Shown one piece after another: positions 1 through 57,688 of a stretch of 57,688 nt of DNA. This DNA is from an uncultured Bacteroides sp. GTDB lineage: Bacteria; Bacteroidota; Bacteroidia; Chitinophagales; Chitinophagaceae. The position numbers and the translations under genes were made by a program. The stretch spans positions 1 to 57,688 of the forward strand of contig CABHOP010000046.1 of assembly GCA_902168085.1 (NCBI GenBank), written 5' to 3'. The notes under the pieces were generated by a model. That model was not told where the DNA came from and made no database searches. It was given only the letters and a program-made list of their open reading frames with translations. The stretch's first letter is position 1. Every line of letters begins with the position of its first letter.

Positions 1-26
1 GATTGATATAATATAAAAATACAAGC

Positions 27-431
27 ATGAGCCAACCGCAGCTTCCCCCTAACCTACAAAACTTGGTACAATCAATTCAAGAACCGGTCACCTCTGATCA
101 GTTGGATATGTATGCGAAGTGGCAAGATGTATCTGACAAAAGTTATAAGTTAAGGACAATTGTAAAGGCTTGGGAAGGTCAGAATGCAGAGGAACGTAGA
201 ATGCGTAAAGGGTTTGCCATAGCCATTATTATTGCTCTTTTTGCCCAAATTATATTTATAAACGTTGCTTTCTGTCTTATTGGCTTCCAAAAAATTGAGG
301 TTTCAGAATGGGTAGCTAATGTATTTGTTGTGTCAGTTTTTACAGAAATAGTTTCAATGACTTTATTAGTCCTAAGATATTTATTCCCGAAAATTGGCAG
401 TGAAGTCATGAATCTCATAAAGGACTTATAA
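27..431 (+). CDS. Small two-TM membrane protein, unknown function
   Basis: A 134-residue protein with a soluble N-terminal part (about 1-60, charged, probably helical) followed by two hydrophobic segments at about 62-87 and 95-120. The second ends in a basic/aromatic stretch and a short tail. There is no signal peptide. It is the first gene of a plus-strand trio: the next gene starts 9 nt after its stop and the third overlaps the second, so the three are probably co-transcribed. Small 2-TM proteins of this shape are common partners of sensor or enzyme genes in anti-phage and stress cassettes. That is inference from layout only; I recognise no named family. The region is clearly more AT-rich than the house-keeping genes further right, consistent with acquisition. 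Confidence 0.7.
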   Translation: MSQPQLPPNLQNLVQSIQEPVTSDQLDMYAKWQDVSDKSYKLRTIVKAWEGQNAEERRMRKGFAIAIIIALFAQIIFINVAFCLIGFQKIEVSEWVANVFVVSVFTEIVSMTLLVLRYLFPKIGSEVMNLIKDL

Positions 432-440
432 ACACCAACT

Positions 441-1262
441 ATGAATCCATTCAACTTGAGAGAAGCAATAAATGCCATATCGGAAGTAATAATCAACAGA
501 CCAAAACCGATACGAGAATTTGATCAAATATATATGCGGGCTGGAGATATGCTTCTTCAGACAGAACATGTCAGCCATTTATTTAAGGATAAGAGCATTG
601 TATTTATTGGCGATGGCGACTCAATTTGTCTATGCCTGGCATATCTTCATAAAATTGGGATCTTAAAGCATGGACCGTCTAAAATTCATATTCTTGACTT
701 TGATGAGAGAATAGTTCTATCAATAAAACACTTCGCAAAGAAGTTTGAAATAGAAAATGTTATTTCGTCCGAGTTGTACAATGTTGCTTCTGCATTACCT
801 AAAGAACACTGGCAAAAATTTGACGGCTTTTATACAAATCCACCATACGGGGCAAGCAATAATGGCAAAAGTGTTGAGTGTTTTTTGAAGCGAGGAATTG
901 AAGCGTGCAAGGGTGACTGTGTTGCATCAGTTGTTATTGCAGATGATGGGGACTCGCAATGGACGAGAAATGTTCTTTTCAACACCCAGACATACATGCT
1001 CAGTAATTTTTACTTCTTAAGTCAACAAATTCCGGCATTTCATTCATATCATCTGGACGATGCACCTGATTTGAAGTCATGCGCATTATCATTTAAACGT
1101 GTTGGTGGCAAACATGAGCCATATTCCAGTATTGCCTTAGAAAAAGAAAGCCTCCAATCCTTTTATGGCACAAACAAGCCTTTGACAATTAAATTTGTAA
1201 AAGACTTAACAGAGGGAGGGACTAAAAATTCACAGGATCATCAATTTATACCATATGAATAA
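441..1262 (+). CDS. BpsA-like (bis-aminopropyl spermidine synthase family) enzyme
   Basis: A 273-residue protein with a Rossmann methyltransferase-like core. Visible motifs are FIGDGD at 55-60 (glycine-rich nucleotide loop), LDFDER at 85-90 (acidic residues after strand 2) and TNPPYG at 132-137 followed by G..VE.FLKRG. This arrangement matches the C-terminal catalytic domain of branched-chain polyamine synthase BpsA (PF01861/COG1568), which transfers aminopropyl groups from decarboxylated SAM. Archaeal and Thermus BpsA have an N-terminal winged-helix domain; here only a short helical N-terminus (1-40) precedes the core. The substrate cannot be read from the sequence: polyamine, protein or nucleic acid are all possible, and the (N/D)PPY-type motif is also used by N-methyltransferases. 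It is sandwiched between a membrane protein and an unknown protein, with an 8-nt overlap to the latter. Confidence 0.65.
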   Translation: MNPFNLREAINAISEVIINRPKPIREFDQIYMRAGDMLLQTEHVSHLFKDKSIVFIGDGDSICLCLAYLHKIGILKHGPSKIHILDFDERIVLSIKHFAKKFEIENVISSELYNVASALPKEHWQKFDGFYTNPPYGASNNGKSVECFLKRGIEACKGDCVASVVIADDGDSQWTRNVLFNTQTYMLSNFYFLSQQIPAFHSYHLDDAPDLKSCALSFKRVGGKHEPYSSIALEKESLQSFYGTNKPLTIKFVKDLTEGGTKNSQDHQFIPYE

Positions 1263-1818
1263 ACAACAATTAACTGATGCGTTCATATTCATGAAGGTTG
1301 GCAATCATGCCGGCGAAACTTTTGAGGATATCTTGAAGCGTAAAAAGCGGGAATATGAAAAAACGGGCATGACATTTTGGGGCTATGGCGGCGTTGCCTG
1401 CCACCCTGTGAAACAAGTTCGCCCTTTTGCGATGTCGCAATTTCAAAGAAATGGCAACATTTATCTATTGATGAACACCGTTAAGTCAAACTTTAATCAG
1501 CCAATTCTTCCAGCTAAACAATACTCTATCGATGGTGTAAACTGGCAAGATATACCGAAAGGTATTAACGTTACAGGATCAAAATATGCCTTAGTATTAG
1601 ACGAAATAAAACCGACGGATTTTGAAATCAACCTTGATGAATTTAGGGTTGGGATTGGACCTAGTAGTGATAAAATAGCTTCGGATTATTTGCAAGGGCG
1701 GACGGATAAGGCGTGTCTTACAATAGATCCATATGCGAACCCTGGCGCAAATACAATTCGTAAAATTGACTTCGCAGCTAAACTTCAAGACCCATATGCT
1801 GTGATACTGAAATATTAG
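1255..1818 (+). CDS. Conserved-looking unknown protein with FWGYGG..CHP motif
   Basis: A 187-residue soluble protein. The most conspicuous segment is FWGYGGVACHP at 41-51, preceded by KVGNHAGE (14-21) and a basic helix (KRKKREYEKTG). The His/Cys and glycine-rich run looks like an active or metal-binding site, but I do not recognise the family. The ATG lies inside the end of the preceding gene (8-nt overlap), which implies translational coupling with the BpsA-like enzyme. Its 3' end overlaps the convergent deoxyribosyltransferase-like gene by 41 nt. Function unknown; the coupling suggests it works on the same substrate or complex as its upstream neighbours. Confidence 0.65.
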   Translation: MNKQQLTDAFIFMKVGNHAGETFEDILKRKKREYEKTGMTFWGYGGVACHPVKQVRPFAMSQFQRNGNIYLLMNTVKSNFNQPILPAKQYSIDGVNWQDIPKGINVTGSKYALVLDEIKPTDFEINLDEFRVGIGPSSDKIASDYLQGRTDKACLTIDPYANPGANTIRKIDFAAKLQDPYAVILKY

Positions 1819-2221
1819 TATCAGCATAATTATTCCAAGTCATATTCTGCATCTGTTCTACAATTGCCAGTGCTTCAGAAATAGAGCTTACAGTATTGAT
1901 ATTAGGGTGTTTTATCATGGTTTGGCTAACGGATGGTCCTCCGCCGATAACGATTATCTTTTTACCAGCTGAGAGTGCGGCTCCCACCTCTACAAGTGCA
2001 AACCTTAAATTGTCTTCTGGTTCGCAGTAGAGTAAGGTAACATCAGCTTTTTGAGGTTCTTCTATGCATCTTATTGCCAAGTCCTGTAAGCATGTGCTTT
2101 GACCAGCCATATACTCATCAATCCAGGTAGAAATGACATTAATACCTTCTGCACGCAATTGAAGCCATTTTGGAGCGTGCTTGGTTTTACTTGCTGTGTA
2201 GATGCTAATTTTGTTGTTCAT
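1778..2221 (-). CDS. Nucleoside 2-deoxyribosyltransferase-like protein
   Basis: 147 residues counting from the ATG whose protein begins MNNKISIYTAS; an upstream in-frame ATG at 2254 is less likely because the beta-strand KISIYTAS is the usual first element of this fold. The order of elements fits the NDT/SLOG Rossmann superfamily: first strand, a W-rich helix, the ADVTLLYCEPEDN strand/loop (59-71), FALVEVGAALSAGKKIIVIGG (74-94) with the candidate catalytic Glu at 78, and a final helix. Classical members cleave the N-glycosidic bond of deoxynucleosides. Relatives occur in phages and as nucleotide-sensing or NAD-processing parts of defence systems. The 3' end overlaps the convergent gene by 41 nt, so the last ~13 residues may be a late extension. 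Confidence 0.7.
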   Translation of the reverse strand: MNNKISIYTASKTKHAPKWLQLRAEGINVISTWIDEYMAGQSTCLQDLAIRCIEEPQKADVTLLYCEPEDNLRFALVEVGAALSAGKKIIVIGGGPSVSQTMIKHPNINTVSSISEALAIVEQMQNMTWNNYADTNISVSQHMGLEV

Positions 2222-2471
2222 TATCGCTATAACAGTTTCAAAATTATATCTCAACAGCGAACAAAAGCTTAGAAGTTTCTATTGGGTTTCAACATAGTAA
2301 TTGACACATTATTAACAAATTAAGACGATTTATTCACAACAATATCGTTATGCTTCACTCAAGCTTATAAAATCAAATAAATAATCATACTATATAAATA
2401 TTATCTTGGAATATCTATAGTATAACCAGAAAATCTGTTGTAAATATTAATAATCTGTATTCTTTATCATT

Positions 2472-2936
2472 TTAACATTGATTATATTCATCAACATAAC
2501 GCCAGTTATTATCAATATTTAACTTAGCTAGCTTTACTGCATAACCATTCAGTAAGTCAATGTTTTTAAGATAATTATGACTTATGTCACTAAGGCACTT
2601 AGACATGTCAACAAATAAAACTGCGGCCGAAGCATAATTGAAGTAAAAGATAAACTTGGGCTTATCCTCGGATTTATCTATCTTCAATTCCCCATCTATT
2701 ATACCAAACCCATTAGAGTCCTTAAACTGTACACTTATACTCTTGCTAAAATTACCATCGGTATCAAGATTCTCATGACAATCCACAGGAATTTCGAATA
2801 AGGTGCTAATTGAGACCTGCAAATTTTGTACTAACACAATCTTAGTCTTGGGCAGTGGATTATTCATAACTAAACGGGTTGTAGTCTTTAGAATTCTCAA
2901 AAGTATTACCGTGTAAATCCTATATAATATTTTCAT
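2472..2936 (-). CDS. Hypothetical protein downstream of XRE regulator
   Basis: 154 residues from the ATG at 2936, or 131 from an internal ATG at 2867 (MNNPLPKTK). The protein beyond the second start looks like a compact mixed alpha/beta soluble domain with strands LQVSIST, SISVQF, GELKI and FIFYFNYA. The first 23 residues are hydrophobic and basic, which could be a membrane anchor if the upstream start is used. It begins 29 nt after the XRE regulator's stop on the same strand, so both genes probably share the regulator's promoter. No family recognised. AT-rich like the rest of the left end. Confidence 0.55.
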   Translation of the reverse strand: MKILYRIYTVILLRILKTTTRLVMNNPLPKTKIVLVQNLQVSISTLFEIPVDCHENLDTDGNFSKSISVQFKDSNGFGIIDGELKIDKSEDKPKFIFYFNYASAAVLFVDMSKCLSDISHNYLKNIDLLNGYAVKLAKLNIDNNWRYVDEYNQC

Positions 2937-2965
2937 CTTATTTATATAGGACTTTACTTTTTTGT

Positions 2966-3349
2966 TTATAGTTTATCGGATAGTTTTTCTAAGAGCTTAT
3001 GCAGTTTCTCATTTTCCTTTTCTAATCTATCAATAGCTGACTGATACATCTTGCGCTCCTCATCGGATAGCGGATGATTGATAGTAACCTGATGCGAACA
3101 TACCCCTTGGCTATGCGTAATTGTATTGATATAAGTCTGATCGTTTGACTGAATCAAATCAACCACATCCATCTTATACAACTGCGCCAGCTTATCCAAC
3201 CTATCAATAGTCAACTTAGTTTCACCTTTCTCCAGCAACGAGTAAGTATTCTGCGATATATCCAAAAAGCCCGCAACATACTCCTGCGTATAGTTATGCA
3301 CCTCCCTTAAAAGCTTTATCTTGTTGGATAAGTTTTGCGTCACATTCAT
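2966..3349 (-). CDS. XRE-family HTH transcriptional regulator
   Basis: 127 residues from the ATG at 3349 (MNVTQNLSNK). The longer reading to 3388 is rejected because it runs through the operator. Residues about 8-62 form a Cro/C1-type helix-turn-helix: KIKLLREVHNYTQEYVAGFLDISQNTYSLLEKG, with the recognition helix in ISQNTYSLLEKGE, then the helix LDKLAQLY. The C-terminal third (about 95-127, ERKMYQSAIDRLEKENEKLHKLLEK) is a leucine-zipper-like coiled coil, probably for dimerisation. Two 15-bp palindromes overlap its likely promoter, indicating autorepression. The linked target is probably the downstream gene at 2472-2936; control of the left-end cassette is possible but not shown. Confidence 0.85.
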   Translation of the reverse strand: MNVTQNLSNKIKLLREVHNYTQEYVAGFLDISQNTYSLLEKGETKLTIDRLDKLAQLYKMDVVDLIQSNDQTYINTITHSQGVCSHQVTINHPLSDEERKMYQSAIDRLEKENEKLHKLLEKLSDKL

Positions 3350-3373
3350 AACCCCAAAATAATAATAAAAACA

Positions 3374-3408
3374 TTGATAAAGTATCAAGCCCCCTGATAA
3401 ACTATCAA
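3374..3408 (-). promoter_or_regulatory. Promoter with two TTGATA-N3-TATCAA operator palindromes
   Basis: Two 15-bp dyads lie upstream of the XRE start: 3374-3388 (TTGATA-AAG-TATCAA, perfect arms) and 3394-3408 (CTGATA-AAC-TATCAA, one mismatch), centres 20 bp apart. On the minus strand the distal dyad contains a TTG -33-like element (3406-3408), and 21 nt later the proximal dyad contains TACTTTAT (3377-3384), close to the Bacteroidota -7 box TAnnTTTG. A dimeric XRE protein bound here would cover both promoter boxes, which points to negative autoregulation. Confidence 0.6.
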
Positions 3409-3470
3409 TAAATCATAGCTACTCCATACCCCATCCTCCTTTTCTTGCACCCAATTAAAATCACACAAAC

Positions 3471-4574
3471 ATGAGAAAAGGTGCACTACTATTGACTTTC
3501 ATCGCCATGTCGCTCGCAATGCAGGCGCAGACACGACTCACAGGCATCAAGAAACTAAAGTTTGAATTCCCCGGCAACCTATACCGCAGCGCCGACACCA
3601 TACATTTTTCCTACACAGGGACCAGGAATAGCGACAACGGCATCATCCAATATGATACCGCAATGCACTACAAAATAGACAGTGCAACCGCAACCTTAGC
3701 TCCATATCGGCGAAATATTCAAACTTTTGACGGTGCTGACAGAATAACATCCAACACTCTCCAATTTTGGAATGGCACATCATGGACAAACGACTCTCGT
3801 ATACTGCTAACATATAATGGAAGCCAAGTAATAGATAGTCTTTATCAAGGCTGGGTTACCGGCGTATGGACAGACGGTCACAAGTGGACCTACTCCTATA
3901 AAGGAACATTAAGAGACAGCATGCACTATCTATACATGAGTGGTATGAGCTGGTTTGAAGTTAAGAGAGCAAAATATACTTACACTTCAACGTCCGAAAT
4001 AGACACTATTTATTATTACAACCTCGATCTAATTAGCGGGTGGATATCTAGCGGCTACGTCCTGCATACCTATTCATCTGGCAAACTGCAATCAATATTG
4101 AATGCTACCGATGAACCCAGTAAACACATATATCAATATAACGGAGCTGGGAATATTGATACATCTATTTTTCAAGCACCACCTTAAACTAACGTCAGAC
4201 GTTATGCCTATACTTACAACGGTGATAATAAAGTCCTAACCTCAATTAGTGATACTTGGTTTGCCGGTGGTTGGACCCCCATGGGGCAAATTGATTCTTT
4301 AGTACGATACTCTTATGAAACCTATCAACCTACTTCAAGCATTAACAGTACCAACGATATAAAAACATCTATTTATCCTAATCCGGCACATAATTATATT
4401 CATGTTAGTACCAATGAACCTATAAAGCTAACGTTACTAGACCTAACTGGAGTTATTCGCAAATCCACTGTATCAAATGTTATTGATTGCTCAGACTTGC
4501 CCAGTGGCATATATAATCTAACCATTGAACAATCTGGTAGCTTGAGAGTTCACACTGTAACCATCATTCACTAA
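3471..4574 (+). pseudogene. T9SS-secreted protein interrupted by one in-frame TAA
   Basis: The first part (3471-4187, 238 residues) begins with a signal peptide (MRKGALLLTFIAMSLAMQAQ) and consists of YD/RHS-like short repeats (YTY.., YSY.., YQYNG). It stops at TAA 4185-4187. The very same reading frame continues without another stop through TNVRRYAYTYNGDNK and WTPMGQIDSLVRYSYETY to a typical type A sorting domain (SIYPNPAHNYIHV ... PSGIYNLTI) ending at 4574. The repeat style is continuous across the stop, so this is one ancestral gene of about 367 residues with a single nonsense change. The truncated product would be exported by Sec but lack the signal for T9SS outer-membrane translocation. 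A sequencing error is the main alternative. Confidence 0.75.
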
Positions 4575-4595
4575 GGGCATCATCACTGTAAGTCT

Positions 4596-4621
4596 AGACT
4601 CCCGCAACAATGCGGGAGTCT
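4596..4621. terminator. Strong hairpin between T9SS gene and minus-strand ORF
   Basis: AGACTCCCGCA (4596-4606), loop ACAA, TGCGGGAGTCT (4611-4621): an 11-bp GC-rich stem. The T-tract is poor on both sides, so it may be a weak bidirectional terminator for the convergent genes on either side. Confidence 0.55.
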
Positions 4622-4641
4622 TCGCGCGCTATATAATCCTT

Positions 4642-4950
4642 CTAAAAATCGTACAGAAATGGCATCTTCACATTACGATACCTTCCTTCTAAGTACTTAT
4701 ATCTCCGTTGCCGCATTTGTTTGAAAAAATCCTGGATTTCTACCAAACTCTTAAAAACCTTACGATCGTAAAGTACCATTCCCGTAATGTTTGGTATTAG
4801 CCTCACTGGCAACAAACATTTGACTTCAATTACTTGGAAAACATATCCATCTGAAAATATTCGCTCGCAATACACACGATGAGGAAAATGTAGCTCATTA
4901 GGCTGTAAAGATTCCCTCCGACAGTGACGAAAGATATAGCATCTAGTCAT
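4642..4950 (-). CDS. Hypothetical protein, possible IS passenger gene
   Basis: A 102-residue basic protein containing several Cys/Arg-rich turns (CYIFRHCRRESL) and a helical segment with EIQDFFKQMRQRRYKYLEGRY. No signal peptide, no TM segment, no family recognised. It lies only 15 nt downstream of the IS1595-type transposase on the same strand, so it may be a passenger gene of the element; IS1595-family elements are known to carry such genes. Alternatively it is a chance ORF in the element's tail. Codon usage is AT-leaning like the transposase. Confidence 0.4.
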   Translation of the reverse strand: MTRCYIFRHCRRESLQPNELHFPHRVYCERIFSDGYVFQVIEVKCLLPVRLIPNITGMVLYDRKVFKSLVEIQDFFKQMRQRRYKYLEGRYRNVKMPFLYDF

Positions 4951-4965
4951 GTGCTAATTTATCAC

Positions 4966-6039
4966 TTACCTTGTCTTGCGACGTTTCTTTATTGCAATAC
5001 GAGGACAGCTTTTCGCTATAACAGGTGGTGGCGCAGTAGTCTGTGTAGCTATGTTTTGATTCAAATAAACGTCTTTGGCCTTACCTTCTTTTTGTAGGTC
5101 TTTATAGGTAACTCGCCTATCCATGTTTTCAAAAGCGGCATCAAATTGTTCCTCAAGTGTCAGCCCCTTATACTTACAATTATACCGGTAACAGAACTCA
5201 TCCAAATAACGTTGCAAATATTTGTTGCTAATACCATGGAACTGAGCTTCTATCTTCCTCCACTCATTAATAATACCATTTAAAGTATTTGTATGCGCAT
5301 CACCATCACCATATTCTTTCTTAGAATGATTGAACTGCCTGTATTTTGAAATGTACTTCTTTAAACCCCGATATAGAATATCACAATCACTGTATGCGAT
5401 AGCCCTTTTAGGTATTATCGCCTTAAGAAAAGTTTGTTCTTGTTTTAGTTTAGTATAGTAAGGCATAACTTTGACGTGTAATGACTTCCCACGATTTAAT
5501 ACAGCTGCCACACGGACTTTGTGTGTTAAACCAGCTATGTTCGGATGTTTAGCACGATTAGCAAGGCTCATCATAGTTAAATTTGGACCACAATAAACGT
5601 CATCAAACTCATAGGTTCCGTAACGCTTGCGAACCTTATCATGATCTACGCGCAACATTTCCATGATACGTTGATGTATGTAGTAGATAGTTTCGTATCG
5701 AATGGATCCATCAGTTCTACTTAGCTTTTTCCACAATGCGTGGGCATTAAAAGCACGAGGATTGTTCAGCATTTCATAGATTGCCCTGAACCAATACCTC
5801 AGCGGAGCTTTTGTCATATGGAAAATGGTGCCTGTAGTAACAGTAAATGTTTTCCTGCACTGCCAGTGCTTGCACCTGTACGTTCGTCCATCAGAATAAG
5901 CATACGCATCAGCGTATGTGCAATGAGGGCACCATACATTGCCTTTCCAACGCCGGAAGGTCAAGTACTGCCTGCAAAGGTCTTCATCAAAAAAGAAACT
6001 AAAAATTGTCGCCTCATCCAGGCACTTGAAGATTTTCAT
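4966..6039 (-). CDS. IS1595-family (ISXO2-like) transposase
   Basis: A 357-residue protein. The N-terminal zinc ribbon has C37-x2-C40 and C56-x4-C61 (CPHC...CKHWQC), followed by the FTVTTGTIFHMTKAPL segment typical of the family. The ISXO2-type catalytic domain follows: YEFDDVYCG around 143-151, AYSDCDILYRGL with Asp218, the NHSKKEY turn (237-243), HTNTLNGIINEW (249-260) supplying the last Asn, and YLDEFCYRYN near 285. The spacing fits the DDN-type active site. The first motif reads EFDDVYCGPN rather than the usual E(I/V)DE.Y.GGK, so the enzyme may be divergent or decaying. It moves DNA by cut-and-paste transposition. I could not identify terminal inverted repeats by eye. Confidence 0.85.
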   Translation of the reverse strand: MKIFKCLDEATIFSFFFDEDLCRQYLTFRRWKGNVWCPHCTYADAYAYSDGRTYRCKHWQCRKTFTVTTGTIFHMTKAPLRYWFRAIYEMLNNPRAFNAHALWKKLSRTDGSIRYETIYYIHQRIMEMLRVDHDKVRKRYGTYEFDDVYCGPNLTMMSLANRAKHPNIAGLTHKVRVAAVLNRGKSLHVKVMPYYTKLKQEQTFLKAIIPKRAIAYSDCDILYRGLKKYISKYRQFNHSKKEYGDGDAHTNTLNGIINEWRKIEAQFHGISNKYLQRYLDEFCYRYNCKYKGLTLEEQFDAAFENMDRRVTYKDLQKEGKAKDVYLNQNIATQTTAPPPVIAKSCPRIAIKKRRKTR

Positions 6040-6516
6040 AAATTCCCGTCTTTAATTGTATACACAAATGCACGAGAACAGGCTCGCACATCAAAAAAAA
6101 GTGGTTTCCGTGATCTCAAGGACCATGCCGGTTTCCACTATTTGACAAGACCAGGGATTTTTGGAAAATGTTTGGTTCTTTATAAAATATTTTTAATGTG
6201 CAATCGCCTAATAAATAACTGTTTGTCTTGAAAAGACAGTCGAAAATGATTGCTATGGGCTATAACTCTTATTGCCCAAATTGCAGGCATCACACCTATG
6301 TTATTGAGTGAAAAAGTTTTAAGTGGTTTTGGCTAGTTAATCTGATAGATGCCTACGCCACTACACAGATGCACAACACATTATGCACATTATTGCTACA
6401 TTGTATAACAATTACAAAATCCCTTTTAGGGCAAACAATACCCCCTACTCCCACCCCAGGCAGCAAATTGAAACACGATTTCTATTCCAGACCCATAGAC
6501 AAAGTACACGCGCATA
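6040..6516. other. Non-coding stretch upstream of the transposase
   Basis: About 480 bases without a credible gene. The ORF reading into it from 5740 is the antisense shadow of the transposase, and a short ORF at 6369-6611 has no protein-like composition. A small inverted repeat TGTCTT-GAA-AAGACA lies at 6224-6238. The outer end of the IS1595 element should lie here, but I could not match an inverted repeat to the other side (4575-4660). Confidence 0.5.
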
Positions 6517-6541
6517 TAAAAAATAACGCCCCGAAGGGCGC
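6517..6541 (-). terminator. Rho-independent terminator of the blaI-M56 operon
   Basis: On the minus strand CGCCC-TTCG-GGGCG is followed by TTATTTTTTAT. It lies about 30 nt after the stop of the M56 peptidase gene. The TTCG tetraloop and T-run make it a convincing terminator. Confidence 0.75.
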
Positions 6542-6569
6542 TATGAGAAATCGTAAAACTAAAGTGACT

Positions 6570-7898
6570 TTAACAGCCCTCTTTAGGCTTGTACTGAATG
6601 CAGGGGGATGAGAAAGACATAGGCATAATATTTTGCATAATACCTGCTTCGGGGTGCATCTTCAGGCGCTCTGTAAACGACATCACCTGTACCCTTATTA
6701 CATCCTTCTTAATGTCAGATAAATACTTCCTGGCAATATCATCCGCTTGCTTTTTTCCGTTGATGTATAGCTCATCTTTGCGTTTTTCTACAACAAATCC
6801 ATTTATCTCATCTACTAGTTTAGCATCGCTTAGCCGCCATATCAGCTGTTTTTCTTCTGCAAAATCATCTGCAAGTGGTGGCTGCACTGTTTTGGTAGTG
6901 GTGGCTGTTTCTTCGAGCTTCTCGGTAGTGTTGCCTGCAAACGAGGGCGATACAAATATCACCGTGCAGGTAATGGCAACTACTACAAAAAGTGTAGCTA
7001 CCAGTTTACTGTAGTTGAAAGGATGTTTTTTCATTTCCATAATTCTTTTTATTCGGTGAAACAATTGATATGAAGGACCGGATGCCGCTACTGCTAATGC
7101 AGGGGCTGCCGAAGTGGCCAATGCACGCAATGCTGTAGCATACGATAACGGTTCCGGAATATGTTGCAGTACAAGGTCATCACAGCTATACTCCCTTTCA
7201 CGGCGAACGATGCGGGATATCATCCATACAAAAGGATTGAAAAAGAGAATGGTTTCAGCTATGGTTTGCAGAATGTTCACCAGGTAATCGTGCCTTTTGA
7301 CATGTGCCAGTTCATGCAGGATGATAGCTTCCAGCTCTGCGATGCTCAATTGCGTCATGGCAGTAGCAGGCATTAGTATAACAGGCTTTAGGAAACCCAC
7401 TACCATAGGCACTTGCGCCCTCGTAGATACCAGCAGGTGCACGGCAAATGTTATATACAGCTTATCTTTCAATACATACAATAGGTTGTCTACCTGTTTA
7501 TCAGCAGGTATTACACCAAACTTCCGGAATGATAGCAATTGCCACATGCCTCCTGAAAACCGCAGCAGCATAACCAGCAAACCTGCCAGGTAACATACTG
7601 CCAACCATGGCGACACTAAGTGTATGATTGTTATTAAAACATCACCCCTCCCCGTCATCCACACCACAGGCTGCGATTGCTGTACAGCCCATTGTTGCAG
7701 TTCATGATATTCCAGCCACCAGGTAATGCCAAACCATACCGGTAGTATGATAAGTGCCATTAAACCTAAATGGTATTTTACATTGGCAGCTATATCTGGC
7801 AATAGCTTCAGAATCAACCATAATGCGGCATACACCACTAAACCTTGGCCCAATGCACACATAAGCGCCCACGATAAAGATTGAATCCAGATAGTCAT
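6570..7898 (-). CDS. BlaR1-like M56 family metallopeptidase
   Basis: A 442-residue integral membrane protein. TM segments lie at about 8-31, 43-63, 92-112 and near 290-312 (the VATLFVVVAITCTVIFVS region). Between the third and fourth lies the zinc-protease motif HELAH at 195-199 in the context EAIILHELAHVKRHDYLVN, diagnostic for peptidase family M56. The region after the last TM (about 315-442) is extracytoplasmic and is not a penicillin-binding sensor domain as in BlaR1, so the signal is unlikely to be a beta-lactam in the classical way. It starts 17 nt after blaI-like 7916-8299, so the two form the usual sensor-protease/repressor pair: in BlaR/MecR systems the protease domain leads to inactivation of the partner repressor. 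Confidence 0.9.
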   Translation of the reverse strand: MTIWIQSLSWALMCALGQGLVVYAALWLILKLLPDIAANVKYHLGLMALIILPVWFGITWWLEYHELQQWAVQQSQPVVWMTGRGDVLITIIHLVSPWLAVCYLAGLLVMLLRFSGGMWQLLSFRKFGVIPADKQVDNLLYVLKDKLYITFAVHLLVSTRAQVPMVVGFLKPVILMPATAMTQLSIAELEAIILHELAHVKRHDYLVNILQTIAETILFFNPFVWMISRIVRREREYSCDDLVLQHIPEPLSYATALRALATSAAPALAVAASGPSYQLFHRIKRIMEMKKHPFNYSKLVATLFVVVAITCTVIFVSPSFAGNTTEKLEETATTTKTVQPPLADDFAEEKQLIWRLSDAKLVDEINGFVVEKRKDELYINGKKQADDIARKYLSDIKKDVIRVQVMSFTERLKMHPEAGIMQNIMPMSFSSPCIQYKPKEGC

Positions 7899-7915
7899 AG
7901 CTGCTTACTTTAAGA

Positions 7916-8299
7916 TCATTTTTTAGATTTTTTGTCCAGGTAGTCGCGTATCATATCCAATTCAGCCTTAGTGGCTTTGTGGTTACCCAGCGCCTGCATC
8001 ACCATTTGCATCGCAGATCCGTTGAACATCGTTTCTATCATCCGTTGCATTATTTGTCCTTGTGTTTTTTCTTTATCTACCTCGGGGGTGTACACATGCG
8101 TTTTGCCACTTACCTCCCTGCTTACCAGTCCTTTATCCAGCATTATTTGCATCAGCTTCAGGGTAGTAGTATAGCCAACTTCTTTTTTCAATGCCAGCTT
8201 TTCATGCACTTCTCGCACAGTAGCCGAGCCTTGTTGCCACAATACGTTCAATATCTCTAATTCCGATTCCGTCGGTTTTATATGTTGTTGCGCGCTCAT
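7916..8299 (-). CDS. BlaI/MecI/CopY family repressor
   Basis: 127 residues. The winged helix (about 8-80) has the family signature PTESELEILNVLWQQGSATVREV and YTTTLKLMQIMLDKGLVSR, followed by the wing KTHVYTP. The C-terminal helices (about 85-127) are the dimerisation and cleavage region. It is the repressor partner of the M56 peptidase. The ATG at 8297-8299 directly abuts an operator-like palindrome. No other target is adjacent except the divergent secreted protein at 8495, whose promoter is about 90 bp away. Confidence 0.92.
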   Translation of the reverse strand: MSAQQHIKPTESELEILNVLWQQGSATVREVHEKLALKKEVGYTTTLKLMQIMLDKGLVSREVSGKTHVYTPEVDKEKTQGQIMQRMIETMFNGSAMQMVMQALGNHKATKAELDMIRDYLDKKSKK

Positions 8300-8300
8300 C

Positions 8301-8349
8301 TACGAATATATTCGTACACGAATCTACGACAAGCTTCGTAAATAACAAA
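8301..8349 (-). promoter_or_regulatory. blaI promoter flanked by two TACGA-N6-TCGTA operators
   Basis: Two dyads with identical arms: 8301-8316 (TACGA-ATATAT-TCGTA, a perfect 16-bp palindrome) and 8325-8340 (TACGA-CAAGCT-TCGTA), centres 24 bp apart. On the minus strand TTTG (complement of 8346-8349) is followed after 19 nt by TAGATTCG (8319-8326), a good -33/-7 pair. One operator lies between the boxes and the other over the predicted start of transcription. BlaI-family repressors bind such TACA/TGTA-like half-sites, so this is a self-consistent autorepression site. The predicted leader is only about a dozen nt. Confidence 0.65.
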
Positions 8350-8435
8350 TTAAACTTATGTTTTAAGGAATTTTTATGATAATGTGAAGGAAGCAGAATG
8401 CAGCACACCACCAAGACTACTGGGAAAAAAACGGG

Positions 8436-8466
8436 TTGACAAGGCTTTATATGTAGCTTATCTTTA
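8436..8466 (+). promoter_or_regulatory. Bacteroidota-type promoter of the 8495 gene
   Basis: TTG at 8436-8438, a 20-nt spacer, then TATCTTTA at 8459-8466, matching the -33/-7 layout (TTTG ... TAnnTTTG) used by Bacteroidota primary sigma factors. The ATG of the secreted protein follows 28 nt after the -7 box. Confidence 0.5.
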
Positions 8467-8494
8467 TGTTTTTCACTTTTTAAAACCATGTTCC

Positions 8495-8899
8495 ATGAAA
8501 AAGCTATTATTAGCGGCAGCGTTAGCTGTGGCAGCTTCCGGTGCACAGGCACAGGAATTTCATAACAACACCGGGTGTGACCTGGAGTACCGGCAGGTTT
8601 GTATCGACCCGCTTACGTGTGCTGTATCATATCCTTCTACTACATGGAATAGCGCCCCAGCAATGACCATTACGCCTTTAGTATTGGGGGTATGTAGTCC
8701 CGGCGATGCTATTGGCTTTGAAGTAAGGTATGCATCAAGTACAGGATGTACGAATACACCGGTTATCTTCCACAGCCATATTACACCCGTAAACTGTGGC
8801 ATTTTAGGAGATGTGGATATGGGTTCCTGTTCTTGCACTAATGTTTCAAACGGCATTCACCTGCATCACAATGGCGTCAACCTGCATGCAGACGGTTAA
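8495..8899 (+). CDS. Small secreted Cys-rich protein
   Basis: 134 residues. The start at 8495 gives a textbook signal peptide (MKKLLLAAALAVAASGAQAQ, cleavage after AQA); the longer reading from 8384 is rejected for this reason and because the promoter lies inside it. The mature part has about ten cysteines (CDLEYRQVC, PLTC, GVC, GC, NCG, CSC), suggesting disulfide bonding in the periplasm or outside, and ends His/Asn-rich (HLHHNGVNLHADG). No sorting domain. It resembles in design the secreted proteins at 33660 and 44002 (AQ-type signal peptide, ~110-150-residue beta-rich body). Function unknown. Confidence 0.75.
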   Translation: MKKLLLAAALAVAASGAQAQEFHNNTGCDLEYRQVCIDPLTCAVSYPSTTWNSAPAMTITPLVLGVCSPGDAIGFEVRYASSTGCTNTPVIFHSHITPVNCGILGDVDMGSCSCTNVSNGIHLHHNGVNLHADG

Positions 8900-8920
8900 G
8901 GAAAATCTCGTTATCTAAAC

Positions 8921-8948
8921 ATAAAGCAGCCTTACAAGGCTGCTTTAT
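8921..8948. terminator. Bidirectional terminator
   Basis: ATAAAGCAGCC (8921-8931), loop TTACAA, GGCTGCTTTAT (8938-8948): an 11-bp perfect stem with T-rich flanks on both strands, placed between convergent genes ending at 8899 and 8979. Confidence 0.8.
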
Positions 8949-8978
8949 TATGTAGAAAAGAATAAAGTACGCAAACCT

Positions 8979-9245
8979 TTATGCCCACGCATCTTCTGCC
9001 AGTACGATATGCCCATTATTTGCATGCCATTTGCGGGCTACGGAATGGGTGGCGGGCTCTGTACGGATGTATATAGCACCCTGTGTTACCAATGGCTCTG
9101 CTATCTCCAGAATCTCATCACAGTTGCATCCAAAATACAGCGCCAGCGAATCTACCGAAAGCGGTGCCTGTTTTCGTGGGTTGGCTTTCTTCTGTTTGTA
9201 CAGCTGCTTTATTACAGCATACAGCTTTTCACTGTCCGGTGTCAT
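8979..9245 (-). CDS. Small hypothetical protein, possible HTH
   Basis: 88 residues, soluble. The middle (LSVDSLALYFGCNCDEILEIAEPLVTQGAIYIRTE) reads like a helix-turn-helix with a following strand, as in a winged-helix domain. That is a reading of pattern, not a recognised family. Single gene between two terminator-like or regulatory regions; no operon partner. Confidence 0.55.
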   Translation of the reverse strand: MTPDSEKLYAVIKQLYKQKKANPRKQAPLSVDSLALYFGCNCDEILEIAEPLVTQGAIYIRTEPATHSVARKWHANNGHIVLAEDAWA

Positions 9246-9308
9246 AGAAGTTAGGTTTTAGAAACATATAGAGAGTCGACAACCTATATAAAAAAACCTT
9301 GCCACACC

Positions 9309-10289
9309 TTACGGCGCAACATTTTCTTTACTATACTTATTACGGTAATCCAATGGCGATAAGCCGGTTATCTTTTTAAACACTTCACGAAAAGCTTTGT
9401 CGTCGGTATAGCCCACATCACTCATCACTTCAAATACGCTTTTACGCCCTCGCTCTAGGTCTTTTTTCGCTGCTTCTACTTTTACCCTTTGCAGGTACTC
9501 TACCGGGGTGTTTCCCGTGGCTTTTATAAAGCGCCTGTCAAAGTTGCGGCGGCTTACAGCCAGCTCTGTTGCCAGCTTTTCAAATGATATTTTAGCATCC
9601 AGGTGCGCTTCTATATATGCCTGTGCTTTGCTTATCACTTCATCGCCATGCCCTTTCTGGATATGGAAAATAGTAAATGGCGATTGCGTTGTCCGCTCTA
9701 TATCTATCTGGAATATTTTGGAGCAAAATACGGCCGCCGTCCTGTCAAACAGTTTTTCTACAAGGTACAGTACCAGGTTGAGAAACGAATACCCGCCGCC
9801 ATTGGTATAGATGCCATGCTCATCGGTTATCACTTTATCCGGTACCATCCGCACACCGGGAAACATCTGCCGGAACTGCTCTGCGGCATTCCAGTGGGTA
9901 GAACAGCTTTTACCTTCCAGCAATCCCGTAGCCGCCAGCAAAAAAGCCCCTGAGCACATGCTGGCTACTTCTGCCCCACCCTTATATTGCGCCGCTATCC
10001 ACTCTATCAGTTTTTCATTCTTCGCGATAGCTTGTGCATAGTCTTCAAATATGGATGGTATGATGAGCAGGTCTGTTTTACGAATGGTAGCGAGGTCGGC
10101 AGGGTGAATAGTGAAATAGCCGTCATCTACCTGCGATTGTGTAACAAACCCCGCTATACATATATCCAGCAGCGAACGGTTACCCTGTCGTTGCCAGTAA
10201 GCATTGGCACTGCTCAGTATTTCATAGGCCCCGCTGATGCTGTTGAGGTTCACCTGGCAGTCGGGTACGATGATGGTAACATGTTTCAT
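9309..10289 (-). CDS. GlxA-family transcriptional regulator (DJ-1/PfpI + AraC)
   Basis: 326 residues in two domains. Residues about 3-170 form a DJ-1/PfpI-like amidotransferase fold with the nucleophile-elbow sequence ASMCSGAFLLAATGLL. Residues about 225-322 hold the two AraC helix-turn-helix motifs (FEKLATELAVSRRNFDRRF and VFEVMSDVGYTDDKAFREVFKKITG). Family members sense small metabolites through the N-terminal domain and activate nearby genes. It is divergent from the SRPBCC/NTF2 gene pair at 10433-11266, with a 143-bp shared promoter region, so those two genes are its most likely targets. Confidence 0.9.
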   Translation of the reverse strand: MKHVTIIVPDCQVNLNSISGAYEILSSANAYWQRQGNRSLLDICIAGFVTQSQVDDGYFTIHPADLATIRKTDLLIIPSIFEDYAQAIAKNEKLIEWIAAQYKGGAEVASMCSGAFLLAATGLLEGKSCSTHWNAAEQFRQMFPGVRMVPDKVITDEHGIYTNGGGYSFLNLVLYLVEKLFDRTAAVFCSKIFQIDIERTTQSPFTIFHIQKGHGDEVISKAQAYIEAHLDAKISFEKLATELAVSRRNFDRRFIKATGNTPVEYLQRVKVEAAKKDLERGRKSVFEVMSDVGYTDDKAFREVFKKITGLSPLDYRNKYSKENVAP

Positions 10290-10308
10290 AACGAGGTGTT
10301 TTATCCTG

Positions 10309-10339
10309 TAAAGTTACCGCACTGCATTGTCCAAATCAA
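10309..10339 (-). promoter_or_regulatory. Promoter of the GlxA-type regulator
   Basis: On the minus strand TTG (10337-10339), a 20-nt spacer, then TAACTTTA (10309-10316). The ATG follows 19 nt downstream at 10289. Same geometry as the 8436-8466 promoter. Confidence 0.45.
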
Positions 10340-10387
10340 CCCAACATAAAGTCCATTATACACCCCACCCATCCCGCATATGGACGA

Positions 10388-10395
10388 TAGCTTTG
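10388..10395 (+). promoter_or_regulatory. -7 box of the SRPBCC/NTF2 operon
   Basis: TAGCTTTG matches the TAnnTTTG consensus exactly and lies 37 nt before the ATG at 10433. No -33 element is visible at the expected distance, as expected for an activator-dependent promoter controlled by the divergent AraC-type regulator (inference). Confidence 0.4.
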
Positions 10396-10432
10396 CAGAT
10401 ATATCAATTCACATCACAATAAAAACAGCATT

Positions 10433-10885
10433 ATGACTACACAAAACATTACGGCAACCTTACTGGTAGACCAGTCTCCGGCAGAAGTATTTAATGCCAT
10501 CAACAATGTACGCGGCTGGTGGTCTGCCACATTGCAGGGTGCATCCCAAAAGCTGGGCGATGAGTTCATCTATCGCTATAAAGACATGCACTATTCCAGG
10601 CAAAAACTGGTGGAGATGGTAGAGAACCAAAAGGTGGTATGGGAAGTGCTGGATAGCCAGCTCACTTTTATAGATAAAAAAGATGAGTGGACGGGCACAA
10701 CCATCAGTTTCGATATTTCTAAAAAGGGTGATAAAACACAGCTAGTATTTACCCACCATGGCCTCACACCACAATGCGAATGTTACGACGCCTGCACCAA
10801 TGGATGGAACCATTACCTGCAAGGCAGCCTGCTGCAACTGATAACCACTGGCAAAGGTGAACCTGCAAAAGAGATAGCCAATTAA
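10433..10885 (+). CDS. SRPBCC / AHSA1-domain protein
   Basis: 150 residues. The helix-grip (START-like) fold is shown by the N-terminal strand QNITATLLVDQSPAEVFNAINNVRGWWS, central strands (EFIYRYK, KVVWEVLDSQLTF, GTTISFDI, TQLVFTHHGL) and the long C-terminal helix with W805-type pattern NGWNHYLQGSLLQLITTG. Members bind hydrophobic ligands or act as uncharacterised activators. First gene of a two-gene unit: the NTF2-like gene begins 24 nt after its stop. Probably controlled by the divergent GlxA-type regulator. Confidence 0.85.
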   Translation: MTTQNITATLLVDQSPAEVFNAINNVRGWWSATLQGASQKLGDEFIYRYKDMHYSRQKLVEMVENQKVVWEVLDSQLTFIDKKDEWTGTTISFDISKKGDKTQLVFTHHGLTPQCECYDACTNGWNHYLQGSLLQLITTGKGEPAKEIAN

Positions 10886-10909
10886 AAAAATTGTAAAAAA
10901 CAAACTACG

Positions 10910-11266
10910 ATGACAACACAGGAAATAGCTGCCCGCTTCAACGAGCTGGCACAACAGGAAAAATGGTTTGAGATACAGGACGAACTCTTTGCCGATGATG
11001 TGCGCAGTATAGAGCCTGCACATTCGCCCTATTTTAAGAATGCAGAAGGTAAGGAACCTGTGCGCAAAAAAGGGGAGGAATTTGTGAGCCGTATTACAGC
11101 AGCACACTACCTGCAAACCACGCCGCCCATAGTAGCCGGCAACCACTTTGCCGTAGGTCGCAAAAAAGACCTGACCGTAGAAGGCCATGGCCGCATACTG
11201 ATAGACCAGGTGATGCTGTACGAAGTGAAAAATGGCAAGATTATCTCAGAACAATTCTTTTATTAA
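10910..11266 (+). CDS. SnoaL/NTF2-like protein
   Basis: 118 residues with a cone-shaped NTF2-like layout: the N-terminal helices (QEIAARFNELAQQEKWFEIQDELFADDVRSIEP), then strands through GHGRILIDQVMLYEVKNGKIISEQFFY, the typical closing strand of SnoaL-like proteins. Such proteins often isomerise or hydrate small molecules, or merely bind them; no catalytic residues can be assigned. Follows the SRPBCC gene after 24 nt. Confidence 0.8.
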   Translation: MTTQEIAARFNELAQQEKWFEIQDELFADDVRSIEPAHSPYFKNAEGKEPVRKKGEEFVSRITAAHYLQTTPPIVAGNHFAVGRKKDLTVEGHGRILIDQVMLYEVKNGKIISEQFFY

Positions 11267-11278
11267 AAAAAGTGTGGC

Positions 11279-11315
11279 AGTGTAACAGTGTAGCAGTGCG
11301 TTACACTGTTACACT
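11279..11315. terminator. Long hairpin between convergent genes
   Basis: AGTGTAACAGTGTA (11279-11292) and its exact complement TACACTGTTACACT (11302-11315) around a 9-nt loop give a 14-bp stem. The right arm overlaps the TAG stop (11314-11316) of the response regulator. Probable bidirectional terminator for the NTF2-like gene and the regulator. Confidence 0.65.
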
Positions 11316-12015
11316 ACTTGCCCAATATCTGCAATACACTATCTCGGTAAGCCCTGCCTATAGGTAGCAGCATCGCACCCAGCTCTGCCCGTGTAGCACT
11401 GTAGGCTGTTATCTTATGCCGGGCAGCTATATAAGAGCGATGTATACGTATGAATGCATCAGCGCTCAGCTCCTGTTCTATTTCACCCAGTTGATATTTG
11501 GTAGTATATACCTTGTCTATCGTCACTATATCTATATAGTCCTTCTTGCTTTCTATATATAATATCTCTTCTACCGGCACACGTATTTTCTTCTTATTTA
11601 TATTGATGAGCAGGTATGGCAATTCATTTGCAGCCTCCGGCACGGGCGGCGCTAAAGTGAGGTCTTGCCTTAGCTTATTCACTGCTGTAAGAAACCGTGG
11701 AAAGCTCACCGGCTTTACCAGGTAGTCCACCGCATTCACTTCGTAGCCCTCCAATGCATAGTCGCGGTAGGCAGTGGTAATGATAACCTGTGGCGGATAT
11801 TGCAGTGTGCGCACAAAATCCAGCCCCTTCATCTTAGGCAGGTGTATATCAAGGAACATTACATCTATCTTCTCGCGTTGCAATACCTGCAGTGCATAAA
11901 TGCTATCGCGGCACACGGCCACACAATGCAGAAAGGGCACTTGCGCTATATAGTCGGTAAGTATTTCTGCCGCCAGCGGCTCATCTTCCACCACCAGGCA
12001 GTTATATCTTTTCAT
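11314..12015 (-). CDS. LytR/AlgR-type response regulator (REC + LytTR)
   Basis: 233 residues. Receiver domain about 3-120 with the acidic pair E10/D11, phosphoacceptor D56 (DVMFLDIHLPKMKG), the switch Thr region ITTAYRDYA and K103-region LVKPVSF. LytTR DNA-binding domain about 135-232 (IRVPVEEILYIESKKDYIDI, FIRIHRSYIAARHKI). LytTR domains bind direct-repeat sites. The ATG lies inside the 3' end of the partner histidine kinase (14-nt overlap), so the two are translationally coupled. Confidence 0.92.
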   Translation of the reverse strand: MKRYNCLVVEDEPLAAEILTDYIAQVPFLHCVAVCRDSIYALQVLQREKIDVMFLDIHLPKMKGLDFVRTLQYPPQVIITTAYRDYALEGYEVNAVDYLVKPVSFPRFLTAVNKLRQDLTLAPPVPEAANELPYLLININKKKIRVPVEEILYIESKKDYIDIVTIDKVYTTKYQLGEIEQELSADAFIRIHRSYIAARHKITAYSATRAELGAMLLPIGRAYRDSVLQILGK

Positions 12016-13066
12016 AGCTATCCAGGTTTATGCTTAGTTGCGCGGTAAACACGTTATCGTTATCCATCAGCACCAGTTGCTGCATGCGGTATAACAGTTG
12101 CAGTTGGCGTTTTATATTATGCAGGCCTATAGTATCGGTTCGCATATCCTGGCCATTGCGTTCAAAACTATTGGTAATGGTAAACATAAGTTGCGCCTGT
12201 TGCAGTTTCAGGTCTATATGAATGTATGAATCGGCATGACTATCGCCTGCCCCATGTTTAAAGGCATTTTCCAGTAGTGGCAGTAGTAGCAATGGGGCTA
12301 TTTGCTGTTCCTCATCATCTACCATCTTATTAAACACAATACTAAAGCTATCGGGGTACCGCAGCCTTTGCAGCGATATATAATCTTCCAGAAATTGTAT
12401 CTCTTTCCTGATGCTGATAGTGCCACTGTTGGCTTCATACAACATAAAGCTTAGCATTTCCGATAGTTTCAGTACCGCTTCAGGTGCCATATCGCTTTTC
12501 TTGCGTGCCAACCCATATATATTGTTTAATGTATTGAAGAGAAAATGCGGGTTTAGCTGGCTTTTCAGCATTTGCAGCTCTGTGCCCAGTTTCTCTTTCA
12601 TAATGGTTTGCTCGCGTTCCTTTGCTTTCATCTGCACTTCTACAAATTGTATGGATAGCAATACCCCCGCCGGAAATGCCGCTTCCAGCATCAGTGTAAA
12701 GAATTTGGCCGGCTGTATAAAATGCCCCTGCGGTACAACCAGATTATCATACACATAGGGTAATGCTACCAGCCTTGCAAAGACAATAACAGTGAATATA
12801 GCTGCAAAATAACTGCCCACCACCATAGCTATACCCTGCCATCTGTGCCTGCTACGCTGTATGATATTCACCACACCCACATGCAGCAGGTAATAGGACA
12901 GCGCCATATACGGCAGTGTATATAGAACCCCTGTTATAGATGCGCGCAGTAGCTTAACCCCCGCAGGCCAGTTGCAGCCAAAGGCATCCAGCCACTGCCA
13001 TTCAAAATAAACAGTAAGACAGTAGTAGCCCACCCAGAATAATATGTGAAACAACACACGCTTCAT
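12002..13066 (-). CDS. LytS-type sensor histidine kinase
   Basis: 354 residues from the ATG at 13066 (MKRVLFHILFWVGYYCL). The longer open frame to 13204 runs through a repeat-bearing leader and is not protein-like. Four TM segments occupy about 1-140. The His_kinase domain (PF06580) follows with the phosphoacceptor His in LKSQLNPHFLFNTLNNIYG near 171. The ATP-binding part has the N-box LLLLPLLENAFKHG and a G-box region near DTIGLHNIKRQLQLLY. It phosphorylates the overlapping LytTR regulator. No ligand-binding extracellular domain is visible, so the signal is likely membrane-related. Confidence 0.9.
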   Translation of the reverse strand: MKRVLFHILFWVGYYCLTVYFEWQWLDAFGCNWPAGVKLLRASITGVLYTLPYMALSYYLLHVGVVNIIQRSRHRWQGIAMVVGSYFAAIFTVIVFARLVALPYVYDNLVVPQGHFIQPAKFFTLMLEAAFPAGVLLSIQFVEVQMKAKEREQTIMKEKLGTELQMLKSQLNPHFLFNTLNNIYGLARKKSDMAPEAVLKLSEMLSFMLYEANSGTISIRKEIQFLEDYISLQRLRYPDSFSIVFNKMVDDEEQQIAPLLLLPLLENAFKHGAGDSHADSYIHIDLKLQQAQLMFTITNSFERNGQDMRTDTIGLHNIKRQLQLLYRMQQLVLMDNDNVFTAQLSINLDSYEKI

Positions 13067-13084
13067 AACATCAAAAATCGGCAA

Positions 13085-13213
13085 ATACCACCGACTGTGC
13101 AACAACGACGACAAACGACAGGTATCTGCATACCAACGACTGTCACAATGGGTATAAACAATGTCAAACGCACACCACATTATGAATTTGAAGGTTACAT
13201 ACAACAGGTATCT
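13085..13213. repeat. Direct repeats in the leader of the LytS/LytR operon
   Basis: ATACCA(C/A)CGACTGT occurs at 13085-13098 and 13130-13143 (13 of 14 identical, 45 bp apart), and ACAGGTATCT at 13118-13127 and 13204-13213. All lie within 150 bp upstream of the kinase start. LytTR regulators bind direct repeats, so these are candidate autoregulatory sites; the match to a LytTR consensus is only suggestive. Confidence 0.4.
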
Positions 13214-13305
13214 ACCTACATACCGTACCTGCGCTTAGTGATGTGCTTAATAATTTTGCTGCTACAATACACTTACTAAAAACGGCAATTAAAAAAACGA
13301 GCATT

Positions 13306-13764
13306 ATGAGATTTCTGAAAAGTAGAACAACCATCATGAGTATGCTATTGGGAGTAATAGTATGCATAGGCGCTATTTCTTGCAATAAGGATGATAAGGG
13401 ATCGGGAAATAACCCTACGCCTACGCCTACCCCCAATCCATCTGCCTACCCTAAAAATGTATCTATTGAGTATCGGGCTTCGGTAGCATCAGGCTCTGTA
13501 GCCAAGGCTACCTCCATCACATTCACTAATGAAACAGGCGGCGAATCCACTGTAAACGACGTGCCGATGCCCTTCAGTAAAAAGATAGACCGCAATGTGA
13601 AGTATCTGGACAAAGCAGCTATTGCCATATTGCAAAACAACAGTGCTACACCGGGTGCTTTCAGCATTAAACTGGAAATATTGATAGATGGACAAGTAGT
13701 GAAGACAGAAACGCATAGTGGCAACAGCCATCTAAATGCAGCTATTGTGCATTTCTTTCAATAG
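13306..13764 (+). CDS. Small secreted lipoprotein
   Basis: 152 residues from ATG 13306. The N-terminus is a lipoprotein signal: basic start, hydrophobic MSMLLGVIVCIGAIS, lipobox with Cys followed by NKDDKGSG. The acidic residues after the Cys resemble the lipoprotein surface-export signal of Bacteroidota. A short TPTPTPNP linker follows, then a beta-rich domain of about 100 residues (VSIEYRASVASGSVAKATSI.. to AAIVHFFQ) resembling small MmpS-like/beta-sandwich lipoproteins. Single gene, followed by a clear terminator. Confidence 0.8.
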   Translation: MRFLKSRTTIMSMLLGVIVCIGAISCNKDDKGSGNNPTPTPTPNPSAYPKNVSIEYRASVASGSVAKATSITFTNETGGESTVNDVPMPFSKKIDRNVKYLDKAAIAILQNNSATPGAFSIKLEILIDGQVVKTETHSGNSHLNAAIVHFFQ

Positions 13765-13789
13765 GATAATTATACATATCCTTGATAGC

Positions 13790-13820
13790 AACCCGGTGCG
13801 CAGGTACCGGGTTATTTTTT
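13790..13820 (+). terminator. Rho-independent terminator
   Basis: AACCCGGT (13790-13797) and ACCGGGTT (13806-13813) form an 8-bp stem followed by ATTTTTT. Ends the lipoprotein transcript. Confidence 0.85.
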
Positions 13821-13952
13821 ATATCTCCAGCGGTGAAAGGATAGTTTATCCCAATACCTAAACAAGCTTTGCGCAGCTCCGCACTTTATATATATTAACA
13901 AAGCATTAGAATCATCTGCTTTTTCTTCGCCATACGATACACGTATTCATCT

Positions 13953-14954
13953 ATGAAAAAGTTGCTTGTTTTATTGCTGGTTATTTGTTGCCATCTAAAT
14001 GCGCTATGTCAGCTTACTCCCGAGCATGTGGGACTAAAGCATTACAGTTACGCTTCCCCCACACTGGGCAGTATAAATTACTATGTAAGCACAGCCAAAA
14101 TAGACAGCCTGAAACCTGTGTTGCTATACATAGATGGCTCTGGGCCACTACCATTGTATCAATATACTGAACGTGGCATAATGGGCAGTATCCCATTCGA
14201 TATCGGGGAAATTTCAAAACAATACCATCTTGTGGTTATCAGTAAACCCGGTGTGTCCTTTGCCGATAGTGTACGTTATAATGATAGCACAGGCTACCCC
14301 CAGTCCCGCATGCCCGATGAATACCGCAAATGTCTTTCGCTAAACTGGCGTGTAAATGCCTGCGATGCAGTGTTGAAAGACATCGATAAGAATCTGAACG
14401 TAGATAAAAAACATATCGTGATACTGGGCATTTCAGAAGGCTTTCAGGTAGGTGCGGCATTGTAATCGGTAAATAAAAGCATTACCCATGCTATATTACT
14501 GGTTGGCAATGGGCTTAACCAGTTTTACGATTTTATAGTGCAGGCACGTACCGATGCTGCTGCGGGCCGCATCAGTTACAATGATGCGGAAGGTTATATA
14601 AAACAACTACAGGAAGAAATAGCCGATATATACGCCCACCCCAACGCTATTGATAAAGAATGGCAGGGGCATACTTACCTGCGCTGGAGCAGCTTTTGCA
14701 ATACCACACCTATGGAGCATATACTGGCTGCAGATATTCCCATATATATTGCTGTAGCATCGCGCGACCGTAATACATCGGCACTAAGTGCCGATTATAT
14801 ATATCTTGAAAGCCTGAAACAAGGCAGGAAAAATATCAGTTACCATGTATTGCCTTACGACCATATGTTCAATGAATTTGCCGGGGAAAACCCAAAACCT
14901 ATCGCCAATCATACTTTCGATGTAATAACCGATGCATTGAAATGGTTAAAATGA
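13953..14954 (+). pseudogene. Secreted alpha/beta hydrolase interrupted by one in-frame TAA
   Basis: The first part (13953-14465, 170 residues) has a signal peptide (MKKLLVLLLVICCHLNALCQ), the oxyanion-type segment LLYIDGSGPLPLYQY and the nucleophile elbow GISEG with its Ser. It ends at TAA 14463-14465. The same frame continues with SVNKSITHAILLVGNGLNQFYDF, then from 14538 the rest of the hydrolase including IPIYIAVASRDRNTS (acid-residue strand) and YHVLPYDHMFNEF with the catalytic His region, to 14954. Together they make one complete hydrolase of about 333 residues broken by a single stop. An intact gene with a sequencing error is the alternative. Confidence 0.75.
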
Positions 14955-14999
14955 TGCGGGTTTTGTTATCTTTAACCCCTTTTTTTATAACCAACCTTT

Positions 15000-15989
15000 A
15001 TGCAGCATTTCCCCGTTTCTTCATCTATTCTGTCTACTCCACACCTGGGTGCATGGGTACAGCAACAATGGGCACTTGCAGTAACAGATTGTAAGCTACT
15101 ACGGGCGGGCATCAATCATAGTTACCTCATTACTACCGATACTGATAAATATGTATTGCGCATCTATAGCCTGGGGTGGCGTTCTGCCACTGACATTGCT
15201 GAAGAGATACGGCTTATAAATACGCTGGCTGAAAACGGCATACCCGTATCCACACCTGTAACCGATGCGAGCGGCAACTATATACACAACATCATGGCAC
15301 CCGAAGGAGAAAGGCATGCCGTATTATTTACCTATGCCAAGGGTAATAAGATAATCACCTACCCCGATGCTATGCATACCACCATAGGCCACACCATGGC
15401 GCAGCTGCATTTGTATACGGAAGGCTTATCACTGCAACGCACCACCTACACTCCTGAAACCCTGTTGGTGCAATCCTTGCCATTGCTACATGCTTTTATG
15501 CAACCCGGCAGCGAGGAATTAGAGTATATGCACACCATGCAGGGCAAGCTGCTGGATATCCTGCACCATGCGGATACCTCCCAACTCCGTAATGGTGCCG
15601 TACACCTCGATATATGGTTCGACAACCTGAATATGGATGGCCATAACATCACCCTCTTCGATTTTGATTTTTGCGGCAATGGCTGGCTGTGCTTAGATGT
15701 AGCGTATTACCTCATGCAACTGCACTTTACCGAACCCGACAATGCGGAGTTCCGCCGTAAGACAGCTGCTTTCCTGCAAGGTTATGAAGCCATTATCCCG
15801 CTTACCGTCGAAGAGAAAAGACTATTGCCTGCACTAGGCACTGCACTTTACTTCTTTTACCTGGGTGTGCAATGCCAGCGGTTCGAAAATTATTCCAGCA
15901 TCTTCCTCAGCGATACATACCTGAAACGTTATATTATGCTGCGTGTAAAACGTTGGGCGGACTATTGTGATGCCAACGGATTAGCATAA
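15000..15989 (+). CDS. APH-family phosphotransferase (homoserine kinase II/choline kinase-like)
   Basis: 329 residues of the aminoglycoside-phosphotransferase/protein-kinase-like fold. The N-lobe has LLRAGINHSYLITTDTDKYVLRIY, with the Lys/Arg strand. The catalytic loop HLDIWFDNL is at about 201-209 (Asp as base, Asn for metal), and LFDFDFCGNGWL near 217-228 supplies the metal-binding Asp. The C-terminal helices include PALGTALYFFYLGVQCQRF. The substrate is unknown; homologues in such contexts phosphorylate homoserine, choline or similar small alcohols. Starts 45 nt after the hydrolase pseudogene. Confidence 0.85.
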   Translation: MQHFPVSSSILSTPHLGAWVQQQWALAVTDCKLLRAGINHSYLITTDTDKYVLRIYSLGWRSATDIAEEIRLINTLAENGIPVSTPVTDASGNYIHNIMAPEGERHAVLFTYAKGNKIITYPDAMHTTIGHTMAQLHLYTEGLSLQRTTYTPETLLVQSLPLLHAFMQPGSEELEYMHTMQGKLLDILHHADTSQLRNGAVHLDIWFDNLNMDGHNITLFDFDFCGNGWLCLDVAYYLMQLHFTEPDNAEFRRKTAAFLQGYEAIIPLTVEEKRLLPALGTALYFFYLGVQCQRFENYSSIFLSDTYLKRYIMLRVKRWADYCDANGLA

Positions 15990-16011
15990 TTTCGCAAATT
16001 TTCCGCAAACT

Positions 16012-16560
16012 GTGAAGAAACGCATCCATCGCACTTACCGTGTTACCAAACTGGTTATCTATCGCCAGACACTTGTAGACCCTGAAGACCATATATGGAC
16101 TTTCATGGGCGCGTTCTTAGGCATTGCACTCATTGGGCTGATACACAAAGCACAGTTCGACAGATTAGATAATGTATTCCTTATCGGGTCTTTCGGTGCC
16201 AGTGCGGTATTGATATTCGGTGCTACTAATAGTCCTTTGGCGCAACCCCGAAACCTGGTAGGCGGTCATTTCATTTGTGCCATTATAGGTGTGCTGGTAC
16301 ACAAGCTGGTACCCGGCGATGTATGGCTGCAGGCAGCACTTGCTGTGTCCCTGTCCATAGTGGCTATGCAAATGACAAAAACCATGCACCCGCCCGGTGG
16401 CGCCACTGCATTGATAGCCAATATAGGCTCTGAAAAAATATTGGGTCTCGGCTGGATGTATGTAGTATCTCCCGTCATGTCGGGCGTACTGGTATTGCTG
16501 GTGGTAGCGCTGGTGATAAACAATATACCCAGCCACCGGAATTATCCTTACAGGAAGTAA
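16012..16560 (+). CDS. HPP family integral membrane protein
   Basis: 182 residues from a GTG codon at 16012; no ATG upstream fits. Four TM segments: IWTFMGAFLGIALIGLI, VFLIGSFGASAVLIFG, a pair around HFICAIIGVLVHKL and LQAALAVSLSIVAMQM, and a last one in VVSPVMSGVLVLLVVALVI. The eponymous motif is MHPPGGATAL in TKTMHPPGG. Relatives have been linked to nitrite transport in plants and cyanobacteria, but the substrate here is unknown. 22 nt after the kinase gene and probably read with it. Confidence 0.9.
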   Translation: MKKRIHRTYRVTKLVIYRQTLVDPEDHIWTFMGAFLGIALIGLIHKAQFDRLDNVFLIGSFGASAVLIFGATNSPLAQPRNLVGGHFICAIIGVLVHKLVPGDVWLQAALAVSLSIVAMQMTKTMHPPGGATALIANIGSEKILGLGWMYVVSPVMSGVLVLLVVALVINNIPSHRNYPYRK

Positions 16561-16567
16561 TGGTGTA

Positions 16568-18505
16568 TCAGCGTATCAGCGTTACATCGCCTTTTATCAT
16601 TTCTTCTTTACCCAAACGGTCGTTTACCGATAGTGTCCAGAAATAAGTACCTACATCAGCCATCTGGTTTTTGTAGCGGCCATCCCAGCCCTTGCCTATT
16701 TCATTGGTTTCAAAAACCTTTTCACCCCAGCGGTTATACACACGGAAATAGTTGATTTTTGAATACCCTACACTCAGCATTTTCAGGTAATCGTTCAGGC
16801 CATCGCCATTGGGTGTAAAACCATTGGGTACAAACAAGGATGATTGGTTTACAACCCATACCTGTATGGAGTCATCACCCTCGCAGCCAGCGTTGCTGCT
16901 TATATGTACATTGTACCTGTATATACCCGTATCCGGATAGTTACCTACTGGGTTATTCACATCCGTACGGTTCAGCCGGTCTCCCGGTGTCCAGGCATAT
17001 TGGGCACCACCACTGGCGCGGAAATTGATTATTTCGCCCTTTACGATGATGGTATCATTACCTGCAAACGGTACAAAGTGTTCTATCTGCACCTGTTTGG
17101 ACATTGTATCCTTACAACCTTTTATGGTAGATGATATCAGCGTTACCGTATAGTCGCCGCCTGTTCCAAACGCATGCGTCGGGTTCTGGTCGGTAGAGGT
17201 ACCGCCATCACCAAAGCTCCATTCCCATTTATTTACAGGTTTATAAGTAGCTTCCGAAAGATCGGTGAATTGTATAGGTGTATTGGGGCAAGGCAGCCCT
17301 TCATACCTATACTCGGCTTCGTGCAGCGGGTATATCTTTACTAGTCTCGATATGCTATCAGGACAAGTACTGCCCCTGTTCACTACCAGTTGCACTTCAT
17401 AAGTACCGGTATCAGGATAAGTATAGGTAGGTTGAAATTCTGTAGATGTGGCACCCGGCACACCCAAATCCCAGTAATATTCAAACCCACCCTGGCTGTT
17501 ATTGATAAAGCCTACCGTTTTGTCTTTGCAGTTTACAATGTAGGTATTGAACTCGTCAGACAGTTGTGGTATATCTGCCACTACAGCCTTAGAACAGTTG
17601 GTAACCACAAACTGAAATTCCCTGTGCACCGTATTGATGCGCACCCCATTGCGCCATTCATGGCAGCATACAGATACTACGTAGCGCCCTTGTATATTCG
17701 GCGTGCCTGTTATTAATCCACTGCGCGGGTCTATCTGTATAATAGGATTGCCGCCCATAGGCCTTGTAGCTGAAAAGCCCGTACGATACCCAAAGCTGGG
17801 CGATGGCGGGTTAGGCTGGTACACATTCAACGGCGGTGGCAGTGTAGGTGATGGCCACGGCTTCGGATTTTCCGGCGTACCACCGGGATATGCATCACAA
17901 AACTCATAGCTCAGTGAATCGCCATCGCTATCGGTAGCACCATGGTCATATACCAGCGGGTTGTTTACACAAATAATTTGCGGTGGGTAGTTTTTGAATA
18001 CAGCACTGCTATTACAGGCCGCCAGGTTAGCAGGGGGTATATCGCAGTAAATGGTAGCGCCCACTTCCGATGGCCTCAGCAGGTTGTTGATGCTACCATT
18101 CCGGCAGCAACGGGTATATATCACCCGATAACCCTCATCGCTTGGTGGTAGGGTATATGTTCTTACAAAGCTCACTTTACGCAGGCAGGTAGCCGGCGGG
18201 TTGTTCACACAGCTATTGCTGAAGTTGGGCGGCACGGATATATCAGCGCTGGAAGGTAATTGTTCGCGCGGGTATAGGGGTAGCCCGCCCGGCGTGAATA
18301 TACCCAGGAATGCAGGGTCATCCTGAGCACGGGCGCTATCTAAACCGGTAAGGCAATCCTGGTAAATATCTATGCGCACTTCATACCTGTTATTGCCCAG
18401 GCAGCGGTACGTAATTTCCCCACCTACCAGGTGGGTAGCATTTGCAGGAAATATGATGCCTGTCAACAAAGTTAATACCAGTCCGATAAATACAAGGCCC
18501 CGCAT
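16568..18505 (-). CDS. PKD-domain protein with T9SS type B sorting domain
   Basis: 645 residues, extracellular. Signal peptide about 1-23 (MRGLVFIGLVLTLLTGIIFPANA). The N-terminal module THLVGGEITYRCLGNNRYEVRIDIYQDC (24-51) is typical of gliding-motility-associated surface proteins. Then a cadherin-like stretch, at least two PKD modules (about 325-480, with YTYPDTGTYEVQLVV and KWEWSFGDGG), and the type B C-terminal domain from about 560 (FVPNGFTPNGDGLND, FRVYNRWGEKVFET, VGTYFWTL) to the end. The last domain is cut off during T9SS export and directs attachment to the cell surface or release, often as adhesin. No operon partner. Confidence 0.92.
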   Translation of the reverse strand: MRGLVFIGLVLTLLTGIIFPANATHLVGGEITYRCLGNNRYEVRIDIYQDCLTGLDSARAQDDPAFLGIFTPGGLPLYPREQLPSSADISVPPNFSNSCVNNPPATCLRKVSFVRTYTLPPSDEGYRVIYTRCCRNGSINNLLRPSEVGATIYCDIPPANLAACNSSAVFKNYPPQIICVNNPLVYDHGATDSDGDSLSYEFCDAYPGGTPENPKPWPSPTLPPPLNVYQPNPPSPSFGYRTGFSATRPMGGNPIIQIDPRSGLITGTPNIQGRYVVSVCCHEWRNGVRINTVHREFQFVVTNCSKAVVADIPQLSDEFNTYIVNCKDKTVGFINNSQGGFEYYWDLGVPGATSTEFQPTYTYPDTGTYEVQLVVNRGSTCPDSISRLVKIYPLHEAEYRYEGLPCPNTPIQFTDLSEATYKPVNKWEWSFGDGGTSTDQNPTHAFGTGGDYTVTLISSTIKGCKDTMSKQVQIEHFVPFAGNDTIIVKGEIINFRASGGAQYAWTPGDRLNRTDVNNPVGNYPDTGIYRYNVHISSNAGCEGDDSIQVWVVNQSSLFVPNGFTPNGDGLNDYLKMLSVGYSKINYFRVYNRWGEKVFETNEIGKGWDGRYKNQMADVGTYFWTLSVNDRLGKEEMIKGDVTLIR

Positions 18506-18519
18506 GTTACTCTAATTGG

Positions 18520-19329
18520 TTATTTGGCTTTACAATAGCTTGCAAAATCCGCCAGGTCTTTTACAAGGTGTATGGGCTCTTCCAGCATACTCATGTGTGG
18601 ACTCTCTTCATACACCGATACAAAGTTAACGTTTGCCAGCTGTGTTTGTTGCATCACCACGCTCATCGGCACCACCGTGTCTTCCTTTCCTATTATCCAC
18701 TGCACCGGGAAAGCTGCATTACGCAAGGTATCTGTCCTGTCGGGCCTAATTATCATGGCATTGTAAAATGCTACCAGGCTCTCTGCCGCTATCTGCAGCC
18801 CGCGTTCCGTCTGCTCTTTTATCATCTCGGGATGCTCCTTTTTATATCGCTCTGAAAAAAGCCCCGGTATCATTTGCCTTACAAAAACATCTTTGCCACC
18901 CTTTTCTATTACACCTATTGCCTTTCGTCTTGTTTCTTTCTTCTCATCGGTATCAGCCGTTGCGGTGCTATGTACTAAAGATAACCCTTTTACAGAAGAC
19001 GGGTATTTTTCGGCAAAAGCAAGTGCGGTATAGCCGCCCATAGAATGCCCCACCACTACTACCCTTTCCACGTTCTCATTTTCGCATACCAGTTTCACGG
19101 CATGTGCCAGGTCTTCTATGGTTAGCGGTGTGGAAGGCAGCTTGCTGCCACCTGCGCCCGGCAGGTCGGGCACTATCACGGTAAAGTTATCGGCCAGTGT
19201 GGGCCATACTTCGCGCCACAGCCCGCCGTTTTCCGGAAAGCCATGTATCAGTACCACGGCAGGCCCGGTGCCGGCAATGCTATAGCTCAGCCCGGGAAAC
19301 TGTTCTGTTTCAATTGTTTTGATTGCCAC
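18520..19329 (-). CDS. Alpha/beta fold hydrolase
   Basis: 269 residues, cytoplasmic (no signal). Oxyanion hole at HGFPENGG (29-36), nucleophile Ser96 in GHSMGG (94-99), acid Asp in IGKEDTVVP (about 216-224), catalytic His in ESPHMSMLEEP near 246. Layout is that of the haloalkane dehalogenase/esterase (PF00561/PF12697) group. Substrate cannot be predicted. Its ATG lies 2 nt after the stop of the Lnb-like gene, so the two are co-transcribed. Confidence 0.9.
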   Translation of the reverse strand: MAIKTIETEQFPGLSYSIAGTGPAVVLIHGFPENGGLWREVWPTLADNFTVIVPDLPGAGGSKLPSTPLTIEDLAHAVKLVCENENVERVVVVGHSMGGYTALAFAEKYPSSVKGLSLVHSTATADTDEKKETRRKAIGVIEKGGKDVFVRQMIPGLFSERYKKEHPEMIKEQTERGLQIAAESLVAFYNAMIIRPDRTDTLRNAAFPVQWIIGKEDTVVPMSVVMQQTQLANVNFVSVYEESPHMSMLEEPIHLVKDLADFASYCKAK

Positions 19330-19331
19330 TG

Positions 19332-20516
19332 TTATGTATTTGATTTACCCTGCTTATAAATCATGCCATATATGAATAGCAGCGACAGCAGCAGCGGCCA
19401 CAGTTCATACAGTGCCATTTGCTGAATGCGTAACAGGTGTAGTATCAGCGCTACGATGATGAGCACAATACCCGTCACAGCATACCCGCCCTTTTTCCGC
19501 TTACTGGCAAATGCCATTACCAGGTTGGTAGGCAATGCCCATAATATATTCCAGTTGTTGTGGCAGCCCTGGTGGTCGGTACCGAACCACATTACGAGCA
19601 TTAATGTACCCAGCAGCCCCGTTACAAATAATACGATGGTGGTCATGGTCTTACCCAACCCTTTCAGCGATGGTACTAACAAACCTGTTATGGTGAGTAA
19701 TGCTACCAGCAGCATCACAATAAGCGGCTGGTTGATGCCTGCGGGTTTGTGTTCGGAACCGGGTATTATTAATGTTACATCGCCTGCTACTTTCTTTCCT
19801 TTCAGGGTAGCGCCGGCCATACCATCGCGCAGGTAGTCGGGCAGAAACATAATATCTGCATTGGTCATCACCCTGTCTATAGGGCTGCCCAATAATATAT
19901 TCACACCTACGCGCTGCCAGTGTACACGATAAAAGTATTCGTTGATGATCTGGCGAAAGGTAAGACGGCTGTCTTCAGGTACTACCCGTGCGTATTTAAA
20001 CTTGCTGCCCAGTGCAAACGGGAACACATCGCGGATGCGGGTAGCACAGTTATCAAAGAAGAAATCATATTTGTAATAACGGTACTCTTCCCGTGCATTG
20101 TTTTTCAGAAAGCTGTAGATGGCTTCTTTCTGCGGGCCGGTTATATGCAGCAGTTGCTCCTGCACACTGCGTTTGGCCGATGTATATTCTGCCAGGAATG
20201 ATTCATATGGATAAAAAGATACATAGTATAGCAGTTTCCCCCTCATAAATTTCATCTGGAAGTTCTCTTCATACCCGTCAAACGTACCATAGTTATATAC
20301 AATATCGGTACCGTTTACACTGTCTGTAATGCGTATAGCCGTGTGGCCGAAGGTTTCGTATATCTCATCGCCTACACCGCATGTAAGCAGGCTCACACGC
20401 AGGTGGCTGTTGTCTGCAGCGCTATCGGCAGGTGCTGCGGCAACCGTATCAGTTTGTGCTATTGTGGTGAAAAAAGAGCAAGCTATAAGGAGTAATAATG
20501 TAAGCTTCTTTATCAT
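19332..20516 (-). CDS. DUF4105 / Lnb-like periplasmic-domain membrane protein
   Basis: 394 residues. Signal peptide (MIKKLTLLLLIACSFFTTIA). The periplasmic domain has the DUF4105 hallmarks: VSLLTCGVGDEIYETFGHTAIRI, VYNYGTFDGYEENFQMKFMRGKLLYYV, and YRYYKYDFFFDNCATRIRDVF with the conserved His, Asn and Cys. From about 255 onward there are about five TM helices. A DUF4105 protein of Bacteroides (Lnb) has been described as the enzyme that N-acylates mature lipoproteins, replacing Lnt; this protein is a candidate for that role by family only. Precedes a hydrolase gene by 2 nt. Confidence 0.85.
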   Translation of the reverse strand: MIKKLTLLLLIACSFFTTIAQTDTVAAAPADSAADNSHLRVSLLTCGVGDEIYETFGHTAIRITDSVNGTDIVYNYGTFDGYEENFQMKFMRGKLLYYVSFYPYESFLAEYTSAKRSVQEQLLHITGPQKEAIYSFLKNNAREEYRYYKYDFFFDNCATRIRDVFPFALGSKFKYARVVPEDSRLTFRQIINEYFYRVHWQRVGVNILLGSPIDRVMTNADIMFLPDYLRDGMAGATLKGKKVAGDVTLIIPGSEHKPAGINQPLIVMLLVALLTITGLLVPSLKGLGKTMTTIVLFVTGLLGTLMLVMWFGTDHQGCHNNWNILWALPTNLVMAFASKRKKGGYAVTGIVLIIVALILHLLRIQQMALYELWPLLLSLLFIYGMIYKQGKSNT

Positions 20517-20523
20517 GGCGGCA

Positions 20524-20557
20524 AAATAAGAAAAGGCTGCCAGTATCTGACAGCCTT
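20524..20557 (-). terminator. Terminator of the sdhCAB operon
   Basis: On the minus strand AAGGCTGTCA...TGGCAGCCTT (20533-20557, one C.A mismatch, 5-nt loop) is followed by TTCTTATTTT. It separates sdhB from the Lnb-like gene. Confidence 0.7.
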
Positions 20558-20583
20558 ACTTGTTATTTTTAAATTCTTGTTAT

Positions 20584-21360
20584 TTATATCGAGTTCTGAG
20601 AACCACCTGCAGTCATAGAACCAATGTACTCCCGGTTCAGGCGGGCAATGTTTTCCAGCGATATACCTTTAGGACATTCCGCCTCGCAGGCACCTATATT
20701 GGTACAGCTGCCAAAGCCTTCTTTATCCATCTGCTGTATCATGTTTGTAACACGTGTCTTACGTTCAGGATCGCCCTGCGGCAGCATAGCCAGGTGCGAT
20801 ACTTTGGCTGATACGAACAACATGGCCGATGCATTAGGGCAAGCTGCTACACACGCACCGCAACCAATACATGCTGCTGATGCGAAAGATTCGTCGGCTT
20901 CATGCTTCTCAATGGGTATCGCATTTGCATCCACAGCATTACCTGTGTTTACAGATACATAGCCACCGGCTTGTATGATGCGGTCGAAAGCCTCACGGTC
21001 TACCACCAGGTCTTTTATCACCGGGAAGGCATTGGCCCTCCATGGTTCTACCACTATGGTGTCACCATCTTTATACTCGCGCATATGCAGCTGGCAGGTA
21101 GTGGTATGATGCCACGGTCCATGTGCACGGCCATTGATATACATACTACACATACCGCAGATACCTTCGCGGCAATCGTGGTCGAAAGCAATAGGTTCTT
21201 TACCTTCTGCTATCAATTGCTCATTCAGCACATCAAACATTTCCAGGAACGACATTTCAGAAGAAATGTTTTTCACCTGGTATGTTTCAAAACGACCTTT
21301 CTCGTTCCTGTTTTTTTGCTTCCACACTTTCAGTGTGAGATTCATGTTATAATGCTCCAT
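20584..21360 (-). CDS. sdhB: Succinate dehydrogenase/fumarate reductase iron-sulfur subunit
   Basis: 258 residues. Iron-sulfur ligands are visible in order: 2Fe-2S in [19 protein letters not shown] with the following C, 4Fe-4S in [17 protein letters not shown], and 3Fe-4S/4Fe-4S in [16 protein letters not shown]. It carries electrons from SdhA's FAD to the membrane quinone site in SdhC. Third gene of sdhC-sdhA-sdhB on the minus strand, 79 nt after sdhA. A Q-loop-type [13 protein letters not shown] segment follows the first cluster. Ends before a clear terminator. Confidence 0.96.
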
Positions 21361-21439
21361 AGAAGCCGATCCCTTTTGGGAGTTTTATTTAAAAAATAAA
21401 TTAATATCCTTTACCGTAGCCCCTTCAGGGGTTGGGGTC

Positions 21440-23416
21440 TTATTTATAAGAACGTTGCGTAGGATGAACCACATCGTAGATCAGATCTTCTTTGTGCAGT
21501 TCATACTGGCTTTCGCCTTTATATTCCCAGGCTGCTACATACATATATCCTTCATCCTGGCGCAGTGCTTCACCATCCTCTGTCTGGTACTCTTCGCGGA
21601 AGTGGCCACCGCAGCTTTCGTTACGGTTCAGCGCATCTATACACATCAGCTCACCCAGTTCCAGGAAGTCGGCCACGCGGTTAGCTTTATCCAGCTCAGG
21701 GTTGTGCTCATTTATTTCACCCGGTATGCGCACATTGCTCCAGAATTCTTTGCGCAATGCTTTTATTTCTTCTATCGCTTCTTTCAGCCCTTGGGCGTTA
21801 CGCGCCATGCCGCATTTATCCCACATTATTTTGCCTAAGCGTTTGTGGAAACTTTCCACGCTTTCCGTACCCTTAATGCTCATCAGTCTGTTGATGCGCT
21901 CGCGCACTTCATTCTCTGCAGCTACAAAGGCAGGATGGTCTGTTGGTATCGCTTTGGTACGGATATCGTCAGCCAGGTTGTTACCCAGTGTGTATGGTAT
22001 TACAAAGTAACCATCGGCCAGGCCCTGCATCAGTGCCGATGCACCCAGGCGGTTGGCACCATGGTCGCTGAAGTTAGCCTCACCCAGTGCATACAGGCCA
22101 GGTACGGTTGTTTGCAGTTCATAATCTACCCATATACCACCCATGGTATAGTGCACCGCAGGGTATATGCGCATAGGCACTTCATATGGGTTCTCACCTG
22201 TTATCTTTTCATACATTTCAAACAGGTTACCGTACTTCTCTTTTACTACATCTTTACCCAGTGCTATGATAGTAGCCTTGTCAGCATTGGCCAAACCTTG
22301 CTTGTTAGCTTCTATCTTACCATAACGCTCTATCGCTGAAGCATAGTCAAGGTACACCGCTTGTTTCGATGCACCTACACCATAACCGGCATCGCAACGC
22401 TCTTTAGCGGCACGGCTGGCCACGTCGCGCGGTACCAGGTTACCGAAGGCTGGGTACCTGCGCTCCAGGTAATAATCCCTTTCTTCTTCAGGTATCTCAT
22501 TGGCTTTGCGGGTATCACCTTGTTTTTTAGGCACCCATATACGGCCATCATTACGCAGCGATTCCGACATCAATGTCAGTTTCGACTGGTGGTCGCCACT
22601 TACAGGTATACACGTTGGGTGTATCTGTGTAAAGCATGGGTTACCGAAGAAAGCACCTTTCTTGTGTGCTTTCCACGCGGCTGTTACGTTACTGCCCATC
22701 GCGTTGGTAGACAGGTAGAATACGTTACCGTAACCACCGCTGCACAGCAGTACGGCATGGCCAAAGTGGCGCTCCAGCTCACCTGTTACCAGGTTGCGAA
22801 CGATTACACCACGTGCCTTGCCCTCTACCATTACGATATCCAGCATTTCGTGGCGGCTGTATTGTTTCACATTACCAAGGGCCACCTGGCGTTCCAGCGC
22901 CTGGTAAGCTCCTATCAGTAGTTGTTGCCCGGTTTGTCCCGCTGCGTAAAAGGTACGCTGCACCTGTGTACCACCAAAAGAACGGTTGCTCAACAGGCCA
23001 CCATACTCACGTGCAAAAGGTACACCCTGTGCTACGCACTGGTCAATGATATTGGCACTCACACTCGCCAAACGGTAAACGTTTGCTTCGCGTGCACGGT
23101 AGTCACCGCCTTTTACGGTATCATAAAACAGGCGGTAGGTGCTGTCACCATCATTCTGATAGTTTTTAGCGGCATTGATACCACCCTGCGCAGCAATAGA
23201 GTGCGCACGGCGCGGACTATCCTGGAAACAGAATGTTTTTACTTTATATCCCAGCTCGCCCAGTGATGCGGCTGCAGATGCACCGGCAAGGCCGGTACCT
23301 ATTACAATTACTTCAAGCTGGCGTTTATTGGCAGGGTTTACCAGTTTACAAGTGGATTTATACTTTTCCCACTTTTCAGCCAGTTCGCCTGCAGGTATTT
23401 TAGAATTCAGTGGCAT
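21440..23416 (-). CDS. sdhA: Succinate dehydrogenase flavoprotein subunit
   Basis: 658 residues, typical of the Bacteroidota/epsilon-type (B-type) enzyme. FAD-binding [17 protein letters not shown] near the N-terminus; the FAD-linking His region in [18 protein letters not shown]; substrate/active-site region with [20 protein letters not shown] and [22 protein letters not shown]-domain end [25 protein letters not shown]. Oxidises succinate to fumarate in the TCA cycle, as respiratory complex II. Lies between sdhC and sdhB with short gaps (44 and 79 nt). Confidence 0.96.
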
Positions 23417-23460
23417 ATCTTCTACGCTATGAAAATGTTTATTAAAATATAATTACACGC

Positions 23461-24129
23461 TTACCCTATCCAATGAAAGAAGAAAGCTATCGGCATCAAT
23501 GCAAAGATGATAGGTACGATAATGGAAAAACCAACGCCTACCGCTTTTATCATGCCCTTATACCTGTTGGTAGCCAGGCCCAGTGTTTGAAAGGCACTGT
23601 AAAAACCATGCACCAGGTGCCATGCCAGCGATATGCAGCCAAAAAGATATATTACTACGATTATCGGGTTTTGGAATGTATCGCGCATCATGCCATACAG
23701 GTCCAGCTCACCGTTGCCCATTGTTTGAGAAGCACGGTTAGGCGCCCAGAAGGCAGAGATATGTATTACCAGGAATAACAGGATGAGCGTACCCAGTATA
23801 CCCATAGAGCGGCTATACCATTTGCTGGTAGCATTACCTGCAGATACTTCGTAACGCACGCTGCGGCCCGAACGGTTCTTAGCCCACAACTTCAGGCCTT
23901 GTACAATGTGGAGTATCAAAAAAGCAAAAAGGCCGATTTCAGTAATACGAATAACAACATTTGTACCCATGAAATGTGCGGCCTCTGTAAATTTCTCACC
24001 ACCATCGTTCCAGAAAATCATTGCGTTGACGTAACAATGGACTACCAGGAACAGGATGAGAAATAACCCGGTAAGTGCCATCTGAAGTTTTTTACCTACC
24101 GAGGTAGAAAATGAATTTTTCCAAGACAT
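23461..24129 (-). CDS. sdhC: Succinate dehydrogenase cytochrome b subunit
   Basis: 222 residues from the ATG at 24129 (MSWKNSFSTSVGKKLQMALTG); the longer open frame to 24222 covers the promoter. Five TM helices: LFLILFLVVHCYVNAM, ITEIGLFAFLILHIVQGLKLW, MGILGTLILLFLVIHI, PIIVVIYLFGCISLAWHLVHGF, and VGFSIIVPIIFALMPIAFFF. His residues in helices 1, 2, 3 and 4 fit two heme b groups, the fused single-subunit B-type anchor. Reduces menaquinone in the membrane. First gene of the operon. Confidence 0.93.
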   Translation of the reverse strand: MSWKNSFSTSVGKKLQMALTGLFLILFLVVHCYVNAMIFWNDGGEKFTEAAHFMGTNVVIRITEIGLFAFLILHIVQGLKLWAKNRSGRSVRYEVSAGNATSKWYSRSMGILGTLILLFLVIHISAFWAPNRASQTMGNGELDLYGMMRDTFQNPIIVVIYLFGCISLAWHLVHGFYSAFQTLGLATNRYKGMIKAVGVGFSIIVPIIFALMPIAFFFHWIG

Positions 24130-24180
24130 AAATCCCGATAAATTGATTTGTAATTTGATTGTAAAAATTTCCCGATTTTG

Positions 24181-24188
24181 CAAAGATA
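24181..24188 (-). promoter_or_regulatory. -7 box of the sdhCAB operon
   Basis: TATCTTTG on the minus strand, an exact TAnnTTTG match, 51 nt upstream of the sdhC ATG. No clear TTTG -33 element at the usual distance. Confidence 0.4.
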
Positions 24189-24266
24189 ATAGCCAAAACC
24201 TAAAACCTAAAGCGAAAATCAATAAAGAACATATTTAATTATCCATATGAATGCACTAAATGCTTG

Positions 24267-24836
24267 CTACTCACCTGCATCCAGCCTCAGCATTTGGTTA
24301 TCTACCAACTGAAACAAGTGCTGCGGCTGGAATGTTCGCCAGTTGGGGTGCTCAAACAGTTTAACATACTTATCTATATGACTGCGCGTAAAATCATACT
24401 GAGTTTGCTGCGGCATGTCTATTGCAGCTATCCACCCTCCTTCATCTTTTATATCGTCATACCACTCTTCATAATACGCATCATCGCTGCTATGAAAGTT
24501 CATCACATTCTCGCTTATGAGTATGAACTTGTAGATGCCTTTATCAATCAATGGGTCTATAATGCTGCGCTTTAGCTGCATGATGTCATTCTCTACGGCA
24601 TCATTCCACTCCCCTATCAGCTCTATTATGACGTAGTTCAGGTCGTAGTCGGCAAAGAGTATCTTCAGGTACAGCGTGCGCGACCCGAACTCATCCCACT
24701 GCGGATGTATGTAATAATTGTAAACCGTATTGGAAAACTCAAATTCACTATACTCCCTTCCATAAAAGGGAGAGTTCTCATCTTCCTCGGCTGTGTATAA
24801 GTGTCGCCAGTTATAGTATGGTTCTATTTCGTGCAT
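24267..24836 (-). CDS. Conserved-looking hypothetical protein
   Basis: 189 residues, acidic, no signal or TM segment. Rich in aromatic residues (PYYNWRHLYTAEEDENSPFYGREYSEFEF). The middle (LYLKILFADYDLNYVIIELIGEWNDAVENDIMQLKRSIIDPLIDKGIYKFILISENVMNF) looks like an alternating alpha/beta domain. No family recognised. Its ATG starts at the base right after the stop of the rhodanese gene, so it is the last gene of the ddl-PASTA-T9SS-rhodanese run. Confidence 0.75.
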   Translation of the reverse strand: MHEIEPYYNWRHLYTAEEDENSPFYGREYSEFEFSNTVYNYYIHPQWDEFGSRTLYLKILFADYDLNYVIIELIGEWNDAVENDIMQLKRSIIDPLIDKGIYKFILISENVMNFHSSDDAYYEEWYDDIKDEGGWIAAIDMPQQTQYDFTRSHIDKYVKLFEHPNWRTFQPQHLFQLVDNQMLRLDAGE

Positions 24837-25154
24837 CTATAATGTTGCGTTTCCAAACTTCTCCTGCCATGCCATCACTCCACCTGTTACATTTTTGGTA
24901 TTGGTAAAGCCTATCTGTTCAAGCACCATACATGCCTGCATGCTGCGCTTGCCGCTACGGCAGTGCACAATAAGTTCTTCATTTTTCAGCTCATCCAGTT
25001 CATCTATCTGCATGCTCATAATGTTACCCAATGGTATCAGCTTGGCACCGATGTTGAATTCAGCATATTCATCAGGCTCCCTTACATCTATCACGTTCAG
25101 TTTCTCGCCTGCATCTACGCGTTGTTTCAGTTCTTCTACAGATATTTCCTGCAT
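24837..25154 (-). CDS. Rhodanese-like domain protein
   Basis: 105 residues, a single rhodanese domain. NVIDVREPDEYAEFNI (20-35) is the CH2A-type motif and the active-site loop is HCRSGKRS with Cys65, so it should be a catalytically competent persulfide carrier (GlpE-like). Cytoplasmic. Abuts the next gene without a gap and starts 11 nt after the T9SS protein's stop. Confidence 0.92.
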   Translation of the reverse strand: MQEISVEELKQRVDAGEKLNVIDVREPDEYAEFNIGAKLIPLGNIMSMQIDELDELKNEELIVHCRSGKRSMQACMVLEQIGFTNTKNVTGGVMAWQEKFGNATL

Positions 25155-25165
25155 TGTATGTTGGT

Positions 25166-27004
25166 TTAATGTTTTACTATTTTTTGCGGTGTTGATACAA
25201 AGCCATCTACTGTCAATCGCACAAAATACATCCCCGGCACCAGGTCTTGTATATCTACATACTGCTTATTCTCTATGGTGCCTTTTAGTATGGTGCGCCC
25301 CTGCATATCTACCAGCTCATAGCTCGCATGCTTATAGCTATCGTAGCTTAATTGTATCCTGTCGGTGGCGGGGTTAGGCGTTACACTCCATACCATATGC
25401 TTCTCTGGCACCTTTGGTACATTGCTGGGGATGATGGGGCCTAATACCGGGCGTATCATCAGCGCACCATCTACGGTAGATGGCTGCCAGTAGCCTACTA
25501 CATTGTAAAAAGCATGGTTGCTACCCTGCCTGTTCACATCCAGCCCTATATACAGGCTGTCGCTGTTGCTCAATGCAGGTTGTATGGTACCCATGTAGAA
25601 AGTACCCGCAGGCAATGGCACGGGGTTCTCAAATTTATAGGTCCAGTAAAAGTCATTGCGGAGGTAAGCAGGCTGCAAAAAGTCTTCCTGGTACACCAAT
25701 TGGTCAGACCCGCTCCCCGACATGGCTATCTCTTTATAAATAGCAACCGAGAAGTATTTGTTGGATCCCATAGGCACCTGCCTGCCAAAGTATATGGATA
25801 CACCGCTAAGGGTATCCGGTTCATTCAGGTGAAACTCTATGGCCGTTTTGCCGGGCAATGTAGGAAACAGGTTCAGGTAATACGAGCGTTCAGCCGTACC
25901 ATCATCGTATGCCAGGTAGTTATAAAACAGTTGCTCTTTTACTATCGTATCATTCTCTCTCCTGTCCGTTCCTGATAGTGATTCCAGGTAGTATGTATCC
26001 TCGTAGGTAAAGTTCGCATAGGGGTCGCTGGTGGTCATCATATTATTATATGCCGCCATCGAGGGTGTGTAAGACTGCTTCGCCGCTATCAATGCACTAA
26101 AAGGCCCGTCTGTTACAAAAGGTGTATTGCTGAATTTCTCGCGCGATTTGAAACTATAGTTTACCGACTGGTCGCCTGTATAGCCATTGCGTATTGTAGC
26201 GCTATGCTGTGTAGCCCTTTCCTTATCCGGGTCGGCTTTAAACTGGCGATAAGGCATAGAGGTATAATCATTCAGGTAGAACGATGGTTGAACAGTAAAA
26301 GCCACATCATCTACCAGTGTATCATTCATGTTACGGCCTGCTGCCAGCCTTATATAGTCCACATTCCACACATCATCATTGGTATTCATCGATGCCTTGT
26401 TCAGAAAACAGAACTGAAAGGTGCTATGCAGGTACACAGTGTCTTTTACAGCTACCATCACTTGCCTGAAGGAGTCTAATTTCAAACCCTCTTTTGCCCA
26501 AACCTTTATCCATGCATCATTCGATTTTTTGAAGTACAGCATCAGGGAATCCTGCCCTTCGGGATAAAAGCCATTGCCCTGCGGCTGGTAAAAAAAGCTC
26601 AGGTAGATGCTGTCATCAGGTGTATAACCACTAAGGTCGAACGGGCGCGATGTAAGGCTATCTGCATATACCAGTGCAGTATTTACATTCGGGTCGTACG
26701 GCAGGCCGTTACTGTTCAATCCGTCAAAAGTTGCTACGCCCCTGCTGATGGGGTTAACGGCCATAGTATTATTGATATATACATTGCGGTCGGTCCACTT
26801 TGTATCATCGGGAAAGGTAGCGTATATCGTAAAGTCTTCAAAGAAAGGCAATGTGAGTGCCGTTGTTTTGGCATGACCGGTTTTCGCGGGTTGTGCCTGC
26901 TGCAGCAGGCCGTTATACATAAGGGGGCCTACACGTTCCTGCGCGTGGCTGGTATAGCCGCCAAGCAGTACTGATAGAGATAGTATAAGCAGTTTCTTTA
27001 TCAT
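25166..27004 (-). CDS. T9SS type A sorting domain protein
   Basis: 612 residues. Signal peptide about 1-22 (MIKKLLILSLSVLLGGYTSHAQ). A large secreted beta-rich body of jelly-roll type (FEDFTIYATFPDDTKWTDRNVYIN, LSFFYQPQGNGFYPEG, DDGTAERSYYLNL). C-terminal type A sorting domain from about 537: WSVTPNPATDRIQLSYDS, ELVDMQGRTILKG, LVPGMYFVRLTVDG. Its ATG overlaps the PASTA gene's TGA in ATGA (4-nt overlap), so it is translationally coupled with it. Function unknown. Confidence 0.9.
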   Translation of the reverse strand: MIKKLLILSLSVLLGGYTSHAQERVGPLMYNGLLQQAQPAKTGHAKTTALTLPFFEDFTIYATFPDDTKWTDRNVYINNTMAVNPISRGVATFDGLNSNGLPYDPNVNTALVYADSLTSRPFDLSGYTPDDSIYLSFFYQPQGNGFYPEGQDSLMLYFKKSNDAWIKVWAKEGLKLDSFRQVMVAVKDTVYLHSTFQFCFLNKASMNTNDDVWNVDYIRLAAGRNMNDTLVDDVAFTVQPSFYLNDYTSMPYRQFKADPDKERATQHSATIRNGYTGDQSVNYSFKSREKFSNTPFVTDGPFSALIAAKQSYTPSMAAYNNMMTTSDPYANFTYEDTYYLESLSGTDRRENDTIVKEQLFYNYLAYDDGTAERSYYLNLFPTLPGKTAIEFHLNEPDTLSGVSIYFGRQVPMGSNKYFSVAIYKEIAMSGSGSDQLVYQEDFLQPAYLRNDFYWTYKFENPVPLPAGTFYMGTIQPALSNSDSLYIGLDVNRQGSNHAFYNVVGYWQPSTVDGALMIRPVLGPIIPSNVPKVPEKHMVWSVTPNPATDRIQLSYDSYKHASYELVDMQGRTILKGTIENKQYVDIQDLVPGMYFVRLTVDGFVSTPQKIVKH

Positions 27005-27864
27005 TCATATTCAGTTTTAGCGTTCTGGACAGGTTCGTCCTCACTACTATTAACTGCTCCGGCAGGGTTTCTATTGTTTTCCAGCTCTTCGGGGGTAGCC
27101 GTCTGTTTGATGCGCACATCTATAATATCCCCTTCTCTTATGCGGTTAGGGGTGGCCAATTCATTCTTGGGCTTAGGCGACTGGTCGTAAACAATGGCCA
27201 GTGCAGAATCTGTAATAGCACCTTCCCATATAGCTGTAATGCTCAGCCCCGTACCATTCAGCACTGCTGCTGCTTCCTCATAAGTCATACCTATTACATC
27301 CGGTACGTTAAACTGCGTATTACCCAATCCGTCACCTATCACCAGGTCTATACGGCTGCCTTGCGGTATCATTACGCCCGGCCTTATTAGCTGGCCATTA
27401 TACAGTTGTTCCAGTATAGCGCCTTTGGCTATATCGGGGCGGTACGTTGTATCGCCCAGTATCAGCTTATTGCTTTTCAGTATCATCTCCGCACTGCGAA
27501 ACGAGAGGTTCTGCAGGTTGGGCATCGGGGTCAGCGGCGGGTTGGCTTTATTAACGGTAATAAAAATAGTACGGCCTGTTTTTACCGAAGCATTCACTTC
27601 CGGTATCTGGTTCAGCACTACAAATGGTTTCAGTTTAGGATCATAGCCGGAGTCTACATCCACTTCAAAGCCCATTTTCTCCAATGCATCGATGGCGACA
27701 CCTATGCTTTTACCTGTAACCGAAGGCACCTTGGCCTCCGCACCATGACGTGTTATGAAGCTAAGGCTTAGAAAAAACAACATGTACAGTACGATGCACA
27801 GCAGTACTACCACCAGCAGGTTGAAACGAAATGATTTCCTGATATCTTCCCTTATCAAAGCCAT
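27001..27864 (-). CDS. Membrane-anchored PASTA-domain protein
   Basis: 287 residues. Short cytoplasmic N-terminus, one TM helix at about 13-35 (FNLLVVVLLCIVLYMLFFLSLSF), then three PASTA modules: about 44-112 (VPSVTGKSIGVAIDALEKMGFEV), about 112-190 (MPNLQNLSFRSAEMILKSNKL) and about 190-260 (VPDVIGMTYEEAAAVLNGTGLSI). PASTA domains bind muropeptides or lipid II. No kinase or transpeptidase domain is attached. Lies 20 nt after ddl, which makes the D-Ala-D-Ala ligase, so a cell-wall role is likely. Confidence 0.9.
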   Translation of the reverse strand: MALIREDIRKSFRFNLLVVVLLCIVLYMLFFLSLSFITRHGAEAKVPSVTGKSIGVAIDALEKMGFEVDVDSGYDPKLKPFVVLNQIPEVNASVKTGRTIFITVNKANPPLTPMPNLQNLSFRSAEMILKSNKLILGDTTYRPDIAKGAILEQLYNGQLIRPGVMIPQGSRIDLVIGDGLGNTQFNVPDVIGMTYEEAAAVLNGTGLSITAIWEGAITDSALAIVYDQSPKPKNELATPNRIREGDIIDVRIKQTATPEELENNRNPAGAVNSSEDEPVQNAKTEYE

Positions 27865-27884
27865 ATTCTTACTACAATATAATA

Positions 27885-28892
27885 TTATACGGCAGCTACC
27901 GTATGTGTTTTAAGACAGTCTGCTATCAATGCGCTGTAAAAGTCTTTCAGTGTTTGCCCTGCAGCCCTTACCTGTTGCGGCACTATGCTGTTTTCACTTT
28001 GCCCCGGCATGGTATTCACCTCCAGGAAGTATAATTTGTTCGTACCCGTCTGCAGGATGAAATCCATACGTACGATACCCCTGCAGTTGAGATGGCGGTA
28101 TATGTAGGCTGCCTTTGTTTCCAGTTGCTCACGTATACTGTCATCTATTGGTGCCGGTGTTATCTCGCTGGTTACACCCGGTGTGTATTTCGCTTCATAG
28201 TCGAAGAACTCATTCTTACTCACTATCTCTGTAGGCGGCAGCGTATGCAGGTAGCCATCTACCCTATACACACCTATGGTCAGTTCCCTGCCCTCTATAA
28301 ATTCTTCTATCAGTACCTGGTTATCCTCCTTAAAGGCTTTCTCTATAGCAGGCAGCAATTCTTCTACTGCTTTCACTTTGCTTACGCCCAGGCTGCTACC
28401 ACTTTCATTAGGCTTTACAAACATAGGCAGCCGCAATTGCTCCAATATATTACCTACCGAATAAGGCTCCCCTTTTATCAGGTGCACCGAATTGGCAATG
28501 TTCACTATGTTGAAAGCCTTTACTACTTTATTACAATAGCTCTTGTTGAACGTTAGAGCGGAAACAATGGCGTTGCAGGTAGTGTATGGTATGTTCAGCA
28601 TATCCAGGTAGCCCTGTATGCGGCCATCCTCGCCCGGCGTACCGTGTATGGCTATGAACACACAATCGAAGTGTATTTTTTCTCCACCTGCCGTCAGGGT
28701 AAAATCGTTCTTATCTACAGCCACCTTTTCACCATTGCCGGCTTCGTGCCACCAACCATCGCGCGTTACTATTATCTTATATATATTATAGCCGGTGCCT
28801 TCCAGGTTCTTTTCTATCGTTTCAGCAGTTTGTATCGATATCACATATTCGCCCGAGTATCCGCCTGCCAGTAATGCAATGTTTTTATTCAT
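27885..28892 (-). CDS. ddl: D-alanine--D-alanine ligase
   Basis: 335 residues of the ATP-grasp fold. N-terminal LLAGGYSGEYVISIQTAETI; FIAIHGTPGEDGRIQGYLDMLNIPYT (about 82-108) as in Ddl; ATP-grasp part MFVKPNESGSSLGVSKV and LIEEFIEGRELTIGVY; Mg-binding region RMDFIL and LEVNTMPGQSENSIVPQQVRAAG. Makes the D-Ala-D-Ala dipeptide for peptidoglycan precursors in the cytoplasm. First gene of the five-gene run; a -7 box lies about 25 nt upstream. Confidence 0.95.
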   Translation of the reverse strand: MNKNIALLAGGYSGEYVISIQTAETIEKNLEGTGYNIYKIIVTRDGWWHEAGNGEKVAVDKNDFTLTAGGEKIHFDCVFIAIHGTPGEDGRIQGYLDMLNIPYTTCNAIVSALTFNKSYCNKVVKAFNIVNIANSVHLIKGEPYSVGNILEQLRLPMFVKPNESGSSLGVSKVKAVEELLPAIEKAFKEDNQVLIEEFIEGRELTIGVYRVDGYLHTLPPTEIVSKNEFFDYEAKYTPGVTSEITPAPIDDSIREQLETKAAYIYRHLNCRGIVRMDFILQTGTNKLYFLEVNTMPGQSENSIVPQQVRAAGQTLKDFYSALIADCLKTHTVAAV

Positions 28893-28917
28893 TATGGTGG
28901 TACAAAAAGTTTGTAGC

Positions 28918-28925
28918 CAAAGGTA
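28918..28925 (-). promoter_or_regulatory. -7 box upstream of ddl
   Basis: TACCTTTG on the minus strand, exact TAnnTTTG match, 25 nt before the ddl ATG. No convincing -33 element. Confidence 0.4.
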
Positions 28926-29000
28926 ACAGAAAAAATATGGATGCTGTAACCCGCAGCAAAAAATGACAGCGCTTTAACGCCTTGTTGACGCAGCTATTTG

Positions 29001-29684
29001 CTATGCTATAAATTGTTTTATAATAAATGCCAGCAGTAATATATTGGCCTGCTCTATGGGGTGCTGTGTAGCGGGCAGCACAGCCAGTTTTGCATGGGGC
29101 AATGTTTTATACACCGCCAGGGTTTCATCCAGCGTCACCATCTTATCAGCATCGCCCAGGCACATGGTAACGGGTGTTTGAATAGCGGCATAGTCGGCTA
29201 CCTGCAATGGATTATTAGCCCCCATGGCATGCAGCATGTCTTTGGTTTTGTTCAGCAATGCCTTCCAGTCGTTAGGTGCATGGCGCTTTTCCAATGCGGC
29301 TGCAAAGGCAGGCACTTTGGTAGCTATCTTTTCAGCATCCAGCATCTGGGCTTCTTTGGCCGCCGTAGGTTCATCCCAATGAAACTTGGTGGCCAATGTC
29401 ACTATCTTTTCCACCCGCTGCGGATGCTGTTTGGCAAGGTACAGTGCTACATATCCCCCCATACTATACCCGAATATCGATACCTGCTGCAGGCCTTCTG
29501 CATCCAGGTATGCCAGCACTTCCTGCGCAAAGGCAGGTATGGAGAAGGGCCCGTTATCTGCAGTGCCTCCATGCCCTGAAAAGTTGAGCGTTCTTACATC
29601 ATAGCTCTCTCGTAATTGTGCTGCAAGCGGCTCCAGTTGGTCAGCAGCGCCTATGGCGCCGTGTAGTAATAGTATGGTTTTCAT
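29001..29684 (-). CDS. Alpha/beta fold hydrolase
   Basis: 227 residues from ATG 29684 (MKTILLLHGAIGAADQ), preferred over the ATG 21 nt upstream because the first strand then begins the protein as usual. Oxyanion motif HGAIG at 8-12, nucleophile Ser74 in GYSMGG, acid Asp in CLGDADKMV, catalytic His in ATQHPIEQ near the end. Cytoplasmic, substrate unknown. Stands alone, divergent from the DUF6600 gene. Confidence 0.88.
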   Translation of the reverse strand: MKTILLLHGAIGAADQLEPLAAQLRESYDVRTLNFSGHGGTADNGPFSIPAFAQEVLAYLDAEGLQQVSIFGYSMGGYVALYLAKQHPQRVEKIVTLATKFHWDEPTAAKEAQMLDAEKIATKVPAFAAALEKRHAPNDWKALLNKTKDMLHAMGANNPLQVADYAAIQTPVTMCLGDADKMVTLDETLAVYKTLPHAKLAVLPATQHPIEQANILLLAFIIKQFIA

Positions 29685-29847
29685 ATATAGCTTAAGTGGT
29701 GCCAAATATAGTGAATGGACAGCAGAGCAAAAGCCCGCTCTATCTCATTGATATAGAAGCCATTTTAACCGACACTTAATAGTTAACATTTCCTTGTGAA
29801 AAACAGGAACCTGATTTGGATTAGGTATCAGTACAAAACAATTTTAG

Positions 29848-31194
29848 ATGAGAAGCTTACTGAAAAAGGCAGCAGGAATCGCAGGACTGGTTATGCTGAT
29901 AGCACTGTTACTGCCGGCACAACGTGCAGCCGCACAGCCGGGGGTATCGGTTTCGATACAAACATTCTATGACGCACTGTCGCCATACGGGCAGTGGATA
30001 GATGACCCTTCGTATGGTTATGTATGGTCGCCGCGGGGTGTGGGCAATGACTTCCGCCCTTACTATTCGCGTGGCCGCTGGGCGATGACGGAATATGGTA
30101 ATACATGGGTATCTGATTACGACTGGGGTTGGGCTCCCTTCCACTACGGCCGCTGGACCTATGATGACTATTATGGCTGGATATGGGTACCCGGTACAGA
30201 CTGGGGGCCGGCATGGGTTAGCTGGCGCGATGGCGGTGGCTACTATGGCTGGGCACCTATGGGGCCTAATGTAAGCATCAACATATCATTTGGCCGCAAC
30301 TACTATGTGCCTAACAACTGGTGGACATTTATACCGTGCCAGCATATATACAGCCCAAGGTTTCACAACTACTACAGGGGTGCCAGCTATAACACGACGA
30401 TCATCAATAATACAACGATCATCAACAATACATACGTGAACAACAGGAACACATATGTATATGGCCCTCGCAGCAATGAGTTTGAACGCCGTACCGGCCA
30501 AAGGGTAACGACTTATAGTATTAATAATGTGAACCGCCCGCAGCGTAGTACGGTACGTAATAACACGGTAAACCTCTATCGCCCGCAAGTGCAGCAGGAA
30601 AGCCGTGGCAACGCAAGGCCGGAAAGGCTGGTAGCTGCCGAAAGGCCGATAAGGGGACCGCAGGGCAATGCAGAACGTGCCAATAATAATGCCGGCATAG
30701 GACGTGGCAACAATGCAGAACGCATAGTGCGTGGCAGATCAGAGCAGCGTGCTACCGAGAGGCCGCAAACGATGGAGCGTCCCCAAAGGGATGCTGCCAG
30801 GAGCAACGAGGCACGACCTATGCAGGAAGCACGACCCGATAACAGGCAGCGAGTGGACATGCAACGCAACCGCGAGCAGGCTATTGAACAAAGAAGGCAA
30901 CAGCAGTGGGACAGGCAAAGGCAAATGGAAGCTCGCCCGCAAAGGATGGAGCAACCACAACGGCCTCAAAGAATGGAACAACCGCAACGAATGGAGCGCC
31001 CGCAACAACCGCAGCGTATGGAAAGGCCTCAACGAATGGAGCGCCCGCAACAGCCACAGCGTATGGAACGCCCGCAAAGAATGGAGCAACCACAACGCAT
31101 GGAAAGAGCGCAACCTCAACAGCGTATGGAAAACAGGGGTGGTGGTAATGTAGAACGCGGTGGCGGCGGTGAACGTGGCGGCCGTGGCCGATAA
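29848..31194 (+). CDS. DUF6600 protein with Q/R/P-rich repeat tail
   Basis: 448 residues. Signal peptide about 1-30 (LLKKAAGIAGLVMLIALLLPAQRAAA). The globular part (31-150) has the DUF6600 tryptophan/tyrosine-glycine repeats: LSPYGQWIDDPSYGYVWSP, DWGWAPFHYGRW, YYGWIWVPGTDWGPAWVSW, YYGWAPMGP. Then an Asn/Thr-rich linker (NTTIINNTTIINNTYVNN) and from about 250 a disordered basic tail built of MERPQ/QPQRMERPQ repeats that ends in GGGGERGGRGR. Probably exported; a nucleic-acid- or polyanion-binding tail is plausible but inferred. Because of the repeats, other frames here are also long and open; they are shadows. Confidence 0.85.
   Translation: MRSLLKKAAGIAGLVMLIALLLPAQRAAAQPGVSVSIQTFYDALSPYGQWIDDPSYGYVWSPRGVGNDFRPYYSRGRWAMTEYGNTWVSDYDWGWAPFHYGRWTYDDYYGWIWVPGTDWGPAWVSWRDGGGYYGWAPMGPNVSINISFGRNYYVPNNWWTFIPCQHIYSPRFHNYYRGASYNTTIINNTTIINNTYVNNRNTYVYGPRSNEFERRTGQRVTTYSINNVNRPQRSTVRNNTVNLYRPQVQQESRGNARPERLVAAERPIRGPQGNAERANNNAGIGRGNNAERIVRGRSEQRATERPQTMERPQRDAARSNEARPMQEARPDNRQRVDMQRNREQAIEQRRQQQWDRQRQMEARPQRMEQPQRPQRMEQPQRMERPQQPQRMERPQRMERPQQPQRMERPQRMEQPQRMERAQPQQRMENRGGGNVERGGGGERGGRGR
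30940..31130 (+). repeat. Imperfect tandem repeats encoding MERPQ/QPQR units
   Basis: Within the tail of the DUF6600 gene, units like cagcgtatggaacgcccgca recur about ten times with small changes. Such low-complexity coding repeats are prone to slippage, so length variation among strains is expected. Confidence 0.75.
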
Positions 31195-31230
31195 AGATTT
31201 TAGATGTTGGTTTGTTGGTTAATGGTGAAT

Positions 31231-31260
31231 GAGTCCCGGTTTCTCCGGGGCTCTTTTTTT
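31231..31260 (+). terminator. Rho-independent terminator
   Basis: GAGTCCCGG (31231-31239), loop TTTCT, CCGGGGCTC (31245-31253, one T.G pair), then seven T. Ends the DUF6600 transcript next to the convergent ROK gene. Confidence 0.85.
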
Positions 31261-31261
31261 A

Positions 31262-32203
31262 TTACCATACCAATGCGCTGGCACCTAATATAGCCGCATC
31301 CGCATCGGGCAAGTCAGACTGGAGGAGCTTTACTTTGTTCTTGAATACCTGCAGCAGGTTGGCTTCCATATACTTGCGGGTTGGTTTCAGCAGTATATCT
31401 CCAGATTGGGCCAGCCCGCCAAAGAACACGAAAGCTTCCGGGGAAGTTATAGCCACCACATCTGCCAGTGTTTGCCCAAGGATGCGGGCAGTATAGTCAA
31501 ATATCTCCAGCGCAAGTGCATCGCCCGCTTCCGCAGCTTCATGTATATGCTTTGCAGATATGTTACCTGCGTGTTGCCTTAACAAGCTATCGTCTGTACG
31601 CTGAGCTAGCCATTCTTCTGCCGTTATCTTTATACCGGTGGCAGAGCTGTAACGCTCCAGGCAGCCACTGCGTCCACAACCACAAGGGCGGCCATCGCGG
31701 ATGGCTGTCACATGGCCTATCTCCCCCGCAAAGCCATCATGGCCATATATCAATTGTCCATTGGCCACTACCCCACTACCCACGCCAGTGCCCAACGTTA
31801 TCATTACAAAGTCTTTCATGCCTTTGGCTGCACCATATTCCATCTCCCCGATAGCAGCGGCATTAGCATCATTGGTTATCGTCACCTTCAAGTGCAATGC
31901 TTCGTTCAATAGCCTGGCCATTGGTATCACCCCTTTCCAGTCGAGATTGGCAGCGTGGGCTATTTCACCGGTATAGAAGTTGGCATTGGGTGCACCTACA
32001 CCCGCCGCCGCGATATTGTGCTTACCCACCTTATCTATCAGCGGCCTCAACTGATTGACCAGTTCTTCAATATAGTCGGCTACGGTAGCAAAGCCCTTAG
32101 TGCTCATGTGCCCCTTCTCTACGATCTGTCCGCGCCTGTCTACTATACCGAATGTAGTATTAGTGCCACCTATATCTATACCTAATGCCAATGGCTGTGT
32201 CAT
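31262..32203 (-). CDS. ROK family sugar kinase (glucokinase-like)
   Basis: 313 residues from ATG 32203 (MTQPLALGIDIGGTN), which puts the ATP-phosphate loop GIDIGGTNTTFG at the usual distance from the start. Further signs: ITNDANAAAIGE with the catalytic Asp, MITLGTGVGSGVVANG, and the ROK zinc motif CGCGRSGCLE with GH upstream (GEIGHVT). Phosphorylates a hexose such as glucose, N-acetylglucosamine or fructose; the exact sugar cannot be told. Divergent from the sugar carrier gene at 32315, which suggests the pair imports and phosphorylates the same sugar. Confidence 0.93.
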   Translation of the reverse strand: MTQPLALGIDIGGTNTTFGIVDRRGQIVEKGHMSTKGFATVADYIEELVNQLRPLIDKVGKHNIAAAGVGAPNANFYTGEIAHAANLDWKGVIPMARLLNEALHLKVTITNDANAAAIGEMEYGAAKGMKDFVMITLGTGVGSGVVANGQLIYGHDGFAGEIGHVTAIRDGRPCGCGRSGCLERYSSATGIKITAEEWLAQRTDDSLLRQHAGNISAKHIHEAAEAGDALALEIFDYTARILGQTLADVVAITSPEAFVFFGGLAQSGDILLKPTRKYMEANLLQVFKNKVKLLQSDLPDADAAILGASALVW

Positions 32204-32314
32204 AACCTGTCCTTTTGTTTCCTGCACTAAAATAGGCAGAGTGGTTTAAAAACTTGTTCCCTGCGCTGAGAAATCGGCATGAAGCGCTATATTAGTTGCC
32301 TCAACGGTTTCTAC

Positions 32315-33625
32315 ATGCAGTCTGAAAACAAGCAATCATACGTCACCTCGCTGATACTGGTGGGTGGCCTTTTCTTCATATTCGGGTTCATTACCTGGCT
32401 GAATGGTACGCTGATACCTTTTTTGAAGACTGCCTGTGAGCTGAGCAACTTTGAATCTTACCTGGTAGCTACTGCCTTCTTTGCTTCTTACTTCATTATG
32501 GCGCTGCCCTCTTCTGCTATACTTAAGAGGACCGGGTTTAAAAAAGGCATGAGCCTTGGCCTGTTCATTATGGCGATAGGTACTGTTATATTCATACCTG
32601 CTGCCATGCAGCGCAGCTATGCCTTCTTCCTGCTGGGGCTTTTTACACAGGGGTTAGGATTAACCATACTGCAAACTGCAACCAACCCATACGTAACCAT
32701 ACTGGGGCCGGAAGAAAGCGCTGCCAGCCGCATCAGTATGATGGGCATTTGTAACAAAGCAGCGGGCATCATCAGCCCCATTATATTCGCGACCATACTG
32801 CTGAGCAATTCAGCCAGCATCAATGAGAACGTAGGTAAGCTGAACGAGCAGATAGCTGCCCTGCAAAAGAAAAAGCTACCATTTGACAGCCTGGTACTGG
32901 AAAAGGCACAGCTGTTGGACGAACTGACCAGCCGCATCATCAATCCATACATCGTACTGACCATAGTGCTGGTAGTACTGGCGGCACTAGTACTGAAATC
33001 GCCCCTGCCCGACCTGCAGGATGAAGAAGAGAACCCGGATACAGATGTGGCGGTACACCCATCTATATGGAACCACACATACCTGTTTTTAGGAGCGCTG
33101 GCCATATTTGTATATGTGGGTGTAGAGGTGTTGTCGGGCGATTCTATCATAGGTTATGGTAAGGCTTTGGGGATTGCAGATAATGAAACCAGGTTCTTTA
33201 CATCGTTTACTTTGGGTGCTATGGTTGTGGGCTACTTCGTGGGCATCTTCCTGACGCCAAAGTTCATATCGCAGGAAAAGTACCTGGTCATCTGTGCCAT
33301 ACTGGGCCTTGTAATGACGGCGGGTGTACTGATGACTGAAGGACGTACTTCCATATACTTCCTGGCGGGGCTGGGGTTTGCGCATGCTATCATGTGGCCT
33401 GCCATATGGCCTATGTCTTTAAAGGGGCTGGGCAAGTACACCAAGACAGGTGCTGCACTGCTGATAATGGGTATAGCCGGTGGGGCTATTATCCCCCCAC
33501 TCTTTGGCTACCTGATAGATAGCATGGGCAGCCAGCAGTCTGCCTATATCCTTATGGTGCCTTGCTACCTGTATATCCTGTACTTTGCGCTGTGGGGGCA
33601 CAAAGCGGGCTATAAAAAAAGCTAG
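32315..33625 (+). CDS. Sugar MFS transporter (FucP/GluP type)
   Basis: 436 residues from ATG 32315; the upstream ATG at 32279 would add a basic leader of 12 residues. Twelve TM helices with FHS-family signatures: FIFGFITWLNGTLIPFLKTACEL in helix 1, LGLTILQTATNPYVTILGPEESAASRISM in helix 4, and the long central loop with KLPFDSLVLEKAQL. Sugar:proton symporter in the inner membrane. Divergent from the ROK kinase with a 111-bp promoter region between. Confidence 0.92.
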   Translation: MQSENKQSYVTSLILVGGLFFIFGFITWLNGTLIPFLKTACELSNFESYLVATAFFASYFIMALPSSAILKRTGFKKGMSLGLFIMAIGTVIFIPAAMQRSYAFFLLGLFTQGLGLTILQTATNPYVTILGPEESAASRISMMGICNKAAGIISPIIFATILLSNSASINENVGKLNEQIAALQKKKLPFDSLVLEKAQLLDELTSRIINPYIVLTIVLVVLAALVLKSPLPDLQDEEENPDTDVAVHPSIWNHTYLFLGALAIFVYVGVEVLSGDSIIGYGKALGIADNETRFFTSFTLGAMVVGYFVGIFLTPKFISQEKYLVICAILGLVMTAGVLMTEGRTSIYFLAGLGFAHAIMWPAIWPMSLKGLGKYTKTGAALLIMGIAGGAIIPPLFGYLIDSMGSQQSAYILMVPCYLYILYFALWGHKAGYKKS

Positions 33626-33626
33626 T

Positions 33627-33655
33627 AAGAAGAGCTGTCAAGACAGCCCTTCTTT
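33627..33655. terminator. Hairpin between convergent genes
   Basis: AAGAAGAGCTGTC and GACAGCCCTTCTT pair over 13 positions with one mismatch (loop opens to four or more bases). Between the stops of the sugar carrier (33625) and the secreted protein (33660); likely bidirectional terminator. Confidence 0.55.
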
Positions 33656-33659
33656 GATA

Positions 33660-34169
33660 TTACATGATATCAATTATTGTATTAAGTCCAACCGTACTAT
33701 ATGTAACGGTTATCGTGTTGCCACAACTGCCACCCGAACAGGTATTGCCGGCGCAAGTACTTACAACAATGAAAGTATTAGTAGCAGGTAATCCCGTACA
33801 GGTAGGTAAAAACACTCCTGCATAGTCATCTTGAACAGAGCACCCGGTACCAACACCACATGCATTTGTAACATTTGCCTGAGAGAACCAAAATGTAGGA
33901 TTTAACCCTGTACCGATAGACCAGAATGTTAGTGGCACCAAAAAAGAGTATGGCCCCATTGAAAAATCAACTACATAACTGCCTCCGCCACCGGCAACAT
34001 TAATGGGGTTGGAAATATCTACCGCTGATGCAAAACAAGCGGGGGAATTCTGTGCAAGAAGCACGACATCAACATCGAGGCAACTCGTGTTGTTGATAGT
34101 AAGCTGTTGCGCCCGGCTATGGAAACAGATAGCCACTAACAACGCGATAAGCATGGCTGCTTTTTTCAT
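33660..34169 (-). CDS. Small secreted protein, unknown
   Basis: 169 residues with signal peptide MKKAAMLIALLVAICFHSRAQ. The mature protein is beta-rich, glycine/serine-rich, with about ten Cys (NNTSCLDVDVV, CGVGTGCSVQDD, CAGNTCSGGSCGNTITVTY). No sorting domain. Similar in design to 8495-8899: both start the mature part with an NNT.C pattern (HNNTGCDLEY and INNTSCLDVD). They may be distant relatives. Function unknown. Single gene. Confidence 0.75.
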   Translation of the reverse strand: MKKAAMLIALLVAICFHSRAQQLTINNTSCLDVDVVLLAQNSPACFASAVDISNPINVAGGGGSYVVDFSMGPYSFLVPLTFWSIGTGLNPTFWFSQANVTNACGVGTGCSVQDDYAGVFLPTCTGLPATNTFIVVSTCAGNTCSGGSCGNTITVTYSTVGLNTIIDIM

Positions 34170-34224
34170 GGTTGGTGTTTTTAGTTGGTGATGAATATGT
34201 TTTCAATATAAATATATAAAATAT

Positions 34225-34764
34225 CTACAAATGATGCGCAAATTCATCTGTTGCATTTTGTTGCGGTTTTCGTCCTTTTAATAATTGCCGGAGGGCGGCA
34301 TGTGAAATGCTATTGGCCGTTGGTTCAGCATCCATTTCCGCAGGCTTGGTGACAACATTGGCATGCACAATGGTCTTGGGGCGCTTGTCTACATAATCTC
34401 CCGCCATACGGTTGTCTATGTCTATAGCTTTCAGCATCTGGTTGATGGTAGGTTTGGCCATTTGTGTGCAGGACTGGCAGCCTTTACCTTTGTAGGTCTG
34501 CTCGATATACACATCGCCTTCGGCTATGCGGGCGAGTATCTGTCTTTTTCTGTGCACGGTGAGTAGTTCCGCCTTCAGTTGTTCTTTTACTTCGGCCTCT
34601 ACTTCCTGCTGAATGCGGCTGCGTGTCGCCTCTATATAATTGGCTATTTCCGGGTTTTGCAGTAGCCGGTTGGCGGCGGATTCTATAGTTCTGTAGTTGG
34701 GCGCCTTGGGTTGATAGGCAATGCTGTAGGCTAAAATCTTGTCTCCGTGGCGGAGCATTTCCAT
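34225..34764 (-). CDS. Terminase small subunit-like protein (orphan)
   Basis: 179 residues. The N-terminal part LAYSIAYQPKAPNYRTIESAANRLLQNPEIANYIEA reads like the DNA-binding helix-turn-helix of phage terminase small subunits (a variant of the ATEAAIRAGYS..TA..A..RLL.N..I..YI pattern). A long charged helix follows (RIQQEVEAEVKEQLKAELLT), a CxxC pair (GCQSCTQ), and the PTINQMLKAIDIDNRMAGDYV segment that resembles the C-terminal part of such proteins. No large subunit, portal or other phage gene is nearby. It may be a prophage remnant or a domesticated DNA-binding protein. Family call moderate. Confidence 0.5.
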   Translation of the reverse strand: MEMLRHGDKILAYSIAYQPKAPNYRTIESAANRLLQNPEIANYIEATRSRIQQEVEAEVKEQLKAELLTVHRKRQILARIAEGDVYIEQTYKGKGCQSCTQMAKPTINQMLKAIDIDNRMAGDYVDKRPKTIVHANVVTKPAEMDAEPTANSISHAALRQLLKGRKPQQNATDEFAHHL

Positions 34765-34863
34765 TGTAAATGGTGAATTGTTTATGATTCATGATAGGGT
34801 GTTTTTATTAGTGCAAAAATAGTATTTTTTATTGTATTATTTCTTACCTATATTTCGTGGTTG

Positions 34864-34993
34864 TTCTTTTTTTGCTTCTCCAAAAAAAGAACCAAAAAAA
34901 AGAGCCCGACAATCAATCACAGGGTGATTGTCGGTGGCTGCCGATGTAGCTGTAGTGCTACTGTTGTGCCGGGCGATGAGGCCTTGATGGCTT
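34864..34993 (+). repeat. Dispersed hairpin repeat, copy 1
   Basis: About 130 bp, highly similar to 36198-36327 in the same orientation. Begins with CTTTTTTTGCTTCTCCAAAAAAAG (a T/A-run hairpin), then the inverted repeat CCGACAATCA-ATCACAGGG-TGATTGTCGG (34906-34934), then GGTGGCTGC and GTGCCGGGCGATG. It fills most of the 310-bp gap between the terminase-like gene and the DUF1801 gene. REP/MITE-like. Confidence 0.75.
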
Positions 34994-35074
34994 TTACCTA
35001 AGTGAGGTTTATAATTTTTATAAGCATCGCAGTGTCAACAATATTTATTAATATTATTTCCATACACTATTGCT

Positions 35075-35512
35075 ATGAACGACGGCAGGCCGATACACGA
35101 GGATTTCAGGTTCTTTCTTGATTTTAAGGAGAAGGGGTTGATAGACCTATATACAGATTTGCGAGACTGGATGCTGGAACTTCGTCCTGATTGTAATGAA
35201 TTGCTGTACCATACCCATGCGCTTACTTCAGTGTATGCTATATCTGAAAAGCTGGGCGATGCTTATTGTATGATTCCTATTTATACCAACCACCTGAACC
35301 TGGGTTTTAATAAGGGTACTTTGCTGAAAGACCCTCATAAACTGCTCACCGGCACCGGCAACCTGATAAGGCATATACCCATAAAGACTACGAAAGACTA
35401 CCGGAATAATAAAGTAAAAGACCTGGTAAAAACGGCCATAGCACAGGCTATAGATGACATGGAGAAGCCTGCGAAGGTAACTGGCAAAACCATTTCGAAG
35501 ATAAAGAGGTGA
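35075..35512 (+). CDS. DUF1801 domain protein
   Basis: 145 residues, soluble. The DUF1801 (YdhG-like) fold is shown by DLYTDLRDWMLELRPDCNELLYHTHALTSVYAISEKLGDAYCMIPIYTNHLNLGFNKGTLLKDPHKLLTGTG pattern elements: substrate-pocket strands and the G.LL.DP..LL.G.G loop, followed by two C-terminal helices. Biochemical role unknown. Located between the two repeat copies. Confidence 0.8.
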   Translation: MNDGRPIHEDFRFFLDFKEKGLIDLYTDLRDWMLELRPDCNELLYHTHALTSVYAISEKLGDAYCMIPIYTNHLNLGFNKGTLLKDPHKLLTGTGNLIRHIPIKTTKDYRNNKVKDLVKTAIAQAIDDMEKPAKVTGKTISKIKR

Positions 35513-35611
35513 TACGTCTTTGCCTGTCGCAAACTGCCTTTTATTTGTCGGACTGACACATGTTTGGTTATCTTACGATATCACATCTTTGCATCAATTA
35601 AAACCACTACT

Positions 35612-36175
35612 ATGGGTAAACTAACCATATCAATGCACATATCGCTGGATGGCTATGTAGCAGGCAGCAATGGGGAAATAGACTGGATATATGTGAATGA
35701 CGAGATATTTGACTACGTGGGGCAGCTAACGGATGCTGCAAATGTAGCACTGTACGGCCGCACAACCTTCCAGATGATGGATAGCTACTGGCCCACAGCG
35801 GGCGATGCGCCCAATGCCAGCAGGCATGCCAAACACCACGCGGCATGGTATAACCGTGTGCAAAAACTGGTGCTATCAAATACACTGACGAGCAGGGACA
35901 GGGAGAAGGTAACTTTTGTAAGCAGCGATATGCTGGATATAATAGCTGAAACCAAACAACATGAAAACATAGCCGTATTCGGCAGCCCGGGTGCGATACA
36001 TACCTTGTTTGAAAAAGACCTGATAGATGAGATGTACCTGTTTATAAATCCCATTGTATTGGGCCATGGTGCGCCGCTATTCAAAGGCATTCATGAAAGG
36101 ATAAAATGGAAGCTGGTGGCGGTGAAAACCTTTGAGGGTTGTGATGTGGTGGGGATGCGGTATGCGCGGGCATAG
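35612..36175 (+). CDS. Dihydrofolate reductase family protein (RibD C-terminal type)
   Basis: 187 residues from ATG 35612 (MGKLTISMHISLDGY); the upstream ATG adds a non-homologous leader. Typical elements: SLDGYVAGSNGEIDW, VALYGRTTFQMMDSYWP, ENIAVFGSPGAIHTLFEKDLIDEMYLFINPIVLG. The fold binds NADPH; most such stand-alone proteins are of unknown substrate (pyrimidine or pterin reductases). A paralogue of the same family lies at 44456-45028. Located between the two hairpin repeats. Confidence 0.9.
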   Translation: MGKLTISMHISLDGYVAGSNGEIDWIYVNDEIFDYVGQLTDAANVALYGRTTFQMMDSYWPTAGDAPNASRHAKHHAAWYNRVQKLVLSNTLTSRDREKVTFVSSDMLDIIAETKQHENIAVFGSPGAIHTLFEKDLIDEMYLFINPIVLGHGAPLFKGIHERIKWKLVAVKTFEGCDVVGMRYARA

Positions 36176-36197
36176 TGCTATTTTACTCTTGTAACGT

Positions 36198-36327
36198 CTT
36201 TTTCTTTTTTGCTTCTCCAAAAAAGAAACAAAAAAGGAGCCCGACAATCAATCACAGGGTGATTGTCGGTGGCTGCTGATGGGGCTGGATTGCTACTGCG
36301 GGTGCCGGGCGATGGCTTGATGGGTTT
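36198..36327 (+). repeat. Dispersed hairpin repeat, copy 2
   Basis: Same orientation as 34864-34993: the TTTTTTGCTTCTCCAAAAAAG hairpin, GGAGCCCGACAATC, the inverted repeat at 36241-36269 identical to copy 1 including its loop, then GGTGGCTGC..GTGCCGGGCGATGGCTTGATGG. The middle (about 36275-36300) is more diverged. The two copies bracket a 1.2-kb segment with the DUF1801 and DHFR-like genes. Confidence 0.75.
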
Positions 36328-36441
36328 GCTATATATGTCGTTGCAATTGAAATAACAAAAGCAGCTAAAATCAATATAATTATTTCTTTACTTTGCCTTC
36401 ATACATATATCTAAAACTTTCACACCGTATTTTTATCATAA

Positions 36442-37167
36442 ATGGCATTATGTAAACCTTATAAAAGAATTTACAGGCAATCAATTTCTAGTAAGGATGA
36501 TTATTTAACTGATTTTTCTTATGCTTATGATAGGCTATCTTATATACATTCTTACTACTTAATAGAAAAAGATATAAAGGTGCTTTTTGATTTTATTTCT
36601 CCAAATGAGAAAAACGAAGCTACTTTCTCTCACCGCATATATGAACTTTTTTTTCGATGCTGCACAGAGTTTGAAAATAATGCAATAGCTATTTTAAAAA
36701 GTAATGGTTATTCTTCAGCTAGCAATATGAATATTCACGACTATTTTAAAATAAATACGGCTTTAGGTTTAAATCATTATGAAGTACGACTAAATGTTTG
36801 GGAAAATGGAAGGTTAATTCTAAAACCATTTGAAGAATGGGATTCAAGTACGTTCATTCCATTAAGCTGGTATAGGGATTACAATAAAGTGAAGCACAAT
36901 AGATCACAGGATTTTCCTCTAGCGAACTTTAAAAACTTATTAGCATCTGCAGCTGGCTTGCTAATAATTCTTTATGCTCAATATGCTTATCACAGCTTCA
37001 GCCCATATAATGTAATTGACATGGTTAATGATAACGATCACTTTGTCTCAGCTAATGATAGTTTATTCGAAATAAAGCCATTTGAATGGCCTGATGCTGA
37101 AAAATATGATTTTGATTGGAGTGTATTGAAACATGACCCATATGCATTTGAAACTTTCAACTTTTAA
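36442..37167 (+). CDS. Hypothetical protein, HEPN-like C-terminal part, AT-rich
   Basis: 241 residues, no signal peptide. N-terminal helical region with FSHRIYELFFRCCTEFENNAIAIL, then SWYRDYNKVKHNRSQDFPLANFKNLLASAAGLLIILYAQYAYH. A polar W..YN.VKH.R motif followed by a long hydrophobic helix is the pattern of many HEPN/abortive-infection-type hypothetical proteins, though a strict RxxxxH motif is not evident. Base composition is far more AT-rich than its neighbours, indicating recent transfer. It follows repeat copy 2 by about 115 bp, and its TAA overlaps the convergent gene's stop. Function unknown; defence-related role is conjecture. Confidence 0.65.
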   Translation: MALCKPYKRIYRQSISSKDDYLTDFSYAYDRLSYIHSYYLIEKDIKVLFDFISPNEKNEATFSHRIYELFFRCCTEFENNAIAILKSNGYSSASNMNIHDYFKINTALGLNHYEVRLNVWENGRLILKPFEEWDSSTFIPLSWYRDYNKVKHNRSQDFPLANFKNLLASAAGLLIILYAQYAYHSFSPYNVIDMVNDNDHFVSANDSLFEIKPFEWPDAEKYDFDWSVLKHDPYAFETFNF

Positions 37168-37580
37168 TTATCTTTCTTCTCTTCCAGTTCTTTTTCTTTC
37201 AGTGTGGCTTCTATGCGTTCTTCTTTGATGCCGAGGCGGATGAATACGTAGAGGCTCATATATACGTTGGCTATCCATACCAGGGCAAAGCCGGCGATGA
37301 GGTAGCCGCGCCAGTCGTCAAGCAATAATTTATAGCCTGTAAGGATGAGGAAGAAGATAGTGACGTAGTGACTGAAACAATATTCGCAGGTGAAGAGATA
37401 GAAAAATTTGCGCTGTGCAATGGTCTTGCAGTTTTTGCTTTTTTCCACGCAATATTCATGCACTTCGCGAAACACTTCCTCGTGCGTGAAGGTCCACGCT
37501 ACGCAGGCTATAGGGATGGCGAGTATAAATAACCATGCGGCCTGTATGCCCAATGATACATCGTTCATAAAATAATTCAC
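37164..37580 (-). CDS. Small membrane protein with CxxC motif
   Basis: 138 residues, or 134 from a second ATG at 37568 (MNDVSLGIQAAW). Three TM segments: about 11-29 (GIQAAWLFILAIPIACVAW), 72-88 and 92-112 (LIAGFALVWIANVYMSLYVF). Between the first and second is CEYCFSHY, a conspicuous Cys pair facing one side of the membrane. The C-terminus is strongly charged (KEKELEEKKDN). Family not recognised. Stop overlaps the convergent AT-rich gene by 4 nt. Confidence 0.7.
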   Translation of the reverse strand: MNYFMNDVSLGIQAAWLFILAIPIACVAWTFTHEEVFREVHEYCVEKSKNCKTIAQRKFFYLFTCEYCFSHYVTIFFLILTGYKLLLDDWRGYLIAGFALVWIANVYMSLYVFIRLGIKEERIEATLKEKELEEKKDN

Positions 37581-37649
37581 TGAAACTTCGTGCCATTTTC
37601 AGGAGTGCATTGCGTTTTGGTATAGTTTTGCAGCCAGAGGACACACGAG

Positions 37650-38087
37650 ATGGCAACTACATTTGAACTGACGGATTTCTTCGAATCGTATGCAGAAGCA
37701 CTTACCAATTACGATACCAAAAAGATGACCCTGTACTACTCCCTGCCCTGCACCTTCCTGTCGGGCGAGATGGCTACGACCTTTAGCGAGGCCAGTAAGC
37801 TGGAGGGATTATTTAACCAGGGAACGGGTTTCTACAAGCAATTTGGCATGGTGAAAGCCGAAGCCGAAGTGCGCCATAAACGTGCTATTACCGAAAACAT
37901 AGTGCAGGTAAAAGTGCGCTGGAAATACTCGGGTGCCGATGATGCTTTCTTTTATGATTGCGATTATGAGTACCTGCTGAAAATAGATAAGCACGACGAC
38001 TGGAAAATAGAAGTGGTCATTTCCATCAACGAAAAAGAGCAGATGGAAGCATGGCTGAAGGAAATAAAAAAACCGGCTACGAAATAG
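37650..38087 (+). CDS. NTF2/SnoaL-like protein
   Basis: 145 residues. The N-terminal helices LTDFFESYAEALTNYDTKKMTLYYSLPCTFLSG are a common SnoaL-like opening, followed by strands AEAEVRHKRAITENIVQVKVRWKYS, FYDCDYEYLLKIDKHDDWKIEVVISI. Unknown substrate. Its TAG stop is embedded in the stem of its own terminator. Confidence 0.75.
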   Translation: MATTFELTDFFESYAEALTNYDTKKMTLYYSLPCTFLSGEMATTFSEASKLEGLFNQGTGFYKQFGMVKAEAEVRHKRAITENIVQVKVRWKYSGADDAFFYDCDYEYLLKIDKHDDWKIEVVISINEKEQMEAWLKEIKKPATK

Positions 38088-38098
38088 CCGGTTTTTTA
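38066..38098 (+). terminator. Terminator overlapping the stop codon
   Basis: AAAAAACCGGCTA and TAGCCGGTTTTTT form a 13-bp stem around CGAAA (38066-38098). The coding stop TAG (38085-38087) starts the right arm. T-runs on both strands make it bidirectional with the convergent dehydrogenase gene. Confidence 0.85.
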
Positions 38099-38113
38099 TT
38101 TTAGTGCGTTCTA

Positions 38114-39292
38114 CTATTTAAAAGCATTCAGGCCTGTCACATCCATACCTGTTATCAGCAGGTGGATATCGTGCGTACCCTCGTAGGTAACAACAGACTC
38201 GAGGTTCATCATGTGGCGCATGATGCTGAATTCGCCGGTGATACCCATACCGCCCAGTATCTGGCGGGCCTCACGGCTTACTTTCAGGGCTATATCGCAG
38301 CTATTGCGTTTGGCCATAGATATTTGTGCAGGTGTAGCACGGTCCTGATCGCGCAGCACACCCAGGCGCCAGTTCAGCAATTGACTTTTTGTGATCTCGG
38401 TGATCATTTCAGCCAGTTTCTTTTGTGTGAGTTGGAAGCCTGCAATAGGCCTATCGAACTGCACACGTTGCTGCGAATAACGCAGGGCAGTATCGTAGCA
38501 ATCCATAGCGCAGCCCAGTGCACCCCAAGCGATGCCATAGCGTGCGCTTGACAGGCAGGTCAATGGCCCTTTCAAGCCTTTAACACCCGGCAGTATATTT
38601 TCTTTCGGAACTTTTACATTATCGAATACCAGCTCGCCGGTAGCAGATGCGCGCAGCGACCATTTGCCATGTGTTTCGGGTGTAGAGAAACCTTCCATAC
38701 CGCGTTCCACAATCAGGCCATATATTTCCCCACTTTCATCTTTTGCCCATACCACAGCGATATCTGCAAAGGGCGCATTTGATATCCACATCTTGGCACC
38801 ATTCAAAATAACATGGTCGCCCGCGTCTTTGAAGTTGGTGGTCATACCCGCAGGGTTTGAGCCGTGGTTGGGCTCGGTAAGGCCGAAGCAACCCATGAAT
38901 TCACCCGTAGCCAGTTTTGGCAGGTATTTCATCTTTTGCTCCTCACTACCAAACTTGTATATCGGGAACATTACCAGCGAACCCTGTACCGATGCTGTAG
39001 AACGGATGCCTGAATCGCCACGCTCCAGTTCCTGCATCATGATGCCGTAAGAGATATAATCCAGACCCGGGCCGCCGTATTGTTGCGGTACGAAGGGGCC
39101 GAAGCAACCTAATTCGCCCAAACCCTTGATTATCTGCTTAGGGAACTCCGCTTTTTGTGCATATTCTTCTATTATAGGAGAGATTTCCTTTTTAACATAG
39201 GCGCGAACCGTATCGCGAATCAGCTTGTGCTCGTCTGTCAAAATTTCATCCAAAAGGTAATAATCGGGATGTTGATACAAGTCTTTTTGCAT
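38114..39292 (-). CDS. Glutaryl-CoA dehydrogenase-type acyl-CoA dehydrogenase
   Basis: 392 residues from ATG 39292 (MQKDLYQHPDYYLLDE); the upstream ATG at 39352 lies beyond the -7 box. Matches the GCDH subfamily: RGDSGIRSTASVQGSLVM, GCFGLTEPNHGSNPAGM (FAD/substrate region), VARYGIAWGALG-like SSARYGIAWGALGCAMDCY, and the catalytic base Glu371 in VTYEGTHDIHLL. Converts glutaryl-CoA to crotonyl-CoA with CO2 loss in lysine/tryptophan breakdown, passing electrons to ETF. Tryptophan 2,3-dioxygenase is encoded 6 kb away, but nothing else of that route is in view. Confidence 0.9.
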   Translation of the reverse strand: MQKDLYQHPDYYLLDEILTDEHKLIRDTVRAYVKKEISPIIEEYAQKAEFPKQIIKGLGELGCFGPFVPQQYGGPGLDYISYGIMMQELERGDSGIRSTASVQGSLVMFPIYKFGSEEQKMKYLPKLATGEFMGCFGLTEPNHGSNPAGMTTNFKDAGDHVILNGAKMWISNAPFADIAVVWAKDESGEIYGLIVERGMEGFSTPETHGKWSLRASATGELVFDNVKVPKENILPGVKGLKGPLTCLSSARYGIAWGALGCAMDCYDTALRYSQQRVQFDRPIAGFQLTQKKLAEMITEITKSQLLNWRLGVLRDQDRATPAQISMAKRNSCDIALKVSREARQILGGMGITGEFSIMRHMMNLESVVTYEGTHDIHLLITGMDVTGLNAFK

Positions 39293-39621
39293 ATCAATTG
39301 TTAAATGTGGCGCAAAGGTAGCATTTTTGACAGACGCGATATAGCTTTGCATAAAATAGTATCTATAACTGACAGGAAGTTATCAGCCTATAGGTATATA
39401 AGCTAAATCCATAAGCCCTGAAACACAATGTGTTCGTGATTTTGGCGTTTTATTTTTTTGCCCCGCTTCTGAATGTGGAAAAATGATACGAAAACGGAAC
39501 AGAATTTGTGGCTATTAAAATTAGAGTAAAACGAACAAACGAACAAACTTTTTTACAGGCTTTTTCGTCTAAATAGTGATAGAGGGAGAGGTTTATATTC
39601 AAATTTAAAATTTACACATTT
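39293..39621. other. Divergent intergenic region between GCDH and sigma factor genes
   Basis: 329 bases without a gene. On the minus strand TACCTTTG at 39313-39320 is an exact -7 box for the dehydrogenase, 20 nt before its ATG. A small palindrome AACACA-A-TGTGTT lies at 39422-39434 and a short tandem aacgaacaaacgaac run near 39531-39547. I see no clear TAnnTTTG box for the sigma gene. Confidence 0.5.
39313..39320 (-). promoter_or_regulatory. -7 box of the glutaryl-CoA dehydrogenase gene
   Basis: TACCTTTG on the minus strand, exact TAnnTTTG match, same octamer as upstream of ddl. No clear -33 element. Confidence 0.4.
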
Positions 39622-40479
39622 ATGAGGCAGTTAAAAATTGCCACCCAGATTACCAACCGCGATTCACAAGCCGTAGAAAAGTATCTGCAGGAGATCAGCA
39701 AAATATCGATGATCACCCCTGAGGAGGAAACTACGCTGGCCCAGAAGATACACATGGGCGACCAGCGCGCGTTGGAAAAACTGGTGAAGGCAAACCTTCG
39801 TTTCGTGGTGTCGGTAGCTAAGCAGTACCAACACCAGGGTCTTTCTTTGAGCGACCTGATAAATGAAGGAAACCTGGGTTTGATAAAAGCAGCGCAAAGG
39901 TTTGACGAGACGAAGGGTTTCAAATTCATTTCTTATGCCGTATGGTGGATACGCCAGTCGATACTGCAGGCATTGGCCGAGCAGGGACGTTTGGTGCGCC
40001 TGCCACAAAACAAGATAGGTACCTACAATAAAGCCAATAAGGCTTTTATAGCCTTCGAACAGGAAAATGAGCGTGAGCCATCTACAGAAGAGCTGGCAGA
40101 GATACTGGATATGAGCGAGACGGAGATCACGAACATCTTTACCAGTAATACGCGCCACACATCTCTGGATGCACCGGTGCACGAAGCAGAAGATGTGGCT
40201 ATGGGCGACCTGCTGGAAGGCAGCAGCGATACGGATGATGATGTGATGAAAGATTCGCTGCGTAACGAGATCAAACGCATACTGAAATCGCTGAGCGTAC
40301 GTGAAGCGGAAATATTGGCAGCCTACTTTGGACTGGAAGGTGATGATGGCCCGACGATAGAAGAAATAGGTGAAAAATACGACCTGACAAAAGAGCGTAT
40401 CCGCCAGATAAAAGAACGCGCTATCAAACGCCTGCAAAAAGCACGTTATAGCAATGCACTGAAAGTGTACCTGGGTTAA
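39622..40479 (+). CDS. rpoD: Primary sigma factor, RpoD/SigA of Bacteroidota type
   Basis: 285 residues, the short Bacteroidota form without the long N-terminal region 1.1 of E. coli RpoD. Region 1.2: SQAVEKYLQEISKISMITPEEE. Region 2: LVKANLRFVVSVAKQYQHQG, LSDLINEGNLGLIKAAQRFDETKGFKFISYAVWWIRQSI. Region 3: IGTYNKANKAFIAFEQE. Region 4.2 helix-turn-helix: TIEEIGEKYDLTKERIRQIKERAIKRLQ. It directs RNA polymerase to the TTTG/TAnnTTTG promoters seen across this window. Single gene followed by a strong terminator. Confidence 0.95.
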   Translation: MRQLKIATQITNRDSQAVEKYLQEISKISMITPEEETTLAQKIHMGDQRALEKLVKANLRFVVSVAKQYQHQGLSLSDLINEGNLGLIKAAQRFDETKGFKFISYAVWWIRQSILQALAEQGRLVRLPQNKIGTYNKANKAFIAFEQENEREPSTEELAEILDMSETEITNIFTSNTRHTSLDAPVHEAEDVAMGDLLEGSSDTDDDVMKDSLRNEIKRILKSLSVREAEILAAYFGLEGDDGPTIEEIGEKYDLTKERIRQIKERAIKRLQKARYSNALKVYLG

Positions 40480-40500
40480 TAACCGGGTAGCACCAGATAT

Positions 40501-40537
40501 AAATAAACCGCGGCAGTTTGTCGCGGTTTATTTTTTT
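40501..40537 (+). terminator. Terminator of the sigma factor gene
   Basis: AAATAAACCGCG (40501-40512), 9-nt loop, CGCGGTTTATTT (40522-40533) then TTTT. Twelve-bp perfect stem; serves the convergent gene at 40542 as well. Confidence 0.85.
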
Positions 40538-40541
40538 GTGG

Positions 40542-41072
40542 TTATACTATCGTTGCAAACTCTTCCGGGTGCGTAATGGCGTATTGCAATATCTTATCCT
40601 GCACCTGCATATTGAGGCGGTGAAACTGCTCATCGAGCGCTTCAAATTCTTTGAACTCGTTATATAGCTGCGCAAACTCTTCTACCGTTGTTTGCTTTTC
40701 CAGCATATCGCGGTTCAGTACATATACCTTCAGCACATCGTCAAACACTTTGGCCATTTCGGGCTCCCCTATCATTTGCAGCCATGCCGGCATGGTGGGT
40801 AGCAGGCCTATGTAGCCGTTTTGTATCAGTTGTATGAAACCACCCTGCATTACCTGCATTTGCACATAATCGTAAGAAAGCAATAGCTGCTGGCCATCGG
40901 AAAGGTCGTCGAGAAAAGTGAAATCCTGGCGCTTGTACAGCTCTTCGTGCAGCGGCTGCACCAGCAAATCATACAATGCCTGTTTGCCTTCAGATGCTGC
41001 TGCGGCATCGAAGTCGGCTTTCTTTATTTGTGGTAAATAGAGGCTTTTAATATTATCCATCCTGTTATTCAT
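40542..41072 (-). CDS. DMP19/DUF4375-like protein
   Basis: 176 residues (or 172 from the second ATG, MDNIKSLY). All-helical soluble protein. The recognisable piece is LLLSYDYVQMQVMQGGFIQLIQNGYIG, the (V.NGGF.Q...N) motif of the DMP19-like/DUF4375 family, followed by helices MAKVFDDVLKVYVLNRD. Function in bacteria unknown. Confidence 0.75.
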   Translation of the reverse strand: MNNRMDNIKSLYLPQIKKADFDAAAASEGKQALYDLLVQPLHEELYKRQDFTFLDDLSDGQQLLLSYDYVQMQVMQGGFIQLIQNGYIGLLPTMPAWLQMIGEPEMAKVFDDVLKVYVLNRDMLEKQTTVEEFAQLYNEFKEFEALDEQFHRLNMQVQDKILQYAITHPEEFATIV

Positions 41073-41142
41073 TTATTGCTCTGTAATAAATATACGGCTT
41101 CGGCAAAAATAAACATAGATACCATGTGCTAACTTTATAAGG

Positions 41143-41889
41143 ATGAAAGAAAGCAAAGATCTCTTTTCAAAACAAGCAGGTACCTATGCACAATACAGGC
41201 CGGTGTACCCGCAGGCGCTGTACGATTTCCTGTTCCGTACTGTAAAGCATTTTGATGCAGCGTGGGACTGTGCTACGGGAAACGGGCAAGTGGCCGTAAG
41301 GCTGGCGGAACGTTTTACAAATGTATATGCTACCGATATCAGTGAAAAGCAGATAGCGCATGCCGTGCAAAAGAGAAACATACACTATAGCGTGCAGCGT
41401 GCGGAGCATACCAGCTTTGCAGACGATAGCTTTGACCTGGTGACCATAGGCACAGCGCTGCACTGGTTCGACTTTGATAATTTTTACAAAGAAGTGCGGC
41501 GCGTAGTGAAGAATGGTGGCTATATAGCAGCATGGGCCTATGCCCCATTCCGCAGCGAGACGGTGATAGACGAGCTACTGGATGACTTTACCTATAACGT
41601 GCTGAAAGAATACTGGGACCCGGAACGCAAGTATGTAGATGAACAATACACCAACATCCCTTTTCCATTTGATGGCGTGGATGTACCAAAACTGGAGATA
41701 ACCGTGAACTGGACGCGGGAACACTTTATGGGTTTCCTCAACTCATGGTCGAGCGTGCAGCATTATATAAACAGGAATGGTACTAATCCTGTGGCCCTGA
41801 TAGATAAAAAGCTGGAAAGCATATGGCCGGTGCAGGAAGTGAAGACACTGCGGTTTCCGTTGTTCCTGAGGATGGGTGGGGTGAAGTAA
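41143..41889 (+). CDS. Class I SAM-dependent methyltransferase
   Basis: 248 residues. N-terminal FSKQAGTYAQYRPVYPQALYDFLF is typical of the small-molecule/ubiquinone-biosynthesis-like group. SAM-binding motif I DCATGNGQVAVRL at about 44-56, motif II YATDISEKQIAHA, post-motif DSFDLVTIGTALHWFDFDNFYKEVRRVVKNGGYIAAW. The C-terminal third (about 160-248) caps the substrate site. Substrate unknown. Convergent with the GGCT gene, stops 2 nt apart. Confidence 0.9.
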   Translation: MKESKDLFSKQAGTYAQYRPVYPQALYDFLFRTVKHFDAAWDCATGNGQVAVRLAERFTNVYATDISEKQIAHAVQKRNIHYSVQRAEHTSFADDSFDLVTIGTALHWFDFDNFYKEVRRVVKNGGYIAAWAYAPFRSETVIDELLDDFTYNVLKEYWDPERKYVDEQYTNIPFPFDGVDVPKLEITVNWTREHFMGFLNSWSSVQHYINRNGTNPVALIDKKLESIWPVQEVKTLRFPLFLRMGGVK

Positions 41890-41891
41890 TA

Positions 41892-42236
41892 CTAGACATA
41901 TTCTGCCGAAACGTAAGTCCACGCTGTTTTGCCGGATGCAAGGGTAACAGAGATACGTTTGTAGCTGCTTACCTCGTAGGCATCGGCATGAGTCAGTTCT
42001 TCCGCTGTTATCTCGAACACTACCCCATCTATCTTGTCTACTATATTGCCGGTGGGTATGGCTATCGGGTGAAAGGCCTGTTCGCTTTTTGCCAACACAT
42101 CAGCATCCGTTATTTCTACCGACTCCATTTTAAAACCTGGCAAGGCATCTTTACTGCTATGCAGCAGCCTGCCAAAGGTTTCGAGCTGTACACGTTCCAA
42201 TTGCAATGTGCCGTATGAGAAGAGATAGATAGCCAT
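41892..42236 (-). CDS. Gamma-glutamylcyclotransferase/AIG2-like protein
   Basis: 114 residues. The opening YLFSYGTLQLERVQLETFGR holds the substrate-binding YGTL motif of the GGCT fold, and the ending ITAEELTHADAYEVSSYKRISVTLASG contains the E..YER-like segment with the catalytic Glu position. Would cleave gamma-glutamylamine-type bonds to 5-oxoproline; many bacterial members have unknown substrates. Confidence 0.88.
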   Translation of the reverse strand: MAIYLFSYGTLQLERVQLETFGRLLHSSKDALPGFKMESVEITDADVLAKSEQAFHPIAIPTGNIVDKIDGVVFEITAEELTHADAYEVSSYKRISVTLASGKTAWTYVSAEYV

Positions 42237-42340
42237 GATGCATATTATAAAAACTAAAAGTAATTAGCCGACGCGAAGCGATGAAATAACATCTGACTAT
42301 TATAATTTTCTATCTTACCTGCCGGATAAATACAGAACGA

Positions 42341-43918
42341 ATGCTCGACCATTTTCCTTTTTATCTATCGATGGTACTATCCATCGTATTGCTCATCATG
42401 CTGGCCAATAAGATAAAAGTGGCTTACCCTGTGCTGCTGGTAATAGCCGGCCTGCTGGCGGGGTTCATACCTGGTCTGCCTGTCATTCATATAGACCCGG
42501 AACTGATATTCGTTATTTTTCTGCCGCCATTATTATATGAAGCTGCATGGATGACATCGTGGAAAGAACTGTGGCGCTGGCGGCGTATTGTTACCAGTTT
42601 TGCATTTGTAGTGGTATTCTTCACAGCCTTATCGGTAGCCATTATTGCCAATTCATTTATACCGGGTTTCTCGCTGGCTTTGGGTTTTCTTCTTGGTGGC
42701 ATCGTTTCGCCGCCCGACGCGGTGAGCGCCAGTGCTATTTTAAAGTTTGTAAAAGTACCTAAGCGCATGGCATCTATGCTGGAGGGCGAAAGCCTGCTGA
42801 ACGATGCGTCATCACTTATCATCTTTCGCTTTGCGATGGTAGCGGTAGCTACCGGCCAGTTTGTATGGTATGAGGCTGCAGGCAGCTTTGCATGGATGGT
42901 AGCAGGTGGCGCGGGCATAGGCCTGCTGGTGGGCTGGGTATTTATGAAAGCACATAAACTGTTGCCCACAGATGCCAATATGGACATTATACTGACTATC
43001 ATAACACCCTATGTAATGTATATAGCTGCCGAAGAAGTGCATAGCAGCGGTGTGCTGGCAGTGGTGAGCGGAGGGCTGCTGTTATCTAACAAACAGCACC
43101 ACTTCCTGAGCAGCTCATCGCGGCTGCGGGGCGTAACGGTGTGGAGCAGCCTTGTATTTGTACTGAACGGGCTGGTGTTCCTGCTGATAGGGCTAGACCT
43201 ACCCGAGATACTGGAAGGGTTGCGGCAGGAAGGTAGCAGCCTTTCGATGGCCATTGGTTACGGGCTGCTGATAACGGCGGTATTGATAGCAGCACGTTTC
43301 CTGTCTGCCTTTGGGGCACTGATAGCCACCTATATAGCACGCAATTTTATTACTGTTGCCGAACCAAACCCGGGCCTGAAAGCGCCACTCCTACTGGGCT
43401 GGACAGGCATGCGCGGTGTGGTATCGCTGGCGGCGGCTTTGTCTATACCGGTGCATTTAGATAATGGCGCCTTGTTCCCGCACAGGAACCTGATACTGTT
43501 CATCACCTTTGTGGTGATACTTACTACCCTGCTGTTGCAAGGGCTTACCCTGCCCTATCTTATTAAGAAAATAGACCTGCCGGGTAATGATGACTACCTG
43601 CCGGAAGATGAGTCGGATAAACTGATACAGGAAGAATTGGCTAAGCATTCCTTAAATCACCTTACGACCAACTATGCTGATGAACTGGACCATCACTTGA
43701 TACTGAAACAAATGGCAATGAAATGGCAGGCGAAGCGCGATGAAAGTATGGAAGTAGACATGTCGGCCAAAAGCAAGGAAATATACCTGGACCTGCTACA
43801 GCAACAACGCCAGTGGCTGCTGAAAAGGAATGAAGAAGATAAGCACATGGATGAAGACGTGATACGTAAGCACCTGCATAAAATAGATATAGAGGAAGAG
43901 AAGCTGAGGTATCTCTAA
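42341..43918 (+). CDS. CPA1-type Na+/H+ antiporter (NhaP-like)
   Basis: 525 residues. About 12 TM helices over 1-420, starting MLDHFPFYLSMVLSIVLLIMLANKI. Family signatures: FLPPLLYEAAWMTSW, GGIVSPPDAVSASAIL, LEGESLLNDASSLIIF (the ion-binding Asn-Asp pair) and LLGWTGMRGVVSLAAALSIP. A cytoplasmic, strongly charged C-terminal domain of about 100 residues (LPGNDDYLPEDESDKL to EEEKLRYL) probably regulates transport. Exchanges Na+ (or K+) for protons across the inner membrane. Confidence 0.93.
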   Translation: MLDHFPFYLSMVLSIVLLIMLANKIKVAYPVLLVIAGLLAGFIPGLPVIHIDPELIFVIFLPPLLYEAAWMTSWKELWRWRRIVTSFAFVVVFFTALSVAIIANSFIPGFSLALGFLLGGIVSPPDAVSASAILKFVKVPKRMASMLEGESLLNDASSLIIFRFAMVAVATGQFVWYEAAGSFAWMVAGGAGIGLLVGWVFMKAHKLLPTDANMDIILTIITPYVMYIAAEEVHSSGVLAVVSGGLLLSNKQHHFLSSSSRLRGVTVWSSLVFVLNGLVFLLIGLDLPEILEGLRQEGSSLSMAIGYGLLITAVLIAARFLSAFGALIATYIARNFITVAEPNPGLKAPLLLGWTGMRGVVSLAAALSIPVHLDNGALFPHRNLILFITFVVILTTLLLQGLTLPYLIKKIDLPGNDDYLPEDESDKLIQEELAKHSLNHLTTNYADELDHHLILKQMAMKWQAKRDESMEVDMSAKSKEIYLDLLQQQRQWLLKRNEEDKHMDEDVIRKHLHKIDIEEEKLRYL

Positions 43919-44001
43919 GCTTTATAAACACACATTTGCATCGAGATATTAAATTATATATCTTGGGGATACAATTATTAATCACCAAAAAAATCATTAC
44001 C

Positions 44002-44412
44002 ATGAAAAAGCTAGTATTAGCTGCCTGCATATTGCTGGCGGGCATCGGTGCAAAAGCACAAACCACTGCAATTGAGTATTCATCTACCGCTTCGCTGCCA
44101 TTAGCCATTATGCCAATAGGGAATAATGACCCGTTCCCAAGTTGCAATGAAGGCATTACGACCATGCCCTACCCGATGATAGCAACCCCACAAACAGTAA
44201 CAGCACCCGCTGCACTACCCACATCAATGACCTATTTTTCAAAGGCCAATATTGATGTAGATATGGGTGGTGGTGTGCATTATGGCATGTTAGTGGATAT
44301 TTGCACCCTTACGACAGGTACATACCGTGTTTCATTTGGCGGAGGAATGTATTTCTGTAATATGGATGTAACATTGGTATCTCCCAGCCTGGTAACATTA
44401 GTATTCTATTAA
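44002..44412 (+). CDS. Small secreted protein, unknown
   Basis: 136 residues from ATG 44002, which gives the signal peptide MKKLVLAACILLAGIGAKAQ; the longer frame from 43936 is leader. The mature part is beta-rich with Met/Pro-rich turns and four Cys-scale residues; strand DVDMGGGVHYGMLVDICTLTTGTYRVSFGGGMYFCNMDVTLVSPSLVTLVFY closes it when read as several beta-hairpins. Compares in design with 8495 and 33660. No family recognised. Followed by a strong terminator. Confidence 0.7.
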   Translation: MKKLVLAACILLAGIGAKAQTTAIEYSSTASLPLAIMPIGNNDPFPSCNEGITTMPYPMIATPQTVTAPAALPTSMTYFSKANIDVDMGGGVHYGMLVDICTLTTGTYRVSFGGGMYFCNMDVTLVSPSLVTLVFY

Positions 44413-44423
44413 AGATGCTTTAA

Positions 44424-44454
44424 TTAAAAAGACCGGCAGTGCCGGTCTTTTTAA
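44424..44454. terminator. Strong bidirectional terminator
   Basis: TTAAAAAGACCGGC (44424-44437), loop AGT, GCCGGTCTTTTTAA (44441-44454): 14-bp perfect stem with T-runs on both strands between convergent genes. Confidence 0.9.
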
Positions 44455-44455
44455 T

Positions 44456-45028
44456 CTAATCACGATGAGGTGCATAACATAATAATGTTATTCCGCAATC
44501 AAAGCCCTTTGCACTTACCAGCTTCAGCTTTCTGTAAGCATCCATGTCTTTGAAAATAGGCAACCCGCTACCGATAGCTGCAGTATTAATGAACAAGTGA
44601 TATTCATCTATAAGATTGTACCTGATAAGAGATGAAACAAAACCGGCACCGCCATAAGCAATGATGTCTTTACCCTCTTTGTTCTTTAGTTTGTTTATCT
44701 CTTCAACAATGTCGCCATTAGCGATGTCTGTATTTGCCCATTGCGAAGAAGCCATCGTTTTTGAAAAAACAACTTTATACTTACCTGTAAAAGCCTTCCC
44801 TGCTTCTACTTCAGGATTATTAGGGTCAGCCGCTACCGCTGCCCAGTGAGGAATAAAACCTTCTGCAAGTTTTCTACCCAATACAATTGTATCAACAGAT
44901 GATGTCAACTCTGTTACATAGTCTTCTATGTCTTTGCTCCATGGGAAGGTCAACCAGTCCATTTCACCATTAGGGCCGCCAATAAAACCATCTACCGACA
45001 TTTGTACCTGTAATTTCAATTTTCTCAT
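44456..45028 (-). CDS. Dihydrofolate reductase family protein
   Basis: 190 residues, same family as 35612-36175: LQVQMSVDGFIGGPNGEMDWL, TIVLGRKLAEGFIPHW, DIIAYGGAGFVSSLIRYNLIDEYHLFINTAAIGSGLPIF. NADPH-binding RibD-C/DHFR fold; substrate unknown. It is not a recent copy of the other gene; the two differ over most of their length. Confidence 0.9.
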   Translation of the reverse strand: MRKLKLQVQMSVDGFIGGPNGEMDWLTFPWSKDIEDYVTELTSSVDTIVLGRKLAEGFIPHWAAVAADPNNPEVEAGKAFTGKYKVVFSKTMASSQWANTDIANGDIVEEINKLKNKEGKDIIAYGGAGFVSSLIRYNLIDEYHLFINTAAIGSGLPIFKDMDAYRKLKLVSAKGFDCGITLLCYAPHRD

Positions 45029-45191
45029 AGTTATCAGTTTTCGTGTTTTTGTAATGCAAACATAATACGGGCAATGAAAGCATTAGCTGTATTGTTGCGA
45101 CATTCAAAGTGGCATTTTACGACAAAAAGCAACCCATATAAAACTTCCCTATCTGTTCTGCCCTTCTGTTTAGTTTTATAACTTCGCCCTT

Positions 45192-46211
45192 ATGGAAAAA
45201 AAGGAGCGCGCCCCGGTATATTACAGCGAATACCTGCAGCTTGATAAGATATTGAATGCACAATTGCCCGAAAGCGAGAAAGACGGCATACGTGCCGATG
45301 ATGAAATGCTGTTCATCATCATTCACCAGGCATATGAACTGTGGTTTAAACAAATATTGCATGAGCTGAACCTCATCCGCGATGTGTTCAAGCAACCTAA
45401 CATTCCGAATAACTCGCCCGACATTTATAACTGTGTACACCGCATCAAAAGGGTGAGCCGCATACTGGATATTGCCGTGATGCAAATGACGGTGATGGAA
45501 ACGATGACCCCGCTGGACTTCCTGGATTTCCGCGACCTGCTGAGGCCGGCATCGGGCTTCCAAAGCATACAGTTTAAAATGATAGAAGCGACACTGGGCC
45601 TGAACTACCAGCAGCGTCACGGGCAAAACTATTATATATCTCAACTGAACCAGGGCGATATAGAGCGCGTGAAGAAAGCAGAGGCAGAAGAATCGCTGCT
45701 GGTGCTGATAAACAGGTGGCTGGAGCGCATGCCTTTCTCTAAAGAAGGTTATGTGCCGGGTATTGACTTCTGGCAGATGTACCGCGAGGCATATATAAAC
45801 AGCCTGCGCCCGGAAGAGATGAGCAATGTGGCGACATTCGACAAACTATTTATCAACGAAGCAGCATATCCTGAAGACAGGCGCTTTAGTATAGCAGCTA
45901 ACCGCAGTGCCCTGTTCATCATGCTGTACCGCGACTTTCCGCTGCTGCACCTGCCGTATGAGCTGGTAAGCAGCCTGCTGGAAATAGACGAAGGCCTTTC
46001 TATGTGGCGACACAGGCATATACACATGGTGCAGCGCACGATAGGCAAACGTGTAGGCACGGGTGGCAGCACCGGTGCAGAATACCTGCGTGCTGCGGCC
46101 GATTCGCATATTATATTCAAGGAAATGGCAGAGCTGACATCGTTCCTGATGCCGAGGCACGCACTGCCAAACCTGCCGGAGCAAATGGTAAAAGACCTGG
46201 GCTACAACTAA
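45192..46211 (+). CDS. kynA: Tryptophan 2,3-dioxygenase
   Basis: 339 residues, all-helical heme enzyme. Diagnostic segments: YYSEYLQLDKILNAQ, DEMLFIIIHQAYELWFKQILHEL (substrate-binding), FRDLLRPASGFQSIQF, and MWRHRHIHMVQRTIGKRVGTGG with the proximal heme His near residue 276. Opens the indole ring of L-tryptophan to N-formylkynurenine, the first step of the kynurenine route to NAD or to breakdown. No kynB, kynU or other pathway gene is adjacent. The ABC-transporter gene starts 3 nt after its stop. Confidence 0.95.
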   Translation: MEKKERAPVYYSEYLQLDKILNAQLPESEKDGIRADDEMLFIIIHQAYELWFKQILHELNLIRDVFKQPNIPNNSPDIYNCVHRIKRVSRILDIAVMQMTVMETMTPLDFLDFRDLLRPASGFQSIQFKMIEATLGLNYQQRHGQNYYISQLNQGDIERVKKAEAEESLLVLINRWLERMPFSKEGYVPGIDFWQMYREAYINSLRPEEMSNVATFDKLFINEAAYPEDRRFSIAANRSALFIMLYRDFPLLHLPYELVSSLLEIDEGLSMWRHRHIHMVQRTIGKRVGTGGSTGAEYLRAAADSHIIFKEMAELTSFLMPRHALPNLPEQMVKDLGYN

Positions 46212-46214
46212 CAG

Positions 46215-46961
46215 ATGCCAAACGCCATAGAGATACGCGAGCTACGCAAAATGTATAAAGGCGGCTGGACACCTGCACTGGATGGCCTGTCGCTAACCGT
46301 GCGCCGCAACCAGGTGATGGGACTGCTAGGCCCCAATGGTGCCGGCAAGACCACCACCATCAACATTATGTGCGGACTGGTGGAGCCTGATGACGGCACG
46401 GCTGCCGTATTGGGTAAAGATGCTGTTACGGATAAGCTGGCGATACGCAAAATGATAGGCGTGGTGCCGCAACAGATAGCCCTCTTTGGCAACCTGAGTG
46501 CCTGGGAAAACTTTCGCTATATAGGCAAGCTGTACGGGCTGGGCAATGCCACCATACAACAGCATGCCGGCAACCTGCTGGAACGCCTGGGCCTGGATAA
46601 GCATGCCGACAAGCGCATAGCCCGCTATAGCGGTGGTATGAAGCGCAGGGCCAACATCATAGCATCGCTGCTGCATGAGCCGGAGATGATCATACTAGAT
46701 GAACCGACAGCTGGTGTAGATGTGCAATCGCGCGCGATGATACTTGACTTTTTGAAAGACTACCATGCGCAAGGGCATACCATCGTCTATACATCGCACC
46801 TGATGGAAGAAGCAGAGCAGATATGCGATGAGGTGGTGATAATAGATGAAGGCAAATTTGTAGTGAACGGTTCACCGCAAGCATTAGTACAAAACACACC
46901 CGACTGTAAAAGACTGGAAGATGTGTTTTTGCATTATACGGGACATAGTGTAAGGGATTAG
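46215..46961 (+). CDS. ABC transporter ATP-binding protein (drug/polysaccharide export type)
   Basis: 248 residues. Walker A GPNGAGKTTT at about 39-48, Q-loop VPQQIALFGNLSAWENF, signature YSGGMKRR near 137, Walker B MIILDEPTAGVD near 158-169, H-loop YTSHLMEEAE. Belongs to the CcmA/ABC-2 export subfamily and pairs with the permease 46 nt downstream. Starts 3 nt after kynA, so the exporter is likely co-transcribed with tryptophan dioxygenase. What it exports is unknown. Confidence 0.94.
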   Translation: MPNAIEIRELRKMYKGGWTPALDGLSLTVRRNQVMGLLGPNGAGKTTTINIMCGLVEPDDGTAAVLGKDAVTDKLAIRKMIGVVPQQIALFGNLSAWENFRYIGKLYGLGNATIQQHAGNLLERLGLDKHADKRIARYSGGMKRRANIIASLLHEPEMIILDEPTAGVDVQSRAMILDFLKDYHAQGHTIVYTSHLMEEAEQICDEVVIIDEGKFVVNGSPQALVQNTPDCKRLEDVFLHYTGHSVRD

Positions 46962-47007
46962 CCCCTCGCCCCCAAGGGGGAACTTTTGGGATTGTATTGT
47001 AGAATAA

Positions 47008-48303
47008 ATGAAGAAAATAATAGCGACCATAATAAAGGAGTGGATACTGCTGCGCAGGGATGTGGCGGGGTTTCTGCTGCTGTTTATTATGCCGGCTATA
47101 TTGATAGTGGTGATGGCGCTGGTGCAGGATGCACCGTTTAAAGACTACCAGGAATTGCGCTTCGACCTGCTGCTGGCCGATAACGACCACAGGCGGCTGG
47201 CACAGGAAATAAAGGCAGGGCTAAGGCAAGGCAAGAACTTTAATGTAATAGACAGCATAGATGGCGCGCCCATTACAAACGAAAAACTGAAAGCGCTGCT
47301 GCAAAAAGGTACATACCGCGTAGGCATCATTATACCCAAAGGCGCTACTGCGGAGGTGATAAATGCTGCCAATATTGTAGCCAACAGCATATCTAAAAAA
47401 ATGGGCATCGGTACCCTGCCGCAGCGTGAGATACGCGACAGCATGTATGTACGCATGTACTTCGACCCGGCCAGCAAGCCTACATTTCGTATGTCCATCA
47501 GCTTTGCGCTGGATAAGTACATTACCTATTCGTGCAGCAACCTGTTAGTTGGCCGTATGTCGAAGCTGGGGAATATGGAAGGCATTGACAGCGCACAGGG
47601 CGATGATTTTAAAAAGATATTCCAGGGCATCGGTATTAAAGAAGAAGCCCTGAATGATAAGGCTATTTACAACCAAACCATCAATTCGGTGCAGCACAAT
47701 GTACCTGCATGGGCCATCTTTGGTATGTTCTTCATTGTAGTGCCGATAGCCGGCAATATGATACGCGAACGCGAAGAGCGCAGCGCGCTGCGGGTAGAGC
47801 TGATACCATATGCTTACACCTACGTGGCACTGGGCAAGATACTTTTCTACACCATGCTATGCACCGTGCAGTTCTTTGTGATGTGTGCCATAGGCTTATG
47901 GATACTCCCCTTATTCGACCTGCCGGCGCTGAATATGGGCACACATGGATGGGTATTATTACCGCTATCTATATGCATAGCCATGGCGGCAACCGCTTAC
48001 GGATATTTTGTAGGCAGTGTATTTAAAACCACTAACCAGGCCATGCCTTTCGGCGCCATATCGGTAGTTATCCTATCGGCTATGGGTGGCATATGGGTGC
48101 CTATGGATATACTACCGCAGGCCATGCAGCGCATAGCCATGATATCGCCCCTGCATTGGGGACTGGATGGCATCAACCAGGTGATATTGCGCAATGGCAG
48201 TATAGACAGAGTAGTGCTGCATATGTGCGTACTGGTGGTTCTCAGCATTGTGCTGTGGCTCATCAGCCTGTATGTAAACCGCGACAGGCAACACTCTATC
48301 TAA
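47008..48303 (+). CDS. ABC-2 type transporter permease
   Basis: 431 residues with the ABC-2 membrane domain: TM1 at about 20-40 (VAGFLLLFIMPAILIVVMALV), a long periplasmic region (about 45-225), then five TM helices from WAIFGMFFIVVPIAGNMI, with the conserved cytoplasmic motif REREERSALRVELIP between helices 2 and 3. Forms the export channel with the preceding ATPase (likely a homodimer). A C-terminal SPLHWGLDGINQVILR motif is typical of this subfamily. Confidence 0.93.
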   Translation: MKKIIATIIKEWILLRRDVAGFLLLFIMPAILIVVMALVQDAPFKDYQELRFDLLLADNDHRRLAQEIKAGLRQGKNFNVIDSIDGAPITNEKLKALLQKGTYRVGIIIPKGATAEVINAANIVANSISKKMGIGTLPQREIRDSMYVRMYFDPASKPTFRMSISFALDKYITYSCSNLLVGRMSKLGNMEGIDSAQGDDFKKIFQGIGIKEEALNDKAIYNQTINSVQHNVPAWAIFGMFFIVVPIAGNMIREREERSALRVELIPYAYTYVALGKILFYTMLCTVQFFVMCAIGLWILPLFDLPALNMGTHGWVLLPLSICIAMAATAYGYFVGSVFKTTNQAMPFGAISVVILSAMGGIWVPMDILPQAMQRIAMISPLHWGLDGINQVILRNGSIDRVVLHMCVLVVLSIVLWLISLYVNRDRQHSI

Positions 48304-48312
48304 TCTTCACCC

Positions 48313-48630
48313 ATGAATATCCTTTTCATTTGCAGCCGCAATAAGAAACGCAGCGCCACTGCAGAAGCTATCTTTCGCAATCATGCCATACATTCTGTAC
48401 AATCGGCAGGCACAGAAGAAAGTGCTGTGCACCGCGTAAATGAGAAACTGCTGCTATGGGCCGACATCATATTTGTGATGGAGAAAAGGCATAAGCAAAG
48501 ACTGGCTGAGAAATACCATGCTGCTATTGCCGATAAGCATATCATTATTATGGATATACCCGATGAGTATGCGTATATGGATGCAGAGCTGGTAGCTATG
48601 ATAGAAGACATCGTACAACCCTATCTGTAA
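48313..48630 (+). CDS. Short low-molecular-weight tyrosine phosphatase-like protein
   Basis: 105 residues, about two-thirds the length of classical LMW-PTPs (~150). P-loop C7-S-R-N-K-K-R13-S fits C(X)5R(S/T), so the nucleophile is present. IFVMEKRHKQRL corresponds to the middle LMW-PTP helix region, and DIPDEYAYMD may supply the general acid Asp. Cytoplasmic. Starts 9 nt after the permease gene, so it ends the kynA-ABC run. Target unknown. Confidence 0.85.
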   Translation: MNILFICSRNKKRSATAEAIFRNHAIHSVQSAGTEESAVHRVNEKLLLWADIIFVMEKRHKQRLAEKYHAAIADKHIIIMDIPDEYAYMDAELVAMIEDIVQPYL

Positions 48631-48668
48631 CAACACATCAATGGCATGAGATTTATGGCCTATGTGAT

Positions 48669-48749
48669 ATGATCACACTTATTGTTATAGCCATTATAGT
48701 GGCACCGGTTGTATATACCATACACCATGTACAACAAGCTGATTATTAA
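48669..48749 (+). CDS. Possible 26-residue single-TM microprotein
   Basis: A short ORF, MITLIVIAIIVAPVVYTIHH and six more residues ending in ADY, almost entirely one TM helix with a polar tail. It lies 38 nt after the phosphatase gene on the same strand, and its stop overlaps the end of the convergent MMPL gene by 4 nt. Real bacterial microproteins look like this, but an ORF this short also occurs by chance. Confidence 0.3.
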   Translation: MITLIVIAIIVAPVVYTIHHVQQADY

Positions 48750-51700
48750 TCTATATTCTTACGCAATACGAATATCAGATTGGCAGTGAACCTGGCATTG
48801 TCAAGCACTTCCACTGTCATGCCATGTGTAGTGGCAAAAACCTCAATGGTCCTGCGGCTGATGTAATGCAATTCGTTCTGTGTTCTATTGAATTTGAATA
48901 AACGGGTTGAGAATAATTCCGTCAGCTTGGTGCCTTTGATGCGCTCTTTCATTTCTGCTACCCCATCGCGTACAATAAGTACACCATTTGCATTGAGCGC
49001 CTGCACACAGTTCAGCAATAATGCCTGTTGCTGTTCGGGCAACAGGTAGTGCAACACATCGCTGATGATAATGCCATCGCATGGCTGTAAGTTTATCTTG
49101 GTAACATCACCCTGTTGAAATGAGATATCATCATCGCGCAGGAAATTGCCTTGTGCAGTCGCTATCTTTTCTTCATCATAATCGACCCCTACAAACCTGC
49201 GGCCGCGTGCCGCCCAATGCAGCATATAGGTCATAAAACCATAACCACAACCGAGGTCGTAAAACGTACCCTGGCGCGGCAATAATTTATGGAAAGGCTC
49301 ATAATAATCTTCCAGCTTTGTTTTCACACGGCAATACCATTCCAGCACCGGGCCTTTATATGTATAGCTGCGCTGCAACTGCTCACGGAAATACTTTGGC
49401 GTTTCATTCACTTCTTTTACCCGTTCCAGTTCTTCGCGCATCCATCGGCCTATGTATTTTGCGCGTTCTGTATAGGTTGTGCCATAGGTAGTATCATCAG
49501 GCGTGATGCGATTGTGGATGTAGATAGAGCAGGCACCATCTTTCAGCAACCAGTCACCCTTCTGCATGGTATAATGTACACCATGCAGTACGATAGGCAC
49601 AATATCGAGCCCCAGTTTTTCAGCAATATAGAAAGCCCCCTTATGAAAGCGCTTTATTTTATCATCGTACTGGCGTGTGCCCTCCGGGAAGACAACGATA
49701 GAATAACCGCGGTTTACCAAATCTCGCAGTGGCTCCAGGCTATCTTCTGCCCCTTCTGCTACCGGATAATATTCGGCCATGCGCACCACGGCACCAAACA
49801 CGGGACTGCGCCATACCCATTTATTGGTAAGTAATACCAGCCGTGGATTGAGCATAGTGGTGATCAGTATATCGAGAAATGAACTGTGATTGGCAATGTA
49901 TATAGCCGGCTTCTTAAAGTTTTCGTGTGGTATGTTGTAGATGCGCTTGGTGGTATTGCCCATGATGTACATCATGCTCCATGTGTAGCGGCTTACCCAT
50001 GCATGAAACCAGTATTTTCCTTTTTCTTTATTGAACGGCCATAGCTTGGTGAGTATGATGCCTAATATGGTAAGCACCATAGACCCGCTAAAGAAATATG
50101 CGAATGCAAATACCGATATGGCAAAGCTGCGCAGGGTAAATGGCAGAAACTTTTTATCGGCCCGGTTTTGAATAAACCAATTAAAGAGGAAAGGCTGTAA
50201 CGTTTGCGAGATGAACAGCACACACAGCAGACCTGTAACAGATATAAATGCAATAGACCTTAATGCAGGGTGCTTTGCCAGCAGCAATACACCCAGGCCA
50301 ATAATAACCGTTAGTACAGATATATAAACGGCTGCGCGCACCGAGCCGAGCTTATTCTTACCATATTTATAGCGGTCTATCAGGCCATCCATTGTGAAGA
50401 TGGTATAATCATCGCCCAGGCCGAATATGAGTGAAGAGATGATGATGTTCACAATATTGAACTGCAGGCCCAGCAACGACATCAGGCCCAGTATCCATAT
50501 CCATGATATGGCCATGGGCAGAAATGCTATAGTTGCCAGCTCTATCCTGCCATAGCCTAGCAGCAGGGCAAAGAATACGATGAGCGATGAATAGATAGCA
50601 ATGCTGGAAAAATCTTTATTGAGTATGGACACCAACTGCGTAGCTCCTTGTTGTCTATCGGTTACAACAACGTCCTCTGTACCCGATAAAGCATCAAACA
50701 CTTCTTTACGATGCTCCTGCGAAACCTTGAGTGCTGCAATTGCGTAATGGCGATTGCTATCAGACGAAAAGCCGCCGGGAAATATACCTTTTATGAGTTG
50801 CTGCGTTTCTTTATCCAGTAGTGCATAATTGCTACTAAGGCTCTCATAAAAACCTGTAAAGGCGGCGGCATTATAGCCATTATTAGTTGCCGCGATATTT
50901 ACAGCAGCTTGTACCTGCGCTTGCTTTTCGGGTGTCCAATAGTTTTTCCACCGGGTGATGCGCTTTTGCTGTTCCGCTTCCGATGGCAGCAGCAGTGTAG
51001 GATTGGATACGCTACGAACCCAGCCCTTCTGCACCAATACATCTATCTTATCATTTACTGCTTCCAGTTGTTGCAGGGCTTTTTCTTCGCTACCCTCATT
51101 GGCCATTACAAATACAGAGCTGAGTGCTACCGCATTGTTGCGGCTCACCTCATCCTGCGCCACCTGCATTTCGGGCGATAGATAGTTAAGGTGCATCAGG
51201 TCGCTATCGAACGACACCTTACCTATCTGGCTATACATGACAGGCGTAAGCAACAGTATGCCCAGCACCAGCCATTTATTCTTTTCCGGGTGCCATTTGC
51301 CCAGCTTATCGAAGATGGTTTCTTTATGCTGATGCTCTGATATACCAATAGGCATATGGGGCAGGAATACCAGCGTACATAAAGCCGCCCCGGCAAGGCT
51401 GGCAGCAGCGAACAGGCCTAAGTCCTGCAAAATGGGGGTATGCACAAACCGCAGCGACAGGAAGGCGGCAATGGTGGTAAAGCTACCTATGGTCAGCGGT
51501 TGCGATAGTTCTGCAACGGTTTCCTGTATAGATGCCGCATGGCGGGTGTGCGATAAAAAGTGGATTGAAAAATCGATAGCAATACCTAGTATGATAGCGC
51601 CTGCACCCAATGCAATAACCGATATACTACCCTGCACCAAGTACACAATAGCGATACCTACTGCCGCACCATACAACACCGGCACCAGTAGCAACAATGG

Positions 51701-52582
51701 TGTACGTTTGCGACGGAAGAAGTAATACGTAAGCGCTATAAGCAATATCACCGTAACCGATAAGGTAACAATGGTATCGGTACGCAACTGCGTGGCATTG
51801 CCCGCTGCCACCGCAGGGCCGCCAAAGTAGGTGAGCTTTACCTGTGGGTGCTGCGTGGCGAAGCGCTCGTTCAACTCATCTACCGCAGCAAATAGTTTTG
51901 CGTTCTCACCAGTTTGCGAAGCCTTGTATTTAGAGCGGAGGAAGAACGTGAGGTATCGTTGATTACCCGAAAACAGGTAGCCTTCATAGCTCTCATAATT
52001 AGGATCGAACTGCAGGCCGCGCAGCTTATTCCATACGATGCCCGATACACCAACGGGGTCTTGCGCCACCATGGTTTTAAACACCACACTGGCGGGCGAC
52101 ATCAATATCTTACGGTTATTGGCCAGTGTCTGGTCGATGTGCGCAGGTTGCGTCAGTGTGTCCAGTTTTTTATAATCCGCCTCGGTGAGGAACAATGGCA
52201 GGTTGCGTTGCACAATATCCAGCAGTGCTTCTTCATAACCACTACCCGGCTGCAGCATAACGGTATCTATCCATTTACTGCCGGCGGCTGTTAATGCCTG
52301 CTGATAGTCATTCGCTATTTGTATCAGGCTATCCGGGTTGGTATTCGTACTATCTTTAAAAGACAGCATGAAGATGACCTGCTCCCCTGCCTGCGTATGG
52401 CTGATGACCTCGTTCATAGCCTTCAGCGCCTTGCTATCGGGCAGCATAGCGGCCACGTCTTCTTTCAGCTTTATACGCGTGGCCAGGAATGCCCACACAC
52501 CGAAGCTCAGTAAGAACAACAGCCAGAACAGCGTTTTATTGCGATGAAAAAAACGATATATGGATACAAACAGGTATTGCAT
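48746..52582 (-). CDS. MMPL exporter - acyltransferase - methyltransferase fusion
   Basis: 1278 residues, three enzymes in one chain. Residues about 1-845: an RND/MMPL-type transporter (about 12 TM, two similar halves each with a large periplasmic loop; KTLFWLLFLLSFGVWAF at the start, IDFSIHFLSHTRHAA and IFGLGDDYTIFTMDGL in the sterol-sensing-like helices). About 860-1060: a glycerol-phosphate-type acyltransferase with the NHSSFLD (HX4D) motif near 896 and VVFPEGTRQYDD. About 1085-1278: a SAM methyltransferase with FYDLGCGYGFMTYM near 1107 and SDVLHYLLPEQQQA. In aryl-polyene and flexirubin clusters of Gram-negatives these three activities occur as separate proteins, so this looks like a single-chain lipid/pigment export and decoration machine. 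No ketosynthase gene is in the window. Confidence 0.9.
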   Translation of the reverse strand: MQYLFVSIYRFFHRNKTLFWLLFLLSFGVWAFLATRIKLKEDVAAMLPDSKALKAMNEVISHTQAGEQVIFMLSFKDSTNTNPDSLIQIANDYQQALTAAGSKWIDTVMLQPGSGYEEALLDIVQRNLPLFLTEADYKKLDTLTQPAHIDQTLANNRKILMSPASVVFKTMVAQDPVGVSGIVWNKLRGLQFDPNYESYEGYLFSGNQRYLTFFLRSKYKASQTGENAKLFAAVDELNERFATQHPQVKLTYFGGPAVAAGNATQLRTDTIVTLSVTVILLIALTYYFFRRKRTPLLLLVPVLYGAAVGIAIVYLVQGSISVIALGAGAIILGIAIDFSIHFLSHTRHAASIQETVAELSQPLTIGSFTTIAAFLSLRFVHTPILQDLGLFAAASLAGAALCTLVFLPHMPIGISEHQHKETIFDKLGKWHPEKNKWLVLGILLLTPVMYSQIGKVSFDSDLMHLNYLSPEMQVAQDEVSRNNAVALSSVFVMANEGSEEKALQQLEAVNDKIDVLVQKGWVRSVSNPTLLLPSEAEQQKRITRWKNYWTPEKQAQVQAAVNIAATNNGYNAAAFTGFYESLSSNYALLDKETQQLIKGIFPGGFSSDSNRHYAIAALKVSQEHRKEVFDALSGTEDVVVTDRQQGATQLVSILNKDFSSIAIYSSLIVFFALLLGYGRIELATIAFLPMAISWIWILGLMSLLGLQFNIVNIIISSLIFGLGDDYTIFTMDGLIDRYKYGKNKLGSVRAAVYISVLTVIIGLGVLLLAKHPALRSIAFISVTGLLCVLFISQTLQPFLFNWFIQNRADKKFLPFTLRSFAISVFAFAYFFSGSMVLTILGIILTKLWPFNKEKGKYWFHAWVSRYTWSMMYIMGNTTKRIYNIPHENFKKPAIYIANHSSFLDILITTMLNPRLVLLTNKWVWRSPVFGAVVRMAEYYPVAEGAEDSLEPLRDLVNRGYSIVVFPEGTRQYDDKIKRFHKGAFYIAEKLGLDIVPIVLHGVHYTMQKGDWLLKDGACSIYIHNRITPDDTTYGTTYTERAKYIGRWMREELERVKEVNETPKYFREQLQRSYTYKGPVLEWYCRVKTKLEDYYEPFHKLLPRQGTFYDLGCGYGFMTYMLHWAARGRRFVGVDYDEEKIATAQGNFLRDDDISFQQGDVTKINLQPCDGIIISDVLHYLLPEQQQALLLNCVQALNANGVLIVRDGVAEMKERIKGTKLTELFSTRLFKFNRTQNELHYISRRTIEVFATTHGMTVEVLDNARFTANLIFVLRKNID

Positions 52583-52609
52583 ATTGCTTCAAAGGGGTAA
52601 CAGGCTTTC

Positions 52610-53836
52610 TTAGCCTTCAAAATCTTTATACAACAGGTATTTCTTTCTTATTTTTTTGAACTGTTGTATTTCGGGTTGCCATGAGGCACGTATTTTATCT
52701 TCCGGCACATTCTGCTCTATCTGTTTCCTCAGTTCTGCCGTGCCTGCCAGTTTCTCAAAAAAGTTGTTGAAGAACTTATCTTTTTCGGCATACCAGCTAT
52801 AGGCACGCTGCAGCCATATCAGCCTTATCTTACGGTCCATTATCATCAGGGCCTCTTTCTCATTCAGTGCCACCATTTCGCCATAACAATCCTGGAAGGC
52901 ATACATCGGGTCCGTTTTCTGTCCCCATACCGGCACCGGGCGGAAGCTATACACACTGCGGCCTTTGAAGGATGGGTGCCCCCACATCTGGAATGGCGTG
53001 GCCGTGCCCCTACCCACACTCACTACCGTGCCCTCAAAAAAGCAAACCGTAGGATAGCTTAAAACAGCAGCCATGTTTTTCAGATTGGGCGATGGCCTTA
53101 CGGGTAGCCTATATAAAGTATTATGGTCGTAACCGGTGCAGGGTATAACCTGCATGTTCAGCTTTTCGGTACCCTTAGCCCACTTTTCACCTTTCAGCAT
53201 GCGTGCATATTCGCCCACCGTCATGCCATATACTATGGGCACCGGCTGCATACCTACAAATGATTTGAACGCGGGTTTCAGCACAGGGCCATCTATATAG
53301 TGGCCATTGGGGTTGGGCCGGTCCAGTATGATGAACTGTTTATTATTTTCTGCACATGCTTCCATAGCATATTGCATGGTAGATATGTAAGTGTAGAACC
53401 GAACACCCACATCCTGCAAGTCATACACCACTACATCAACACCGGCCAGGTGCTGGGGTTTCGGCTTCTTCGTATCGCCATACAGTGATATAACAGGTGT
53501 GCCTGTGGCGGAATCTACTTCGTTGGCAATATCCACCCCGGCCTCTGCATTGCCACGAAAACCATGCTCGGGCACAAATACCTTTACTACCTGCACCCCT
53601 CTTTTTATCAACGTATCCAGCAGCGAGGTTTTGCCTACCAATGAAGTCTGGTTGATAAGCAGGGCCACCTTTTTACCCTTCAATTGCGGCAGGTATTCAT
53701 TCATGCGCCAGGCGCCGGGCAGCACACTATCGCCACTCTTCAAAGGTGCGACCTGGCGCATACCAGCTTGCCCGTAAGCAGCAGCACCAATGCCCATAGA
53801 AACACCCAAAACCAACAAGAAACCCCTTAAAGACAT
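52610..53836 (-). CDS. DUF1343 / NamZ-like exo-beta-N-acetylmuramidase
   Basis: 408 residues. Signal peptide MSLRGFLLVLGVSMGIGAAAYG. Family DUF1343 (NamZ) hallmarks: VALLINQTSLVGKTSLLDTLI, VKVFVPEHGFRGNAEAG with the conserved Glu, YDLQDVGVRFYTYISTM, IILDRPNPNG, and YPTVCFFEGTVVSVGRGTATPFQMWGHP. NamZ proteins release MurNAc from the non-reducing ends of peptidoglycan fragments in the periplasm (cell-wall recycling). 27 nt upstream of the MMPL fusion on the same strand, so they may be co-transcribed. Confidence 0.92.
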   Translation of the reverse strand: MSLRGFLLVLGVSMGIGAAAYGQAGMRQVAPLKSGDSVLPGAWRMNEYLPQLKGKKVALLINQTSLVGKTSLLDTLIKRGVQVVKVFVPEHGFRGNAEAGVDIANEVDSATGTPVISLYGDTKKPKPQHLAGVDVVVYDLQDVGVRFYTYISTMQYAMEACAENNKQFIILDRPNPNGHYIDGPVLKPAFKSFVGMQPVPIVYGMTVGEYARMLKGEKWAKGTEKLNMQVIPCTGYDHNTLYRLPVRPSPNLKNMAAVLSYPTVCFFEGTVVSVGRGTATPFQMWGHPSFKGRSVYSFRPVPVWGQKTDPMYAFQDCYGEMVALNEKEALMIMDRKIRLIWLQRAYSWYAEKDKFFNNFFEKLAGTAELRKQIEQNVPEDKIRASWQPEIQQFKKIRKKYLLYKDFEG

Positions 53837-53852
53837 CCGTTCAAATTTACCG

Positions 53853-53860
53853 TAAAGATA
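53853..53860 (-). promoter_or_regulatory. -7 box of the namZ-like gene
   Basis: TATCTTTA on the minus strand, 16 nt before the ATG; close to TAnnTTTG. No -33 element recognised. Confidence 0.35.
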
Positions 53861-53925
53861 ATCGCAGGTTTACGATATTAAGGCTTAACTTGCACGATTA
53901 TTAGTCGTTATATAAAATATTACTC

Positions 53926-54354
53926 ATGCAACAAGTAAAGAATGGAGATACCGTGAATGTTCACTATCACGGAAAACTGACAGACGGTTCTACTTTTGAT
54001 AGCTCAGAAGGGCGCGACCCGCTGCAGTTCACTGTAGGTAGCGGACAGGTGATAAAGGGTTTTGATGATGCGCTGATCGACATGAAAATTGGCGAAAAGA
54101 AAACTGTTAATATTCCTGTAGATCAAGCCTATGGCCAACGTAGCGACAATATGATGATGGAATACCCTAAAAGTGATTTCCCTGCCGATATGCAACCGGA
54201 AGTAGGCCTGGAGCTGCACATGAGCGATAACGCAGGTAACGTATTCCCGGTAGTGATAGCTGAAGTACAGGACGAAGTGGTGATACTGGATGCAAACCAC
54301 CCACTGGCCGGTCAGGACCTGATATTTGAAATAGAACTGGTTTCGATAGCTTAA
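53926..54354 (+). CDS. slyD: SlyD-type FKBP peptidyl-prolyl isomerase
   Basis: 142 residues. FKBP core VNVHYHGKLTDGSTFDSS and PLQFTVGSGQVIKGFDDALIDMKIGEKKTV, interrupted by the IF chaperone flap (EYPKSDFPADMQPEVGLEL to VPVV-type IAEVQDEVVILDANHPLAGQDL), and finished by FEIELVSI. Lacks the His-rich metal-binding tail of E. coli SlyD. Cytoplasmic folding catalyst and chaperone. Confidence 0.93.
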   Translation: MQQVKNGDTVNVHYHGKLTDGSTFDSSEGRDPLQFTVGSGQVIKGFDDALIDMKIGEKKTVNIPVDQAYGQRSDNMMMEYPKSDFPADMQPEVGLELHMSDNAGNVFPVVIAEVQDEVVILDANHPLAGQDLIFEIELVSIA

Positions 54355-54377
54355 TCATTTCAAACATACTGAGATAG

Positions 54378-54410
54378 GAGCCGGGTCAATACCCGGCTCT
54401 TTTATTTTAA
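54378..54410 (+). terminator. Rho-independent terminator after slyD
   Basis: GAGCCGGGT (54378-54386), loop CAAT, ACCCGGCTC (54391-54399), then TTTTATTTT. Confidence 0.88.
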
Positions 54411-54477
54411 CACTTTGCATAAAGGCTTCGTGCAAAAAATTGTTATTATTACAGTTGATTACTTACTAACACAACAA

Positions 54478-55164
54478 ATGTCAATTTTATCCATACTACT
54501 GCAAGCTGATACGGTGGCCACGGCTGCTGATGTTGTAACTGCGCCGGAAAAGATATCTCTGTGGAAACTGATGATGGAAGGTGGCGTGCTGATGATACCA
54601 CTATTATTGTGCTCGCTGTTACTGGTGTATGTATTTGCCGAAAGGTGGATGGCTATTAAGAAAGCATCGGAAAGCGACCCTACCTTTATGTCGCGCATAC
54701 GGGAACACATCATTGGTGGCAACCTGCAGGCTGCTAAGTCGCTGGCGAAAAATACAGATGGCCCGGTGGCCCGTATGATAGAAAAAGGCCTGAGCCGCAT
54801 AGGCAAGCCCATGGACCACATCGAAAAATCGATGGAAAATACCGGCAAGCTGGAAATATATCAACTGGAAAAGAACCTGTCCATACTCTCTACCATCGCA
54901 GGTATTGCGCCTATCTTTGGTTTCCTGGGTACTATAGCGGGTATGATCATCCTGTTCTTCAACATACAGCACCAAGGGTTTTCGCTGGAAGGTATTGCGG
55001 GTGGTATCTATACCAAAATGGTAACATCAGCCGTGGGCCTTATCATTGGCTTGCTGGCATATGTGGCATACAACTACCTGAATGCACAGATAAATAAGAC
55101 TGTGAACCGCATGGAAACAGCATCTGTAGAATTCCTGGATATGCTGCACGAACCTGTAAAATAA
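54478..55164 (+). CDS. exbB: ExbB/TolQ/MotA proton channel family protein
   Basis: 228 residues from ATG 54478 (MSILSILLQADT); the upstream open frame overlaps the slyD terminator region and is rejected. TM1 about 35-60 (GGVLMIPLLLCSLLLVYVFAERW), TM2 about 136-162 (LSTIAGIAPIFGFLGTIAGMIILF) and TM3 about 180-205 (YTKMVTSAVGLIIGLLAYVAYN), the ExbB/TolQ signature helices. Uses the proton gradient to drive TonB- or Tol-type energy transfer to the outer membrane together with the ExbD protein 7 nt downstream. Confidence 0.92.
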   Translation: MSILSILLQADTVATAADVVTAPEKISLWKLMMEGGVLMIPLLLCSLLLVYVFAERWMAIKKASESDPTFMSRIREHIIGGNLQAAKSLAKNTDGPVARMIEKGLSRIGKPMDHIEKSMENTGKLEIYQLEKNLSILSTIAGIAPIFGFLGTIAGMIILFFNIQHQGFSLEGIAGGIYTKMVTSAVGLIIGLLAYVAYNYLNAQINKTVNRMETASVEFLDMLHEPVK

Positions 55165-55171
55165 CTGCGCT

Positions 55172-55576
55172 ATGAACCTGAGAAAAAGACTAAGGGAAAC
55201 GCAGGAACCACATACATCAGCATTGAACGACATCCTGTTCATACTGCTGCTGTTCTTTCTTATTATATCTACACTGGCTAACCCCAACGTGGTGAAGCTA
55301 TCTATACCGCGCGCGCAAAGCGATACTAAAGCCAAGCAAACCGTAGTGGTATCGATAGACCCGAAACAGCAATACTATGTAGGCACAAAGGCTACGCCTG
55401 TCGATTCGTTGCAGAGTGCTATCTCACGCATCGTCAGCAAATCTACCGATGCAGAGCCTACCGTAGTGATCAATGCGGATAAAAAGGCGGAAGCCGAAAG
55501 CATTGTAGCCGTAATGAAAGCGGCCAAAGCACTGAACCTGAAAACCGTGCTGGCTGTAGAAAATGAAAGCAGGTAA
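55172..55576 (+). CDS. exbD: ExbD/TolR biopolymer transport protein
   Basis: 134 residues. Short cytoplasmic N-terminus, one TM (LNDILFILLLFFLIISTLANP, Asp20 in the membrane being the proton-carrying residue), then a periplasmic domain of about 90 residues (VVVSIDPKQQYYV, VVINADKKAEAESIVAVMKAAKAL). Works with ExbB. No tonB gene follows; recG is next. Confidence 0.93.
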   Translation: MNLRKRLRETQEPHTSALNDILFILLLFFLIISTLANPNVVKLSIPRAQSDTKAKQTVVVSIDPKQQYYVGTKATPVDSLQSAISRIVSKSTDAEPTVVINADKKAEAESIVAVMKAAKALNLKTVLAVENESR

Positions 55577-55584
55577 GGTTTTCC

Positions 55585-55592
55585 TATTTTTG
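55585..55592 (+). promoter_or_regulatory. -7 box before recG
   Basis: TATTTTTG, an exact TAnnTTTG match, starting 9 nt after the exbD stop. Transcription would start near 55599, just before the recG reading frame begins. Confidence 0.35.
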
Positions 55593-55609
55593 TTTCTAAA
55601 GAAACCACC

Positions 55610-57589
55610 ATCAGCTTTTCCAATTCCATATTAGCATCACCTGTAGAATACCTGAAAGGCGTTGGCCCCCAACGTGCCGACCTGCTACGCAAGGAGCTGG
55701 AAATAGCTACCTATGGTGATTTGCTGCAACATTATCCTTACCGGTACTTCGACCGGAAACGGGTAGATAAAATAGCGCAGATACACCAGAACACCGATTA
55801 TGTGCAACTGATAGGCACGGTCATCAATATATTTGAAGAAGGCGAAGGCCGGAAGAAAAGACTCGTTGCCACCTTTTATGATGATACGGGTAAGATAGAG
55901 CTGATATGGTTCCAGGGAGCGCAGTGGATGAAGAAATCGCTGGTGGACCACGGGCGCTATATACTTTTCGGCAGGGTTTCTTTTTTCAATGGCGTGCCGA
56001 ATATTGCGCACCCTGAAATGGAGCCGTTGAATTCGGAAACAGCTATACCCGGCATGCAGCCCGTTTATCCTACTACGGAAAAGCTACGTGCCAAAGGCCT
56101 TAGCAACCGTTCTTTTGCCAAGGTAACCCAAAGCCTGTTTGAGAAGATAATGCCGGGCGATATACCGGAAATACTCCCTGCTACCATGCTGCAGCAATAC
56201 AGGCTGTGCAACCGGTACCAGGCCATGCGGTGGATACACTTTCCCGATACGGAAGAACATATGCAGGCCGCACGCTACCGCCTGAAGTTTGAAGAACTGC
56301 TGGCATCGCAACTGAAAATAGCACAGTTAAGACTACAACATACCATACAGCCGGGATGGAAGTTTGAAAAAGTAGGCGACAACTTCAATAACTTCTTTAA
56401 TAACCACCTACCCTTTCAGCTTACCAATGCACAAAAACGTGTGCTGAAAGAGATACGTGTAGATACTGCCACCGGCAAGCAAATGAACCGACTGGTGCAG
56501 GGTGATGTAGGTAGCGGTAAAACCATAGTAGCTGTGATGAGTATGCTGCTGGCCATGGATAATGGATTCCAGGCCTGTATGATGGCTCCTACGGAGATAC
56601 TGGCACAGCAGCACTATCAAGGCATCAAATCGCTGCTGGAACCGATGGGCATACCTGTAGCGATACTCACCGGTACGGTAAAGGGTAAAGAACGAAAAGA
56701 CATATTGAGAGGATTGGCAGATGGCAGCATACCTATAGCGGTAGGCACACACGCACTGATAGAAGATACCGTACAATTTAAAAACCTGGGCCTGGCCGTG
56801 ATAGATGAACAGCACCGCTTTGGTGTGGGACAGCGGGCAAGGCTATGGGCTAAAAACACCACAGCACCGCACGTGCTGGTGATGACTGCTACACCTATAC
56901 CCCGCACACTGGCTATGACTTTGTACGGCGATTTAGATGTATCTGTAATAGATGAGCTACCGCCGGGCAGACAGGAAATAAAGACCGTGCACCGCAATGA
57001 AATGCGCCGTGCCAATGTGATGGATTTCATCCGCAGCGAAGTAGATAAAGGACGACAGGCATATATTGTATATCCACTGATAGAAGAATCTGAAAAGATG
57101 GATTATGAAAGCCTGATGGCAGGCTTCGAGCAGGTAAAAGTTTTCTTCCCGGAACATAAGTATAATATAGCCATGGTGCATGGCAGGCAGGAAGCAGCAT
57201 TGAAGGAACGCAATATGCAACGCTTTGTAAGCGGCGATGCACAGATATTAGTAGCTACCACGGTGATAGAAGTAGGTGTAAACGTACCCAATGCATCGGT
57301 TATGCTGATAGAAAGTGCCGAACGCTTCGGGCTTTCGCAACTGCACCAGCTACGCGGGCGCGTAGGCCGTGGAGCCGAGCAGTCTTACTGCATACTACTA
57401 ACCGGTAATAAAATATCGAAGGAAAGCAGTGAACGCATGCAGATAATGGTGGAAACCGCCAACGGCTTCATCATAGCAGAAAAAGACCTGGCCATGCGCG
57501 GGCCAGGCGACCTTTCGGGTACCCGCCAAAGCGGTATCCTTAAATTTAAACTGGCCGATATGCTTTATAGCCAAAGGTATGACACCTGA
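55610..57589 (+). CDS. recG: ATP-dependent DNA helicase RecG, no standard start, C-terminus replaced
   Basis: The frame has the N-terminal wedge-domain opening SPVEYLKGVGPQRADLLRKE and GDLLQHYPYRYFDRKRV, but upstream of it there is no ATG, GTG or TTG: candidates are ATC 55610 or ATA 55628, and the first TTG (55721) would cut off that conserved opening. Helicase motifs follow: GDVGSGKTIVAV (Walker A), VIDEQHRFGVGQR (DEQH), TATPIPRTLAMTLYGDLD, VATTVIEVGVNVPNASVM, QLRGRVGRG. It unwinds stalled replication forks and Holliday junctions. At the 3' end the homology stops around GDLSGTRQSGILKFKLADM, about 40-60 residues short of a normal RecG (~690-700), then six unrelated residues and a TGA. It is likely inactive or reduced as written. 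Confidence 0.85.
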   Translation: MSFSNSILASPVEYLKGVGPQRADLLRKELEIATYGDLLQHYPYRYFDRKRVDKIAQIHQNTDYVQLIGTVINIFEEGEGRKKRLVATFYDDTGKIELIWFQGAQWMKKSLVDHGRYILFGRVSFFNGVPNIAHPEMEPLNSETAIPGMQPVYPTTEKLRAKGLSNRSFAKVTQSLFEKIMPGDIPEILPATMLQQYRLCNRYQAMRWIHFPDTEEHMQAARYRLKFEELLASQLKIAQLRLQHTIQPGWKFEKVGDNFNNFFNNHLPFQLTNAQKRVLKEIRVDTATGKQMNRLVQGDVGSGKTIVAVMSMLLAMDNGFQACMMAPTEILAQQHYQGIKSLLEPMGIPVAILTGTVKGKERKDILRGLADGSIPIAVGTHALIEDTVQFKNLGLAVIDEQHRFGVGQRARLWAKNTTAPHVLVMTATPIPRTLAMTLYGDLDVSVIDELPPGRQEIKTVHRNEMRRANVMDFIRSEVDKGRQAYIVYPLIEESEKMDYESLMAGFEQVKVFFPEHKYNIAMVHGRQEAALKERNMQRFVSGDAQILVATTVIEVGVNVPNASVMLIESAERFGLSQLHQLRGRVGRGAEQSYCILLTGNKISKESSERMQIMVETANGFIIAEKDLAMRGPGDLSGTRQSGILKFKLADMLYSQRYDT

Positions 57590-57688
57590 AAATGCACTGA
57601 GTGCAGGCTATAAAATGCTGGACCTCAGTGTAACCAAACAAGCATCCGTACTTTCTTATATGGACATATTCCTCTGGCTGGGGGTACT
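57564..57688 (+). pseudogene. C-terminal fragment of a DHA2-family MFS transporter
   Basis: In the +1 frame relative to recG the sequence reads FIAKGMTPENALSAG followed by YKMLDLSVTKQASVLSYMD and IFLWLGV, running off the window. This matches the end of DHA2/EmrB-like drug exporters: an extracellular AKGMTP loop, the YKMLD..V.KQA.VLSY helix start and the final TM. There is no start codon and no room for the ~450 preceding residues, which would lie where recG is. So a 3' remnant is joined to recG, by a deletion in the genome or by an assembly error. Confidence 0.55.

Follow-up and report, generated by a model that had tools for sequence, protein, structure and literature searches.

The window, the whole 57,688-nucleotide stretch of DNA analysed here, begins at base 1 of contig C46 in a genome of 101 contigs, and its first gene starts 26 nt further in. 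Four genes lie at this end:

27..431, plus strand: 2-TM protein of 134 aa, an ORF with hydrophobic segments
441..1262, plus strand: BpsA_C-domain enzyme of 273 aa, a predicted amino-methyltransferase (PF01861; G57-D-G-D60 and N133-P-P-Y136-G)
1255..1818, plus strand: FWG protein of 187 aa, a new family, predicted YTH/EVE-like (PUA-type) reader of modified bases
1778..2221, minus strand: NDT-like protein of 147 aa (ORF with its ATG at 2221), judged a non-member neighbour

Genes 1 and 2 are 9 nt apart, genes 2 and 3 overlap by 8 nt, and gene 3 and the NDT-like gene overlap convergently by 41 nt. The GC content of the four genes is 0.37-0.40, compared with 0.46 for the window from 6570 to its end. 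ORF calling and base composition thus confirmed the reading frames, the gap, both overlaps and the AT-richness given in a preliminary description of this DNA, and gene 1 carries the two hydrophobic segments (residues ~58-93 and 95-120) expected of the 2-TM protein that it had been called. The four-gene cassette claimed there did not hold. The NDT-like gene is judged to be a non-member, and because the contig starts 26 nt before gene 1, the cassette is cut off at the window's left edge; each of the five other loci with a 2-TM gene has the gene for an M78 peptidase directly upstream of it.

As a candidate member, the NDT-like gene was rejected: clustering joined it to none of the ORFs from the other loci, and the plasmid and phage records that contain its relatives are different from those with BpsA-like or FWG hits. 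Its protein matched Pfam Nuc_deoxyri_tr2 at E 0.079, below the cut-off, and its relatives in two phages are annotated as NDT.

A profile scan of genome contigs gave 96 relatives, 80 of which were used together with 3 viral loci. ORFs were called and clustered in the relatives' loci, and the family profiles were then rebuilt. After removal of the near-duplicates L071, L089, L090 and L091, the set comprised the window and 84 other loci, 85 in all, which together contain 87 FWG genes. The near-identical pairs L067/L072, L042/L046 and L057/L082 are still in it, and the conservation counts below (over 80, 90, 77, 74 and 58 sequences) include near-duplicates.

We found that 84 of the 87 FWG genes are immediately preceded by the enzyme gene, on the same strand and at a spacing of -46 to +32 nt, a count that is conditional on FWG because FWG served as bait. 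The FWG genes without it are in L076, whose contig has 132 bases ahead of the FWG ORF, in L049 and in the phage contig L008. Two other tests are less biased. An FWG search of 72,556 plasmid records gave 5 matches, two of them near-identical, and the enzyme search returned the same 5 and no others. In the order to which L045's genome (Neorhizobium) belongs, the enzyme profile matched five of 397 genomes, four clearly and one weakly, in a test that includes its own centre genome (picked for having FWG) and two genomes already among the profile-scan relatives. The four clear genomes are the centre itself, the two placed as L043 and L048, and L107, and in each of them the enzyme has an FWG-family neighbour. 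No such neighbour was found in the weakly matching genome (4.6e-7, or 1.9e-11 with the rebuilt profile). Furthermore, 18 genomes with FWG were searched for the enzyme, and 17, all but that of L049, had it at one place (in L010 divided between two frames). In phage records the enzyme had one partial match, in a 4.3-kb record and covering 39% of the query (2e-5), and no FWG match was detected in the phage records searched. Pairwise identities of the cassette families correlate at 0.82-0.91, values computed without a control.

The cassette and its enzyme-FWG pairing are solid, and the above-chance adjacency of these two genes across genomes that the preliminary description had proposed as a test is borne out by the plasmid records and the FWG-baited count alike. 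Neither gene proved to occur independently or to belong to a routine metabolic family, the three enzyme-less FWG copies being the exceptions. A joint function had been proposed for all four genes; for those on the plus strand it is well supported by pairing and co-occurrence, and for the NDT-like gene it is not supported. Two loci, L054 and L075, hold two enzyme-FWG pairs each. A further, uncharacterised protein (cluster 47) is common to L035 (10596-11306) and L045 (13244-14002), lying in or next to their cassettes.

The enzyme matches PF01861 (BpsA_C) at E 1.9e-19, with 70.3 bits against a cut-off of 27. Its nearest PDB relatives are 2qm3 and 5xnc, with homology over ~190 residues including the RPxPLxxFDQ segment; the alignment to BpsA begins at chain residue 131 of 371 and stops short of the acidic aminopropyl-carrier cluster at the BpsA C-terminus, and the BpsA N-terminal domain is absent. 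An excerpt of a 2026 review (PMC12979288) gives Asp159 and Asp160 of the GDDD motif of BpsA as essential and Asp225 as helping to activate the acceptor. All 80 clustered enzyme relatives have GDGD in place of GDDD, so the Asp159 position is glycine; the Asp160 position is kept. Where BpsA has DPP, 78 of the 80 have NPP[WYF]G, and the Asp225 position, located by counting along the PDB chain with an assumed 20-residue tag, is asparagine. The two exceptions are L010, a piece of a frame-split gene, and L084, whose short ORF has a gap here. These 80 sequences form one cluster, and four loci with an enzyme found by HMM alone (for example L034 and L066) lie outside it. In L010 (Hymenobacter properus) the enzyme gene occupies two overlapping frames, 9161-9652 and 9526-9981, by decay or sequencing error.

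NPP[YWF] is the signature of amino-methyltransferases, and NPPY is also found in HemK. Family matches of the enzyme were sub-threshold: HemK at E 0.08, far below the cut-off, and the adenine DNA methylase family TIGR02987 at 2.5e-6, which is better and still far sub-threshold. Its best PADLOC match was 0.012. We predict from these residues that the enzyme moves a methyl group from SAM to an exocyclic amino group of a nucleobase. The earlier call of a BpsA-like enzyme holds at the domain level, but the polyamine role implied by it is contradicted by the active site: we reject a BpsA polyamine synthase on account of the loss of Asp159 in 80/80 relatives, the change of Asp225 to Asn in 78/80 and the missing N-terminal domain.

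The FWG protein had no match in Pfam, PADLOC (E up to 1), NCBIfam or PHROGs. A search of 99 genomes of the host's relatives found, besides the window copy, one short weak match inside a 1225-aa frame. Of the FWGYGG motif singled out in the preliminary description, WGYGG is invariant in 90/90 family members and the leading F varies. Candidates for an aromatic cage around a modified base are W42, present in 90/90 members, and W97, present in 86/90, and two tryptophans of FWG2, a distant paralogue (hhalign probability 97.9, E 6e-13), in 58/58. AlphaFold models of FWG and FWG2 had pLDDT values of 91.3 and 90.0. Structure searches with both models listed mostly YTH domains, in the same register and with low Z, and the YTH shares in these lists are inflated because the PDB holds very many YTH entries. 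For FWG, Foldseek gave 34 YTH and 3 EVE domains among the 50 matches listed, with phage T4 gp6 at rank 1, and VIA gave 49 YTH domains (Mmi1 rows included) and one EVE (THYN1) among 50 listed. For FWG2, 48 of the 50 Foldseek matches listed were YTH domains, counting two 4r3h rows as YTHDC1, and all 50 VIA matches listed were YTH domains if 4r3i and 4r3h are YTHDC1, which we take both to be.

The YTH/EVE link was negative throughout by sequence (Pfam, PDB, hhalign). PF04146 or PF01878 matched 0 of 79 FWG members, a PF04146 profile search of 39 relatives gave nothing above the cut-off, and hhalign of FWG against EVE and MJECL36 was negative. The models suggest, weakly, that the predicted fold of FWG resembles that of readers of methylated bases. 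Where the enzyme is missing, FWG has other partners: in L049 it precedes two AAA_5 (McrB-like) proteins and McrC (PF10117 1.5e-49), and in the phage contig L008 its upstream neighbour is an N6_N4_Mtase protein.

By HMM profiles, a PIN-like gene is present in 75/85 loci and the 2-TM gene in 6/85, and no locus has both. A large M78 peptidase occurs in 75/85 loci and a short one in 5, so that 80/85 have an M78 of some form; it is missing from the window, from L012 and L025 (contig edges) and from L049 and L008. FWG2 was found in 72/85 loci, an HTH-like protein in 40/85 and an adenylate-kinase-like protein in 31/85. A minimal set, consisting of the enzyme, an FWG2-type gene and the kinase, lies near a tyrosine integrase in L107 (3346-8955), with no PIN or M78 match, and is possibly the ancestral unit.

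The 2-TM protein of the window had weak matches only in Pfam, PADLOC, NCBIfam and PHROGs (best in PADLOC, AbiZ at 0.0011). Its homologues are in L009 (Puia dinghuensis), L010, L011 and L013, found by clustering, and L014, found by HMM. In all five of these loci a short M78 gene lies directly upstream, giving the order short M78, 2-TM, BpsA-like gene, and the 2-TM protein occupies the place of the PIN-like protein. Because the window's contig starts 26 nt before its 2-TM gene, we predict a peptidase gene just outside it. A search for this M78 elsewhere in the source genome gave a weak match only (33% over 63 residues), so the gene is either absent or unassembled there.

The large M78 (~336 aa) has HExxH in 74/74 sequences. 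Members of both forms exceeded the Pfam M78 cut-off, one larger member falling just below it (20.8 versus 22). CapP was matched by the short M78 of L011 at 7e-33 and by the two large members tested only weakly (5.6e-8 and 7e-7); the short form also resembles RmrA of RosmerTA. The PIN-like protein had no match in Pfam or NCBIfam, and its acidic residues are conserved (D in 76/77, D in 76/77, E in 77/77, D in 77/77). For the kinase, the single member tested showed a relationship to adenylate kinases. The HTH-like protein was named by its appearance, the one member tested having no Pfam match. PADLOC at 0.01 gave no match for the PIN, kinase, FWG2 or HTH proteins. In the window, an XRE-type HTH regulator (2966-3388, minus strand; HTH_3 1e-10) that the cassette HTH profile missed lies near the cassette.

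The PIN rows stand on one side of a branch with support 90 in the FWG tree, in which all loci outside the 2-TM set except L049, L008 and L012 were labelled PIN, including L084, where no PIN was found. In the enzyme tree all PIN rows except L085, represented by its distant second copy (branch 9.1), share a 100/99 branch. This grouping in both trees indicates that PIN and 2-TM were swapped once or a few times, in lineages that cross phyla.

By record titles, the rows of the FWG tree span eight phyla: Pseudomonadota, Bacteroidota, Planctomycetota, Myxococcota, Cyanobacteriota, Actinomycetota, Acidobacteriota and Chloroflexota. Viral scans gave 1, 3 and 2 loci. A class-wide search around the Pseudomonas locus L023 matched 1 of 369 genomes, the centre itself. 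Leaving the window aside, 25 of 84 loci have at least one of six mobile-gene clusters, and Pfam on single members confirmed a terminase, integrases, a recombinase, TniB and a Mu transposase. The plasmid neighbourhoods, read in 4 of the 5 records, contain conjugation genes, AbiE and abortive-infection annotations, and a Tn7-like TniB/TniQ set. A PADLOC scan of 126 of the 292 flanking proteins, which were 150-1200 aa long, lay no more than 2.5 kb away and were taken in order of increasing distance, was made without a control set and matched families such as mREase_II, DrmD, GajB, AbiEii, HEC-07 and PD-T4-6, mostly with one protein each. The defence-like setting suggested in the preliminary description is well supported.

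Phage-type neighbours are common to the cassettes of Rhodobacteraceae and two viral contigs (L067, L071, L072, L090, L091); the gpA terminase of L071 was confirmed by Pfam, and clusters tie the other four loci to it. In the window, an IS1595-family transposase gene (4966-6039, minus strand; PF12762 3.6e-19) lies ~3 kb to the right of the cassette. A secreted-protein gene there (3471-4574, plus strand) appears broken, with an ORF at 3471-4187 followed by one at 4281-4574 that carries Por_Secre_tail (4.9e-10).

In the reading that we tentatively favour over the others, and hold to be quite possible, the window genes at 27-431, 441-1262 and 1255-1818 are the right-hand end of a writer-reader cassette of defence-like type that has spread horizontally. 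A defence-like role of the cassette is likely. The BpsA_C-fold enzyme would be the writer, methylating an exocyclic amino group (N6-adenine or N4-cytosine) in DNA, RNA or a nucleotide, and the YTH/EVE-like FWG would be the reader that binds the modified base. FWG2 and the adenylate-kinase-like protein would belong to many copies of the cassette. The M78 zinc peptidase, with the small HTH protein in the 40 loci that have it, may control the system by proteolysis, for which CapP/CapH and IrrE/DdrO (PprI-DdrO) are precedents. The killing or dormancy part would be exchangeable, a PIN-like nuclease in most lineages and the 2-TM membrane protein in that of the window. Should the reader encounter the mark at an improper site or level, as it might on foreign or phage-altered nucleic acid, the effector would be released. 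What the data show is the sequence conservation, the paired genes, the exchange of PIN and 2-TM, the lost BpsA aspartate, the NPP[WYF]G motif and the mobile surroundings, and it is on these that the reading draws. Spelled out in full as bacterial epigenetic immunity, in which a polyamine-synthase fold writes an amino-methyl mark, a widespread and hitherto unrecognised bacterial branch of YTH-like proteins (FWG and FWG2) reads it and proteolysis frees an exchangeable nuclease or membrane effector against phage, the proposal is rather unlikely to be right in every part.

The plasmid, prophage and transposon settings would also suit a module that serves maintenance of its element and not phage defence, with a PIN-like or 2-TM toxin, a peptidase-HTH regulator and an enzyme-FWG pair that neutralises or gates the toxin. 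HTH, M78 and PIN genes do lie together on one strand in many loci, and the short M78 is similar to RmrA/RosmerTA. However, the enzyme-FWG pair is retained in the 2-TM loci, which lack PIN, the minimal set of L107 has neither a PIN nor an M78 match, and to our knowledge no toxin-antitoxin system has an antitoxin with a methyltransferase-reader core. We consider such addiction or mobile-element control unlikely.

The kinase leads to another scheme, abortive infection by a nucleotide signal, in which the kinase-like protein and the enzyme would make a modified adenine nucleotide that FWG proteins sense before activating the PIN or 2-TM effector. Its relation to adenylate kinases in the member tested, its presence in 31/85 loci and in the minimal L107 set, and effectors that can be swapped, as they can in CBASS, are consistent with this. 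Yet the kinase was not found in 54/85 loci, the window included, and the YTH resemblance suits a base in a polymer at least equally, so that we regard the scheme as decidedly doubtful.

A HemK-like methyltransferase that modifies Gln/Asn (or another amine) of FWG or another partner, and so sets its activity, seems improbable. The NPPY motif common to HemK, the HemK-family match far below its cut-off and the close enzyme-FWG pairing are compatible with it, but in loci without the enzyme FWG is accompanied by McrBC or by a DNA methylase, and TIGR02987 matches better than HemK, if still far below threshold. Branched-polyamine synthesis in an accessory setting, with FWG as a polyamine-linked helper, is scarcely credible, since the above-cut-off PF01861 match and nearest solved relatives that are BpsA and a BpsA-like predicted methyltransferase are set against the two lost active-site aspartates and the missing BpsA N-terminal domain.

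The writer-reader cassette can be compared with several known systems. It shares a homologous C-terminal catalytic domain with BpsA, N4-bis(aminopropyl)spermidine synthase (EC 2.5.1.128; PDB 5xnc; also 2qm3), but differs in GDGD for GDDD, NPP[WYF]G for DPP, the lack of the N-terminal domain and a mobile setting with FWG. The YTH/EVE readers of the PUA superfamily, archaeal YTH-McrB included (excerpts of PMC7641849, PMC11037411 and PMC8868631), are nearest to FWG and FWG2 in predicted fold; FWG and FWG2 have conserved tryptophans, and the FWG of L049 adjoins McrB-like and McrC genes. In contrast to them, FWG has no sequence match, a low Z and many extra invariant polar residues, and is a stand-alone protein paired with an enzyme gene. 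With McrBC and the CoCoNuT type IV restriction systems (excerpt of PMC11090510) the cassette has in common a predicted base reader joined to an effector, as well as the L049 arrangement; in the main cassette a writer-like enzyme and a PIN or 2-TM part stand where McrB/McrC would be. Like CapP/CapH and RosmerTA (RmrA), it has an M78 peptidase with HExxH and, in 40/85 loci, an HTH protein; unlike them, it has a core enzyme-FWG pair without a PADLOC match to those systems and a large M78 that is only weakly CapP-like. In PADLOC (2023) the core proteins match no described anti-phage system, the M78 alone matching CapP/RmrA. No published description of the cassette was found among open PMC papers, and it is apparently undescribed to date.

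If the writer-reader reading is true, the cassette would represent, in prokaryotes, a stand-alone equivalent of the m6A writer-reader pair. Immune-type systems of several genes would gain one whose core enzyme and reader families have no match among the systems described in the libraries searched, and a polyamine-synthase fold would be shown to have been converted into another transferase. The YTH fold is described as rare in prokaryotes (excerpt of PMC7641849); if FWG is a YTH-like reader, its family would be a broad bacterial source of that fold.
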